Shown here: positions 1 through 50,110 of the stretch, in pieces | Layout of the letters: every line of letters begins with the position of its first letter | How positions within the stretch are numbered: the first letter of the stretch is position 1 | NCBI GenBank assembly: GCA_012838065.1 | Contig: DUPY01000018.1 | Coordinates: 1 to 50,110 of the forward strand | DNA length: 50,110 nucleotides | DNA from: Acholeplasma sp. | Lineage (GTDB): Bacteria; Bacillota_I; Bacilli_A; Acholeplasmatales; Acholeplasmataceae | Direction of reading: 5' to 3' | The notes under the pieces: generated by a model | Seen by the model: the letters and a program-made list of their open reading frames with translations, nothing else | Databases searched by the model: none | What the model was told of the DNA's origin: nothing | Made by a program: the position numbers and the translations under genes

Positions 1-1846
1 TATAGCCACCAATAACACCACCGACATCTTTTGTACCACTTACAAGTCCCGCACTATAATTATTTCTTACATAAATATAGGTTGTCTTTGTTGAGTATCC
101 CGTTGTTCGATAGACATATAAGTATGTATGTCCTAAGATACCGCCAACATAGTTACGACCAAGTATTTCTCCGCGGTTATAAGAGTTATCGAGTGTTGCC
201 ACATTTAAGTGCCCACTAATACCACCAATATAATCTCCGCTTGCATTAATGTCACCATGGTTGTATGTTTGGTCTATTGTTCCGCCATTTAAGTAACCAA
301 CAATACCTCCAACATAACTTGTGGCTTCTATGTTTGCTAAGTTATAGACGTTTGTAACTAATCCGCTTTCTTGGTAACCAACAATGCCACCAACATAACT
401 TCCAGCTTTAATACTTCCTGTTACCGATAGATTTTGAATTGTTCCTTTACCAAAGCGTCCAAATAAACCTTGGTAACTATCCGTTGTGTTTCGATTTAAT
501 ATAAATTGAGCGTTATTACCATCAAAAGAACCATAGAACGGTTTTCCATTAATACCGATTGGACTAAAATCACCAAGGTTAAAAGTTAGTTTCCCGTCTG
601 CAACTTTATAAAAAACGCCTTCAAATGTATTACCATTTTCAATTTTACGTTTTAAATCAACTAAGTCTTGAACTTCACGTATAATAAATGGACGACTTAA
701 AGAACCAATACCATTAATGATGTTAATTTCAATAAGTTCTTCAGAACGCGATTTAATTTGTATATTTGCATGATCTGTAAAATATCGAAGTTGCGGATAA
801 TATCCATAACTTGACGTAATATCTTCAAATTTCCAATAACTTGTAGCATTTGCAAATTTGCTCGGCATATTGGTAAATAATTCTTCTGTTGTTAATCCTA
901 CAACACCTTCTGTCGTATTTTTAACAGCAGATGGTTTTACTTTTCCATCGGGTTGATCATAGTTTGCGATAACCGTAATGTCATAGTAAAGATTTACACG
1001 ATTTGTTTTATTCGTATATGGCGATCCGCCATAGCTTGTTCTATTTTTGTTATAAGCACCGATTACACCACCAACATTATTTGTCGCTGATACTTTACCA
1101 GCATTATATCCATTTGTAATATTTAATGGTGTCTGCGCTGTTGAATAACCAGTTGTACGATAAACATAAAGGTATGTATAGCCTACAAGTCCGCCGACAT
1201 AACTATTACCAACAACTTCTCCGCGATTGTACATTTGCGTTAATGTACCGACATTTAAAAAACCTACAAGTCCACCGACATAGTTTACACCGGTGATGTT
1301 TGCTGTATTATACACGTTACGTATGGTACTACCCGTATTCACTTGACCAACAACGGCTCCGACATAGTTTTGACCTTTAATAAAACCAGAAACACTAAAA
1401 TTTTCTACAACGGCATTTTGTATAAAACCAAAAAGACCAACATAGTTGGTTGTTTCTTTATTTATTGAAAGTTTAAAGTTAACGCCTGAACCATCGAAAG
1501 TTCCTGAAAAAGGTTTGCCGCTAGTACCAATTGGCGTAAAATCACCTAAGTTAATTTCACTAATGCCTGCAGCAACGACAATAACTTTTCCACTGAAGGA
1601 ATTTCCTGATGCAACTTCACTAGCAAGTGTGTACATATCTTCTGCACTACCAATAACGTAAGGATCTGTCTCCGTTCCAGCCTCACTCATAAATGTTGTT
1701 GCATATGCCGGTTCTCGGTACGCAATCATTGTAGAATCATGGTGTGTTGTATTCTTCGTGGTGTTGATTACATTTAATAAAATGAGAAAACTTACTAAAA
1801 AGAACAATGAAGCGATTACAACTAGAATCAACCTATTTCTTTTCAC
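1..1846 (-). CDS. Secreted or anchored surface protein with GLUG-type repeats (partial, runs off left edge)
   Basis: The frame is open for 615 codons from a GTG start to the window edge, so the C-terminus is missing. The start is set by GGAG eight bases upstream. Residues 6-27 form one hydrophobic segment (signal anchor or signal peptide). Two long modules follow, at about residues 62-300 and 386-615. Each opens with a PYVIG/PFIIR stretch and an L-G-D-F-x-P-I-G motif, then repeats YVGG(I/L)VG units separated by N-rich turns, the pattern of GLUG-motif and related beta-helix surface proteins. The segment YLYVYRTTGYST recurs exactly in both modules (about residues 225 and 575). The role is probably adhesion or extracellular matrix, which is inference. 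A c-di-GMP riboswitch lies in its leader, so expression should follow second-messenger level. Confidence 0.8.
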   Translation of the reverse strand, partial: MKRNRLILVVIASLFFLVSFLILLNVINTTKNTTHHDSTMIAYREPAYATTFMSEAGTETDPYVIGSAEDMYTLASEVASGNSFSGKVIVVAAGISEINLGDFTPIGTSGKPFSGTFDGSGVNFKLSINKETTNYVGLFGFIQNAVVENFSVSGFIKGQNYVGAVVGQVNTGSTIRNVYNTANITGVNYVGGLVGFLNVGTLTQMYNRGEVVGNSYVGGLVGYTYLYVYRTTGYSTAQTPLNITNGYNAGKVSATNNVGGVIGAYNKNRTSYGGSPYTNKTNRVNLYYDITVIANYDQPDGKVKPSAVKNTTEGVVGLTTEELFTNMPSKFANATSYWKFEDITSSYGYYPQLRYFTDHANIQIKSRSEELIEINIINGIGSLSRPFIIREVQDLVDLKRKIENGNTFEGVFYKVADGKLTFNLGDFSPIGINGKPFYGSFDGNNAQFILNRNTTDSYQGLFGRFGKGTIQNLSVTGSIKAGSYVGGIVGYQESGLVTNVYNLANIEATSYVGGIVGYLNGGTIDQTYNHGDINASGDYIGGISGHLNVATLDNSYNRGEILGRNYVGGILGHTYLYVYRTTGYSTKTTYIYVRNNYSAGLVSGTKDVGGVIGGY

Positions 1847-1865
1847 CTTGTCAACTCCAATCACG

Positions 1866-1912
1866 ATAAATAATAAAAGATAGACTATGTGCCAGTGCAA
1901 ATAGTCTATCTT
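1866..1912 (-). terminator. Intrinsic terminator, expression platform of the c-di-GMP riboswitch
   Basis: A perfect 12-bp stem (1877-1888 with 1901-1912) with a 12-nt loop is followed on the minus strand by a T-rich run. It lies between the aptamer and the ribosome binding site of the GLUG gene. A competing antiterminator can be drawn. Bases 1933-1942 at the 3' end of the aptamer pair with 1891-1899 in the terminator loop (9 bp, one bulge), and a second helix of six pairs with one mismatch uses the first strand of the terminator stem. The two folds exclude each other. Confidence 0.85.
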
Positions 1913-1919
1913 ATTAACG

Positions 1920-2003
1920 CGATAGTCGTACGTGCAACTGGCTACCATTTTACAGGCCCTATAGCTTTGCGTCGCCAGATTTCTCTGGGTTTGCCGATTA
2001 ACT
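1920..2003 (-). promoter_or_regulatory. c-di-GMP-I (GEMM) riboswitch aptamer
   Basis: On the minus strand the order of conserved GEMM elements is complete. GGCAAACC is at 1995-1988. A short hairpin with a GAAA-type loop (CCAGAGAAATCTGG) follows. GACGCAAAGC is at 1973-1964, then TATAGGGCCT, and finally ATGGTAGCCAG ending near 1938. This is the signature of class I cyclic di-GMP riboswitches. Because the 3' end of the aptamer also forms the antiterminator, ligand binding should free the terminator and switch the gene off. That direction is inferred from pairing only. Confidence 0.9.
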
Positions 2004-2050
2004 TGATTTTGATTTGTATATATATATACAACTATGTCTCTACATTACTT

Positions 2051-2079
2051 ATTATAGACTAATTGCAAGTAAATTGCAA
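2051..2079 (-). promoter_or_regulatory. Promoter of the riboswitch/GLUG transcript
   Basis: TTGCAA (2079-2074) and TATAAT (2056-2051) are separated by exactly 17 bases on the minus strand, placing +1 near 2044, about 40 bases before the aptamer. TTGCAATT-like words occur three times in and above this promoter. A short A/T inverted repeat (2014-2030) lies in the leader before the aptamer. The remaining bases, up to rplQ, hold nothing else I can identify. Confidence 0.75.
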
Positions 2080-2232
2080 CCAAAATTGCATATTATAGCA
2101 CTTTCTAGGGAAAAAACATTTATTTTGCTCAACATTTTTTTAAAAAAAGAAAAATTGGCTTTATACCGTTTTTTCGGGCTTATTATGCCATTAAGTCATT
2201 CTACTGATAGTTTATAATGCTTATAAAATTGT

Positions 2233-2262
2233 ATAAAAAAAGACTTGATCGCTCAAGTCTTT
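2233..2262 (-). terminator. Terminator of the S10-spc-alpha operon
   Basis: A 10-bp stem AAAGACTTGA/TCAAGTCTTT with a four-base loop is followed by seven T on the minus strand, 15 bases after the rplQ stop. It is the only strong terminator seen in the 14-kb ribosomal gene cluster. Confidence 0.9.
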
Positions 2263-2276
2263 GTAATGATTAATTT

Positions 2277-2633
2277 TTATACGAATTCGATAATTGCCAT
2301 TGGCGCCGCATCGCCACGTCTTGGTACGGTTTTGATAATACGAGTATAGCCACCTTTTCTATCTTTAAAGCGTGGTCCTAGTTCATCAAATAATTTTTGA
2401 AGTGCATTTTGACCTTCTTTAACTTCTTCAAATCTAACGGTTTCGGCAGCTTTTCTTCTGGCACTTAAAGAACCATCTTTAGCTAACGTAATCATTTCGT
2501 CTGCTAATTTTTTTAATTCTTTAGCTTTTGCTTCAGTTGTAGTAATTGATTCATGAATAATGATGTCCGTTACTAAATCACGTAGTAAAGCTTTTCTTTG
2601 ATCGCTTGTTCTTCTTAATCTACTGTAAGCCAT
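2277..2633 (-). CDS. rplQ: Large ribosomal subunit protein L17
   Basis: 118 residues, the usual bacterial L17 length. It starts [20 protein letters not shown] and keeps the central [10 protein letters not shown] and the C-terminal GYTRI segment that contact 23S rRNA. L17 sits near the peptide exit tunnel. It is the last gene of the alpha part of the operon, four bases after rpoA, in the canonical rpsM-rpsK-rpoA-rplQ order, and is followed directly by the terminator hairpin. Confidence 0.98.
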
Positions 2634-2637
2634 GATT

Positions 2638-3645
2638 TTACTCCTTTTCTTCGTCGTCTTCTAAATCAAACTTATCGTTTTTAGAACTATTAATAAATTC
2701 TAAACCATGTTCTGCTAATTTTTCTTTAAGTTCTTTAAATGATTTTCTACCTAAAGAACGTAGACGCATTACATCTTCTTCTGTTTGACTAACAATTTGA
2801 CCTACGGTATAAATGCCTGATCTCTTTAATGAGTTAAACAATCTTACCGATAAATCTAATTGTTCAATTTTCATATCTAATTTTTTGTTAACTGGTTCTT
2901 CTGTTTTTTCAAAAACGAAACTCATGTTTTGTGCTGATTCACTAATCTCAACAATAATTGAGAAGTAGTCAATTAACATTTTAGATGCGATAGCTAATGC
3001 TTCTTTACCTTCAATTGCACCATTGGTTTCAATCTCTAAATGTAATTCATCAGCATCACCACGTGTTTTTTCAACATGATAAGCTACACGTGTTACTGGA
3101 GTATAGATAGAATCAATTGCTATAACACCAGCTTGACCGTAGTTAAATGCTTTATTTTTTTCAGCACTCACATAGCCAACGCCACGTCTAACAGTAACTT
3201 CCATTGCTAATTTACCACCTTTTGCTAAAGTAGCAATTTCTTGGTCTGGGTTAACAATAGTTACCCCATCAACACGGTGGAAGTCTCCTGCTCTAACTTT
3301 TCCTTCAGTATCTTTGTATAGTTCTAATTTTTGTTCGTAATTAGGATCGTCTGAATCAACTGTGAAAATAACTTTTTTCAAGTTTAAAACAATACCCATA
3401 ACATCTTCATAAACGCCTTCGATTGTGGAGAACTCATGCTCTACACCATCAATTTTCACATTAACAATGGCAGCGCCTGGAAGTGATGATAATAACACAC
3501 GTCTTAATGCGTTTCCTAATGTAATACCATAACCTCTTTCAAGTGGCGCAATCGTGAATTTAACGCCGTTTAGATTATCTCTGCCATCTTCAGTTTTTGT
3601 TACTTCAACAACTGATGTTGGTTTTTCAAACTTTAAATCTTTCAC
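2638..3645 (-). CDS. rpoA: RNA polymerase alpha subunit
   Basis: 335 residues with both domains. The N-terminal dimerisation and assembly domain (about 1-235) includes the conserved [17 protein letters not shown] segment. An acidic linker is followed by the C-terminal domain (about 255-315) with the helix-hairpin-helix [16 protein letters not shown] that contacts UP elements and activators. The tail is very acidic (DLEDDEEKE). Alpha dimerises first and nucleates core polymerase assembly. It lies between rpsK and rplQ as in most Bacteria. Confidence 0.98.
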
Positions 3646-3663
3646 TAGTTTCCCCCCCTAGAA

Positions 3664-4050
3664 TTATCCACGAGGACGTTTTGGTGGTCTACATCCGTTA
3701 TGTGGAACTGGTGTTACGTCTTTAATTGCTGTAATTTCTAAACCTGCAGCTTGTAGCGAACGAATCGCTGCTTCTCTACCTGGTCCTGGTCCTTTAACTG
3801 AAACCTCTACTTTAATCATACCTGCGTCCATAGCTGCTTTAGCCGCTGTTTCAGCTGACATTTGAGCCGCAAAAGGCGTTGATTTACGACTACCTTTGAT
3901 GCCTAGAGCACCTGATGAACACCAAGCAACTGCATTACCGTCCATGTCGGTAATTGTTACGATTGTATTATTGAAAGTTGTATGAATGTGGGCAACACCA
4001 AGGGGAATATTTTTCTTAACTTTACGTTTTGTTTGTTTTTTACGAGCCAT
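3664..4050 (-). CDS. rpsK: Small ribosomal subunit protein S11
   Basis: 128 residues. It shows the S11 core [15 protein letters not shown] and the signature near the C-terminus ([20 protein letters not shown]), ending in the basic [12 protein letters not shown] tail. S11 lies on the 30S platform and contacts the mRNA in the E site. The start follows an AGGAGG-type site. It is 13 bases downstream of rpsM. Confidence 0.98.
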
Positions 4051-4063
4051 GATTTATTCCTCC

Positions 4064-4429
4064 TTATTTCTTCTTGCCGGTGATTGGTTTCGCTTTACCT
4101 CTACGTGTACGTGCGTTATTTCTTGTGTTTTGTCCACGTACAGGTAATCCTTTACGATGGCGAATGCCACGGTAAGAACCAATTTCCATTAATCGTTTGA
4201 TATTTAATGTAACTTCTCTACGTAAGTCACCTTCTACTGTGTAGTTTACTACTTCAGTTCTAATGTTGTTTAATTGATCTTCTGTAAGATCTTTAACTCT
4301 AATGTCTTCACTAACATTTGCAGCTTCTAAGATTTTCTTAGCTGTTGAAATGCCAATACCATATACATAAGTCAACGAAATTACTACGCGTTTATCGCGT
4401 GGTACGTCAACACCTGCTATTCTTGCCAT
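4064..4429 (-). CDS. rpsM: Small ribosomal subunit protein S13
   Basis: 121 residues. The N-terminal [15 protein letters not shown] and the helix-two-turn-helix region ([12 protein letters not shown]) are typical, and the C-terminal basic extension ([18 protein letters not shown]) is the part that reaches the P-site tRNA. S13 forms bridges B1a and B1b to the 50S head. It follows rpmJ directly, as in nearly all Firmicutes. Confidence 0.98.
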
Positions 4430-4441
4430 AGTATCTCCTTT

Positions 4442-4558
4442 TTAACCTTGTCTTTGGTTATGTCTTCTATTTTTTTTGTTAATAACGTAAACGCGACCTT
4501 TACGTCTTACGATGATGTCGTCTTCGCTACGTTTTTTTACTGATGCTCTTACTTTCAT
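4442..4558 (-). CDS. rpmJ: Large ribosomal subunit protein L36, zinc-free variant
   Basis: A 38-residue protein between infA and rpsM, the normal rpmJ position. It begins [14 protein letters not shown] and ends RRHNQRQG, both recognisable as L36. The zinc ribbon is lost: the usual CxxC (as in CEKC) reads SEDD, and the third ligand Cys reads Asn, with only the histidine kept. This is a C-minus L36. L36 packs against 23S rRNA domains and is made without zinc in some lineages, often as a second copy; here the operon copy itself is zinc-free. Confidence 0.95.
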
Positions 4559-4572
4559 CTTTTACATTCTCC

Positions 4573-4791
4573 TTATTTACGGCGATACGTAATACGTCCG
4601 CGGCTTAAATCGTATGGTGACAATTCTACTACAACTTTATCACCAGGTAAAATGCGTATGTTATTCATACGGATTTTACCAGATACATGCGCTAGAACGA
4701 CGTGCCCGTTTTGTAATTCTACTTTAAATTTTGTGTTGGGTAAAACTTCAATGACTTTAGCTTCTACTTCGATCAAATCTTCTCTTGCCAT
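4573..4791 (-). CDS. infA: Translation initiation factor IF-1
   Basis: 72 residues, exactly the family length. It is a single OB fold: [19 protein letters not shown], the loop [19 protein letters not shown], and the C-terminal [13 protein letters not shown]-1 occupies the 30S A site during initiation. It lies between map and rpmJ, four bases after map, in the standard Firmicutes order adk-map-infA-rpmJ. Confidence 0.98.
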
Positions 4792-4795
4792 AACT

Positions 4796-5554
4796 TCACT
4801 CCTTTTTAAGGTCGGTTAATATTTCATAACCGTCATCTGTAATAACAATCATATGCTCAAAATGCGCACTTGGTTTACGATCTAAAGTAATCGTAGTCCA
4901 GTTGTCTGACAATATACGCACTTCTTTTGTTCCCATGTTAAACATTGGTTCCACGCAGAATGTCATGCCTTTTTTTAGAATAGGACCTTCGCCAGCTTTT
5001 CCAAAGTTCGGAACATACGGTTCTTCATGTAATGATTGTCCAATTCCATGACCTGTAAACTCTTCTACAATGCCATAACCAAACGGTTTAGCATAACTTT
5101 CAATTGCATGTGATATATCAGAAACACGATTGCCAGGTTTTGCTTGTTTCAAGCCTTCATACAATGCATTTTCTGTGACAGTTAATAATTGAGCTATTTC
5201 AGGACGGATGTTTCCTACTGGATATGTCTTAGCAGCATCGGCGTGATAACCTTTATAGTTAACTCCGATATCAATAGTGATAATGTCGCCTTCTTTTAAT
5301 ATTTTCTTTTTAGAAGGTATTCCGTGCACAACCACTTCATTAACTGATGTACATAAACTTCCAGTAAATCCATGATAGTTCTTAAAAGATGGGGTTGCAC
5401 CATGACTTTTAATGAAATTTTCTGCAAGTAAATCGAGTTCCAATGTTGAAATGCCTGGTCGAATATGTCCCTCTAACATTTCTCTTGTTAAAGCTAATAT
5501 TTCACCAGCTTTTCTCATAAGTTCAATTTCACGTTCTGATTTAATCAATATCAC
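4796..5554 (-). CDS. map: Type I methionine aminopeptidase
   Basis: Removes the initiator methionine from nascent proteins. The metal ligands of the pita-bread fold are visible: D in [15 protein letters not shown] in the same segment, H in FTGHGIG, E in VEPMF and the last E in AHFEHM. I chose the GTG reading VILIKSERE because AGGTGA lies eight bases upstream. A GTG nine bases earlier (5563) is also in frame and would add MNL. Either start overlaps the end of adk, so the two are translationally coupled. Confidence 0.96.
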
Positions 5555-6200
5555 TAAGTTCACCTATTACTTTTAATACACTCTGATGCGTTCCCATAAT
5601 TGTTCCTGCGCCATCAACCTCAACTAATAAACCTTTTTCTTTATAATATTCGATAACTGGTTCCGTTTGATTACGGTAAATTGTTAAGCGTTTAAGAACA
5701 GTTTCTGGCATATCATCTTCTCTTTGAATAATTTTTGCCCCATCAAAGTCACATAACCCTTCAACTTTAGGTTTTTTATTAAGCAAATGATATGTTGCAC
5801 CACAAACTGGGCATACTCTTCTTCCGGAAAGTCTTTCAACGATTTCATCATCTTTACCATTAATAAAGACAACAACATCAAGTTTTTGACCTTTCTCTTT
5901 CAGCATGTTATCAAGCGCTTCTGCTTGGAAAACAGTTCGCGGATAACCATCGAATAAAAAGCCTTTTTCACAATCCTTTTCCATTAAACGGTAAGCCACA
6001 ACGTCATTGGTAACATCATCAGGGACAAACTCGCCCCTGCTGATAAAATTATGGATAATTTTACCAACAGGTTTGTCCGTTTGTGTTAATGATCTGAATA
6101 TTTGTCCAGTAGAAATATGGGGGATTTGATAATGCTCTTTCAATAACTCGGCTTCTGTACCTTTACCGACACCGGGAGGTCCAATAAGAATAATACGCAT
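5541..6200 (-). CDS. adk: Adenylate kinase
   Basis: 219 residues. It converts ATP + AMP to two ADP. The P-loop GPPGVGKGT is at residue 7, the NMP-binding region follows (HISTGQIFR), FDGYPRT is intact, and the long LID (about 127-165) carries the zinc motif CPVC with a later C and D (C-x2-C-x16-C-x2-D). The zinc site here is thus retained, unlike those of L36, S14 and RecR in this window. It lies between secY and map. Confidence 0.98.
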
Positions 6201-6220
6201 TTTGTCCCATTTCCTTTTCT

Positions 6221-7516
6221 TTATTTTTTGAAAATACCTTGATATTCTTCTTTCTCTGCATCTGTTTCAACTTGTTGTGTTGTTTCAACTGCAACACCAA
6301 CTACGATCAGTAAACTTGTACCACCGATTGTAATTGCTGAACCTGTAAATCCAAAAATTTGTGAAATAATAATTGGAAGTACAGCTAATACGACAAGATA
6401 TACTGTACCTAAAACTGTAATTTTAAATAACAATCTTGCAATGAAGTTTTTGGTATCTTCACCTGGTTTAACACTTGGAATGTAAGCATTAGACTTCTGT
6501 AAGTTGTCTGCCATTTTGTTAGGATCAATTGTTAAAAACGCATAGAAGAATGAGAATAAAACAATTAATATAACATATAGAATAAATCCTATTGGCATTT
6601 GGTTATTAAAGATTTGGTTAATCCAAATCGATACGTTACTTCCTGAACTTTGTGATAAACCAACAAATGTTAAGGGAATACTCATAATCGTTGAAGCAAA
6701 GATTACTGGAATAACTCCAGAACTATTTAATTTAATCGGAATATGAGAATCACTCTTACCTTGACGGTTGGCATATTGAATTGGAACTTTACGAGTTGCA
6801 ATTTGTAAATAAACAACTCCAAGTAAGATTGCTAGGAATAATACCAACACGAAGATGTATAATACAACGTTCCAACCAGTTAAATTAGCACCTAAATATT
6901 TTTGATTTAATGATGTAATCATAACTGGGAAACTTGTTACGATACCAGCAACGATCAAGATTGATGTTCCGTTACCAATACCTTTTTTAGTAATCAAGTC
7001 ACCGATGTAAATTGAAAATGCTGTACCAGCAGTAATTGTTAACGCCATGTAAATGAAGTGCAATGCATTTGCTTCAATAATACTTGGAATTAAAATATTA
7101 CCTGGTGTACCATATGCAAGACCTAAGAGTAAGCCTAAGCCTTGAATAAAGGCTAATGCAATCGCTAAATATCTTGTAATACGGTTTAGTTTTTGTTTAC
7201 CTGAATCGCCTTGTTCACTAAGTTCTTTTAATGAAGGTAACACCATTTGTAATAATTGAACGACAATAGATGCTGTAATATATGGTGAAATACCTAAAGC
7301 TAGAATTGATGATTGTGCGAGAGCTTGACCACTAAAGTTGTTTAAAATGTCTAAGAATGAACCGCTAGTTGCAATAGCGTTTCTAATAAGTGAAGTATCT
7401 AATAGCGGAATTGGAATATGACTAACAATTCTAAAAATTAATAATAACCCTAACGTGATAGCTAGGCGAACCATAACTGTTTTATTACTTAGAACCTTCG
7501 TTATACGTCTCCACAT
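6221..7516 (-). CDS. secY: Preprotein translocase subunit SecY
   Basis: 431 residues with ten hydrophobic segments. The plug region follows TM1 (IPLLDTSLIRNA), SILALGISPYITASI is the TM2 signature, and the cytosolic loops with QYANRQGKSDSHIPIKLNSS and PSVKPGEDT contact SecA and the ribosome. SecY is the core of the membrane export channel, which the lipoprotein and nuclease genes of this window need. GAGGT eight bases before the ATG lies inside the end of rplO. Confidence 0.98.
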   Translation of the reverse strand: MWRRITKVLSNKTVMVRLAITLGLLLIFRIVSHIPIPLLDTSLIRNAIATSGSFLDILNNFSGQALAQSSILALGISPYITASIVVQLLQMVLPSLKELSEQGDSGKQKLNRITRYLAIALAFIQGLGLLLGLAYGTPGNILIPSIIEANALHFIYMALTITAGTAFSIYIGDLITKKGIGNGTSILIVAGIVTSFPVMITSLNQKYLGANLTGWNVVLYIFVLVLFLAILLGVVYLQIATRKVPIQYANRQGKSDSHIPIKLNSSGVIPVIFASTIMSIPLTFVGLSQSSGSNVSIWINQIFNNQMPIGFILYVILIVLFSFFYAFLTIDPNKMADNLQKSNAYIPSVKPGEDTKNFIARLLFKITVLGTVYLVVLAVLPIIISQIFGFTGSAITIGGTSLLIVVGVAVETTQQVETDAEKEEYQGIFKK

Positions 7517-7517
7517 A

Positions 7518-7955
7518 TTATAAGACCTCTACAGTCCCACCAGCACTTGCAATTTTTTCAGCAGCATTAGCTGAAAAGCGATGCGCTTTTACAGTGATTT
7601 TTTTCTCTAAGTTACCATTTGCTAAAACTTTAACACCTGATAAAACTTTTTTGATAACACCACGTGCTACTAATACCTCTGGTGTTACAACTTCACCGTC
7701 ATTGAATACGTTTAAGTCATCTAAATTGATAACTGTGTATTCAACACGGTTGACATTTTTGAAGCCTCTTTTAGGAATTCTTTGGAAGAAAGGAATTTGT
7801 CCCCCTTCAAATCCAGGACGAGTACCGCCACCACTTCTAGCTAATTGACCTTTCGATCCTTTACCAGCAGTTTTACCAGTACCACTACCAGGGCCTCTAC
7901 CTAAACGTTTTCTTGCTTTTCTGGCACCTTCAACAGGTTTTAATTCGTTTAACAT
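7518..7955 (-). CDS. rplO: Large ribosomal subunit protein L15
   Basis: 145 residues. It has the glycine- and arginine-rich N-terminal extension ([20 protein letters not shown], threading into 23S rRNA) and the C-terminal globular part with [15 protein letters not shown]15 is a late-assembling 50S protein. It is one base before secY, so translation of the two is likely coupled. Confidence 0.98.
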
Positions 7956-7966
7956 AATGCCCCTCC

Positions 7967-8143
7967 TTAAACTTCTTTAACGCTAACTAAATGACTGATT
8001 GTTTGAATCATACCTTTAATAGCTTCGTTTTCTTCTTTTACAACTACTTGATTGATTTTTTTCAAACCTAATGCATGTGCGGTTTTTACTTGATTAGGTT
8101 TACGGCCGATTAGGCTACGTACTAATTTAATTTCTAATTTCAT
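7967..8143 (-). CDS. rpmD: Large ribosomal subunit protein L30
   Basis: 58 residues starting [19 protein letters not shown], the bacterial short form. A longer in-frame reading exists upstream but overlaps rpsE and lacks family similarity. The ATG used here has GGAG ten bases upstream inside the rpsE C-terminus and starts directly after the rpsE stop. The motif [13 protein letters not shown] is typical. It lies in the usual rpsE-rpmD-rplO order. Confidence 0.97.
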
Positions 8144-8144
8144 A

Positions 8145-8648
8145 TTACGCCAACTCCGATACATCAATGCCACGTAATGCAGCAACTTGTTCAGCAGTTC
8201 TTAATTGTTTTAATCCTTCGAATGTTGCACGAACCATGTTAATAGGTGTGCTTGTTCCTAAAGATTTAGATAAGATGTCGTTAACGCCAGCAAGTTCAAA
8301 GATTGAACGTACCGCACCACCGGCGATAACCCCAGTACCTTCAGATGCTGGTTTTAAGAATACTTTACCTGCACCGAATTCGCCTGTTATTGTGTGTGGA
8401 ATTGTAGTTCCAACGATTGGAACTGTGATTAAATTTGATTTTGCATGTTCAATTGCTTTTTTGATTGCATCAGGTACTTCAGCAGCTTTGCCTGTACCGA
8501 ATCCGATAACACCTTTTTTATTTCCTACAATTACTAAAGCAGAGAAACGGAAACGACGTCCACCTTTAACAACTTTGGTAACACGGTTTATCGCAACAAC
8601 ACGTTCTTCAAATTCTTTTGTTTCTTCTTCAAAATTTCTTCTAGCCAT
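8145..8648 (-). CDS. rpsE: Small ribosomal subunit protein S5
   Basis: 167 residues. The N-terminal dsRNA-binding-like domain contains [22 protein letters not shown], with the loop whose changes cause ambiguity and spectinomycin phenotypes in other bacteria. The C-terminal domain has [15 protein letters not shown]5 lies at the mRNA entry channel with S3 and S4. The stop is one base from the rpmD start. Confidence 0.98.
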
Positions 8649-8660
8649 GTTATCCCTCCT

Positions 8661-9014
8661 TTAGAATTGTAAGCCAGCTTCTCTAGCGGCATCAGCTAAA
8701 GCTTTGATTCGTCCATGGTATAAATAACCACTACGGTCGAATACAACTTTAGTAACTCCACCTTTAAGCGCTTTTTCAGCAATTAATTTACCTACTGCTT
8801 TAGCTGCTTCTACGTTCGCAACTTTAAGCCCTAGTTCAGCACTATTTGCACTAAATAGTGTTGTTTGATTTACATCATCAATGAGTTGTATGTAAAACTG
8901 TTTGTTTGAACGGTACACTGACATTCTTGGTCTTTCAGCGCTACCGATTACGGTTTTACGAATTCGAAGATGACGCTTTTGTCTTGTAATGTTTTTACTT
9001 AATTTTTTTATCAT
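8661..9014 (-). CDS. rplR: Large ribosomal subunit protein L18
   Basis: 117 residues. The basic N-terminus ([12 protein letters not shown]) and core motifs [33 protein letters not shown] and [13 protein letters not shown] match bacterial L18, which binds 5S rRNA in the central protuberance with L5. It lies 12 bases upstream of rpsE. Confidence 0.98.
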
Positions 9015-9026
9015 CTACAAATCCTC

Positions 9027-9566
9027 CTATTTAGCCGTCTTTCCAGCTTTTCTAGCTACATACTCATCAACATAACGAATACCTTTTCCAAGATATGGTT
9101 CTGGTTTACGCACTGCTCTGATGTTTGCAGCAAACTCTCCAACAACTTGTTTATCAATACCTTCAATAGTAATTTCAGTATTTTTAGGTAATGTAACAGT
9201 TACGTTTTGTGGGATTTCAAATTCAACAGGGTGAGAGTAACCCACGTTTAATACCACTTTATTTCCTTGAAGTTGTGCTCTATAACCAACCCCACGGATT
9301 TCTAATTGTTTTTTGAATCCTTCACTTACACCATGAACCATGTTAGCTAACAATGCTCTTGTTGTACCATGAATTTTTCTTGTAAAAATATCATTGTCAG
9401 GTCTTGAAATAGTAATTTCATTTCCTTCTTGATTGATTGTTAATTTTTCGTTAAATTGGAACTCAAGTTCGCCTTTTGGTCCTTTAACAACAACATGGTT
9501 GTTAGCACCAATAGTAACGGTAACGTTAGCTGGAACTTGAATCACCTTATTTCCTATACGTGACAT
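9027..9566 (-). CDS. rplF: Large ribosomal subunit protein L6
   Basis: 179 residues, two tandem RNA-binding folds. [15 protein letters not shown] opens the protein. The C-terminal signature [20 protein letters not shown] is complete and ends in the typical basic tail. L6 sits close to the sarcin-ricin loop and supports elongation-factor binding. A GGAGG site precedes the ATG. Confidence 0.98.
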
Positions 9567-9581
9567 AAGTTTTCCTCCTAA

Positions 9582-9980
9582 TTACCATACATAAGCGAGC
9601 ACTTCGCCGCCAACTTGCGCTAAACGCGCTTCACGATCAGTTAAAATACCTTTTGAAGTAGATATTAATGCGATTCCTAGTCCGTCTAATACTTTAGGTA
9701 GTTGTTCTACTTGAGCATACACACGAAGACCTGGTTTCGATATCCTTTTTAATCCTCTAATTACACGTTCGTTTGTTGATGTGTATTTTAAAGTCACTAC
9801 GATTTTAGCTGAAACGCCTTCACCTTGTTTTTCAAATCCTACAATATAGCCTTCTTTTTTAAGAACTTTTAAGATTTCTAATTTTAATTTTGAGGCTGGC
9901 ATTTCAACAGTTGCATGACGCATTCTGTTTGCGTTTCTGATACGCGTAAGCATATCAGCAATTGGATCAGTCATAACCAT
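9582..9980 (-). CDS. rpsH: Small ribosomal subunit protein S8
   Basis: 132 residues. The [16 protein letters not shown] opening and the C-terminal signature [20 protein letters not shown] are diagnostic. Two ATGs are possible. The first (MVMTD) is used because GGAGG lies seven bases before it. S8 binds helix 21 of 16S rRNA and is the translational repressor of the spc operon in E. coli; I see no clear S8-binding mimic here. Confidence 0.98.
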
Positions 9981-9995
9981 AAGTTTTCCTCCTTC

Positions 9996-10265
9996 TTACC
10001 AGCTCGCTTTTTTAACGCCTGGTAATTCTCCTTTGTGTGCAAGTTCACGGAATGTAATACGTGAAACACCGAATTTACGGATGTATCCACGTGGTCTACC
10101 ATCAAGTGCATCACGATTTCTTAATCTTGTAGCTGAAGCGTTTCTAGGTAATTTAGCTAACCCTTCATAGTCGCCTCTCGCTTTTAATTCTTCTCTGATT
10201 TCTCTGTAACGTTCAACAATAACTCGACGTTGTTCGTTTTTCACAATTTTTGATTTTTTAGCCAT
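9996..10265 (-). CDS. rpsN: Small ribosomal subunit protein S14, long zinc-free form
   Basis: 89 residues, against about 61 for the zinc form normally found at this operon position in low-GC Gram-positives. There is no cysteine in the protein. The region [19 protein letters not shown] and the terminal [11 protein letters not shown] are clear S14. This is the C-minus type, which replaces the zinc form under zinc limitation in bacteria that carry both. Here it is the copy built into the spc operon. Confidence 0.97.
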
Positions 10266-10277
10266 ACAAACGCCTCC

Positions 10278-10817
10278 TTATTTCTTAAACGGCATACCAA
10301 GGTGAGTTAATAATGCTCTACCTTCTTGGTCTGTTTTAGCCGTTGTTACAATAACGATATCTAAGCCTCTTACCTTTTTAACTTTGTCTAAGCTAACTTC
10401 GGGGAAGATAATTTGTTCTTTGATACCCACAGTATAGTTACCGCGACCATCGAAAGCGTTTGATGAAATACCTCTAAAGTCACGTACACGTGGTAATGCA
10501 ATTGAAACTAATTTGTCTAAGAAGTAATACATACGTTCACCTCTTAAAGTTACTTTAGTACCAATTGGCATACCTTCTCTTAATTTAAAGTTAGAAATTG
10601 ATTTCTTAGCTTTAGTAATTACTGGTTGTTGACCAGCAATTAATTTTAATTCTTCAACTGCATCATCTAATACTTTTGCATTAAATACTGCGTCGCCGAC
10701 ACCCATGTTTAAAACAATTTTTTCGATTTTTGGAACTTCCATAATAGAGGAATATTCAAATTGTTTCATAAGTTCTTTAACTACAGTTGTTTCATAATGT
10801 TCTCTTAATCTACTCAT
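10278..10817 (-). CDS. rplE: Large ribosomal subunit protein L5
   Basis: 179 residues. It carries [36 protein letters not shown] and the [20 protein letters not shown] stretch of the family. L5 binds 5S rRNA with L18 and makes bridge B1b to S13. It lies 13 bases from rplX and 12 from rpsN. Confidence 0.98.
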
Positions 10818-10830
10818 TTACTTATCCTCC

Positions 10831-11169
10831 TTATTTGTCCAATCTCTCGCCTGATTTTGCTACTCTTACCTTTTTACCGTCAATAACTTTCATGTAAACT
10901 CTTGTTGGTTTGCCAGTTTTTGGATCGATAAGTGCAACGTTTGAAACATGAATAGGTGCTTCTTTTTCAATAATGCCACCTTTGTCGTTAGCACCGGTTG
11001 GTCTTTGGTGTTTCTTAACTAAGTTAACACCTTCAACTAATACACGGTCTTCATCTTTAAATACACGTAGGACACGACCTGTTCTACGAGTTTTATTTCC
11101 TTTTTTATCCGTTACGAAACGGTCACGTCCAGCAATAACTGCGACTGTATCTCCAGCTTTAATTTTCAT
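10831..11169 (-). CDS. rplX: Large ribosomal subunit protein L24
   Basis: 112 residues. The KOW motif is at the N-terminus ([14 protein letters not shown]), followed by [20 protein letters not shown] and the KKHQRPT segment. L24 is an assembly initiator that binds the 5' end of 23S rRNA near the exit tunnel. It lies between rplN and rplE as expected. Confidence 0.98.
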
Positions 11170-11182
11170 TTGCTAGACCTCC

Positions 11183-11551
11183 TTATAAAACTTCTGGAGC
11201 AAGTGATACGATCTTCATGAAGTTCTTATCTCTTAACTCTCTTGCCACTGGCCCGAAAATACGAGTTCCACGTGGGTTTAAATCTTCTTTAATAATAACT
11301 GCTGCATTTTCATCAAATTTGATGAATGATCCGTCTGGTCTTCTTAAGCCTGATTTTGTTCTAACGATTACCGCTTTAACAATATCACCTTTTTTAACAA
11401 CACCAGCAGGAGCTGCCTTTTTAACAGTAACAATAACAACATCACCAATATTAGCATAGCGACGACGAGTACCACCTAATACTTTAATAACTAGTACTTC
11501 TTTAGCACCGCTATTATCAGCGACAGTCAATCTACTTTCTTGTTGTATCAT
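11183..11551 (-). CDS. rplN: Large ribosomal subunit protein L14
   Basis: 122 residues, the standard length. [19 protein letters not shown], the central [15 protein letters not shown] and the C-terminal [14 protein letters not shown] are all present. L14 forms bridges B5 and B8 to 16S rRNA and is the docking site of the silencing factor RsfS. It follows rpsQ after 15 bases. Confidence 0.98.
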
Positions 11552-11566
11552 CTTTTAGACCCTCCC

Positions 11567-11827
11567 TTACACCAATTCAGCCTTAGCAACGATTGCTAAT
11601 AGACGGAATCTTTTTGTTTTTGACAATGGTCTAGTTTCCATGATTGTTACACGGTCGCCAATTTTAGCAAGACCTTCTTCATCATGAACATGGAATTTTT
11701 TAGAAACTTTAATTCTTTTTCCATATAATGGTGATTTTTTGTAACTATCTACGACAACAGTAATTGTCTTATCCATTTTGTCGGATACGACAGTTCCCGT
11801 ATAAACTTTTCTTTGATTACGTTCCAT
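11567..11827 (-). CDS. rpsQ: Small ribosomal subunit protein S17
   Basis: 86 residues, an OB-fold protein. Visible are [38 protein letters not shown] and the family signature [21 protein letters not shown]17 binds the 5' domain of 16S rRNA early in assembly. It lies between rpmC and rplN. Confidence 0.98.
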
Positions 11828-11841
11828 ATTTCGTATCCTCC

Positions 11842-12027
11842 TTATTCTCTTTCACTAATGATTGTCTTCATTTGTGCAATAGTTTTTCTGATTTGGCTCA
11901 ATCTAGCTGTATTTTCTAGTTGTCCAACAGCTAGTTGAAAGCGTAGGTTGAACAACTCTTTTTTAAGCTCTACGATTTTCTTTTCTAAATCAGGTGTGCT
12001 GATTTTTCTAATTTCTGACGCTTTCAC
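11842..12027 (-). CDS. rpmC: Large ribosomal subunit protein L29
   Basis: 61 residues, two antiparallel helices with [20 protein letters not shown] and a conserved [10 protein letters not shown]. The start is GTG. It overlaps the rplP TGA stop (sequence GTGA), so translation is probably coupled by termination-reinitiation. L29 lies at the exit tunnel, where trigger factor and SRP dock. Confidence 0.97.
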
Positions 12028-12440
12028 GCTTGTTCACCTCTTTTTACAACTTTACATTTGATTGGCAGTTTGTGGCTTGCAAGTCTTAATGCTTCTCTAG
12101 CAACAGACTCAGCTACACCTGCAATTTCAAACATAATCTTTCCTTCTTTAACTACAGCCACCCAGTGGTCTGGAGCACCTTTACCAGAACCCATACGCAC
12201 TTCAAGTGGTTTTTTTGTTTTTGCTAAGTGAGGGAAAATATTAATCCATACTTTACCCACACGTTTCATATGTCTTGTCATCGCGATACGAGCCGCTTCA
12301 ATTTGTCTGTTCGTGATCCATGCACCTTCTAAAGCAACTAATGCATATTCACCATTAACAATTTGATTAACCCCTTTAGCTTTACCTTCGTAACTAACGC
12401 GATGAGGGCGACGATATTTAGTTCTTTTTGGCATTAACAT
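12024..12440 (-). CDS. rplP: Large ribosomal subunit protein L16
   Basis: 138 residues. Typical are [11 protein letters not shown], the loop near the peptidyl transferase centre ([15 protein letters not shown]) and a C-terminal [17 protein letters not shown]. The first of two close ATGs is used because AAAGGAG lies ten bases before it. L16 places the A-site tRNA. Its TGA stop overlaps the next start and shows that TGA is not sense in this genome. Confidence 0.98.
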
Positions 12441-12442
12441 AA

Positions 12443-13180
12443 TTATTTCGCTCCTTTACCGCTTCTTGGTTGGCGTGGACGACGATCTCTTGAATGAGAC
12501 GCGCGTTCGTTAGCCTTTTTGATGTTTTCTTCTCTAGTTTGTCCTGGTAAAACTTCGCCGTTGTAAATCCATACTTTAACGCCTAGAATACCATAAGTTG
12601 TTTTAGCTTCTGCAGTTGCATAATCAACGTCAGCGCGTAGTGTATGTAAAGGAACTTGTCCTTCTGAATACCCTTCGCTTCTTGCCATTTCAGCGCCGCC
12701 TAAACGACCTGAAACGATTGTTTTAACCCCTTTAGCACCTGCTTTAAGAGCTCTTTGGATCGCAATCTTTTGAACTCTTCTAAATGAAGCACGGTTTTCT
12801 AATTGTTCAGCCATACTTTGTGCAACTAGTGATGCCACTTTTTCTGGTCTTTGAACTTCAACCACGTTAAAGATAATCTCTTTATTTGTTAGTTTTTCTA
12901 ATTTCTCAACAGTTTGTTTTTTGGTTTCGGCTTCTCTACCAATAACAACACCTGGTTTTGCAGTGTGTAATGTAATTTTTACACGATCTTTTTTGCCTTT
13001 AATACGCTCGATTTCGATGTGAGAAACAGCAGCGTTTTTATAAGTTTTATTTAAGAATTCTCTGATTTCAGCATCTTCTTTAACTAATGCAGGCACTTCT
13101 TTCTTTTCAGCGTACCATCTTGAATCCCAGTTACGGATGATACCAACACGTAAACCAATTGGATTAACTTTTTGACCCAT
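12443..13180 (-). CDS. rpsC: Small ribosomal subunit protein S3
   Basis: 245 residues. The N-terminal part has [20 protein letters not shown]. The KH domain (about 40-110) has [20 protein letters not shown], and the C-terminal domain has [20 protein letters not shown] and [20 protein letters not shown] short basic tail ([15 protein letters not shown]) follows. S3 forms the mRNA entry site with S4 and S5. Confidence 0.98.
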
Positions 13181-13190
13181 GTTTTCTCAC

Positions 13191-13526
13191 CTACTCTCTT
13201 TCTGCTACTACTACTGTGATGTGGCTAGTTCTTTTTTGGATCAAGTCGCCTTGACCTTTAGCTCTAGGCATCATTCTTTTCAATCTTACGCCTTCGTTTA
13301 CGTAAGCTTCTTTAACATATAATTTTTCGACATTTGCACCATTGTTGTGCTCAGCGTTTGCGATTGCACTGTTTAACACTTTTAAAACAACTGGCGATGC
13401 TCCGCGTGGAGTAAACATTAAGATAGCTTGTGCTTCCTTAACATCTTTACCTCTAATAAGATCAATAACTAATCTTACTTTTCTTGGCGCAATGCGAACG
13501 GTTTTAGCGATTGCTTTAGTTTCCAT
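13191..13526 (-). CDS. rplV: Large ribosomal subunit protein L22
   Basis: 111 residues. [19 protein letters not shown] and the extended beta hairpin that lines the exit tunnel ([19 protein letters not shown]) are intact. The residues of this hairpin affect macrolide susceptibility in other bacteria; nothing unusual is seen here. It lies between rpsS and rpsC. Confidence 0.98.
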
Positions 13527-13543
13527 ATTTATGCACCCTCCAA

Positions 13544-13825
13544 TTATTTCTTCTTCGCTTTTTTGTCATCTTTTGAATGACCGCGATATGTACGTGTTGG
13601 CGCAAATTCGCCCAATTTATGTCCAACCATGTCTTCTGTAATGTATACAGGTACATGTTCTTTACCGTTATATACGGCTATCGTGTGTCCAACGAAATTA
13701 GGGAAAATCGTTGAACGGCGTGACCAAGTTTGAATCACTTTTTTCTCGTTTGCTGCATTAAGTTTTTCAACTTTTACCATTAAATGGCTGTCAACAAAAG
13801 GTCCTTTTTTTAATGAACGTGCCAT
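13544..13825 (-). CDS. rpsS: Small ribosomal subunit protein S19
   Basis: 93 residues. [15 protein letters not shown], the [20 protein letters not shown] core and [14 protein letters not shown] define the family. S19 sits in the 30S head with S13 and forms bridge B1a. The C-terminus is a lysine-rich tail. It lies 12 bases after rplB. Confidence 0.98.
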
Positions 13826-13837
13826 AATTTCCTCCTA

Positions 13838-14668
13838 TTATTTCGTACGACGACGAACGATTAGATCGTTAGACGCTTTTTTAGTGTCACGTGTTTTAAT
13901 ACCACGTGTTTTTTTACCCCAAGGTGTCATTGGTGATTTTCTACCGATTGGTGTACGTCCTTCACCACCACCGTGTGGGTGATCGTTAGGGTTCATAACT
14001 GAACCACGAACTGTTGGTCTAACACCTAGGTGTCGTGTTCTACCAGCTTTACCGATATTAACAAGTTCCCAAGATTCGTTACCAACTGTACCAACTGTAG
14101 CACGACATGTACCTAAGATTTTACGCACTTCACCAGATTGTAATCTTACTAATACATATTTATCTTCACGCGCTAAGATTTGTGCTGATGCACCAGCAGA
14201 ACGCGCGATTTGTCCACCTTTACCTGGTTTTAATTCAATATTATGAATGAATGTACCAACTGGAATGTTCATAATTGGTAATGCATTACCTACTTTAATA
14301 TCTGCTTCTGGTCCAGAAACAATTTCTTGTCCAACTGTTAATGATTTTGGAGCTAAGATATATCTCTTTTCACCATCTACATAATGGATAAGCGCAATGT
14401 TTGCTGTACGGTTTGGATCGTACTCAATTGTTGCAACTTTTCCAACAATACCATCTTTATTTCTTTTAAAATCAATTACACGATACTTTCTTTTAGCACC
14501 GCCGCCGATGTGTCTTACAGTAATTTTACCTGTATTGTTACGGCCGCCTGTTTTTGAAATTGGCTCAAGTAGTGATTTTTCAGGAGTAGATGTTGTAATT
14601 TCATCGAATGTTAAAACACTCATGTTACGACGTCCATTGGTCGTCGGTTTATATTTTTTAACCGCCAT
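13838..14668 (-). CDS. rplB: Large ribosomal subunit protein L2
   Basis: 276 residues, two-domain RNA-binding protein. [19 protein letters not shown] and HIVDFKR-like [12 protein letters not shown] are N-terminal. The signature [19 protein letters not shown], with the histidine implicated in peptidyl transferase organisation, is complete, followed by a basic tail. L2 is a primary 23S binder and forms bridge B7b. Confidence 0.98.
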
Positions 14669-14697
14669 TAGTTAAACCTCCTCTAGTTTTTCACACA

Positions 14698-14977
14698 TTA
14701 AACAGTGAATGCGTCAATTTTTTGACCATCAACTAATTTAACGACTGCTTTTTTGTAAGCTGATTTGTATCCTTCGTATTTACCCATTCTTTTGAATTTT
14801 GGTAATACGTTTGCTGTATTTACGCTTAATACTTTTACATTGAAGATTGCTTCAACAGCTTTTTTGATTTCAACTTTGTTAGCTTTTGTATCAACTTTAA
14901 AAGTATAGCGATTTTGTTGTTCAACCAATTTCATTGATTGCTCAGTAATAATTGGTGCCTTAATAATGTCATAATAC

Positions 14978-14985
<8 letters not shown>
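14698..14985 (-). CDS. rplW: Large ribosomal subunit protein L23
   Basis: 95 residues. KAPIITEQSMKLVEQQNRYTF and the central KVEIKKAVEAIFNVKV are characteristic. L23 is the main docking site of trigger factor and SRP at the exit tunnel. The start overlaps the rplD stop by eight bases, indicating translational coupling. Confidence 0.98.
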
Positions 14986-15607
<622 letters not shown>

Positions 15608-15618
15608 GTTTACCCTCC

Positions 15619-16257
15619 TCACTTAGCGCTCTTAACAGCAGTTTTAACCATTACTAAACCTTTTTTAGGTCCTGGAATGCTACCGCTAATTAATAATAAT
15701 TGATTTTCTGTGTCAACACCAACAACTTTTAAGTTTTGTAGTGTAACGCGTTCAAAGCCCATATGTCCTGGTAAGTTTTTACCTTTCATATTTCCTTTAA
15801 TTGCGCCCATTGAACCTGGGCCTCTGTGGTATCTAGATCCGTGAGTCATTAGTCCTCTTGCTTGGTTGTGTCTCTTAATTGAACCAGCGAATCCTTTACC
15901 TTTTGATGTTCCGACAACATCTACTACATCGCCTACTGCGAATATTTCGTTGCTAACGACTTCCCCTACGCTTAAGTTTGATAATTCGTTGGTTGCCGCT
16001 TTAAAACGAAATTCTCTAACGAAGCGCTTAGGTGCTGTATTAGCTTTTTTCACGTGCCCTAATTCAGGCTTGTTACTTAATTTGTCGCGTTTAGATTCAA
16101 ATCCAACTTGTGTAGCTACATAACCATCTGTCTCAACAGTTTTTTGTTGAAGAACAACGTTATCAGCAACATCCACGACAGTAACTGGAATCAACACGCC
16201 ATTTTCATCGAAAATTTGTGTCATCCCAAGTTTTCTACCTAAGATTCCTTTTGCCAT
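15619..16257 (-). CDS. rplC: Large ribosomal subunit protein L3
   Basis: 212 residues. [20 protein letters not shown] and the signature around [19 protein letters not shown] are typical, followed by the extension to the peptidyl transferase centre ([16 protein letters not shown]). L3 starts 50S assembly with L24. It ends in TGA, twelve bases before the rplD start. Confidence 0.98.
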
Positions 16258-16283
16258 GTTTTTACCTCTTTCTTATTTTTAAA

Positions 16284-16592
16284 TTATTTCTTTAAAACAA
16301 TATCGATACCTGATGGTAAATCGATGTGCATTAATGCATCAATCGTTTTAGCATTTGGTTCAACAATTTGGATTAATCTTTTGTGAGTTCTACGTTCAAA
16401 TTGTTCACGTGAATCTTTGTTAACGTGTGGTGAACGTAAAATTGTGAAAATTTCTTTTTCAGTTGGTAGTGGAATTGGTCCTTGAACTACTGCTCCTGTT
16501 TTTAATGCACTTTCAACAATTTTTTTCGCTGCATCATCGATTAATCTGTGATCGTATGCTTTTAAACGAATTTTGATAATATCTTTTGCCAT
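16284..16592 (-). CDS. rpsJ: Small ribosomal subunit protein S10 (NusE)
   Basis: 102 residues. [20 protein letters not shown] and the long loop signature [20 protein letters not shown] are complete. S10 works in the 30S head and, as NusE, in antitermination with NusB. It is the first gene of the ribosomal operon. Its ATG follows AAGGAG. Confidence 0.98.
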
Positions 16593-16609
16593 TTATATAA
16601 ACTCCTTCC

Positions 16610-16714
16610 GCCTATAATCTTTGTATAGACTTGCTCCATGAAAATTCCTCTTACACAGACAACGGCTATCCGTGTACCGACAACCTTCCATTTCACAGCC
16701 TGCTCTTACGTGCG
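16610..16714 (-). promoter_or_regulatory. Structured leader of the S10 operon mRNA
   Basis: About 105 bases lie between the predicted start of transcription and the rpsJ ribosome binding site. One seven-pair stem (ACACGGA with TCTGTGT, 16653-16675, loop of nine) is visible, and a GTAAGAG word occurs twice. Ribosomal-protein feedback sites occur at this position in several phyla, but I cannot match this fold to a named leader family. Confidence 0.4.
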
Positions 16715-16720
16715 TTTATT

Positions 16721-16749
16721 ATTATAATCGATACCCCATCTAATTGCAA
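16721..16749 (-). promoter_or_regulatory. Promoter of the S10-spc-alpha operon
   Basis: TTGCAA (16749-16744) and TATAAT (16726-16721) have a 17-base spacer on the minus strand. No other convincing promoter with correct spacing was found inside the 14-kb cluster. Confidence 0.8.
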
Positions 16750-16752
16750 CCT

Positions 16753-17847
16753 CTATTGTGTATTTTCTTCTCTTTTTTGCTTTTTCAGTAAATTTTTAGC
16801 GTAAATACCCTTATATTTACCTCTTCTACTCATATAATTATTAATTACGCGTTGGAAAATCGATATTTGGTCGTTAAAAACACCAAAATTTCTGAAGCCC
16901 ATTTTAAAAAGTTTTTCTAGAATTTCTTCATTATTTAATAGCCTTCCAAATAAAATGTACTGTTTTTTCTTTTTCTTACAAAACTCTTTTAAATACCTTA
17001 AGTCATCTCCAAATTCATGAAAAAAATCATCTTTAGATATATATTTTATCGTATATTCTTCCTCTACAAGCTTATCTAAATTAACTAAGAATACATGCAT
17101 CTCGATATAGTCATCGATATAGTTTAAAACCGATTCTGTTTCTACACACATACCATATTTTTTTAAGTTGTTACTTTCAAACAATGCATACCAGTAATCC
17201 GACTCTATTGTGTTCATTAAGTCCGAAACGACATATGTTTTATCCATAGGATAAACATCGTTTATTTTTCTAAATACATTTTCAAAACTATGCCAGAAAA
17301 GCACTGCATTTCTCACACCAAGTTCATCACGCATTGTTTTATATTGTTTTTCAGATATCAATGTCGAAAACTGAACAATGACATCCTTTCTATCGTATAT
17401 ATTCAATAAAAACTTAACCTTTGTTTCGTATTCATATATAACCATTGTTTGGATGTTATATAAGTTAAACTTCTCTTCTTTTTTGATTGTTTCATATGCT
17501 TCGTTCTTTAATCTTTGAATGGTTTCTAAATCCATCAAATAATCTCTGTAACGCGCTTGGACAGCTTCTTTTATATCTACATCAACACAAGCACAATCAT
17601 TACTTAAAACGCTAATGCAAGCGTACAAAAAAGAAAGGGCGTCTAAACAACGATTACCCATAACATTATACATATTATGACCATCTTGATAAACACCCTC
17701 AATAAATCGATTAATTTTTTCAAAATTTGGACCAAAATTCATATTAAAGTCCTTAATGATTCTATTTATTTCAACAATTGTGTTTGGCTTTTGAATTTCA
17801 TCTTTCTCGGTGTTAATGATTTTCTTGAAATACTGACTTTGATTCAT
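16753..17847 (-). CDS. Degenerate PEP-utilising-enzyme (enzyme I-like) barrel protein, probably non-catalytic
   Basis: 364 residues, not a standard family member by eye. The last third follows the order of the PEP-utilising TIM barrel of PTS enzyme I. YGMCVETESVLNYIDD (about 232) resembles the usual GIMVETPxAVLxADE. MHVFLVNLDKL (about 250) lies where DFFSIGTNDL belongs. ILFGRLLNNEEILEKLFKMG (about 299) lies where GMCGELAGDExxxxLLLGMG belongs, and a following ISIFQRVI matches xSIxRxxxxI. The catalytic Cys is Phe and the Asn-Asp pair of the metal site is not kept, so PEP chemistry is unlikely. The swivelling His domain is not recognisable. It is 25 bases downstream of the glucokinase gene and shares its transcript. 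Function unknown; the homology is my inference. Confidence 0.6.
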   Translation of the reverse strand: MNQSQYFKKIINTEKDEIQKPNTIVEINRIIKDFNMNFGPNFEKINRFIEGVYQDGHNMYNVMGNRCLDALSFLYACISVLSNDCACVDVDIKEAVQARYRDYLMDLETIQRLKNEAYETIKKEEKFNLYNIQTMVIYEYETKVKFLLNIYDRKDVIVQFSTLISEKQYKTMRDELGVRNAVLFWHSFENVFRKINDVYPMDKTYVVSDLMNTIESDYWYALFESNNLKKYGMCVETESVLNYIDDYIEMHVFLVNLDKLVEEEYTIKYISKDDFFHEFGDDLRYLKEFCKKKKKQYILFGRLLNNEEILEKLFKMGFRNFGVFNDQISIFQRVINNYMSRRGKYKGIYAKNLLKKQKREENTQ

Positions 17848-17872
17848 ATGCCTCCCTAACTTCCTATAACTA

Positions 17873-18814
17873 CTATAAACGATCTTTTACTAAATGTGCC
17901 GCTCCAAATGCACCAGCTTTATTTCCTAAACTTGCAAGTACAATTGGTGTGTATATTGTTTTGTAGCGTGCATTTTTTTGATAACTTTCAATAATTTTAT
18001 CAAGTAAAAATTTACCGCTAGCCGCAATCCCGCCTCCAATAATAAAGACTTCTGGATCGACAATCATCGCGATGTTAGCAGCACTTTCACCGATTACATT
18101 TGCTACACGATTAACTGTTTTTAAAGCCGGGCCATCACCCATTTTTGCAGCATCAAAAATACGTTTAACTGTTAAATCATTTAAATCGACAACGGTCTTT
18201 TCTAAAATACTGTATTGTTTCATTAGTCTGAAAATACCCTTTGTTCCTGCAATTTGTTCTAAACAGCCATTTTTTCCACAGCCGCAAACTTCTCCTTCAA
18301 AACCATCGAATACTTTCATATGCCCAAATTCAGATGCAGCTCCGTTTTTTCCTTCAATGAGTTTGCCATTAATAATTAAACCGCCACCAACACCGGTGCC
18401 TAACGTGTAAAAAACAGCATTTTCATAAGGTGTTTTTAGTTCTTTATTTTCACCAAATGCAGCTAAAGACGCATCATTACCTACTGCGACTTTCATATGT
18501 TTCGGTAATCGTAATTTCATTGATTCTTCAATGTTTAAATCATTTAGTCCAACATTTGCACATATGTCGACACAACCACCAATAACTGGACATGGTATAG
18601 CAAGACCGACGCCTTTAACATGATCAAATGTTGTTCCTAATTCCTCACAAACTTTTTGCATGTTTAAAACAATAGCATCAAAAATTGCTGTGTCTTGATG
18701 CTCGTTTGGTGTTGGAAAATCTGTTAATTTAACGAGTTTTACATTCGGTAATTCGAATATACCTAATTTGATGTTGGTTCCACCAACATCAACGCCAAAA
18801 ACATATTGATTCAT
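17873..18814 (-). CDS. glcK: ROK-family glucokinase
   Basis: 313 residues. The N-terminal phosphate loop DVGGTNIKLGIF, the second ATP segment FYTLGTGVGGGLIING, the catalytic aspartate region VGNDAS and the ROK zinc motif CGCGKNGCLEQIAG with upstream EFGHM are all present. It most likely phosphorylates glucose with ATP, although ROK kinases also use mannose, fructose or N-acetyl sugars, and no helix-turn-helix is present, so it is an enzyme rather than a repressor. First gene of a two-gene unit with the enzyme-I-like protein. Confidence 0.9.
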   Translation of the reverse strand: MNQYVFGVDVGGTNIKLGIFELPNVKLVKLTDFPTPNEHQDTAIFDAIVLNMQKVCEELGTTFDHVKGVGLAIPCPVIGGCVDICANVGLNDLNIEESMKLRLPKHMKVAVGNDASLAAFGENKELKTPYENAVFYTLGTGVGGGLIINGKLIEGKNGAASEFGHMKVFDGFEGEVCGCGKNGCLEQIAGTKGIFRLMKQYSILEKTVVDLNDLTVKRIFDAAKMGDGPALKTVNRVANVIGESAANIAMIVDPEVFIIGGGIAASGKFLLDKIIESYQKNARYKTIYTPIVLASLGNKAGAFGAAHLVKDRL

Positions 18815-18836
18815 AATTTTTCTCCTATTTATTCCC

Positions 18837-18885
18837 TAGATTCAATAGTTATTATATCATTATATATGTTTTTTATAAAGGGCAA
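18837..18885 (-). promoter_or_regulatory. Probable promoter region of glcK
   Basis: Two TATAAT words about ten bases apart lie on the minus strand upstream of the GGAG of glcK, preceded by TTGCCC. Neither TATAAT has an ideal 17-base distance to that -35 candidate, so the exact start is not decided. Confidence 0.4.
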
Positions 18886-18910
18886 TTATGCTATTTTCTT
18901 GGCTCTATTA

Positions 18911-18946
18911 AAAGAAAAAACTTTCAATTTGTACAATTGAAAGTTT
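18911..18946 (-). terminator. Terminator of the degV-marR unit
   Basis: A perfect 12-bp stem (18918-18929 with 18935-18946) with a five-base loop is followed on the minus strand by TTTTTTC and further T-rich sequence. It lies just after the marR stop. Confidence 0.85.
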
Positions 18947-18952
18947 AATGTT

Positions 18953-19390
18953 TTAATATTTATTTTTAAAATAACGACTAAGATTTTCAAGTGACTTAAC
19001 TAACACTTCATCTTTTTCAATGTTAAGGTCCTTAATAACATTATTAATCATATCATTGTGAAATTGATCGTGAATCTTTAATACATCATGCGCTTGTTTT
19101 GTTAAGACTAAGAATACACGTCTTCTATCGCTTTCATCGCGATAGCGTTCAACATATTTTTTTCTTACAAGTACATTAATCGATGTTGTCAGTGTGCCTA
19201 ATGTCACACGCAATTTTTGGGCAACATTTCCCATAGTTGCAACCTCAACGTTTTTAATAGCTTCTAAAACATGAACTTCTGTCATCGACAGTTTCACACC
19301 ATGTTTTCTTAAGTTTTCACCTTCGATATCAAGAATATGGTTAAAAACTTCTACTAGTAATTCGTTAATAATTTCCTTTGCTGATGTCAC
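18953..19390 (-). CDS. MarR-family transcriptional regulator
   Basis: 145 residues. The winged helix is at about 35-110: ATMGNVAQKLRVTLGTLTTSINVLVRKK is the DNA-recognition helix region and RYRDESDRRRVFLVLT the wing with its DxRxx(R) motif. Helices at both ends would form the dimer interface. It is 19 bases after degV and ends at a terminator, so they are probably cotranscribed. FabT-type MarR proteins control fatty-acid genes in Firmicutes, and the link with a fatty-acid-binding DegV suggests a lipid signal; this is inference. Confidence 0.88.
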   Translation of the reverse strand: MTSAKEIINELLVEVFNHILDIEGENLRKHGVKLSMTEVHVLEAIKNVEVATMGNVAQKLRVTLGTLTTSINVLVRKKYVERYRDESDRRRVFLVLTKQAHDVLKIHDQFHNDMINNVIKDLNIEKDEVLVKSLENLSRYFKNKY

Positions 19391-19409
19391 GTCAATACCA
19401 CCTTTTATT

Positions 19410-20264
19410 TTATTTTAAGACAACATACCCCACACTTAAAGTACCAGGACCAGCGTGTGCACCAACAACCGGTGTCAATGGTAATACTTCTACGGTTACG
19501 TCTGGACGTTCTGCTAAAATTAACTGTTTAAACATTTCAGCTTTATCTAAGTTATTTGTATAAGCAATAAATACGTTGACTTTCTTATCTTTAATATCTT
19601 CTAGGACAACCTCTAAAAGACGACTTTGCGCCTTCGATGTTGTACGTATTTTTTCAAATGGTACTAAAGCACCATCAGATTGTATGTGTAATAGTGGTTT
19701 TATTTTTAGAAGCGTTCCTAAAAAACCACTCGCTGCAGATAGTCTACCATTTTTTACTAAATATTTCAATGTGTCAACAAGTACATATGTTGAAATACTA
19801 TCTCTTGTTTTTTCTAATTGATCAATAATGTCACGAGCTTTTACGCCTTCTTTAATTAATCTAACCGCTTCTCTAATTAAGTATAGTTCGCCATAGGCAA
19901 CCCTTCTTGAGTCAATCACATAGACATTAACGCCTTCAACTAGTGATTTGGCAAGAATTGCACCTTGGAACGTACCACTTAATCTTGATGAAATTGTAAT
20001 AACAATGATGTGTGTATATCCTTCGTTTTTCATTTTTTCATAAACATCAGCGATTTTACCGGTTGCCGTTTGTGCAGTGGAAATTGCGATGTCGGGATTT
20101 GCAACGACACGATCATAAAAATCTTGTGCTTTTAGATCGATAAAATCTTGATATTCTTGCCCATCTAAATTCAATATTTGTCTAATTACTTCTACTGGAT
20201 AATTGATGTTTACGTAGTCGATGCCAGATGTGCTGCATGCTACAAGCCCAATTTTCTCTACCAT
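19410..20264 (-). CDS. DegV-family fatty-acid-binding protein
   Basis: 284 residues. The family landmarks are VACSTSGIDY at the N-terminus (the serine loop that holds the carboxylate), TAQTATGKIADVYEKM (usually TSQPSPGxF), ITISSRLSGTFQGA and VIDSRRVAYGE. DegV/FakB proteins carry a fatty acid to the kinase FakA for phosphorylation before membrane lipid synthesis; no fakA is in the window. The marR gene follows directly. Confidence 0.92.
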   Translation of the reverse strand: MVEKIGLVACSTSGIDYVNINYPVEVIRQILNLDGQEYQDFIDLKAQDFYDRVVANPDIAISTAQTATGKIADVYEKMKNEGYTHIIVITISSRLSGTFQGAILAKSLVEGVNVYVIDSRRVAYGELYLIREAVRLIKEGVKARDIIDQLEKTRDSISTYVLVDTLKYLVKNGRLSAASGFLGTLLKIKPLLHIQSDGALVPFEKIRTTSKAQSRLLEVVLEDIKDKKVNVFIAYTNNLDKAEMFKQLILAERPDVTVEVLPLTPVVGAHAGPGTLSVGYVVLK

Positions 20265-20329
20265 ATTTTTGTTCTCCTTATATTAAAAATGTTTTGATAT
20301 TCAAATTATATTTCTATATTAACATAATT

Positions 20330-20358
20330 TTTATAATTTACAAAAAATATGTTTGCAA
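20330..20358 (-). promoter_or_regulatory. Promoter of degV-marR
   Basis: TTGCAA (20358-20353) and TATAAA (20335-20330) have a 17-base spacer on the minus strand. The -35 box begins only a few bases after the dusB stop codon. A second, weaker TTGTAA/TAATAT pair lies inside. Confidence 0.65.
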
Positions 20359-20361
20359 TTC

Positions 20362-21336
20362 TTACTTTTTATTAAAATATGTGTCAAGCACATCCATCAT
20401 CTCATTTTTAGTTTTTGCTTGGCTTAAGTTTTTGCGAACCTCGCTTGCGTTTTCTAATCCACGTAAATACCATGTACTATGTCCACGCATTTCTAAAATA
20501 CCAATATGCTCACCTTTTGTTTCAACAAGCGCATTTAAGTGATTTACAATCATTGTATAAATTTCGTCATTTGTTGGTCTAGGTGGTGTTTCACCTGTAT
20601 TTAGATACGTATTAATTTCTCTAAAAATCCATGGGTTTCCAAGCGCCGCTCTACCAATCATTACCGCATCACATCCGGTATACTCTAACATGTGTTTTGC
20701 TGATGGTCCATCTGTTACATCACCGTTTCCGATAACAGGTATGCTCACCGCTTCCTTTACCGCTTTAATAACGTCTAAATCTGCTTTTCCACTATAACCC
20801 TGCGCGCGTGTTCGTGCATGAACAGTAATTGCAGAAGCTCCCGCTGCTTCAATTTTTTTTGCAACTTCAACGGCATTGATTGAACGATTATCCCATCCGC
20901 TACGAATTTTCACAGTTACAGGCTTGGATACTTTTTTCACTATTTCTTTTACAATTTCATAAATTAAATCCGGATTTTTCATAAGTGATGCTCCGGCTTG
21001 TGCTTTTAATGCAACCTTAGGTACAGGACACCCCATGTTAATATCAATAATGTCACAATTCGAGTGCTCATCAATATACATAGCTGCTTCTACCATCGTA
21101 TCTAAATCACTACCAAAAATTTGTTGAGCCATCGGTTTTTCTTCATCCGTCATATATAAAAGGCTTAAAGTTTTGTCGTTTTTAAAATGTAACCCTTTAT
21201 CAGATACCATCTCTGCAAATACCAAACCAGCATTTAATTGTCTAGAAAGTGTCCGAAAAGCACTATTAGATACTCCGGCCATAGGTGCAAGCACAACTTT
21301 ATTTTCTATTTTTAAATTTTTAATATAAAATGCCAT
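20362..21336 (-). CDS. dusB: tRNA dihydrouridine synthase, DusB type
   Basis: 324 residues from MAFYIKNLKIENKV. Twelve further in-frame codons upstream lack a ribosome binding site, whereas GGAG lies eight bases before the ATG chosen. It is an FMN-dependent TIM barrel: APMAGVSNSAFR, the catalytic cysteine in NMGCPVPKV, KIRSGWDN, ITVHARTRAQGYSG and the phosphate-binding VIGNGDV and MIGRAALGNPW. It reduces uridines of tRNA to dihydrouridine. It is transcribed divergently from hslO. Confidence 0.95.
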   Translation of the reverse strand: MAFYIKNLKIENKVVLAPMAGVSNSAFRTLSRQLNAGLVFAEMVSDKGLHFKNDKTLSLLYMTDEEKPMAQQIFGSDLDTMVEAAMYIDEHSNCDIIDINMGCPVPKVALKAQAGASLMKNPDLIYEIVKEIVKKVSKPVTVKIRSGWDNRSINAVEVAKKIEAAGASAITVHARTRAQGYSGKADLDVIKAVKEAVSIPVIGNGDVTDGPSAKHMLEYTGCDAVMIGRAALGNPWIFREINTYLNTGETPPRPTNDEIYTMIVNHLNALVETKGEHIGILEMRGHSTWYLRGLENASEVRKNLSQAKTKNEMMDVLDTYFNKK

Positions 21337-21480
21337 AAAATCGACTCCATTTCGCATAACACATATTAACACAATTTACTAAGTTTTAATATCTATGTGT
21401 ATTATTAACTGCCTTTTTAGACTACTTTAAGATAAAAATGTTAAAATATATGAGATAACAATAAAATGTGAGGTCACAAC

Positions 21481-22353
21481 ATGAAAGATTATACTTTAAT
21501 AGCAACCGCCTATGATAAAATGGTGAGAATCTACGTATCTACATCTAAAAATTTAGTTGAAGAAGCTCGAAAAATTCATAGTACTTGGCCAACTGCAACT
21601 GCTGCATTAGGTCGTTTTTTAACTGTATCAGCAATGATGGGTCTAATGTACAAAGGCGATGAAAGACTAACATTAAGAATTGATGGCGATGGTCCAATCA
21701 AAAAAATGCTTGTCGAAGCTAACGCGCAAGGTGAAGTTCGAGCAACCATCGATAATCCCTATGTTTACTTAAAATACAATAATGGCAAACTAAACGTAGG
21801 TGCAGCCGTAGGTAACGGTCTGCTAAGTGTAACAAAAGATTTGCATATGAAAAACTTATTCACATCTTCATCAGAACTACAAACAGGTGAAATTGCAGAA
21901 GACTTTACGTATTACTTTGCATTAAGTGAACAAACACCATCTTCAGTAGGACTAGGCGTATTAGTTGATACCGATCAATCCGTCCTAGCAAGCGGCGGAT
22001 ACATCCTACAACTTATGCCTGGCTGTCCGGAAAAAACGATTGAAACAATTGAAAACATCATTAAAGATATTAAACCTGTTTCTACAATGTTAAATGAAAA
22101 TATGACACCGGAAGATATTCTTCACTTATTGAGTAACGGTACAGAACAAATTTTAGACAAACGCGAGATTAAATACTATTGTAATAGTTCCAAAGAAAAG
22201 TTTAGAACCTCTTTAAAATCGCTTGACAAGGAAACTTTACAAGAAATTATAGATGAAGATGGTAAAGCAGAAATTATTTGTAACTTTTGTAATAAGAAAT
22301 ATGTTTTTGATAAAGAGGAACTCTTAGAAATATTAGCTAGTAAAGAAAAATAA
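21481..22353 (+). CDS. hslO: Hsp33 family redox chaperone, one zinc cysteine missing
   Basis: 290 residues. The N-terminal core (GDERLTLRIDGDGPIKKMLVEA-type region, GNGLLSVTKDL) and the long middle helices are normal. The C-terminal redox switch of Hsp33 is CxC plus CxxC. Here CxxC is present (CNFC near residue 265), but the first pair reads CNS, so only three of the four zinc ligands remain. Hsp33 is a holdase activated by oxidation with zinc release; the switch must be altered or use another ligand here. GTGAGGT precedes the ATG. Confidence 0.92.
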   Translation: MKDYTLIATAYDKMVRIYVSTSKNLVEEARKIHSTWPTATAALGRFLTVSAMMGLMYKGDERLTLRIDGDGPIKKMLVEANAQGEVRATIDNPYVYLKYNNGKLNVGAAVGNGLLSVTKDLHMKNLFTSSSELQTGEIAEDFTYYFALSEQTPSSVGLGVLVDTDQSVLASGGYILQLMPGCPEKTIETIENIIKDIKPVSTMLNENMTPEDILHLLSNGTEQILDKREIKYYCNSSKEKFRTSLKSLDKETLQEIIDEDGKAEIICNFCNKKYVFDKEELLEILASKEK

Positions 22354-22373
22354 GCAGGTAATAATCCCTGCTT
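22352..22373. terminator. Terminator between convergent hslO and maf
   Basis: A seven-pair stem AAGCAGG/CCTGCTT overlaps the hslO stop and the maf stop codon. The minus-strand side has the better T tract (TTATTTTTCTTT), so it mainly serves maf. The plus-strand T run is weak. Confidence 0.65.
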
Positions 22374-22929
22374 ATTTGTTATCTAATGACTTTAATACTT
22401 CTAAAACGTCTTTTAATGGTAGCCCTACAATTGTAAAGAAATCTCCTTTAAAATGATCTATAAGTTTTCCGCCTTCTCCTTGGATACCATAACTACCCGC
22501 TTTATCCATGGGTTCTTTTGTTTGAATGTATTCACGTATTTCTAAATCGCTATACTTTTTCATTGTCACTAACGCTTCAGAAATAATGACTTTTTTAACA
22601 TCTTTTTTTAATATTGTAACACCGGTAATGACTTGATGTGTTTCGCCAGACAACATCTTTAGCATGCGAAATGCATCTTCTTCATCTTTTGGTTTGCCAA
22701 AAATCTCGTTTTCAAATATGACGACCGTATCTGCACCTATAATTGTGTCGTTAGGTCTTCTTTTTTGAACATCAAGCGCTTTTTGTAAACTTATAAGACT
22801 GACGAGTTCTTGTGGTTTTAGTTTAGAATCTACTTCTTCGTTAATTTCACTAGGAACAACTGTAAATTCAATCCCTGCATCTTCTAATAACTTAGCTCTT
22901 CTACTTGATTTGCTTGCGAGAATTATCAT
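22372..22929 (-). CDS. maf: Maf family nucleoside triphosphate pyrophosphatase
   Basis: 185 residues starting MIILASKSSRRAKLLEDAG. An ATG four codons upstream has its ribosome site too close, so the second ATG is preferred. The family motifs are intact: the catalytic aspartate in GADTVVIF, MLSGETHQVITGV and GSYGIQGEGGKLIDHFKGDF. Maf proteins hydrolyse dTTP/UTP or modified NTPs to monophosphates and so guard the nucleotide pool. It converges on hslO. Confidence 0.93.
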   Translation of the reverse strand: MIILASKSSRRAKLLEDAGIEFTVVPSEINEEVDSKLKPQELVSLISLQKALDVQKRRPNDTIIGADTVVIFENEIFGKPKDEEDAFRMLKMLSGETHQVITGVTILKKDVKKVIISEALVTMKKYSDLEIREYIQTKEPMDKAGSYGIQGEGGKLIDHFKGDFFTIVGLPLKDVLEVLKSLDNK

Positions 22930-23029
22930 ATAGACCACCATTTCCTTTTACTTCATATTATAACACAATTATATTTTATTCAATCAGCAACTTTCATATT
23001 ATGATATAATATGTTTGAGGTTGATGATT

Positions 23030-24334
23030 GTGGAAAAAAGAATTAAGAAACTCATAGAAACAGCTTTGAATATCACACCTAACAACTCAATAATTGTTTC
23101 AGTAAGCGGCGGAATTGATTCTATGGCGCTCATTTTTTTATTGAATAGCCTAAAGTATCCATTAGTTGCCGTCCATTTTAATCATCAAACACGTGGACAA
23201 TCGAATGTTGATGAAGAAAAACTTATTAAATCTTTTTGTAGCACAAATAACATACCACTACATATTGAAAAACTAACAATAACTGGCAAGAATTTTCAAG
23301 AAAAAGCTCGAAAACTACGCCTTAATCATTTGAAAAACTATGCAGATAAATACCACACGCCTTATATAGCAACGGCTCATCATCTAGATGATTTAGCTGA
23401 AACAATTTTAATGAAAATTACTCGTGGATCTAACCTTTTAGGTTATGCGGGATTTGACGTACTTTCAACTTATAACACATACACGTTTATGAAGCCTTTC
23501 ATATACACATCAAAAGACGAAATCAAAACATATGTTTTCAAACACAAAATCCCATATCTCGATGATGTATCAAACTTTAGCGATAATTATCTTAGAAACC
23601 GCTATAGAAACACAATAATCCCACTAATGAAAAAAGAAAATCCAAATTTCTTAGAATCAATTATTGACTTTCATAAGCGTCAACTAGCCGTTTATAAAAT
23701 CGTTCGAAACGAAAGTCTTGCTTATTTAAACGCAGACTATATTTTGGATATACCTTCTTTTTCAGAAAAAAACTCATTAGTTAAAGAAGATATACTCGCA
23801 ATTACACTTGAACACTACGATTTACCTGTTTCTACAAAACGTTTATATCAAATGTTAAAAATCATTTCAAGTAATCGACCAAACCAAAAATTATATTTAA
23901 ACAATCACTACTACTTTATAAAGGCCTATGATAAAGCTTATATAAAACACTTGGATGATTTGAAACAAGTTGCCTTCAAAGTCAAAGTTAGTGAGGGAAC
24001 AACAATATTACCAAATATGGACGCTTTCACATTATTTTATGATGCAGACAACAATTCTAAACATTATACTAAATTATGTTATAATAAATTAGCGTTCCCA
24101 CTTTATTTAAGAACGAGAAAATCAGATGATGTTTTGGCTTACCCCTACGGTCATAAAAAACTATCTCGACTACTGATTGATCGCAAAGTTCCAAAGGAAC
24201 ATCGCGAGAAAATTATCTTGTTGTGTGACGCAAACGATGAAATACTCTGGATTAAAGATTTATATTTAAACCAAACACTTGGAAATGATAACTGCTTATA
24301 TCTAGAACTTGAAGGGGATAATTATGAAAAATGA
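23030..24334 (+). CDS. tilS: tRNA(Ile)-lysidine synthetase
   Basis: Forms lysidine at C34 of tRNA-Ile2 so that it reads AUA. The PP-loop SGGIDSMAL, NHQTRG, TAHHLDDLAETILM and RNRYRNTIIPLM are all family marks, with a C-terminal tRNA-binding domain (about 330-434). I chose the GTG reading VEKRIKKL because GAGG lies nine bases before it. An ATG six bases earlier and a TTG fifteen bases earlier are in frame but too close to, or in front of, that site. It ends in TGA and overlaps hpt. Confidence 0.94.
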   Translation: MEKRIKKLIETALNITPNNSIIVSVSGGIDSMALIFLLNSLKYPLVAVHFNHQTRGQSNVDEEKLIKSFCSTNNIPLHIEKLTITGKNFQEKARKLRLNHLKNYADKYHTPYIATAHHLDDLAETILMKITRGSNLLGYAGFDVLSTYNTYTFMKPFIYTSKDEIKTYVFKHKIPYLDDVSNFSDNYLRNRYRNTIIPLMKKENPNFLESIIDFHKRQLAVYKIVRNESLAYLNADYILDIPSFSEKNSLVKEDILAITLEHYDLPVSTKRLYQMLKIISSNRPNQKLYLNNHYYFIKAYDKAYIKHLDDLKQVAFKVKVSEGTTILPNMDAFTLFYDADNNSKHYTKLCYNKLAFPLYLRTRKSDDVLAYPYGHKKLSRLLIDRKVPKEHREKIILLCDANDEILWIKDLYLNQTLGNDNCLYLELEGDNYEK

Positions 24335-24863
24335 CATTATCGAAATCTTGTTAACTGAACAAGAAATAAACGAAATCGCAAATAAAATGGGTAAGCAAAT
24401 AACCGAAGATTATAAGGATAAAGACTTACTATTAGTTGGATTATTAAAAGGTTGTGTACCTTTTATGGCAGATTTATCTCGAAATATTGATTTAAAACTT
24501 GATATTGCATACATGGCAGTAAGTAGCTACCATGGAGGTATTAATTCAAGCGGCGATATCAAAATTAAGATGGATTTAGATATGTCTGTTAAAGGCCGCA
24601 ATGTCCTAATCGTTGAAGATATTGTGGATACTGCAAATACAATCGTTACCGTAACCGAGTTACTTATACATCGAGGTGCTAAATCAGTAAAAATCGCTAC
24701 ATTACTCGATAAACCAGCAGGAAGACAAAAAGTATATGTTCCTGCATATATCGGAAAAACAATTCCAAAAGCATTTGTTGTTGGATATGGACTTGATTAC
24801 GATGAGAAATATCGAAATTTGCCATTTGTTGGCATCTTAGACCCCAAAGTATATATAAAATAA
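24324..24863 (+). CDS. hpt: Hypoxanthine-guanine phosphoribosyltransferase
   Basis: 179 residues from MKNDIIEILLTEQEI, with AAGGGG upstream inside tilS. It makes IMP and GMP from the bases and PRPP. The PRPP-binding motif VLIVEDIVDTANT, the flexible-loop region SSYHGGINSSGD and the C-terminal GYGLDYDEKYRNLPFVGIL are complete. The tilS-hpt-ftsH order is the classical Firmicutes arrangement. Salvage of purine bases fits the secreted nucleases at the right end of the window. Confidence 0.96.
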   Translation: MKNDIIEILLTEQEINEIANKMGKQITEDYKDKDLLLVGLLKGCVPFMADLSRNIDLKLDIAYMAVSSYHGGINSSGDIKIKMDLDMSVKGRNVLIVEDIVDTANTIVTVTELLIHRGAKSVKIATLLDKPAGRQKVYVPAYIGKTIPKAFVVGYGLDYDEKYRNLPFVGILDPKVYIK

Positions 24864-24876
24864 AGGAGTATAACAT

Positions 24877-26793
24877 ATGAGTCAAATGAGAAAACCAACG
24901 CCGGTGAAAAAAAGACCTGATTACTTAATGATGATTATCTCAGCGTTAATTATCTTAAGTGTATTCTTCTTCTTACAATCGGCACTTTCTGAAAAACCTG
25001 TAGAAACAAACTATTCTGAAATTAGTACAAATCTCCAATATATCGCTGAATATGAATTTGTTCATGTCGGTGGTGATAACGGTCCGTTAGTATACGCATC
25101 TGGTACATTTACAGAAAATGCACCTGACATGCTAACAAAAAATCGAAGAACATTTAAAATGACAATTTCCTTTGATCAAGCAATGACACTTAAGAATGCG
25201 CTTGATGCAGGCGGTCAAGCCAAAACTCGGATTGTTATTAAATCAAGTGTCAACTTCTGGTCAATTTTATTAAATATATTACCATTAGCTGTTGCAGTGT
25301 TCTTATTATTCGTAATTCTTAAAAATGCTGGCAACGCAAATAACAAAGCTTTTGACTTCGCTAAAAATCGCGCAAGATTAAATCGTGAAAAAGGTGTTAC
25401 CTTCAACGATGTCGCTGGTGCAGATGAAGAAAAAGAAGAATTGGCAGAAATTATTGACTTCCTTAAAAATCCAAAGAAATACTCAGACATGGGCGCAAGA
25501 ATTCCAAAAGGGGTACTACTTGTAGGTTCTCCTGGTACTGGTAAAACGTTACTTGCGAAAGCTGTTGCTGGTGAAGCAAGTGTTCCATTCTTTTCAATTT
25601 CTGGTTCAGACTTTGTTGAAATGTTCGTAGGGGTTGGTGCTTCCCGTGTTCGTGACTTATTTAAAGTTGCGAAAGAAAATTCACCATGTATTATTTTTAT
25701 TGACGAAATTGATGCTGTAGGTCGCCAAAGAGGAGCAGGTTTAGGTGGCGGACACGATGAACGTGAACAAACACTTAACCAACTTCTTTTTGAAATGGAT
25801 GGTTTTACTGCAAACTTAGGTATTATTATCATTGCCGCTACAAACCGCCCAGACGTTTTAGACCCAGCTTTATTAAGACCAGGTCGTTTCGATCGTCAAA
25901 TTACAATTGACCTACCAGATGTTAGAGGTCGTGCAGCAATTTTACGTGTTCATGCACGTAATAAAAAGTTAGACCCAGCTGTTAACCTTGATCAACTATC
26001 ACAACGCATTCCAGGATTCAGTGGTGCAGATATTGAAAACTTACTAAACGAAGCCGCATTACTTGCTGCTCGTGGAAACCGTACAGTTGTTACTGAAAAA
26101 GACCTTGATGAGGCGATGGACCGTGTCCGTATGGGACCAGCTAAAAAATCAAGAAAATACAGCGAACAAGAAAAACGTATTGTTGCATACCATGAAGCTG
26201 GACACGCAGTTATTGGAATTAAATTAGAACACGCGAATGTTGTTCAAAAAGTAACAATCATTCCACGAGGTAAAGCTGGTGGTTATAACTTAATGATTCC
26301 TGAAGAGGAAACATTCTTAGAAACAAAACAATCACTTCTTCACACAATTATCGGATATCTCGGTGGACGTGTTGCTGAAGAAATCGAATTCGATACTGTA
26401 ACAACAGGTGCATATCACGACTTCCAAATGGCTACTCGTATTGCTCGTGCAATGGTAACTGAATATGGTATGAGTGATTTAGGACCAATTCAATATGAAA
26501 GCCGTGAAGGAAGTGTCTTTTTAGGTCGTGACTACATGAAAGAGAAAAACTTCTCAGACCAAGTGGCTCATGAAATTGATAAAGAAGTTCGAAAAATTAT
26601 TAACGAATGCCTTGAAGAAGCACGTCGTGTTATTACTGAAAACAAAAAATTGTTAGATACTATTAGCGATTACTTAATTAAAGTTGAAACATTAACTAAA
26701 GCTGATATCGATGAAATTGTTGAAACTGGTCGCTTAAGAAGATACGATGATATGCAATCTGTTTCACAAACACTAACAAGCAATGAGGCTTGA
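24877..26793 (+). CDS. ftsH: ATP-dependent zinc metalloprotease FtsH
   Basis: 638 residues. Two membrane segments (about 15-38 and 125-145) flank a small extracytoplasmic domain. The AAA module follows: Walker A GSPGTGKT, Walker [16 protein letters not shown], and the second region with [20 protein letters not shown]. The protease has HEAGH, and the third zinc ligand is in the following helical region. FtsH degrades unassembled or regulatory membrane and cytosolic proteins. It ends TGA-TAA and overlaps the next gene by 11 bases. Confidence 0.98.
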
Positions 26794-27037
26794 TAAGTAT
26801 TTAAAACTGTCTCGTCTAATAAAAAGACGAACAGTTGCTAAAGAAGCCGCATTAAGTGATCGTATTTACGTAAATGAAAAATTATCAAAGCCTTCAACAA
26901 CCGTTAAAGTTGGCGATATTTTAACGCTTTCGCTAGGTTTTAGAATCGTAAAGGTAAAAATTACTAGTTTAACACAGGTTAAAGATGACCTAATGTATGA
27001 ACTTATTAGTGATGAAAAAAGAGAATCAAACGAATAA
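26783..27037 (+). CDS. rqcP: S4-domain RNA-binding protein RqcP (YabO)
   Basis: 84 residues, almost entirely one S4 domain: [40 protein letters not shown]. RqcP helps RqcH add alanine tails to stalled nascent chains on the 50S subunit. The start lies inside the end of ftsH, so expression is coupled. Nothing is fused to the domain. Confidence 0.88.
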
Positions 27038-27073
27038 AAAAAGCGTTCATTGAAAAATGAACGCATTTTTTTA
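27036..27073. terminator. Bidirectional terminator between rqcP and the aldo/keto reductase gene
   Basis: A nine-pair stem GCGTTCATT/AATGAACGC with a GAAA loop has an A tract on the left and seven T on the right. It can stop transcription from both sides and ends at the reductase stop codon. Confidence 0.92.
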
Positions 27074-27877
27074 TAGCTTGCTTATAACTTCACTTTCTTT
27101 ATCTGTTAGTTGGAAATCAAAGATATCAATATTTTCCATTTGTCCTTCTTTTCTATGTGATTTAGGAAGGACAATCACGTTTCGATTTACTTGGTAATTT
27201 AAGATTACTTGTGCCCAAGTTTTGTTATACTTTTTACCTATTTTGTTTAAAACTTCCTTTTGTTCATCTGTTACTTTATTTAATGGGCTCCATGCTTCTA
27301 CAACAACACCCAAATCTTGATTAAACTTTATAAATTCGTGTTGCCATTTACCTGGACAGGACAAAATTTGATTGATGGCTGGTTTTATACGGGCACGTGT
27401 CATTAAGAAGCCGAGTTGTTTTTCATTGAAATTTGATACACCAAGTGTTTTAATTTTACCTTGATCAACAAATAACTCAAGTTCTCTATAAACACTTAAA
27501 ATTTCATCTAGATTTTCCCAAGGATGATGAATTAGCATAATATCAATATAATCCGTATTAAGCGCTTCTAAACTTTTAGTTACTGCATTATGAACTTCTT
27601 CTTTTGATAAATACCCTTTTCCACCAGGAATCTTTGTTGTAACGAAAAATTCAGTGCGGTCGATATTACTTTCTTTAAGTGCTTTACCAATCACAGCTTC
27701 GTTACGATAAGAAATTGCTGTATCTATTAACCGATAGCCTACATCTATCGCTATTCGTAACTCTTTCGTATCAAAATTAATTTCATTGTAATATTGGTTA
27801 TCCACTTTACCAAATGTGTTCGTACCAATACCGACCATTGGAATTTCAATACCGTTATTTAATACTATTTTCCTCAT
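27071..27877 (-). CDS. Aldo/keto reductase
   Basis: 268 residues, NAD(P)H-dependent TIM barrel. The tetrad is visible as D52 and Y57 (RLIDTAISYRNE), K82 (VTTKIPGG) and H117 (DIMLIHHPWE). Later marks are LGVSNFNEKQL and the cofactor-binding VLPKSHRKEGQMENI. It is likely to act on small aldehydes or ketones. The substrate cannot be told from sequence. It is alone on its strand, between two convergent or divergent neighbours. Confidence 0.92.
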   Translation of the reverse strand: MRKIVLNNGIEIPMVGIGTNTFGKVDNQYYNEINFDTKELRIAIDVGYRLIDTAISYRNEAVIGKALKESNIDRTEFFVTTKIPGGKGYLSKEEVHNAVTKSLEALNTDYIDIMLIHHPWENLDEILSVYRELELFVDQGKIKTLGVSNFNEKQLGFLMTRARIKPAINQILSCPGKWQHEFIKFNQDLGVVVEAWSPLNKVTDEQKEVLNKIGKKYNKTWAQVILNYQVNRNVIVLPKSHRKEGQMENIDIFDFQLTDKESEVISKL

Positions 27878-27977
27878 ATAAACCCCTCCCTTTCTTTCAT
27901 TTTATCATAGATAAAACAAGTTATTGTGGTTATGTTCACACATTTTGTGAAAACTCAATGAATATTTTTATTCTTCG

Positions 27978-28007
27978 TTTTCATTTTAAATCTTATTATG
28001 ATATAAT
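27978..28007 (+). promoter_or_regulatory. Probable lysS promoter
   Basis: TATAAT (28002-28007) lies 25 bases before the lysS ATG, with a weak TTTTCA 18 bases upstream of it. An inverted repeat TTCACA/TGTGAA (about 27939-27952) lies farther upstream, between the two divergent genes. Confidence 0.5.
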
Positions 28008-28032
28008 AATTTTGCTTACGGAGGGATAATTT

Positions 28033-29532
28033 ATGAACCTAGAAGAATTAAATGAACAAACATTAAATGAACAACAACAAATACGTCGTGAAAAGGCAGA
28101 AAAATTAAGAGAAAAAGGCATTGACCCTTTCGGATCTGCATACAAACGTACACACTTTATAAAAGATATCATTGCTGAATATGAATCTAAAACAAAAGAG
28201 GAACTTGAAGCGCTACAAGTTTTTGTAAAAGTTGCTGGTAGAATTATTTTAAAACGTGGCCAAGGTAAGGCTGGTTTTATTCACCTACAAGATAAAGAAG
28301 GAAAACTACAAGCATATGTTAGAATGGATGCAATCGGGGAAGAAGCTTATGAAATATTTAAAGCTTCAGACCTTGGAGATATTATTGGTATTGAAGGTGT
28401 TTTATTTAGAACAAACACAAACGAATTAACAATTAAAGTTAAAACCTATACGCATTTAACAAAAGCATTACGACCATTACCTGATAAATTCCATGGTTTA
28501 CAAAATAAAGAGGAAGCACGTAGACGTCGTTATGTTGACTTAATCGTTAACGAACAATCGCGTTTCGTTGCATTAACTCGTCCGAAAATTATTCGTGCAA
28601 TTCAAAGATTTTTCGACAGCCGCGGATTTGTTGAAGTCGAAACACCAGTGCTTCAGTCGATTCTTGGTGGTGCCGCAGCACGTCCTTTTGTTACACACCA
28701 TAACAGTTTAGATATGGACTTCTACTTACGTATCGCAACTGAACTTCCATTAAAACGCTTATTAGTGGGTGGTTTGGAAGCTGTATACGAAATTGGTAGA
28801 TTATTTAGAAACGAAGGCATGGATAGTAAACACAATCCAGAATTTACAACAATTGAAGCATACTTAGCATATTCTGATATGGAAGGCATGATGGATTTAA
28901 TCGAAGACTGCTTATCTTTTGTTGCTAATGAAGTTTTAGGAACAGATACATTCATTTATAACGACCAAGAGATTTCATTCAAAAAACCATTCAAACGTAT
29001 TCATATGGTTCAAGCAGTGAAAGACGCTTGTGGCGTGGACTTCTTTAAGGAATACACACTTGATGAAGCTCGTGCTCTTGCAAAAGAACACCATATTGAA
29101 ATTGAAAAACACTATGCAATTGGGCACATCATTGAAGCATTCTTTGAACACTATGTCGAAGACACAATCATTCAACCTACAATGGTTTACGGACATCCAA
29201 TTGAGATTAGCCCATTAGCTAAGAAAAATGCTAATGACCCAAGATTTACAGACCGTTTTGAATTATTTATCATGGGTTCAGAATATGCAAATGCATTCTC
29301 TGAATTAAATGATCCAATTGACCAATACAATCGCTTCTTAGATCAATTAAAAGAAAAAGATTTAGGAAATGATGAAGCAAACGAAATGGATCATGATTAT
29401 GTTGAAGCGTTAGAATACGGTATGCCACCTGCCGGTGGTCTTGGATTAGGTATCGACCGTCTAGTTATGTTATTAACAAACACACCAAACATTAGAGACG
29501 TCATTCTTTTCCCACATAACCGTCATAGATAA
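28033..29532 (+). CDS. lysS: Lysyl-tRNA synthetase, class II
   Basis: 499 residues. The N-terminal OB anticodon domain (about 60-155; [20 protein letters not shown]) is followed by the class II core with motif 1 ([15 protein letters not shown]), motif 2 ([20 protein letters not shown]) and motif 3 ([12 protein letters not shown]). It charges tRNA-Lys. GGAGG precedes the ATG. In Bacillus, lysS lies in the same neighbourhood as ftsH and hslO. Confidence 0.98.
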
Positions 29533-29536
29533 TCAA

Positions 29537-29567
29537 AAGGCACTCTTTGGAGTGCCTTATTTTTTTG
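29537..29567 (+). terminator. lysS terminator
   Basis: A nine-pair stem AAGGCACTC/GAGTGCCTT with a four-base loop is followed by ATTTTTTTG on the plus strand. It overlaps the stop codon of the convergent membrane-protein gene; on the minus strand the T run is short. Confidence 0.9.
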
Positions 29568-30402
29568 TGAAAAATTCAATTGTTTCTTTTCTGTTTGTTA
29601 CAAATGCAAATCCGCTATAAAAGATAAATCCCCAAATGACTGATGGTATGATAAACCAAACAACAGGGATATAGTTATTGTTTGGTCGTAAAAACTTTGG
29701 AACAAAAATATTAAAAATTGTCCCCACACCCATAAAGTTATCGGGTAGGCCAAAAACAAACGATGAGTTTCGGATATTTCGATCAAAGAAAATATCTCTA
29801 CCAAAAAAATTATTCACATCATCTAACCAACCAATGCTTCTTAATAGAACTTCGTTTAAATAAACAATGGTCATCATTAATAATACCGTTATTGGCAAAT
29901 AGATAACTCGTTTCATTTCCAACTTATGCATTTTAAAATAATACATTATAAATGGAATAATAAATAAAAGATAATGTACAACATAAAACCTAATCGTATC
30001 ATAAGATATCAATGTCAGTTTATAACTTACAGGCATGCTGTCAAATAGGCCTAAAATGACTTCTGTTGGGTATAAGAACGCAGCAAGTCCACCAAGCATA
30101 CCGACAATCATCATATAATCAATTGCAATTTTGTTTTTACTTATTAAGATGAATAAATAGGCAACTGCACCAAATGCACACACATTTTCCAAAGTTGATT
30201 TTCTCAAAATATTTGGAAAAACATGGGTGTTATAAGGAAAGAAAAAGATTTTCGTTACATGTAAGACTAGTGCAAGTCCTGCAAACACTAAAAGCACTTT
30301 GTAACGATATTCATTGTCCTTAGGCTTTAACCATTTTAATAAAACAATCGTTAGAACAATAAATACAGGTATATAGACTAAATAAAATTTCAAAGTTTCC
30401 AT
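29557..30402 (-). CDS. Polytopic membrane protein, TMEM164/YwaF-like
   Basis: 281 residues with about seven hydrophobic segments. The middle resembles the YwaF/TMEM164 family: a cysteine in STLENVCAFGAVAYLFILIS, then DYMMIVGMLGGLAAFLYP, and a conserved-looking histidine in RFYVVHYLLFIIPFIM. In animal TMEM164 the corresponding Cys and His are proposed acyltransferase residues; the bacterial proteins have no settled function. It is 37 bases downstream of the LtaS-type gene and on its transcript, which suggests a role in lipids or envelope polymers. Family assignment by eye only. Confidence 0.55.
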   Translation of the reverse strand: METLKFYLVYIPVFIVLTIVLLKWLKPKDNEYRYKVLLVFAGLALVLHVTKIFFFPYNTHVFPNILRKSTLENVCAFGAVAYLFILISKNKIAIDYMMIVGMLGGLAAFLYPTEVILGLFDSMPVSYKLTLISYDTIRFYVVHYLLFIIPFIMYYFKMHKLEMKRVIYLPITVLLMMTIVYLNEVLLRSIGWLDDVNNFFGRDIFFDRNIRNSSFVFGLPDNFMGVGTIFNIFVPKFLRPNNNYIPVVWFIIPSVIWGFIFYSGFAFVTNRKETIEFFTKK

Positions 30403-30439
30403 ATTGTCACTTTATAAAAATAGAAATCAAATTCGATTT

Positions 30440-32602
30440 CTATTTAAACTCCTGATATAAATTATAGTTTATTGCTAGATCGCTATACTTCTTAAATTCA
30501 ATGATGTATTCTTTTAACACCCTTATTTCTTCTAAAACTAAAATACGATATTCAATTTCAGCCTCACTTAAGGTCATTCCATCATTTATTTCATCAAAAT
30601 TACTACTCGTTAATGAGAAAATAAATTTATCCGTTATAACATCTCCACCTTTATTATCAATAGAGAATGTTGGTTCATTACTCATACCATGCACACCATA
30701 CACGTAGTCTGCGGATGAAATTGGTAAGTTGAATAAATCAATCATTGTGCGATATAGATCTGTTTGTCCACGAACAAGTGTTTGTTCACCTTTAATCAAA
30801 CCTTCATTAAACGTTGAGCCATATTCTGGCTTTTCATCGCCTGGAACATAAAGGAATGCAATTGTTCTTAACAAGGTTCTTCTAAGTTCTGAGTTAGGCA
30901 TCTTTATATCTAACTTATCGTTACCGTATAAAACATCTAAATCACCATTAGCAATACCACTTCCATGATCGCCATAGAATAGGTAGGCAGTTTTACCATG
31001 ATTCATAAATTCACCAGATTCATCGACAAACATGCGGTAAAATAATTCATCATAGTAATCAATATACTTAATGTATCGCATCGTTTGTTCATCGATTTTA
31101 CCTTTAAACTCGCTAAAGAGTAAATCTTTTTCTGGGTTTGAACCATTAGTTCCATTAATCGGATCATGCCAATAAGGAATATGAGGCATCATCGTAATCG
31201 GGAATAACATAAATGGTGTGTTGGTTGATTTTAAGTTCGTAATTTTTTCATTCATTTTAGCAAATAACGCACGGTCAGACACCCAGTTTCCTGCATCATG
31301 GTCAAATGCTTCATGAGTATAACCATCTTCCATAAATTCTTCTAATGCATAGTAAGCATCAAACCCAAACATATTCGGATGAACAACATCACGGTTATAA
31401 AAAACTTTTGTATCACCATGTATAGATTCCAAATGATAATTACTATCTTTTTGTTTAAGTAATTTAGGAATAGTTGTAAAATTAAAATCTGCATATGGGT
31501 TAGAATTGGTATTACCATATTCCCATGCAATATTCGATGTACCATTCGCGTTTAGTCCTGCAAGAACGGATACTTCGGCATCAAAGCTATTTCCAATACC
31601 TACGTTCGTATAAAAGTTTGAAAAGACATAAGATTCTTTTAATAACTCGTTTAAGTATTTGAAACGTTCATTTAAAACATCAATTTCTAATAAGAAATGG
31701 TTGAAGGTTTCTAAGTGTATCAATACAACATCATAACCTTCTAAAATGCCCGTTAAGTATTCGGACTCATCACGTTCAGCAACAAGCTTTCCTGTCAGGT
31801 TCTGTGCATCTTTAATTTGTGGACTAAATGTATAGGTACTATCATCTATAAAATTCACATAGGTTGACTTATTTTTATTAAATGAATCCAGCTTTGACTT
31901 TACATCATCTAATTTTGATTCATCGTATGCTTCTTTTACATCATAGCCTAACAACTCTAAAACGTGGTATTGATAAATTCCTAAGTTTTGTGCAGCAAAT
32001 GTCGTTCTAGATGAATCTACCATCGGTGTCTTTTCCAATTGACTTTGGAAAACCGTAAATGTAGAAATAGACAATATAAACACAATGAGTAGGTGTGCCA
32101 AATGGCCTTTTAAGCCGATTTTTACTTCAAAAGCCATATTTGCTTTTTTATTTATAGATATAACAAACAATAATAATGCAATGAATGGAATAAACAAAAT
32201 GATACGATAATATGTAATTAATTCTTTTAAGGATTCAAATAAAATGGTTGTTCCAACACCTGCGGTTGGGTTTTTAAAAATACTTAATGCTTTTATCGTA
32301 AATGCTGTGCCATAATAACGATGGAAAATGTTAATAGCAAACAACATACCATTTAATGCGAAGGTGAAAATAAGCAATACCAGCATACGCTTCTTTGCAT
32401 CTTTTATAAAACTAACTAACCATACGATTGTTAATAAAAAGGCAAGATTACTAAAAAACGCGTTTAAAAAACCCCAAACGCTATAGTCAAACGGTACAAT
32501 GTATCGATTAAGCGTTTGTGTAGTGACAATGAGTGGGTTAAAAATATTTAAGATTAAGAATAAAATGATAAATATCATGTAATACTTTATTTCGCGTCTC
32601 AT
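30440..32602 (-). CDS. LtaS-family phosphoglycerol transferase (sulfatase fold)
   Basis: 720 residues. Five membrane segments (about 1-205) are followed by an extracytoplasmic alkaline-phosphatase-type domain. Metal and active-site marks are HLETFN, NVGIGNSFDAEVSVL, HGDTKVFYNRD and LFYGDHGSGIAN. The catalytic position, Thr in GKTSDAEF of known LtaS, reads Ser in GNSFDAEV here. Such enzymes polymerise or transfer glycerol phosphate from phosphatidylglycerol outside the membrane. In a wall-less cell this would decorate glycolipids. First gene of a unit with the TMEM164-like protein. Confidence 0.85.
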   Translation of the reverse strand: MRREIKYYMIFIILFLILNIFNPLIVTTQTLNRYIVPFDYSVWGFLNAFFSNLAFLLTIVWLVSFIKDAKKRMLVLLIFTFALNGMLFAINIFHRYYGTAFTIKALSIFKNPTAGVGTTILFESLKELITYYRIILFIPFIALLLFVISINKKANMAFEVKIGLKGHLAHLLIVFILSISTFTVFQSQLEKTPMVDSSRTTFAAQNLGIYQYHVLELLGYDVKEAYDESKLDDVKSKLDSFNKNKSTYVNFIDDSTYTFSPQIKDAQNLTGKLVAERDESEYLTGILEGYDVVLIHLETFNHFLLEIDVLNERFKYLNELLKESYVFSNFYTNVGIGNSFDAEVSVLAGLNANGTSNIAWEYGNTNSNPYADFNFTTIPKLLKQKDSNYHLESIHGDTKVFYNRDVVHPNMFGFDAYYALEEFMEDGYTHEAFDHDAGNWVSDRALFAKMNEKITNLKSTNTPFMLFPITMMPHIPYWHDPINGTNGSNPEKDLLFSEFKGKIDEQTMRYIKYIDYYDELFYRMFVDESGEFMNHGKTAYLFYGDHGSGIANGDLDVLYGNDKLDIKMPNSELRRTLLRTIAFLYVPGDEKPEYGSTFNEGLIKGEQTLVRGQTDLYRTMIDLFNLPISSADYVYGVHGMSNEPTFSIDNKGGDVITDKFIFSLTSSNFDEINDGMTLSEAEIEYRILVLEEIRVLKEYIIEFKKYSDLAINYNLYQEFK

Positions 32603-32652
32603 AACTACTCCCTTATTACCTTATTATCATATAATAAGATATCTTAAAAGTC

Positions 32653-32680
32653 AAAAAAAAGTATGTTTTTCACATACTTT
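32653..32680 (-). terminator. Terminator upstream of the LtaS-type gene
   Basis: A nine-pair stem AAAGTATGT/ACATACTTT with a five-base loop is followed by eight T on the minus strand. It ends the transcript of the small hypothetical gene and separates it from the LtaS-type gene. Confidence 0.88.
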
Positions 32681-32691
32681 AATTTGTTAAA

Positions 32692-33243
32692 TTATAAAAT
32701 CTCATACTCATCAGCAATCTCTAAAAAAATATCGCTTATTGAATAGTAATCAATATTCAATTTTTTAAAAACTCGATAGGTTAATTCATCCAGTTCTTTA
32801 AAGTAATTTTCAGGTACTGCTTCTTTGTTTTGGATTAATTTAATAATGTCTTTATCAAACACCATGAGGCGGTCGATATCTGGATCAGCTTCTAATTCGT
32901 TATTTAGTAATTCTGTTTGAAAGTCAATCGCATTTAAGAATAAGTTCACTTCTTTTGCGTGTTTTTCTAGTTGTGATAACTCATTACCATAAACTTTATC
33001 TAAGATTTGTTTAATATCTTCAAGTTGATCTGCGATGTAATAAAAACCAGTTTTGAAGATATGATCTTCTTCTTCCGTATAGTTTGGATCATCAATGAGT
33101 TTATCATATAAAAAGTCAACGACATCTAAAATGTGTTTGAATCTAAATAAAATTGCAGACCCTGATTTTGACATTTGTTCTAATAATTCGCTATGCTCTA
33201 ATTTCCAATTGGCATATTCATGATAAACTGTTTCGTCAATCAT
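32692..33243 (-). CDS. Hypothetical acidic helical protein
   Basis: 183 residues, no membrane segment or signal peptide, acidic and rich in predicted helix. I do not recognise a family. Features are an N-terminal YHEYANWKLEHSELLEQMSK, a TEEEDHIFKTGFYYIADQLED middle and a C-terminal YYSISDIFLEIADEYEIL. GGAGG precedes the ATG, and a terminator follows directly. It lies downstream of fba with a 62-base gap, so partial cotranscription is possible. A cytosolic role is likely, but nothing more can be said. Confidence 0.75.
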   Translation of the reverse strand: MIDETVYHEYANWKLEHSELLEQMSKSGSAILFRFKHILDVVDFLYDKLIDDPNYTEEEDHIFKTGFYYIADQLEDIKQILDKVYGNELSQLEKHAKEVNLFLNAIDFQTELLNNELEADPDIDRLMVFDKDIIKLIQNKEAVPENYFKELDELTYRVFKKLNIDYYSISDIFLEIADEYEIL

Positions 33244-33305
33244 ATAAATCCTCCTTGTTTAAAGGTACATGTCAATCATAGCATAACTCAACTTTAATAC
33301 AATTA

Positions 33306-34172
33306 TTATGCTTTATTTACTGAACCGAATAAAGTTAATTTTTCTCTTACAACATTCTTAATAGCTTCAACACCTGGAGCCAATAATTTTCTTGGGTCAA
33401 AGCCCTTAGATTGTAAGTCTTTACCTTCTTCGATGTATTTTCTAGTTGCTTCAGCAAATGCTAATTGACATTCTGTATTTACGTTAATTTTTGATACACC
33501 TAATGAGATTGCTTTTTTAATCATATCTTCAGGAATACCAGAACCACCGTGTAATACGAGTGGAATGTTGTTTGTAACTCGTTGTACTTCAGCAAGTACT
33601 TCAAAGTCTAAACCTTTCCAGTTAGCTGGATATTTACCATGGATATTACCAATACCAGCTGCAAACATATCAACGCCTGTTTCAGCGATTAAGCGGCATT
33701 CTTCTGGATCAGCGATTTCGCCTGCTCCAACAACACCATCTTCTTCACCACCAATAGAACCTACTTCTGCTTCTACAGAAACGCCAACACTGTGGCATTT
33801 AGCAACAACTTCTTTAGTTTTTGCTAAATTTTCTTCAAATGGATAGTGTGAACCGTCAAACATGATTGAAGTGAATCCTGCTTCTAAAGCTTTGAATGCT
33901 CCTTCATATGTACCATGGTCTAAGTGAACCGCGATTGGTTGTTGGATGTTATAGAAAGCATCCAATTCACGTACCATAGCCATTACATTACGGTAACCTC
34001 CCATATATTTAGCTGCACCTTCTGATACACCTAAGATCACTGGTGAGTTCAATTCTTTAACTACTTCTAAAACTGCTTTAATCCATTCTAGATTGTTAAT
34101 ATTGATTTGTGCAACGCCATAGCCCTCTTTATGAGCTTTTAACAACATATCTCTTGCAGATACTAATGCCAT
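33306..34172 (-). CDS. fba: Fructose-bisphosphate aldolase, class II
   Basis: 288 residues. It splits fructose 1,6-bisphosphate into two triose phosphates. The catalytic and zinc residues are visible in VHLDHGTYEGA, GNIHGKYP and VLHGGSGIPEDM, and the phosphate site in GVSKINVNTECQ. EAEVGSIGGEEDGV carries the active-site loop. It follows pyrG, as in Bacillus rpoE-pyrG-fbaA, but with its own promoter. Confidence 0.97.
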   Translation of the reverse strand: MALVSARDMLLKAHKEGYGVAQININNLEWIKAVLEVVKELNSPVILGVSEGAAKYMGGYRNVMAMVRELDAFYNIQQPIAVHLDHGTYEGAFKALEAGFTSIMFDGSHYPFEENLAKTKEVVAKCHSVGVSVEAEVGSIGGEEDGVVGAGEIADPEECRLIAETGVDMFAAGIGNIHGKYPANWKGLDFEVLAEVQRVTNNIPLVLHGGSGIPEDMIKKAISLGVSKINVNTECQLAFAEATRKYIEEGKDLQSKGFDPRKLLAPGVEAIKNVVREKLTLFGSVNKA

Positions 34173-34208
34173 AAAATATTCCTCCTTATTAGTATTTAGA
34201 TCTCTTAT

Positions 34209-34237
34209 ATTATACGCTTATTTTCATAATTTTACAA
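34209..34237 (-). promoter_or_regulatory. Promoter of fba
   Basis: TTGTAA (34237-34232) and TATAAT (34214-34209) have a 17-base spacer on the minus strand, about 35 bases before the fba ATG. No terminator is seen after pyrG, so read-through from pyrG is also possible. Confidence 0.75.
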
Positions 34238-34259
34238 CACTGAGCATAATTATGTTTAG

Positions 34260-35888
34260 TTAAACATTTTCGCTTTGCTTGTTTGTTTTCTTATGTTTTC
34301 TTGCTGCTTTTATAAAGTCTTTAAATAACGGATGTGGTTTTAATGGTCTTGATAAAAACTCTGGGTGAAATTGGCAAGCCACAAACCATGGATGATTTTT
34401 TATTTCAATCATTTCAACTAAATTATATTCGGTATTCATGCCTGAAATAACTAAGTCTGACGAAATAAATAAATCTAGGTAATCGTTATTAAGTTCATAA
34501 CGATGACGATGTCTTTCTATAATTTCTTTTGTTTGATATGCTTTATAGGCAACAGTGTTGTGTTTTAACTCACATGCGTAGTTACCAAGTCTTAAAGTTC
34601 CACCAAGTCCATCTTTATTAAACTGTTGTTTTTCTAAAACAAAGAGTGGTACTTTCGCTTTTTCATTAAACTCTAAGCTGTCGGCATCTTTTAAATTTAA
34701 TACATTTCTTGCATACTCGATAACTGCTAGTTGCATACCAAGACAAATACCAAAGAAAGGTAAGTTTTGCTCACGCGCATATTTGATTGCTGAAATTTTA
34801 CCTTTAATACCGCGTTCACCAAAACCTCCCGGTACTAATACAGCATCACAGTCTTTTAATTTATCACTTACGTTAGAATCATTTACATACTCTGAATTAA
34901 TCCACTTAATTTCAATTTTTGTATTATTTGCATATCCAGAATGTTTTAGCGCTTCGCTAACGGATAAATACGCATCATGAAGACTTACATATTTCCCCAC
35001 TAAACCGATGGTCGTTACATTTTTTAAGTGTTTGATTTTATATACCAAGTCATCCCATGGTTTAATATCGGCTTCTTGTGTATGCTCATACTTAAAATGT
35101 TTTAATATGTAATTATCAATATTTTGTTTTTTTAAGTGACCGATAATTTCATAAATAACATCAACATCTAAAGCGGTAAAAACAGCTTCTTTATCAACAT
35201 CACAAAATAAGGCGATTTTGTCTTTAACTGAATCTTCTATTTCATACTCACTTCTAAGTACGATGATATCGGGTTGAATACCAAGTGAACGCAACTCTTT
35301 TACAGAGTGTTGTGTAGGTTTAGTTTTTATTTCTTTCGCTGATTTTAAATACGGTAACAATGTGTTGTGGACATATAAAGTGTTCTCATAACCAAAGTCT
35401 CTTCTTGCTTGACGAATCGCTTCTAAAAAAGGAAGAGATTCAATGTCACCAACTGTACCACCAATCTCCGTAATAACCACATCAATGTTTGGGTCTTTAA
35501 CAACGTCCACCAATTTCTTTTTAATTTGATTTGTTACATGTGGAATTACTTGAACAGTTTTTCCTTCATAATCGCCACGGCGTTCTTTATCTAAAACTTT
35601 TTGGTAGATTTTTCCCGCAGTAATTGATGAGTGTTTGTTTAAGTTTTCATCAATAAAACGTTCATAATGTCCAAGATCAAGATCGGTTTCTGCTCCATCT
35701 GCAGTAACATATACTTCCCCGTGTTGATATGGGCTCATCGTCCCTGGATCCACATTTAAATAAGGATCAAACTTTTGCATAAACACTTTCAAACCACGGG
35801 ACTTTAAAAGTTGTCCAATCGCTGATGCTGTAATACCTTTTCCAAGTGAAGATACAACACCGCCCGTTACAAATATATATTTAGCCAT
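34260..35888 (-). CDS. pyrG: CTP synthase
   Basis: 542 residues. It makes CTP from UTP, ATP and glutamine. The N-terminal synthetase domain (about 1-270) has [19 protein letters not shown] and [16 protein letters not shown]. The C-terminal class I glutaminase domain has the nucleophile in FGICLGMQ and the His-Glu pair in CQFHPEF. Its leader contains the promoter, GGGC start and terminator of CTP-sensitive attenuation. Gene order rpoE-pyrG-fba matches Bacillus apart from the remnant between rpoE and pyrG. Confidence 0.98.
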
Positions 35889-35902
35889 AGCAATCTCCTT
35901 TC

Positions 35903-35932
35903 AAAATAAAAAACCTCCCGCTCGGGAGGTTT
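35903..35932 (-). terminator. Attenuator in the pyrG leader
   Basis: A nine-pair stem AAACCTCCC/GGGAGGTTT with a GAGC loop and a following TTTATTTT lies between the transcription start and the pyrG ribosome binding site. The first strand is a C/U-rich tract that a 5' run of extra G could pair with, which would prevent the terminator. Confidence 0.9.
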
Positions 35933-35943
35933 ATAGGTGTGCC

Positions 35944-35979
35944 CTTTTTAATTATATCAAATGCTAAAACGTTAAACAA
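35944..35979 (-). promoter_or_regulatory. pyrG promoter with GGGC start
   Basis: TTGTTT (35979-35974), a 17-base spacer and TATAAT (35956-35951) are followed six bases later by GGGC, first G at 35944. This is the initial transcribed sequence on which RNA polymerase adds extra G when CTP is low in the B. subtilis pyrG system. Confidence 0.88.
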
Positions 35980-35990
35980 GATGAAAATCA

Positions 35991-36179
35991 TCAAAACGCT
36001 TTCTTCATTTTGGATTCTTTATCTTGATACATGAGTTTATCGATATGTTCAATAAAATCGTCAAAGGATTTAAAACTCTCATTAAACAACGCGCCTTTGA
36101 CTGAAAATGAAACGTCAAAGTCAAATGTTTTTAATGCGTTGATATCGTGTATTATTCTATAAAAATAATCATCAAAAAA
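35991..36179 (-). pseudogene. Remnant of a GGDEF (diguanylate cyclase) domain
   Basis: A frame of 62 codons begins right after a stop and has no start codon before its last quarter. It reads FDFDVSFSVKGALFNESF, then FDDFIEHIDKLMYQDKESK and a TGA stop. This is the C-terminal end of a GGDEF domain: the strand usually written VTxSIGVA, then the helix ADxxLYxAK. The signature loop and the rest of the enzyme are absent, and AT-rich non-coding sequence lies upstream. I read it as the tail of a deleted gene. It sits between rpoE and pyrG, a pair normally adjacent, and its end abuts the pyrG promoter. Confidence 0.7.
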
Positions 36180-36232
36180 TTATATGTTTTATATTTATAT
36201 TTTATCATTTTTTTAAAAAATAAATAGCACAA

Positions 36233-36262
36233 ATAAAAAAAGCACAGTATAAACTGTGCCTT
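36233..36262 (-). terminator. rpoE terminator
   Basis: A seven-pair stem GCACAGT/ACTGTGC with a four-base loop is followed by TTTTTTTATTT on the minus strand, 14 bases after the rpoE stop. Confidence 0.88.
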
Positions 36263-36275
36263 ATAAATCTATTTA

Positions 36276-36818
36276 TTACTGATCGTACATATCCTCATAG
36301 TCATCCATGATTTCATTATAATCGTCTTCATCATAATCATCATCGAATTCTACGTCTAGATCGTTATCCTTCTCATCGTCATCATCTGTCGAAACGATTG
36401 GTAACTCAACATCGATATATTCTTTTTCTTCAGCTTCTTCTTCGTCGATTTCTTCTTCAAGTTCTTCATCGATATCTACAACTTCTTCTTCATCGTCTAG
36501 AACGAATGCTTCAAAGTCTAAATCATCTTCTGTATCTTCTTCGATTTCTTCATGCTTAATGAATCGAGAACCATCTTCGTCCCAAAGCTCTAAATTGAAG
36601 GCTTTTAAGTCCCATAGGTCATCGCCGCAATAAACAAATTTACCACTTTGAGTCATGTCCATATATAGTTGCGTTAAGCGATCAATATTTGATAATTCAA
36701 ATCCCTTAATTTCAGCTACACTAGAAAAAATGTCGTTAATGGACATTGGCCCTTTTGCTTCCATTATTAAATGTTCAGCAATATCAACCATTGCTAACTC
36801 TTGTAATTTTTGATCCAT
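36276..36818 (-). CDS. rpoE: RNA polymerase delta subunit
   Basis: 180 residues. The N-terminal HARE-HTH domain (about 1-85; MVDIAEHLIMEAKGPMSIND, SGKFVYCGDDLWDLK) is followed by a long Asp/Glu tail of about 80 residues. Delta is specific to low-GC Gram-positives. It displaces nucleic acids from polymerase and makes initiation sensitive to the level of the first NTP. That fits its place beside pyrG. It has its own promoter and terminator. Confidence 0.95.
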   Translation of the reverse strand: MDQKLQELAMVDIAEHLIMEAKGPMSINDIFSSVAEIKGFELSNIDRLTQLYMDMTQSGKFVYCGDDLWDLKAFNLELWDEDGSRFIKHEEIEEDTEDDLDFEAFVLDDEEEVVDIDEELEEEIDEEEAEEKEYIDVELPIVSTDDDDEKDNDLDVEFDDDYDEDDYNEIMDDYEDMYDQ

Positions 36819-36841
36819 TTGTGCCTCCTAAAACCTTATAT

Positions 36842-36870
36842 ATTGTATATGAAGTTTTAATTTTTTGCAA
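36842..36870 (-). promoter_or_regulatory. Promoter of rpoE
   Basis: TTGCAA (36870-36865) and TACAAT (36847-36842) with a 17-base spacer on the minus strand; GGAGG follows before the rpoE ATG. Confidence 0.75.
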
Positions 36871-36877
36871 GTTTTTA

Positions 36878-37129
36878 CTATTTTTTTGATAAAAAGATGA
36901 TAATTGCCGCTATAATTGCGATAACTAAAAACAATTTAATCATCTTTTTAGCGAATGTTATCGATCCAAGTATAACAATAATTAATAATAAGATAACCAA
37001 TAACCATTTAAACAATTCATGTAATGGACTTACGTAAGTATCGTACAGTCTTAGGATATGTTCATCTAACTTTAATCCTTTTAAAACATCATCGATCTTT
37101 AACCAAATATTTACAAAAAATTCTTTCAT
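36878..37129 (-). CDS. Small two-segment membrane protein
   Basis: 83 residues. An amphipathic N-terminal half (about 1-40) is followed by two hydrophobic segments, LFKWLLVILLLIIVILGS (about 40-58) and MIKLFLVIAIIAAIIIFLS (about 63-81). It lies nine bases after recR and is surely translated from the same message. In Bacillus the recR neighbourhood also holds small proteins (YaaL, BofA), but I see no real similarity to either. No function can be given. Confidence 0.75.
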   Translation of the reverse strand: MKEFFVNIWLKIDDVLKGLKLDEHILRLYDTYVSPLHELFKWLLVILLLIIVILGSITFAKKMIKLFLVIAIIAAIIIFLSKK

Positions 37130-37138
37130 AGTATACTC

Positions 37139-37732
37139 CTACTCAAAGGGTTTGCGGTTTTCCACCGCTTTACTTAAAGTCAACATGTCAGCATATTTAA
37201 AATCTGTACCTACAGGTAATCCATATGCTAACCTCGTGATTGTAAGTGGTTCACTTTGATATAATTGTTTTAAAAACTTAGCAGTCATTTCACCTTCAAC
37301 TGTACTATTTGTAGCGATAATCATTTCTTTAAAGTTTTTAATTCTTAAACTTAATGAATCAATCGTTAAATCTTTATCGGTAATTCCTTTAGAAAAATCA
37401 ATAAGTCCACCGAGTACGTGGTATTGTCCTCTATAGGTTCCCATTTTTTCCATCATGAACACATCTTTTGAGTCACTAACAACCATAAGAACATCTTGTT
37501 CTCTTGTAGGGTCCATAATGATTGGGCTAATTTCTTGATCCGTTAATACATGTGATACTTTACATGCTCTAAGTTCTTTTTTGAGTTTTATTAAGTCTTC
37601 ACTAAAATTTAGGACATCTTCGTGTTCTAAATTGGTTGCGACAAAAACCGCTAATCTTTCAGCAGTTTTTTCACCGATACCTGGTAATTTTTGAAAGTCT
37701 TCGATGACTTTCTTTAAAATATCAGGATACAT
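37139..37732 (-). CDS. recR: Recombination protein RecR, without the zinc finger
   Basis: 197 residues. The N-terminal helix-hairpin-helix (FQKLPGIGEKTAERLAVF) and the Toprim domain (MVVSDSKDVFMMEKMGTYRG, HVLGGLIDF, STVEGEMTAKFL) are normal. Between them RecR usually has a Cys4 zinc finger (CxxC, eight residues, CxxC). Here it reads CKVSHVLTDQEISPII, so one of four cysteines remains. RecR works with RecO and RecF in loading RecA at gaps. It overlaps ybaB by one base (TAATG). Confidence 0.96.
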   Translation of the reverse strand: MYPDILKKVIEDFQKLPGIGEKTAERLAVFVATNLEHEDVLNFSEDLIKLKKELRACKVSHVLTDQEISPIIMDPTREQDVLMVVSDSKDVFMMEKMGTYRGQYHVLGGLIDFSKGITDKDLTIDSLSLRIKNFKEMIIATNSTVEGEMTAKFLKQLYQSEPLTITRLAYGLPVGTDFKYADMLTLSKAVENRKPFE

Positions 37733-38022
37733 TAAAAACCAAACCCGCCTAAACCACCTGAAAATTGTTTCATTGTTTCTTCTGATTCTTTTTCAATTTG
37801 TTTTAAAGCGTCATTTGTTGCAAGTAATATTGCATCTTGTAACATTTCAACTTCTTCTAACATTTCAGGGTTGATTTTCACGTCAATCACTTGACGTGTA
37901 CCTTGCATAATGATTGTTACACCGCTTGCTTTACCAAAGTATTCTTTTTGTTCTATAGCTTCTTGTGCTTCCATCATTTCTTTTTGCATTTTCTTTAATT
38001 TATTTAACATTCCTGGGTTCAT
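37732..38022 (-). CDS. ybaB: YbaB/EbfC nucleoid-associated protein
   Basis: 96 residues. The typical MNPGMLNKLKKMQKEMMEAQ start, a central VTIIMQGTRQVIDVKINPEM and the glycine-rich C-terminus (FSGGLGGFGF) are present. It is a dimeric DNA-binding protein of unclear role, nearly always encoded between dnaX and recR as here, one base after dnaX. Confidence 0.95.
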   Translation of the reverse strand: MNPGMLNKLKKMQKEMMEAQEAIEQKEYFGKASGVTIIMQGTRQVIDVKINPEMLEEVEMLQDAILLATNDALKQIEKESEETMKQFSGGLGGFGF

Positions 38023-38023
38023 C

Positions 38024-39676
38024 TTAATCCTCCACTATTACTTTATCACCAAAGTACTCTTTTGCGAGAGAAACAACCTCTGGTGTTTTATCTTTTTTTA
38101 TTTTTGGTTGTTCATATAATTTAAAATCATGTTCGGGTATTGTTGGAAATTCAATACCTTGCTGGTATTGTTGTTTGTAGTGATTTAAAACATATTCCCA
38201 ATCACTTTTTTGAATTGCATAATAATCATCAATTAGTTTTTGTTTATTATTTAAAATTTTAAATACTTGTTTTTTTAGTTCTTTTGACATGATTTGTTCA
38301 CAAAATGACAAATCCTCGTAAACTATTAACATTTTATTTGATACAGCCACAAGTTGAGCTTGACTTAAAAGGTGCGCAGCAAGTTTTAATTCATCAATTG
38401 GATAATCCTTTAATGCTGCCCAGCCGTTATCTAAGATGAGGCGTTTTTCTTTATCACCGTTATTTAAAATTTCTTCGATTACTTTTGAAGTTACCAGTGG
38501 TTTTTTATCTTGAGGAATCAAAGTTTTTGTAGGCACTGGTATTTCTCTTGCTTGTGTTTTTAATTCTTGAATTTCTAGTTTTAAATTTTCAATTTCTGCA
38601 TCATAATCAATTTGTTTTAACATATGATGATCAACCATCTTAATGAACGCAAGCTCAATATACATTCTTTTTTGATGTGTATATTTTAAATCATTTTGTA
38701 ATTTATTCAAAATATCCAAATAAAAATATATTTTGTTAACATTAAAATGTTTTAATCGATCGTATTTTGGGTTTTTAACTGTCGTTTTTTTCTCTAAGAG
38801 TAAATCTCTAAGTGCACGAATTAAATCACTTGTAATACGACTTACTTCTTTTCCAGATTGGATAAGTTCAATAAGAATATTTAGCGCAACTTGAACTTGT
38901 TTTTTATCAAGTGCTTCAAGTATATCGATTAATGCATTTGTTGCGACACTCCCACTGACTTGGTGTACATCATCAAGCGTGATTGAGTTTCCAGCATATG
39001 AGATGATTTGGTCGAACAGACTTAATGCATCGCGCATACCTCCTTCAGCACTTACGGCAATCATTTGTTTAGCTTCATCATCTATGTTAATCGATTCTTT
39101 TTCTGAAATTTCAGATAATTTATCATAGATTTCATCAGTGTCTAAGTTTTTAAAATCGAAGCGTTGACATCGTGAAAGAATCGTCGCTGGTATTTTGTAT
39201 GCTTCAGTTGTCGCTAAAATAAAGATAACATGTTTTGGTGGTTCTTCAAGCGTTTTAAGTAGCGCATTAAATGCACCTGTTGTGAGCATATGGACTTCAT
39301 CAATGATATAAACTTTATATTTGCTTGCACCAGGCATGTACTTCACTTTATCACGAAGATCTCTAATTTCATCTACACCATTGTTTGATGCAGCATCGAT
39401 TTCGATAACATCTGAAATATCGCCTTTATCGAGGCCCTTACAAATATCACATTCATTACACGGATTTCCCTCATGTGGATTCAAACAGTTGACCGCTTTA
39501 GCAAAAATCTTAGCGATACTTGTTTTACCTGTACCTCTTGGGCCGCTAAATAAATACGCATGGCCAATTTTATTGTGTGTTATTGAGTTTTGTAATGTTT
39601 TTATAATAACTTTTTGACCAGCAACTTCGCTAAATGTTTTTGGTCGATAAGTTCGATATAACGCTACGTAAGCCAT
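38024..39676 (-). CDS. dnaX: DNA polymerase III subunits gamma/tau
   Basis: 550 residues. The clamp-loader ATPase has Walker A GPRGTGKTS, the zinc-binding module CLNPHEGNPCNECDIC (four cysteines kept), Walker B YIIDEVHMLT and sensor 1 ILATTEAYKIP. The C-terminal third (about 370-550) is a poorly conserved tau-type tail. It loads the sliding clamp and couples polymerases. No A-rich frameshift site was looked for in detail. First gene of dnaX-ybaB-recR. Confidence 0.97.
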   Translation of the reverse strand: MAYVALYRTYRPKTFSEVAGQKVIIKTLQNSITHNKIGHAYLFSGPRGTGKTSIAKIFAKAVNCLNPHEGNPCNECDICKGLDKGDISDVIEIDAASNNGVDEIRDLRDKVKYMPGASKYKVYIIDEVHMLTTGAFNALLKTLEEPPKHVIFILATTEAYKIPATILSRCQRFDFKNLDTDEIYDKLSEISEKESINIDDEAKQMIAVSAEGGMRDALSLFDQIISYAGNSITLDDVHQVSGSVATNALIDILEALDKKQVQVALNILIELIQSGKEVSRITSDLIRALRDLLLEKKTTVKNPKYDRLKHFNVNKIYFYLDILNKLQNDLKYTHQKRMYIELAFIKMVDHHMLKQIDYDAEIENLKLEIQELKTQAREIPVPTKTLIPQDKKPLVTSKVIEEILNNGDKEKRLILDNGWAALKDYPIDELKLAAHLLSQAQLVAVSNKMLIVYEDLSFCEQIMSKELKKQVFKILNNKQKLIDDYYAIQKSDWEYVLNHYKQQYQQGIEFPTIPEHDFKLYEQPKIKKDKTPEVVSLAKEYFGDKVIVED

Positions 39677-39700
39677 ACGCTCTCTCCTTTTGAATAAAGT

Positions 39701-39726
39701 CTATTTATGATTATATCATAAAATAG
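39701..39726 (-). promoter_or_regulatory. dnaX -10 region within an inverted repeat
   Basis: TATAAT (39715-39710, minus strand) lies within an imperfect inverted repeat, CTATTTATGAT and ATCATAAAATAG with a three-base centre. No good -35 box is seen, and the mnmE stop is only a few bases upstream. It could be a promoter or a binding site; A/T-rich chance symmetry is not excluded. Confidence 0.4.
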
Positions 39727-39733
39727 CTGTTTG

Positions 39734-41077
39734 TTATTTTCCAAGACAAAACTTAGAAAATAATGTGTCTAAAAGTTCATCTTGATAGCGAACACCAATA
39801 ATATCACCTAGAGATTGCCATGCATTTGTTAAATCAATGGCGTAAATATCCACAGGCATATCAAGATTAATAGATTCTAATACATTTTCTAACGATTTGA
39901 TTGCGTCATTGACTTTAGCTATATGTCTTGTGTTGGATAAGTAATTAAAGTCGCGCTCCTCTAGATTTGTTAACGATAATACTTCTAAAATTTTTGCCTC
40001 TAGTTCTCTAAAGCCTTGCTTTTGTAACGCTGATATTTTAATACCTGCTACATCAATTTGTGATTCAAGGTCATCTTTATTTAAAATAACGACACTTGGT
40101 TTTTTCTTAGCAGCTTCTAATAAACGATAATCAATTTCATCAAGTGGTCTACTTTGGTCTAAAACAACAAGTACTAATTGTGCTTTATCAAGCGCTTTAA
40201 GTGAGCGCTCAACACCTATTTTTTCAATCACATCATCAGTATCGCGAATACCGGCAGTATCGATCAATTTTAAAGTGATTCCGCCAAGATTAAGTTCCGC
40301 TTCAATTGTATCTCGCGTTGTTCCGGCAATATCGGTTACAATTGCTTTATCTTCATTTAATAAAGCATTTAATAAACTGCTCTTACCCACATTTGGTTTT
40401 CCAATAATCGCAGTACTTATGCCATCACGAATTAATTGGTTTTGGTAACTGTGTTCCAATAAATACTTCATGTCTTTTAAAATTTCCAGTGTTGCTGGAT
40501 AAATAATCTCTTTACTCATAACAACTGCATCATCATACTCAGGGTAATCAATGTTAACTTCGATTTGAGCGATGACATTAACGAGTTTATCTCGTAAGTT
40601 TTTTATTAATTTGGAAGTTTCTTGAGTTAAACCAAGACTTGCAATTTTTAAAGCATTTATGTTTTTAGCATGAATAACATCCATAATCGCTTCTGCTTGT
40701 ACGAGGTCGATACGACCATTTAAATATGCACGCTCACTAAACTCCCCTGGACGAGCTAGGCGCATATCTAGTTTCAAAAGTCTTTCTAAAACTTTTTGGG
40801 TAAGTAACATCCCACCATGAATCGATATTTCGACCATATCTTCACGTGTAAATGTTTTAGGGGCTCTTAAAACGGATACCATAACTTCATCTAAAAATGT
40901 ACCATCTTCGTTCAATAAATGGCCATAGTGTACAGTATGTGATTTAGCCTTCTCTAAATTTTTACCTTTAAAAATTTTATTCACTTCTTTAATTGCATCA
41001 TTTCCGCTTACACGGATAAGTGCGAGCGCACCAGTACCAACAGGCGTTGATACAGCACATATTGTATCAGTTATCAT
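39734..41077 (-). CDS. mnmE: tRNA modification GTPase MnmE
   Basis: 447 residues. The N-terminal tetrahydrofolate-binding domain (1-120) begins DTICAVSTPVGTGALALIRV. Helices flank the G domain with GKPNVGKSSLLN, DTAGIRDT and NKDD, and the C-terminal CLGK carries the cysteine. With MnmG it forms the cmnm5 group at U34 of several tRNAs. The ATG overlaps the mgtC stop by one base; the last gene of the five-gene unit that starts with nrnA. Confidence 0.97.
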   Translation of the reverse strand: MITDTICAVSTPVGTGALALIRVSGNDAIKEVNKIFKGKNLEKAKSHTVHYGHLLNEDGTFLDEVMVSVLRAPKTFTREDMVEISIHGGMLLTQKVLERLLKLDMRLARPGEFSERAYLNGRIDLVQAEAIMDVIHAKNINALKIASLGLTQETSKLIKNLRDKLVNVIAQIEVNIDYPEYDDAVVMSKEIIYPATLEILKDMKYLLEHSYQNQLIRDGISTAIIGKPNVGKSSLLNALLNEDKAIVTDIAGTTRDTIEAELNLGGITLKLIDTAGIRDTDDVIEKIGVERSLKALDKAQLVLVVLDQSRPLDEIDYRLLEAAKKKPSVVILNKDDLESQIDVAGIKISALQKQGFRELEAKILEVLSLTNLEERDFNYLSNTRHIAKVNDAIKSLENVLESINLDMPVDIYAIDLTNAWQSLGDIIGVRYQDELLDTLFSKFCLGK

Positions 41078-41589
41078 TAGTCATGGTCCTCAACGGCTTG
41101 ACTTTGTTTCTTAAACGGATTAATTCCACGGTTAATATCTCTGATTGCTATAAATAATACAAAGAATAAGCCCATAAGTGTTCCTAAAACAATGTAGCCG
41201 CTTCCTAAAATTAAACCATTCATGGCTACCGTCCAAACGGTTGCTGCTGTTGTAATACCACGAACAACATCTCTTGCTTGGTCTTTAATAATAACACCGG
41301 CTCCAATAAAACCAACCCCAGTAATAACTTGTGCAATAAGTCTTTGATTTTCTGGGTCCGTTGCTATACCGGTTGTTTGCAAAACAATCTGTTGTTCATG
41401 CATGAATCTTTGTAAAATTGCTATACCACACGCAGCAGCAGCTACTAAGATGTGTGATGAAATACCTGCTGATTTTCCGACGTTTTGTCTTTCAAGCCCG
41501 ATAAAACCTGAAATTAAAAACGTAATAAATAGTGGTAAAGCTATTTTAAGTAATATATCTATTAAAGTTAAGTGTGAGTCTAAGATCAC
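41077..41589 (-). CDS. MgtC/SapB family membrane protein
   Basis: 170 residues with four or five hydrophobic segments. The family marks are FLISGFIGLERQ near residue 25, GVGFIGAGVIIKD near 90 and the RGITTAATVWTVAMNGLILG stretch. MgtC proteins are linked to magnesium limitation and F-ATPase inhibition in pathogens; plain bacterial homologues are mostly uncharacterised. The start is GTG, overlapping the TGA stop of the preceding gene. The soluble C-terminal domain of MgtC proper is missing. Confidence 0.9.
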   Translation of the reverse strand: MILDSHLTLIDILLKIALPLFITFLISGFIGLERQNVGKSAGISSHILVAAAACGIAILQRFMHEQQIVLQTTGIATDPENQRLIAQVITGVGFIGAGVIIKDQARDVVRGITTAATVWTVAMNGLILGSGYIVLGTLMGLFFVLFIAIRDINRGINPFKKQSQAVEDHD

Positions 41590-42455
41590 TTTTCTTCACT
41601 CCCTTTTTTATTATAAATATCAACAAATGAATACTTAATACCGTCTTTTTGGTAACCGAATAATGCATCTATATTGACATTTTTTGTTGCAGCAAAGATA
41701 TTTTTTTCTATATCCGGGTTAATTTTATTTAAATGTTTGATTAGTTCTTTAATCTCGCGCCGTTTAGATGCTGTTTTTAATGCCGCAACCGTGCATCCAC
41801 AATTCATTGTTTGTAGACCGCTTCTTTTTGTAAAGCGAACAATATCTTTTTCTTTTATTAATACCATTGGACGAATAAGTTCCATATCAGGATAATTTTC
41901 GGCTGTAACTTTTGGTACCATTGTTTTGTATTCACCACCATAAAATAGTGATAATAATGATGTTTCAATGACATCATCGAAATGATGACCTAGTGCTAAT
42001 TTATTGCATCCATATTTTTTAGCCATTGCGTATAAAAACCCACGACGCATTCGAGCACACAAGTAACATGGATGCTCTTTAGCGATTTTTTCAACCACAT
42101 CAAAAATGTGTGAATCTTCAATAATAACCGGAATATTTAAATACTCACAGTTTTCTTTTAATTTATTCAAGTTTGCTGGATGAAATCCAGGATTCATTGT
42201 AATAAACACAAGTTCAAACGGTATTTTATTGTGTCTTTTTAACGTTTGAAATAATTTTGCAAGTAACAATGAGTCTTTACCACCAGATATCGCTACGGCA
42301 ACCTTATCGTTTGGTTTAAGTAGTTCATATTCTGTAATGGCTTTAACGAATGGCTTAAAGATATCCTTTCTATACGTTGTTTCAATACTTCTTTCGATAT
42401 CTAAAAGGGGAAGTTTATCCCCAGTAGCTATAACGCCTTCACAAATCTCAAGCAT
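41586..42455 (-). CDS. PP-loop tRNA thiolation enzyme, TtcA-like
   Basis: 289 residues. The ATP-binding PP-loop is VAVAISGGKDSLLLAKL. CYLCARMRRG gives a CxxC pair, and MNCGCTVAALK gives the third cysteine of an Fe-S site, as in TtcA (2-thiocytidine at tRNA position 32). GHHFDDVIETSLLSLFY is also typical. TtuA and other subgroups are close, so the exact target base is uncertain. It overlaps the nrnA stop by eight bases and the next start by four. Confidence 0.88.
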   Translation of the reverse strand: MLEICEGVIATGDKLPLLDIERSIETTYRKDIFKPFVKAITEYELLKPNDKVAVAISGGKDSLLLAKLFQTLKRHNKIPFELVFITMNPGFHPANLNKLKENCEYLNIPVIIEDSHIFDVVEKIAKEHPCYLCARMRRGFLYAMAKKYGCNKLALGHHFDDVIETSLLSLFYGGEYKTMVPKVTAENYPDMELIRPMVLIKEKDIVRFTKRSGLQTMNCGCTVAALKTASKRREIKELIKHLNKINPDIEKNIFAATKNVNIDALFGYQKDGIKYSFVDIYNKKGSEEK

Positions 42456-43386
42456 TTTTTATTGTCTCTTCAATGTCCTTTATTAAGAATGGTAGTTCGT
42501 CCCAACTGTATAGTGTTGCTCCACTCGCTTTAGCATGACCGCCTCCGCGATACTTATTAGCAACCTTATCAATATTTGGACCGTTTGAACGAATTCTAAC
42601 ACGAATTTCATCAGTATTTGGATATTCGATAAATAATGCCCATACTGGATATCCTTCGATGCCACCTAGCAATGAAACCATTGCAGCGCCTTCTTCAGTT
42701 GTAACATTGAATTTATCGAAATCTTCTTGTTTGACAATTGCATAAATAAATCCACCTGGAGTTGTAACGATGTTTTGATAAATATGACCTTTAAATCTTA
42801 AGACATCTAAGGATTCTTTAGATAATTGTTGGTCGATATATTCAACATCTACGCCCTTGCTTAGTAACATACCTGCAATTTGGTGTGTTAATTGACTGAC
42901 ACCACGGAAACGGAATCTACCTGTATCGGTAACAATACCCGTATACATTGCGATTGCACCTGCTTTTGATAAAGACAGTTTATCTTTAAATCTTAAGTAG
43001 AAATACGCAATCATTTGTGCACATGATGGGAAGTTTGTATCTACCCATCTCAAATCACCATAGTTATCCACTGGAATGTGATGGTCAATTTTAATAACTT
43101 CTTTTGCTAATTTGTATCTTGGATCACTAATGCGTGATTCAACAGCTGTATCAACAACAATTGCAAGTGCTCCGTTATAAACATCATCAGCAATTGTATC
43201 CATTTTTCCAACAAAGTCTACAAATTGTGAAGTTTCACCAACTACATAAATTCGTTTGTTTGGAAATGAATTCACTAAGATATCTTTTAAACCAAATTGT
43301 GCACCATAGCAGTCTCCATCAGGTCTTTTGTGTCCATGAATAATAATTGTTTCATACGCTTTAATTTTATTTAAGATTCTTTCCAT
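42448..43386 (-). CDS. nrnA: DHH-DHHA1 oligoribonuclease/phosphoesterase, copy 1 (NrnA-like)
   Basis: 312 residues. Metal sites of the DHH domain are HGHKRPDGDCYGAQ, VVDTAV, IDHHIPVDNYGD and YTGIVTDTGRF. The DHHA1 part ends with RGGGHAKASGA, which binds the substrate phosphate. NrnA enzymes degrade 2-5-nt RNAs and pAp, and some act on pGpG or c-di-AMP products. It lies directly after copy 2, overlapping it by 16 bases. All catalytic residues are intact. Confidence 0.93.
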   Translation of the reverse strand: MERILNKIKAYETIIIHGHKRPDGDCYGAQFGLKDILVNSFPNKRIYVVGETSQFVDFVGKMDTIADDVYNGALAIVVDTAVESRISDPRYKLAKEVIKIDHHIPVDNYGDLRWVDTNFPSCAQMIAYFYLRFKDKLSLSKAGAIAMYTGIVTDTGRFRFRGVSQLTHQIAGMLLSKGVDVEYIDQQLSKESLDVLRFKGHIYQNIVTTPGGFIYAIVKQEDFDKFNVTTEEGAAMVSLLGGIEGYPVWALFIEYPNTDEIRVRIRSNGPNIDKVANKYRGGGHAKASGATLYSWDELPFLIKDIEETIKNA

Positions 43387-44324
43387 TCTTTTGCTCTCCT
43401 ATCTAAGTCCTCTAAGACTTGTTCAACTTCTTCGAATGAAGTTAGTGATGCGCCACACGCAAAATCGTGTCCACCACCGCCATATTTTTTAGCAATGTCA
43501 ACGATGACAATGCCTCTTGCTCTAAACTCACAAATAACTTTGTTGTTTGTTTTGTCTTCTGTGAAACTAGCCCAAATTGGTATTTCTTTAATACCTGCCA
43601 TTAAGTTCACCATGCCACGAGATACGCCTTGAACATCTAATCCACTTTTTAAAATCATTTCATGTGTGTTCTTTCTGTATGCAACGCCGTTAGGTGTTGT
43701 TTCAAATTCAGAAAACATGAGTTTAATTTGTTTTTTTGCAAGCGATTCTGTATATAAGTAATCATAGAATCCTGTAATGTCTGGATTAAACTCATTAATA
43801 AAACTTGCTGCTGCAAAAGTTCGTGCTGCATTTAAGTTTGATATGTACATAAAGCGATTTGTATCTGTAACCATTCCACCATAAAGGTATGTTGCTGCTG
43901 TGCTTGATGGAACAAATTTCCATTTTTGAATAAGTTCAACAATGAGCATTGCTGCAGAACTAGCTTGTGGGTCATGATAAAAATAGGATACGTTTGGCAA
44001 GTTTGTATCGTTTTTATGGTGGTCAATGACAATAACCTCGCGTGCAAGTTCATAACGTTTATCACTCACCATATAGTCTACTGCAACATCAACAACGATA
44101 GATAATGCGTCTTTAAATGTATCATCTTCAATCATATCCATTACAGCATGATACGACATATCATTGATATCGCCTACCATATAAATTTTCTTTTGTGGAA
44201 AAGTATCTTTCAACACATGGTACAGTCCCACTTGTGAACCAATAGCATCCATATCAGGTCTTTCGTGACGATGAATAATAATCGTATCGTATGATTTAAT
44301 TTTTTCTAATATTTGTTTTTCCAT
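43371..44324 (-). CDS. DHH-DHHA1 oligoribonuclease/phosphoesterase, copy 2 (NrnA-like)
   Basis: 317 residues, a diverged paralogue of the following gene. It has HRHERPDMDAIGSQ, VVDVAVD (Asp kept, following Thr lost), IDHHKNDTNLPN and YGGMVTDTNRF, and the C-terminal GGGHDFACGAS. The ligands remain, but neighbouring residues differ, so substrate choice probably differs too. It is the first gene of the unit nrnA2-nrnA1-ttcA-like-mgtC-mnmE and has a strong promoter inside a palindrome. Confidence 0.92.
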   Translation of the reverse strand: MEKQILEKIKSYDTIIIHRHERPDMDAIGSQVGLYHVLKDTFPQKKIYMVGDINDMSYHAVMDMIEDDTFKDALSIVVDVAVDYMVSDKRYELAREVIVIDHHKNDTNLPNVSYFYHDPQASSAAMLIVELIQKWKFVPSSTAATYLYGGMVTDTNRFMYISNLNAARTFAAASFINEFNPDITGFYDYLYTESLAKKQIKLMFSEFETTPNGVAYRKNTHEMILKSGLDVQGVSRGMVNLMAGIKEIPIWASFTEDKTNNKVICEFRARGIVIVDIAKKYGGGGHDFACGASLTSFEEVEQVLEDLDRRAKEWKES

Positions 44325-44345
44325 ATATACATCCTCATTTTTTAT

Positions 44346-44383
44346 ACATGGTATATTATACCATGTTTAGCCCTATATGTAAA
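44346..44383 (-). promoter_or_regulatory. Promoter and palindromic operator-like site of the nrnA unit
   Basis: TTTACA (44383-44378), a 17-base spacer and TATAAT (44360-44355) on the minus strand. The -10 box is the centre of a perfect palindrome, 10 + 1 + 10 bases, 44346-44366 (arms ACATGGTATA and TATACCATGT). A regulator bound there would block the promoter. Confidence 0.75.
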
Positions 44384-44393
44384 AGGTAAAAAC

Positions 44394-44424
44394 CGATAAT
44401 AAAGGGCTGTCAAACAGCCCTTTT
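44394..44424 (-). terminator. Terminator of the first nuclease gene
   Basis: A ten-pair stem AAAGGGCTGT/ACAGCCCTTT with a three-base loop is followed on the minus strand by ATTAT. The T run is short, but the stem is strong and 24 bases after the stop. Confidence 0.8.
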
Positions 44425-44447
44425 ATAATTATTTGATTATTTGTTTA

Positions 44448-47400
44448 TCATAACCGAAATCTGCGCACTTCATCGATTGTAAGTACGTATTTTACGACTA
44501 CTTTAGCTTTTGGTTGAACGATGCGTGCTTCATCAACTTCTACAAAGTATTCATAGACTGGTTCAAACAAATCCTCATGGTCAATAAATGGGTTTCGGTT
44601 ACCTTGTTCTTGATAGATAACTTCATTACGATTGCGTTCAAACTCATCGACTGGATCTTCTATATGCCATTCAAGTAAAATACTTAACATACCTGCGTAA
44701 GCACCTTCAACTGTATAGTTTGTAGATGAATCATTTCCAAGAAGTGTTTCATTATCTGTTAGTTTTAAGAAATCATATCTAACAGCCATGTAAAGCAATA
44801 TTCTTGCTACATCTCCTTTATCTTTATCGCTTGGATAGAAGCCTTCTGCTCCTACTGTTTTTGCTGATCCAATACCAGCAACAAAGTATCTATTTGAACG
44901 CGTCTGATTGATACCGTCAATCGCTCTTAAGTTATGAAGGTCCGAACCTTGATTTCTAGAACTATTATTTACTGTTGATATTCCAAGCTTAGAGTTTGGC
45001 CAAACGTGCTCGCGTTGCCAGGCACCATCGCCTTTTCCTATCCAGGATGTTGCAATCTTCGATTGATTGTACATACCGCGAATACTATTATTGTTATCGT
45101 ATGGGTCTAAATCTGAATCTTCAAGTACATATCGTGCATCACCATAAGATACCGATATAAATCCTGTAGATATAATTGTACGAAGTTTTAATACTAGAGC
45201 CTCTCCAGTTAAGCCTTCAATACCAGTATAATACGGTAAATACTCACCTGGTTCTGGACCTGGATTATCAGGATCGTTTATAACTTCAATTGTAAAGTAA
45301 ATATATTTCTCATTACCGTATGCATCTTTTGCATAATACCAAACATTTTGAGAGGTTGGGTACATAAACTTAATTGTTTCACGTGATTTAATAACCGTAA
45401 TTTCATCACCTTTAAAATCATGGGCTATAGCATCCGGCAATGTATATTCTTCATTAATTAAGATGCTTTCTTTTACTTCTTCTAAAACCTCAATTGTTAT
45501 ATCTAAGTTTGTACCTTCTTCAAAGACATACACTTTAATAATAAATTGTGTCGTTCCTATTTCGTTTGTCGCTTCATAAATAATTTCGTATGCACCTGGA
45601 ACGTCAGTATTCAAATCTGTTTCATACGTTGCTACCATTGTTTGTTCGAAATTATCAACAGCAAACAATGTCGGTATAATAAATTCGCTACCTTCGATCA
45701 TTGAGTATGTATCTTTATCTTCAACTTCAAAAATTGGAAGTGAATTGGACTTTGGTTCTTTTTCTTCAATAGTAATACGAACTTCTTTAATATGAATTTG
45801 TGTGTTTGTTTGATGCACATTTTTAATGCTAAATGTTTGAATATTTAAATCATTAAACGTAATATTACCAGCTTGCAACTCGCTTTTTGTCTTATTTATT
45901 TCTTGTGCATCTAAAGTGAATTTAGCATCTGCAACTTCTGTATCAAAAATAAATTCAACTTTGGTTATCTTATATGTATTATCGATTGAAACCGTTAAAG
46001 TTGTTCCGCCACTTGTTTGATATAGTCTAATTTGACCAGAAGTGTTTAATCCGGCATAGATAGAGCCAGTTAATGTACTTGTTACATTAAATAAATTTGC
46101 ATCTAAACCAACAATTTCAGCATTATTTCCTGGAGTCATGTTTGTTGTCGTACCACCAGGGTACTTCATAATGACTGTCGATTTATCAGCTTCAATGATT
46201 CTTGCAAGAACAGTAATTTCAAATGTTTTTAAAGCTGTTTCTTCTCCATCAGACACTGTAAGTGTTAACGTAACATCAGTATCTATAGTGTCGCGAATAA
46301 CATAACCTATATTGTCATGAATTTGTACTGCAAAACTATTAGATGTCCAAGTGACTTCAATTCCTGCCATGTATGTATTTTGTAATATTAAATCTTTTGT
46401 AACAGATGCGCTGTGGTCATCTTGTTCATACTGAATACTAATTTCGTCAATAATATCATCAACTGTGACTTCTGTACCAATTACTTTAATAATAAACGTT
46501 TTTGTATGTGTTTGACCACCCATGATAATTCCTGCAGTTATGCGAACTGTTGTTGTTTCTTCTTGTCGTGTAACGATAGCTATATCGTTACTAATTTCAA
46601 CGATTGAATTATCTGAATTCCATATAATATCTACAAATCTTATTATTGGTGCTTTTAATGTAATATTTCCAGTTACGGTATCTTTTGTATCACCACTTGT
46701 AAAAATCAGATCTACTTCATCAACAACAATGTTAATATCCATAGGTGCTCCTGCTTTAACAGTGACGGCGAAAGTCTTAGTTACAGTGATTTCATTTAAT
46801 GAAATTTTTGCAGCCAAGACAACTACTACATCCTCAATGAATCTGGTTACAATTGCGTTATTTTCATCTATAGAAATCGCTAAATCTGATGACAACCATT
46901 CAATCGAAGTATTATAAAGGCCTTCCACTGGTAGTTCAAAGTTACTAGTAATATCTAATTCATCTAAAGTTAACGCATCTTTTGCTTTATTAACCTTTTC
47001 TTCATCAGTTAGATTAACAATTTCTTTCGCTTCAACAATAATTGAAAATGTCTTAGTCGTTGAAAGATTACCCAAGGTTATCGTAGCCGTTAATACCACT
47101 GTAACATCTTCATCACCTTGAGTAACTGTAGCGTTTTTACCATTGATTTCAATTGCTTCGTTATTTGAAGACCAAGTAATTGTTGTACTATTTAAACCTT
47201 CTAAAGGTAATTCAAAATCTGCGGTAACTTCTTCTTCATCAATAGTTAATGCTTCTTTTGCTTCATCTACTTTTTCTTGATCCGTAGGAAGCTGAGTTTC
47301 TTCAGTTTTAACTACAACTGAGAACGTTTTAGTTGTTGTAAGTTCACCTAATGTAATTGTAGCAGTTAGTGTAACTGTTACGTCTTCTGTACCGCGAGTA

Positions 47401-48194
47401 ACGATAGCGTCAGCGCCATCGATTTCAATTGCTTCGTTATTTGAAGACCAAGTAACCGTGGTGTTATTTAAACCTGTTAGTGGTAATTCAAAGTTTTCTA
47501 TTACATTTGTTTGTGTAATTGATAATGCGGCTTTAGCAACATCAAGTTTTTCCTGATCTGTTGGCTGTGTCGCATCTTGTGCTTTAACGATAACTGTAAA
47601 GTCCGCCTTCGCTTCTTTGCTATCTTTAGATACAGTGATCGTTAATATAACTGTTGCATCTGATGAAGTCCTTGTTACAACACCTTTATTACCTTCAATT
47701 TTAATAGCTGCATGATTACTTGTCCAAGAAACAGTCACTCCATTAATGGCTGCATTTGGTAATGTAATATCTTGAGTTATTGAGTCTTTTGTATCATTTC
47801 CTGAATATTGAATAGAGATTGAGTCAAGAATTTCTTCCAAATCAACTTCAACGACAAGAGCTTTTACAGTTAACGTAAATGTTTTTTCTTTAAACTCAAG
47901 TGTTGTTGCTACCCTTACAGTGATTGTCACGTCAACATCGTAATCCAATCGAGTTACAATGCCTTTGTTACCTTCAATTTTTATCGCTTCATTATTTGAA
48001 GACCATGTAATTGTGTAATTTTTATGTGCCTCATTTTTAAATGTAATGTCTTGTGTTACTGAATTCTCAGAATCACCAGTTGCATATGTAATTTCAAGTT
48101 TACTTAAAATTTCATCATGTTCTCTTGGAATTGCACAACTTACGATAACTAGTAGTGAGACAATCAATATTAAACTTTGCATTATTTTCTTCAT
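44448..48194 (-). CDS. Secreted endonuclease I-family lipoprotein with Ig-like repeats
   Basis: 1,248 residues from MKKIMQSLILIVSLLVIVSC. An ATG five codons upstream is in frame, but GGGGAGGG lies between the two and serves as the ribosome site. The signal peptide ends at Cys20 in a lipobox-like IVSC. Seven atypical Ig-like domains of about 85-95 residues (about 30-665) repeat a WSSNNEAIxI core and an IVTR strand. A jelly-roll-like part, two DIxVxD/Ig-type segments and then the endonuclease I domain (about 985-1220) follow, with QREHVWPNSKL, SDLHNLRAI, GDVARILLYMAVRY and EWHIEDPVDEFERNRNEVIY. It probably digests extracellular DNA or RNA at the cell surface. Confidence 0.92.
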   Translation of the reverse strand: MKKIMQSLILIVSLLVIVSCAIPREHDEILSKLEITYATGDSENSVTQDITFKNEAHKNYTITWSSNNEAIKIEGNKGIVTRLDYDVDVTITVRVATTLEFKEKTFTLTVKALVVEVDLEEILDSISIQYSGNDTKDSITQDITLPNAAINGVTVSWTSNHAAIKIEGNKGVVTRTSSDATVILTITVSKDSKEAKADFTVIVKAQDATQPTDQEKLDVAKAALSITQTNVIENFELPLTGLNNTTVTWSSNNEAIEIDGADAIVTRGTEDVTVTLTATITLGELTTTKTFSVVVKTEETQLPTDQEKVDEAKEALTIDEEEVTADFELPLEGLNSTTITWSSNNEAIEINGKNATVTQGDEDVTVVLTATITLGNLSTTKTFSIIVEAKEIVNLTDEEKVNKAKDALTLDELDITSNFELPVEGLYNTSIEWLSSDLAISIDENNAIVTRFIEDVVVVLAAKISLNEITVTKTFAVTVKAGAPMDINIVVDEVDLIFTSGDTKDTVTGNITLKAPIIRFVDIIWNSDNSIVEISNDIAIVTRQEETTTVRITAGIIMGGQTHTKTFIIKVIGTEVTVDDIIDEISIQYEQDDHSASVTKDLILQNTYMAGIEVTWTSNSFAVQIHDNIGYVIRDTIDTDVTLTLTVSDGEETALKTFEITVLARIIEADKSTVIMKYPGGTTTNMTPGNNAEIVGLDANLFNVTSTLTGSIYAGLNTSGQIRLYQTSGGTTLTVSIDNTYKITKVEFIFDTEVADAKFTLDAQEINKTKSELQAGNITFNDLNIQTFSIKNVHQTNTQIHIKEVRITIEEKEPKSNSLPIFEVEDKDTYSMIEGSEFIIPTLFAVDNFEQTMVATYETDLNTDVPGAYEIIYEATNEIGTTQFIIKVYVFEEGTNLDITIEVLEEVKESILINEEYTLPDAIAHDFKGDEITVIKSRETIKFMYPTSQNVWYYAKDAYGNEKYIYFTIEVINDPDNPGPEPGEYLPYYTGIEGLTGEALVLKLRTIISTGFISVSYGDARYVLEDSDLDPYDNNNSIRGMYNQSKIATSWIGKGDGAWQREHVWPNSKLGISTVNNSSRNQGSDLHNLRAIDGINQTRSNRYFVAGIGSAKTVGAEGFYPSDKDKGDVARILLYMAVRYDFLKLTDNETLLGNDSSTNYTVEGAYAGMLSILLEWHIEDPVDEFERNRNEVIYQEQGNRNPFIDHEDLFEPVYEYFVEVDEARIVQPKAKVVVKYVLTIDEVRRFRL
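47145..47455 (-). repeat. Direct repeats inside the Ig-like region of the nuclease gene
   Basis: The same 35 bases occur at 47145-47179 and 47421-47455, 276 bases (92 codons) apart, and a diverged copy lies near 47990-48010. They encode the IEINGxx/ASSNNEAI core of successive Ig-like domains. Such identity allows recombination that would change the number of domains. Confidence 0.85.
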
Positions 48195-48305
48195 GTTTTC
48201 CCTCCCCATTAATAATTCAAAAAAGTCTATTGCATTGTCATTATATCATGAATAAAAGTAAAAAATATATGTGTTACTTGATGAGTTTTAGATTATGCAA
48301 ATATG

Positions 48306-48354
48306 AATAAAAAACAAAACTAGGTTTGTGCGTTTTAATCACAAACCTAGTTTT
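48306..48354 (-). terminator. Terminator of the second nuclease gene
   Basis: A perfect 15-pair stem (48316-48330 with 48340-48354) with a nine-base loop is followed on the minus strand by GTTTTTTATT. A smaller hairpin AATAGCC/GGCTATT (48361-48380) lies between it and the stop codon. The rest of the gap to the first nuclease gene holds only a TATAAT with a poor -35 and its ribosome site. Confidence 0.92.
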
Positions 48355-48385
48355 ACATTTAATAGCCTGATAGGGCTATTTTTAT

Positions 48386-50110
48386 TTAATTAAAAACTAA
48401 TTGAGCAAGTTCCGGATGATCAATAAAAGGATTTCTGTTTCCTTGCATATCATGGATAACATTGTTTCGATTTCTTTCAAAATCATCAACTGGATCTTTT
48501 AAGTGCCACTCTAAAAACATTTCTTTTGAACCAATAGCTGATCCGAAATTTAATTGTGGATATCTAACAATCATGAACATAATAATTCTCGCAACATCAC
48601 CTATATGTTCATCGCCTGGATACCATCCTCCACTAACTCTTCCGTATGAACCTGTACCTCTTGCGAATGGATCATTGCCTCTGCTACTATTTGTTCCAAC
48701 ATCTGATGCTCTTAAATTGTGTGATTCACCTTTTGGTGCATCACTTAATTTTGAATCTGGCCACACATGCTCTCTATTCCATGTTGCAGCATTGTCCCAT
48801 TTTGCATGTGTTTCTTTGCTATCATAAATTAAATAGAGTTTTCCATTAGGCTTAACATCGGATTTCACCAATACTTCTTTTACTTTTTCATAGGATGTAG
48901 CGGTAACTGAGATAATTCGATTTAATTCATTTTTCAAATTTGTTCCAGTTAATCCCTCAACACCTTGATAGTATGGTAGATATTCACCTGGTTCAGGGTA
49001 GCCAACATTTGGATTTTTAATGACCGTTAGTGTAAATTTTATTTCCTTGTAATTACCAAATGAATCAACAGCATAATAAGTTATCTCTATAGATCCTTCA
49101 TTTTTTATGTTAAGTACTTTGTTTGGTGTTATATAAACATCGAGTTGATTACCTATAAAATCATAAGCTGTCGCGTTGGGTAATGTAATGTTTTCGTTTG
49201 TATAAATAGATTCTGGTACTTCTTCTTGAATAATAATTGTAATTCCAGTATCTGTGTTTTCATCAATGACATATACGGTAATTTTTAACTCACTTGTACC
49301 TACTTCATTTGTAGCTGTATAGAAAATTTCATATACGCCAGCTACATTTGTATTTAAATCTGTTGTGTGTGTTACTGCAATGTCTTGTTTAAATGCATCT
49401 GTTGCAGTAACTGTTGGAATTGTAAATGAATCCCCTACAGAGATAGAATACACCTCCTGAGAAGGAGGTGTAAACATTGGTTTTGTATTTTGTTTAGGCT
49501 CTGAGGGGGTTATGCCTGGGGGGCGATTTCGATAATCATGCCCGCTAATCTAAATTGTGTTTTATCTGATGTAGTGTTTTGAATATTAAATTCTTTATTA
49601 TTAACACCAACATAATCAGCGTAATTAAATACAAATTCTTCACTACCCATACTACTATTTGCAGTAACTTTGTTCATAAATATTGCTGTACCAGACTTAG
49701 CGGTTATTGATCCCGCGGTTTGTCCAGTTGTTGGGAAAATTAATACAATTGAAATAATAACATAACCTTCTTTAGCAGTAACAACTAATGAATTACCATT
49801 ACCACCTGAAGGAGCACCGTAGAATCTTACTGCTGTACCATTTGAATAAAACAACGGACCATCTGTAGATGATGAATTCTTATTTGATGTTAATGTAAAA
49901 TATTCTGACCCATCAACATCGAAGTGTTCAGCAGAAACTTTAGATGCATTACCAGCAGCTGAAAAATTAGAAGTAAACTTAATTGTTGAAGGTGCGATAA
50001 CTTCCTCCCATTTAGCAACTAAAATAATATCTTCTTCAATTACAGTATCAAAATTAAAATCAATGCCTTCTAATTGCCATGCAACAAACTCGAAGCCTTC
50101 TTTTACTGGA
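48386..50110 (-). pseudogene. Second secreted endonuclease I-family protein, split by a frameshift and cut by the right edge
   Basis: Two frames of one gene. The upstream part is open from the window edge to a TAA at 49507. It reads PVKEGFEFVAWQLEG, an InlB-B/Flg_new repeat, followed by a jelly-roll-like domain as in the neighbour. The downstream part, in the -1 frame, has an Ig-like segment (VTATDAFKQDIAVTHTTDLN) and a complete endonuclease I domain (NREHVWPDSKL, GDVARIIMFMIVRYP, EWHLKDPVDDFERNRN). They join at a run of six G (49518-49523); one more base would restore a single frame colinear with the first nuclease. The downstream piece has no signal peptide or ribosome site of its own. It could be phase variation, true decay or a base-calling error. 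Confidence 0.8.

Follow-up and report, generated by a model that had tools for sequence, protein, structure and literature searches.

The functional class I c-di-GMP riboswitches of C. difficile are OFF switches and those of class II are ON switches (PMC6366702), and GGDEF/EAL proteins were reported from A. laidlawii in 2008 (PMC2408644). In the literature that we searched, no paper deals with c-di-GMP riboswitches of Acholeplasma or Mollicutes and none says what c-di-GMP does in a wall-less bacterium; riboswitches go unmentioned in a promoter-mapping study of A. laidlawii. We analysed a 50,110-nt stretch of an Acholeplasma sp. genome (the window, used here for the whole stretch), in which the leader of a giant surface protein gene is, with high probability, a c-di-GMP riboswitch of class I whose design is that of a transcriptional OFF switch, as judged from sequence and computed folds. 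The RNA belongs to a known riboswitch family; its target, its pairing with an opposed switch and its host look new, being undescribed as far as the literature searched shows.

The only Rfam family matched in the whole 50-kb window is RF01051 (c-di-GMP-I, GEMM-I), at 2005–1930 on the minus strand (54.2 bits against a gathering cut-off of 35, E 6.6e-8, model positions 1–87 of 87). An earlier note on this DNA had described a GEMM aptamer with all conserved elements in order and proposed a search with the Rfam covariance model; this full-length match bears the description out. The alignment contains GGCAAA, a GAAA tetraloop in P2, the GACGCAAA core and CTATAGGGCC on the tetraloop-receptor side of P3. 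The closing helix P1 amounts to about three pairs by eye (2002–2000 with 1927–1925) and is left unpaired by the Rfam model. This is also the lower-scoring of the genome's two RF01051 elements (54 versus 65 bits), and given the weak P1 and the lower score the predicted affinity may be modest.

Downstream of the aptamer lies an intrinsic terminator hairpin (1912–1877, minus strand, AAGAUAGACUAU..AUAGUCUAUCUU; −17.3 kcal/mol, or −17.9 with a flanking A-U pair), followed by a U-rich tail (UUUUAUUAUUUAU, 1878–1866) that serves as its U-tract. A competing antiterminator hairpin (1942–1891, −17.9 kcal/mol) joins a 5′ strand, GCCAGUUGCACGUACGACUAUC (1942–1921), to a 3′ strand, GAUAGACUAUUUGCACUGGC (1910–1891), which doubles as the 5′ arm and loop of the terminator. 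The first half of the 5′ strand, which opens with GCCAGU, is at the same time the 3′ strand of P3. Aptamer, terminator and an antiterminator that re-uses the P3 strand can thus be read from the sequence, and a terminator with U-tract plus an exclusive antiterminator built on an aptamer strand is the design of an OFF switch that terminates transcription. Terminator and antiterminator are mutually exclusive, as the note had drawn them, because 1910–1891 is common to both. The duplex between aptamer strand and terminator reaches −19.7 against a dinucleotide-shuffle mean of −8.7, with a fraction of 0.0005 of shuffles as good.

Folding the growing chain suggests how the choice could be made. With the 3′ end up to 1893, keeping the aptamer costs 1.7–3.7 kcal/mol above the free minimum; at 3′ ends of 1890–1884 the antiterminator fold lies 8.6–10.1 kcal/mol below the aptamer-enforced fold; and once the 3′ end gets to 1878 the terminator replaces the antiterminator. 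The full leader is near balance (aptamer plus terminator −32.5, antiterminator enforced −31.3), the terminator still forms in folds in which the aptamer is enforced, and at the global free-energy minimum the terminator is present but the aptamer is not fully formed, even in the absence of ligand; because the final minimum is the terminator, read-through depends on kinetics. We propose that without c-di-GMP the emerging strand 1910–1891 would capture 1942–1921, open P3 and block the terminator, allowing read-through, which from these energies would be a kinetic outcome. Bound c-di-GMP would let P3 retain its strand: if the ligand locks P3 before 1890, the antiterminator would be blocked and the terminator would halt transcription ~20–30 nt before the start codon. 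Ligand is expected to give termination because the antiterminator consumes the 3′ strand of P3.

The unit is ordered on the minus strand, from 2079 to 1846, as promoter-like hexamers, aptamer, terminator, ribosome site and GTG. The hexamers that the earlier note had taken for a promoter are there (TTGCAA at 2079–2074 and TATAAT at 2056–2051, separated by 17 nt), and we retain them as promoter-like by location alone, as pairs with 10 of 12 consensus matches are about as frequent as chance predicts for so AT-rich a stretch (four such pairs found, 3.6 expected in shuffles). Upstream, the rpoA–rplQ operon has its own terminator (2262–2239, minus strand), so the riboswitch unit stands alone. The idea of a riboswitch kept beside rplQ across relatives was rejected, as six close relatives have no RF01051 match at their rpoA loci. 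Downstream, a Shine–Dalgarno GGAG (1858–1855, minus strand) can be read directly 8 nt before a GTG at 1846, which is probably the true start of the GLUG gene; an ATG at 1948 was discarded as a start, since it lies inside the aptamer, has no ribosome site and would entail translating the terminator.

Comparable leaders precede homologous genes elsewhere in the family. In A. laidlawii (G005) an RF01051 element at 1183213–1183288 lies upstream of a frame of 5,611 codons with homology to the window protein, and its leader, like those of G008, G010 and G016, follows the same plan of an aptamer with a separate terminator. In all five GLUG leaders an aptamer strand is complementary to the loop and 5′ arm of that separate terminator; in 2,000 dinucleotide shuffles per leader, the fraction doing as well was 0.0005 for the window, 0.001 for G016, 0.011 for G010, 0.03 for G005 and 0.10 for G008 (the last not significant on its own), tests that are not fully independent given the related terminators of the window, G010 and G016. 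The leader sequences vary between genomes while this pairing is retained, with GCUGCAUA re-matched to UGUGUAGC in A. laidlawii and CAGUUGCAA to UUGCAACUG in G016; a MAFFT alignment of the five leaders misplaces the A. laidlawii terminator, and covariation was not taken from it. The suggestion that c-di-GMP turns the gene off, made previously from pairing, is thus backed as a prediction by fold energetics and by four further GLUG leaders. The GLUG operons of G001, G004, G007 and G014 have no leader aptamer, so riboswitch control is not obligatory. In G007, whose GLUG gene itself is without one, an aptamer with an OFF-like platform (L118:221-420) sits between the GLUG gene and the next cadherin-like giant gene.

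Such aptamer-free operons are one reason to consider that the window RNA no longer switches, being a constitutive attenuator or a decayed switch; the weak P1 points the same way, as do the terminator as full-length fold without ligand and the precedent of C. difficile, whose 16 c-di-GMP riboswitches include only 11 functional ones (PMC6366702). We regard loss of switching as unlikely: all core aptamer elements are kept, and the antiterminator complementarity far exceeds that of shuffles and recurs in other genera.

The genome's second RF01051 element (C34:2706-2779, 65.2 bits) is of the ON build, with seven T after GCCAGTTGTCATTAGAAATAATGATAATTGGC. Directly upstream of this element is a run of GGDEF/EAL genes, and downstream of it come genes with TasA/SipW-type signal peptides, which we call TasA-like solely on the signal-peptide motif (AWF/AYW type); Pfam and NCBIfam searches with three proteins of the TasA-like operon gave no match. 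By a strict assignment rule, 38 distinct family leaders (39 listed, two of them one locus) share this build, the aptamer strand GCCAG... itself forming the 5′ arm of a terminator with a U-tract at its end, an arrangement in which ligand should prevent termination. None of the five GLUG leaders has a shared-strand terminator of this type. Judged by sequence, then, one genome carries two class I elements of opposite build.

An ON direction for the window switch would bring it into line with most of its relatives in Acholeplasmataceae, represented by those 38 leaders, and with Bc2 of B. thuringiensis, itself a class I ON switch (PMC4933901). We consider this very improbable, because the hairpin in front of the U-tract here is formed without the aptamer strand, enforcing the aptamer leaves terminator formation intact, and the partner of the aptamer strand is the loop and 5′ arm of the terminator. 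The OFF build remains our reading of the window leader.

Riboswitches of the family show further variety. Two to four tandem RF01051 aptamers precede the TasA-like operons at L106, L113, L130, L133, L138 and L141, most with their own shared-strand terminator. Five riboswitches of Acholeplasma-type genomes (L105, L109, L114, L117 and L119) have no leader terminator; ~90 nt past the 3′ strand of the aptamer, the signal-peptide codons of their first gene hold a 9/9 complement of the aptamer strand (counting G-U pairs) followed by GTTTTT (GCAACTGGCGTTTTTGC). This element could be an intragenic terminator of the ON build, and the coding constraint M-A/V-T-G-V-F-A-W may shape it too.

The note had thought c-di-GMP control unexpected in such a lineage, a view that is overstated and not supported: the genome itself has eight GGDEF and five EAL domain matches, with an intact GG(D/E)EF motif in four of the eight GGDEF domains, RF01051 occurs in 46 of 88 Acholeplasmataceae genomes and GGDEF in 59 of 88, and the A. 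laidlawii proteins have been known since 2008 (PMC2408644). On these counts c-di-GMP signalling is normal for the larger-genome Acholeplasmataceae, a result that takes away the surprise but provides the switch with a source of ligand. In the smallest genomes, those of genus g11, which are probably phytoplasmas, RF01051 and GGDEF are missing altogether or nearly so. A covariance search for the class II family (RF01786) matched none of the 88 genomes, an absence weakly shown as the control genomes were silent too. Searches of the organism's genome (1.18 Mb, 98% complete) gave no transpeptidase domain and one Mur-ligase-type match, consistent with a wall-less bacterium.

An A at position 20 of GEMM-I variants is linked to cGAMP sensing. 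Among 70 family aptamers examined, this position is G in 66 and A in four (L138, in its third unit, L140, L143 and L148). That the window ligand is another cyclic dinucleotide, such as cGAMP, is the least probable alternative: one of the four A20 aptamers is a GLUG leader (L148), but the window aptamer has G at the equivalent of Vc2 position 20 (G1995), marking it as of the c-di-GMP rather than the cGAMP type, and the genome encodes canonical GGDEF domains.

The gene under this putative OFF switch occupies 1846–1 of the window (minus strand), with its GTG start, an N-terminal hydrophobic segment and GLUG motifs, and is cut by the contig end. The opening 68 bases of contig C38 match those of the window (reverse strand) exactly, with the reading frame kept. 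Joining the window contig (C67) to C38 (L175:69-13267) yields a gene of 15,045 nt, 5,015 codons with stop, and a protein of ~5,014 aa whose true length could differ, as the 68-nt overlap falls in a repeat. Its C terminus carries Flg_new repeats and a dockerin, and the giant GLUG-repeat surface protein of the earlier note is upheld in both motif and size.

Next comes a cadherin-like protein (~3,464 aa) that has a membrane helix at its C terminus, then frames of 439, 499 and 603 aa, and the five-gene order is identical in A. laidlawii. The GLUG, cadherin-like, GGDEF-EAL, AAA+ and coiled-coil genes probably form one operon of well over 20 kb on C67 and C38, their spacing suggesting a single transcript. 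Gene three encodes a degenerate GGDEF-EAL membrane protein with a single N-terminal helix (hhalign 98.3%, E 2e-14; model pLDDT 85; Foldseek 7.7e-17 to PA0575 and 2e-11 to V. cholerae LapD) that is without catalytic motifs, reading RDTF where an aligned relative has GGDEF. Gene four encodes a membrane protein that has a Walker-type AAA+ domain and is nearest in sequence to McrB (E 0.001) and in predicted fold to the MCM/RavA group (model pLDDT 76), and gene five a coiled-coil protein. The trio of degenerate GGDEF-EAL protein, membrane AAA+ ATPase and coiled coil that stands after the giant genes is conserved (L184:8684-13287 and L183:6447-11038). Elsewhere in the window, 44448–48209 (minus strand) encodes a 1,253-aa protein that combines an endonuclease I domain with seven 'atrophied' bacterial Ig domains.

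Relatives of the AAA+ protein occur in 43 of 88 family genomes, and many genomes have paralogues ~50% identical at ~3.4–3.9 kb downstream of TasA-like riboswitches, with a further gene behind them. The recurrence of related AAA+ ATPases and a further gene in both operon types suggests two related, undescribed machines for surface assembly or adhesion. Given the opposite builds of the two riboswitches, high c-di-GMP should work in favour of the TasA-like surface proteins and shut down the GLUG apparatus. We tentatively offer the wider picture, credible but short of probable, that in wall-less Acholeplasmataceae two opposite class I switches set the surface reciprocally (c-di-GMP turning TasA-like operons ON and the giant GLUG/cadherin operon OFF), with two related AAA+ surface machines suggested and with the OFF operon encoding its own degenerate GGDEF-EAL receptor. 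The leaders name concrete c-di-GMP outputs of opposite predicted sign in a culturable organism (A. laidlawii), and the operon draws attention to conserved giant surface proteins (~5,000–6,800 aa) that come with a membrane AAA+ ATPase.

Several described systems resemble parts of this arrangement. The LapD-type receptors of Pseudomonas and Vibrio likewise place a degenerate GGDEF-EAL fold beside giant surface proteins; the third gene product differs in having only the one N-terminal helix, the likeness is architectural and a role as c-di-GMP receptor is putative. Bc2, which precedes cap in Bacillus thuringiensis, is also a class I switch in front of a large surface adhesin, but its ON build resembles that of the TasA-like leaders, whereas the window switch appears built OFF (PMC4933901). 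With RF01051 members in general the window RNA shares whole-model aptamer sequence and structure, a terminator/antiterminator platform and a surface-related target; it departs from them in its wall-less Acholeplasmataceae host, in a target that is a giant GLUG and cadherin-like operon with a membrane AAA+ ATPase, and in having a class I switch of opposite polarity in the same genome. A parallel in logic is offered by C. difficile with Cd1 (class I, OFF) and the Cdi-2 switches (class II, ON), where one surface programme is likewise turned OFF by termination and another ON, giving reciprocal control (PMC6366702, PMC11477304). C. difficile splits the task between two riboswitch classes, whereas here both arms are apparently class I, so that one class would give both signs of surface switch.
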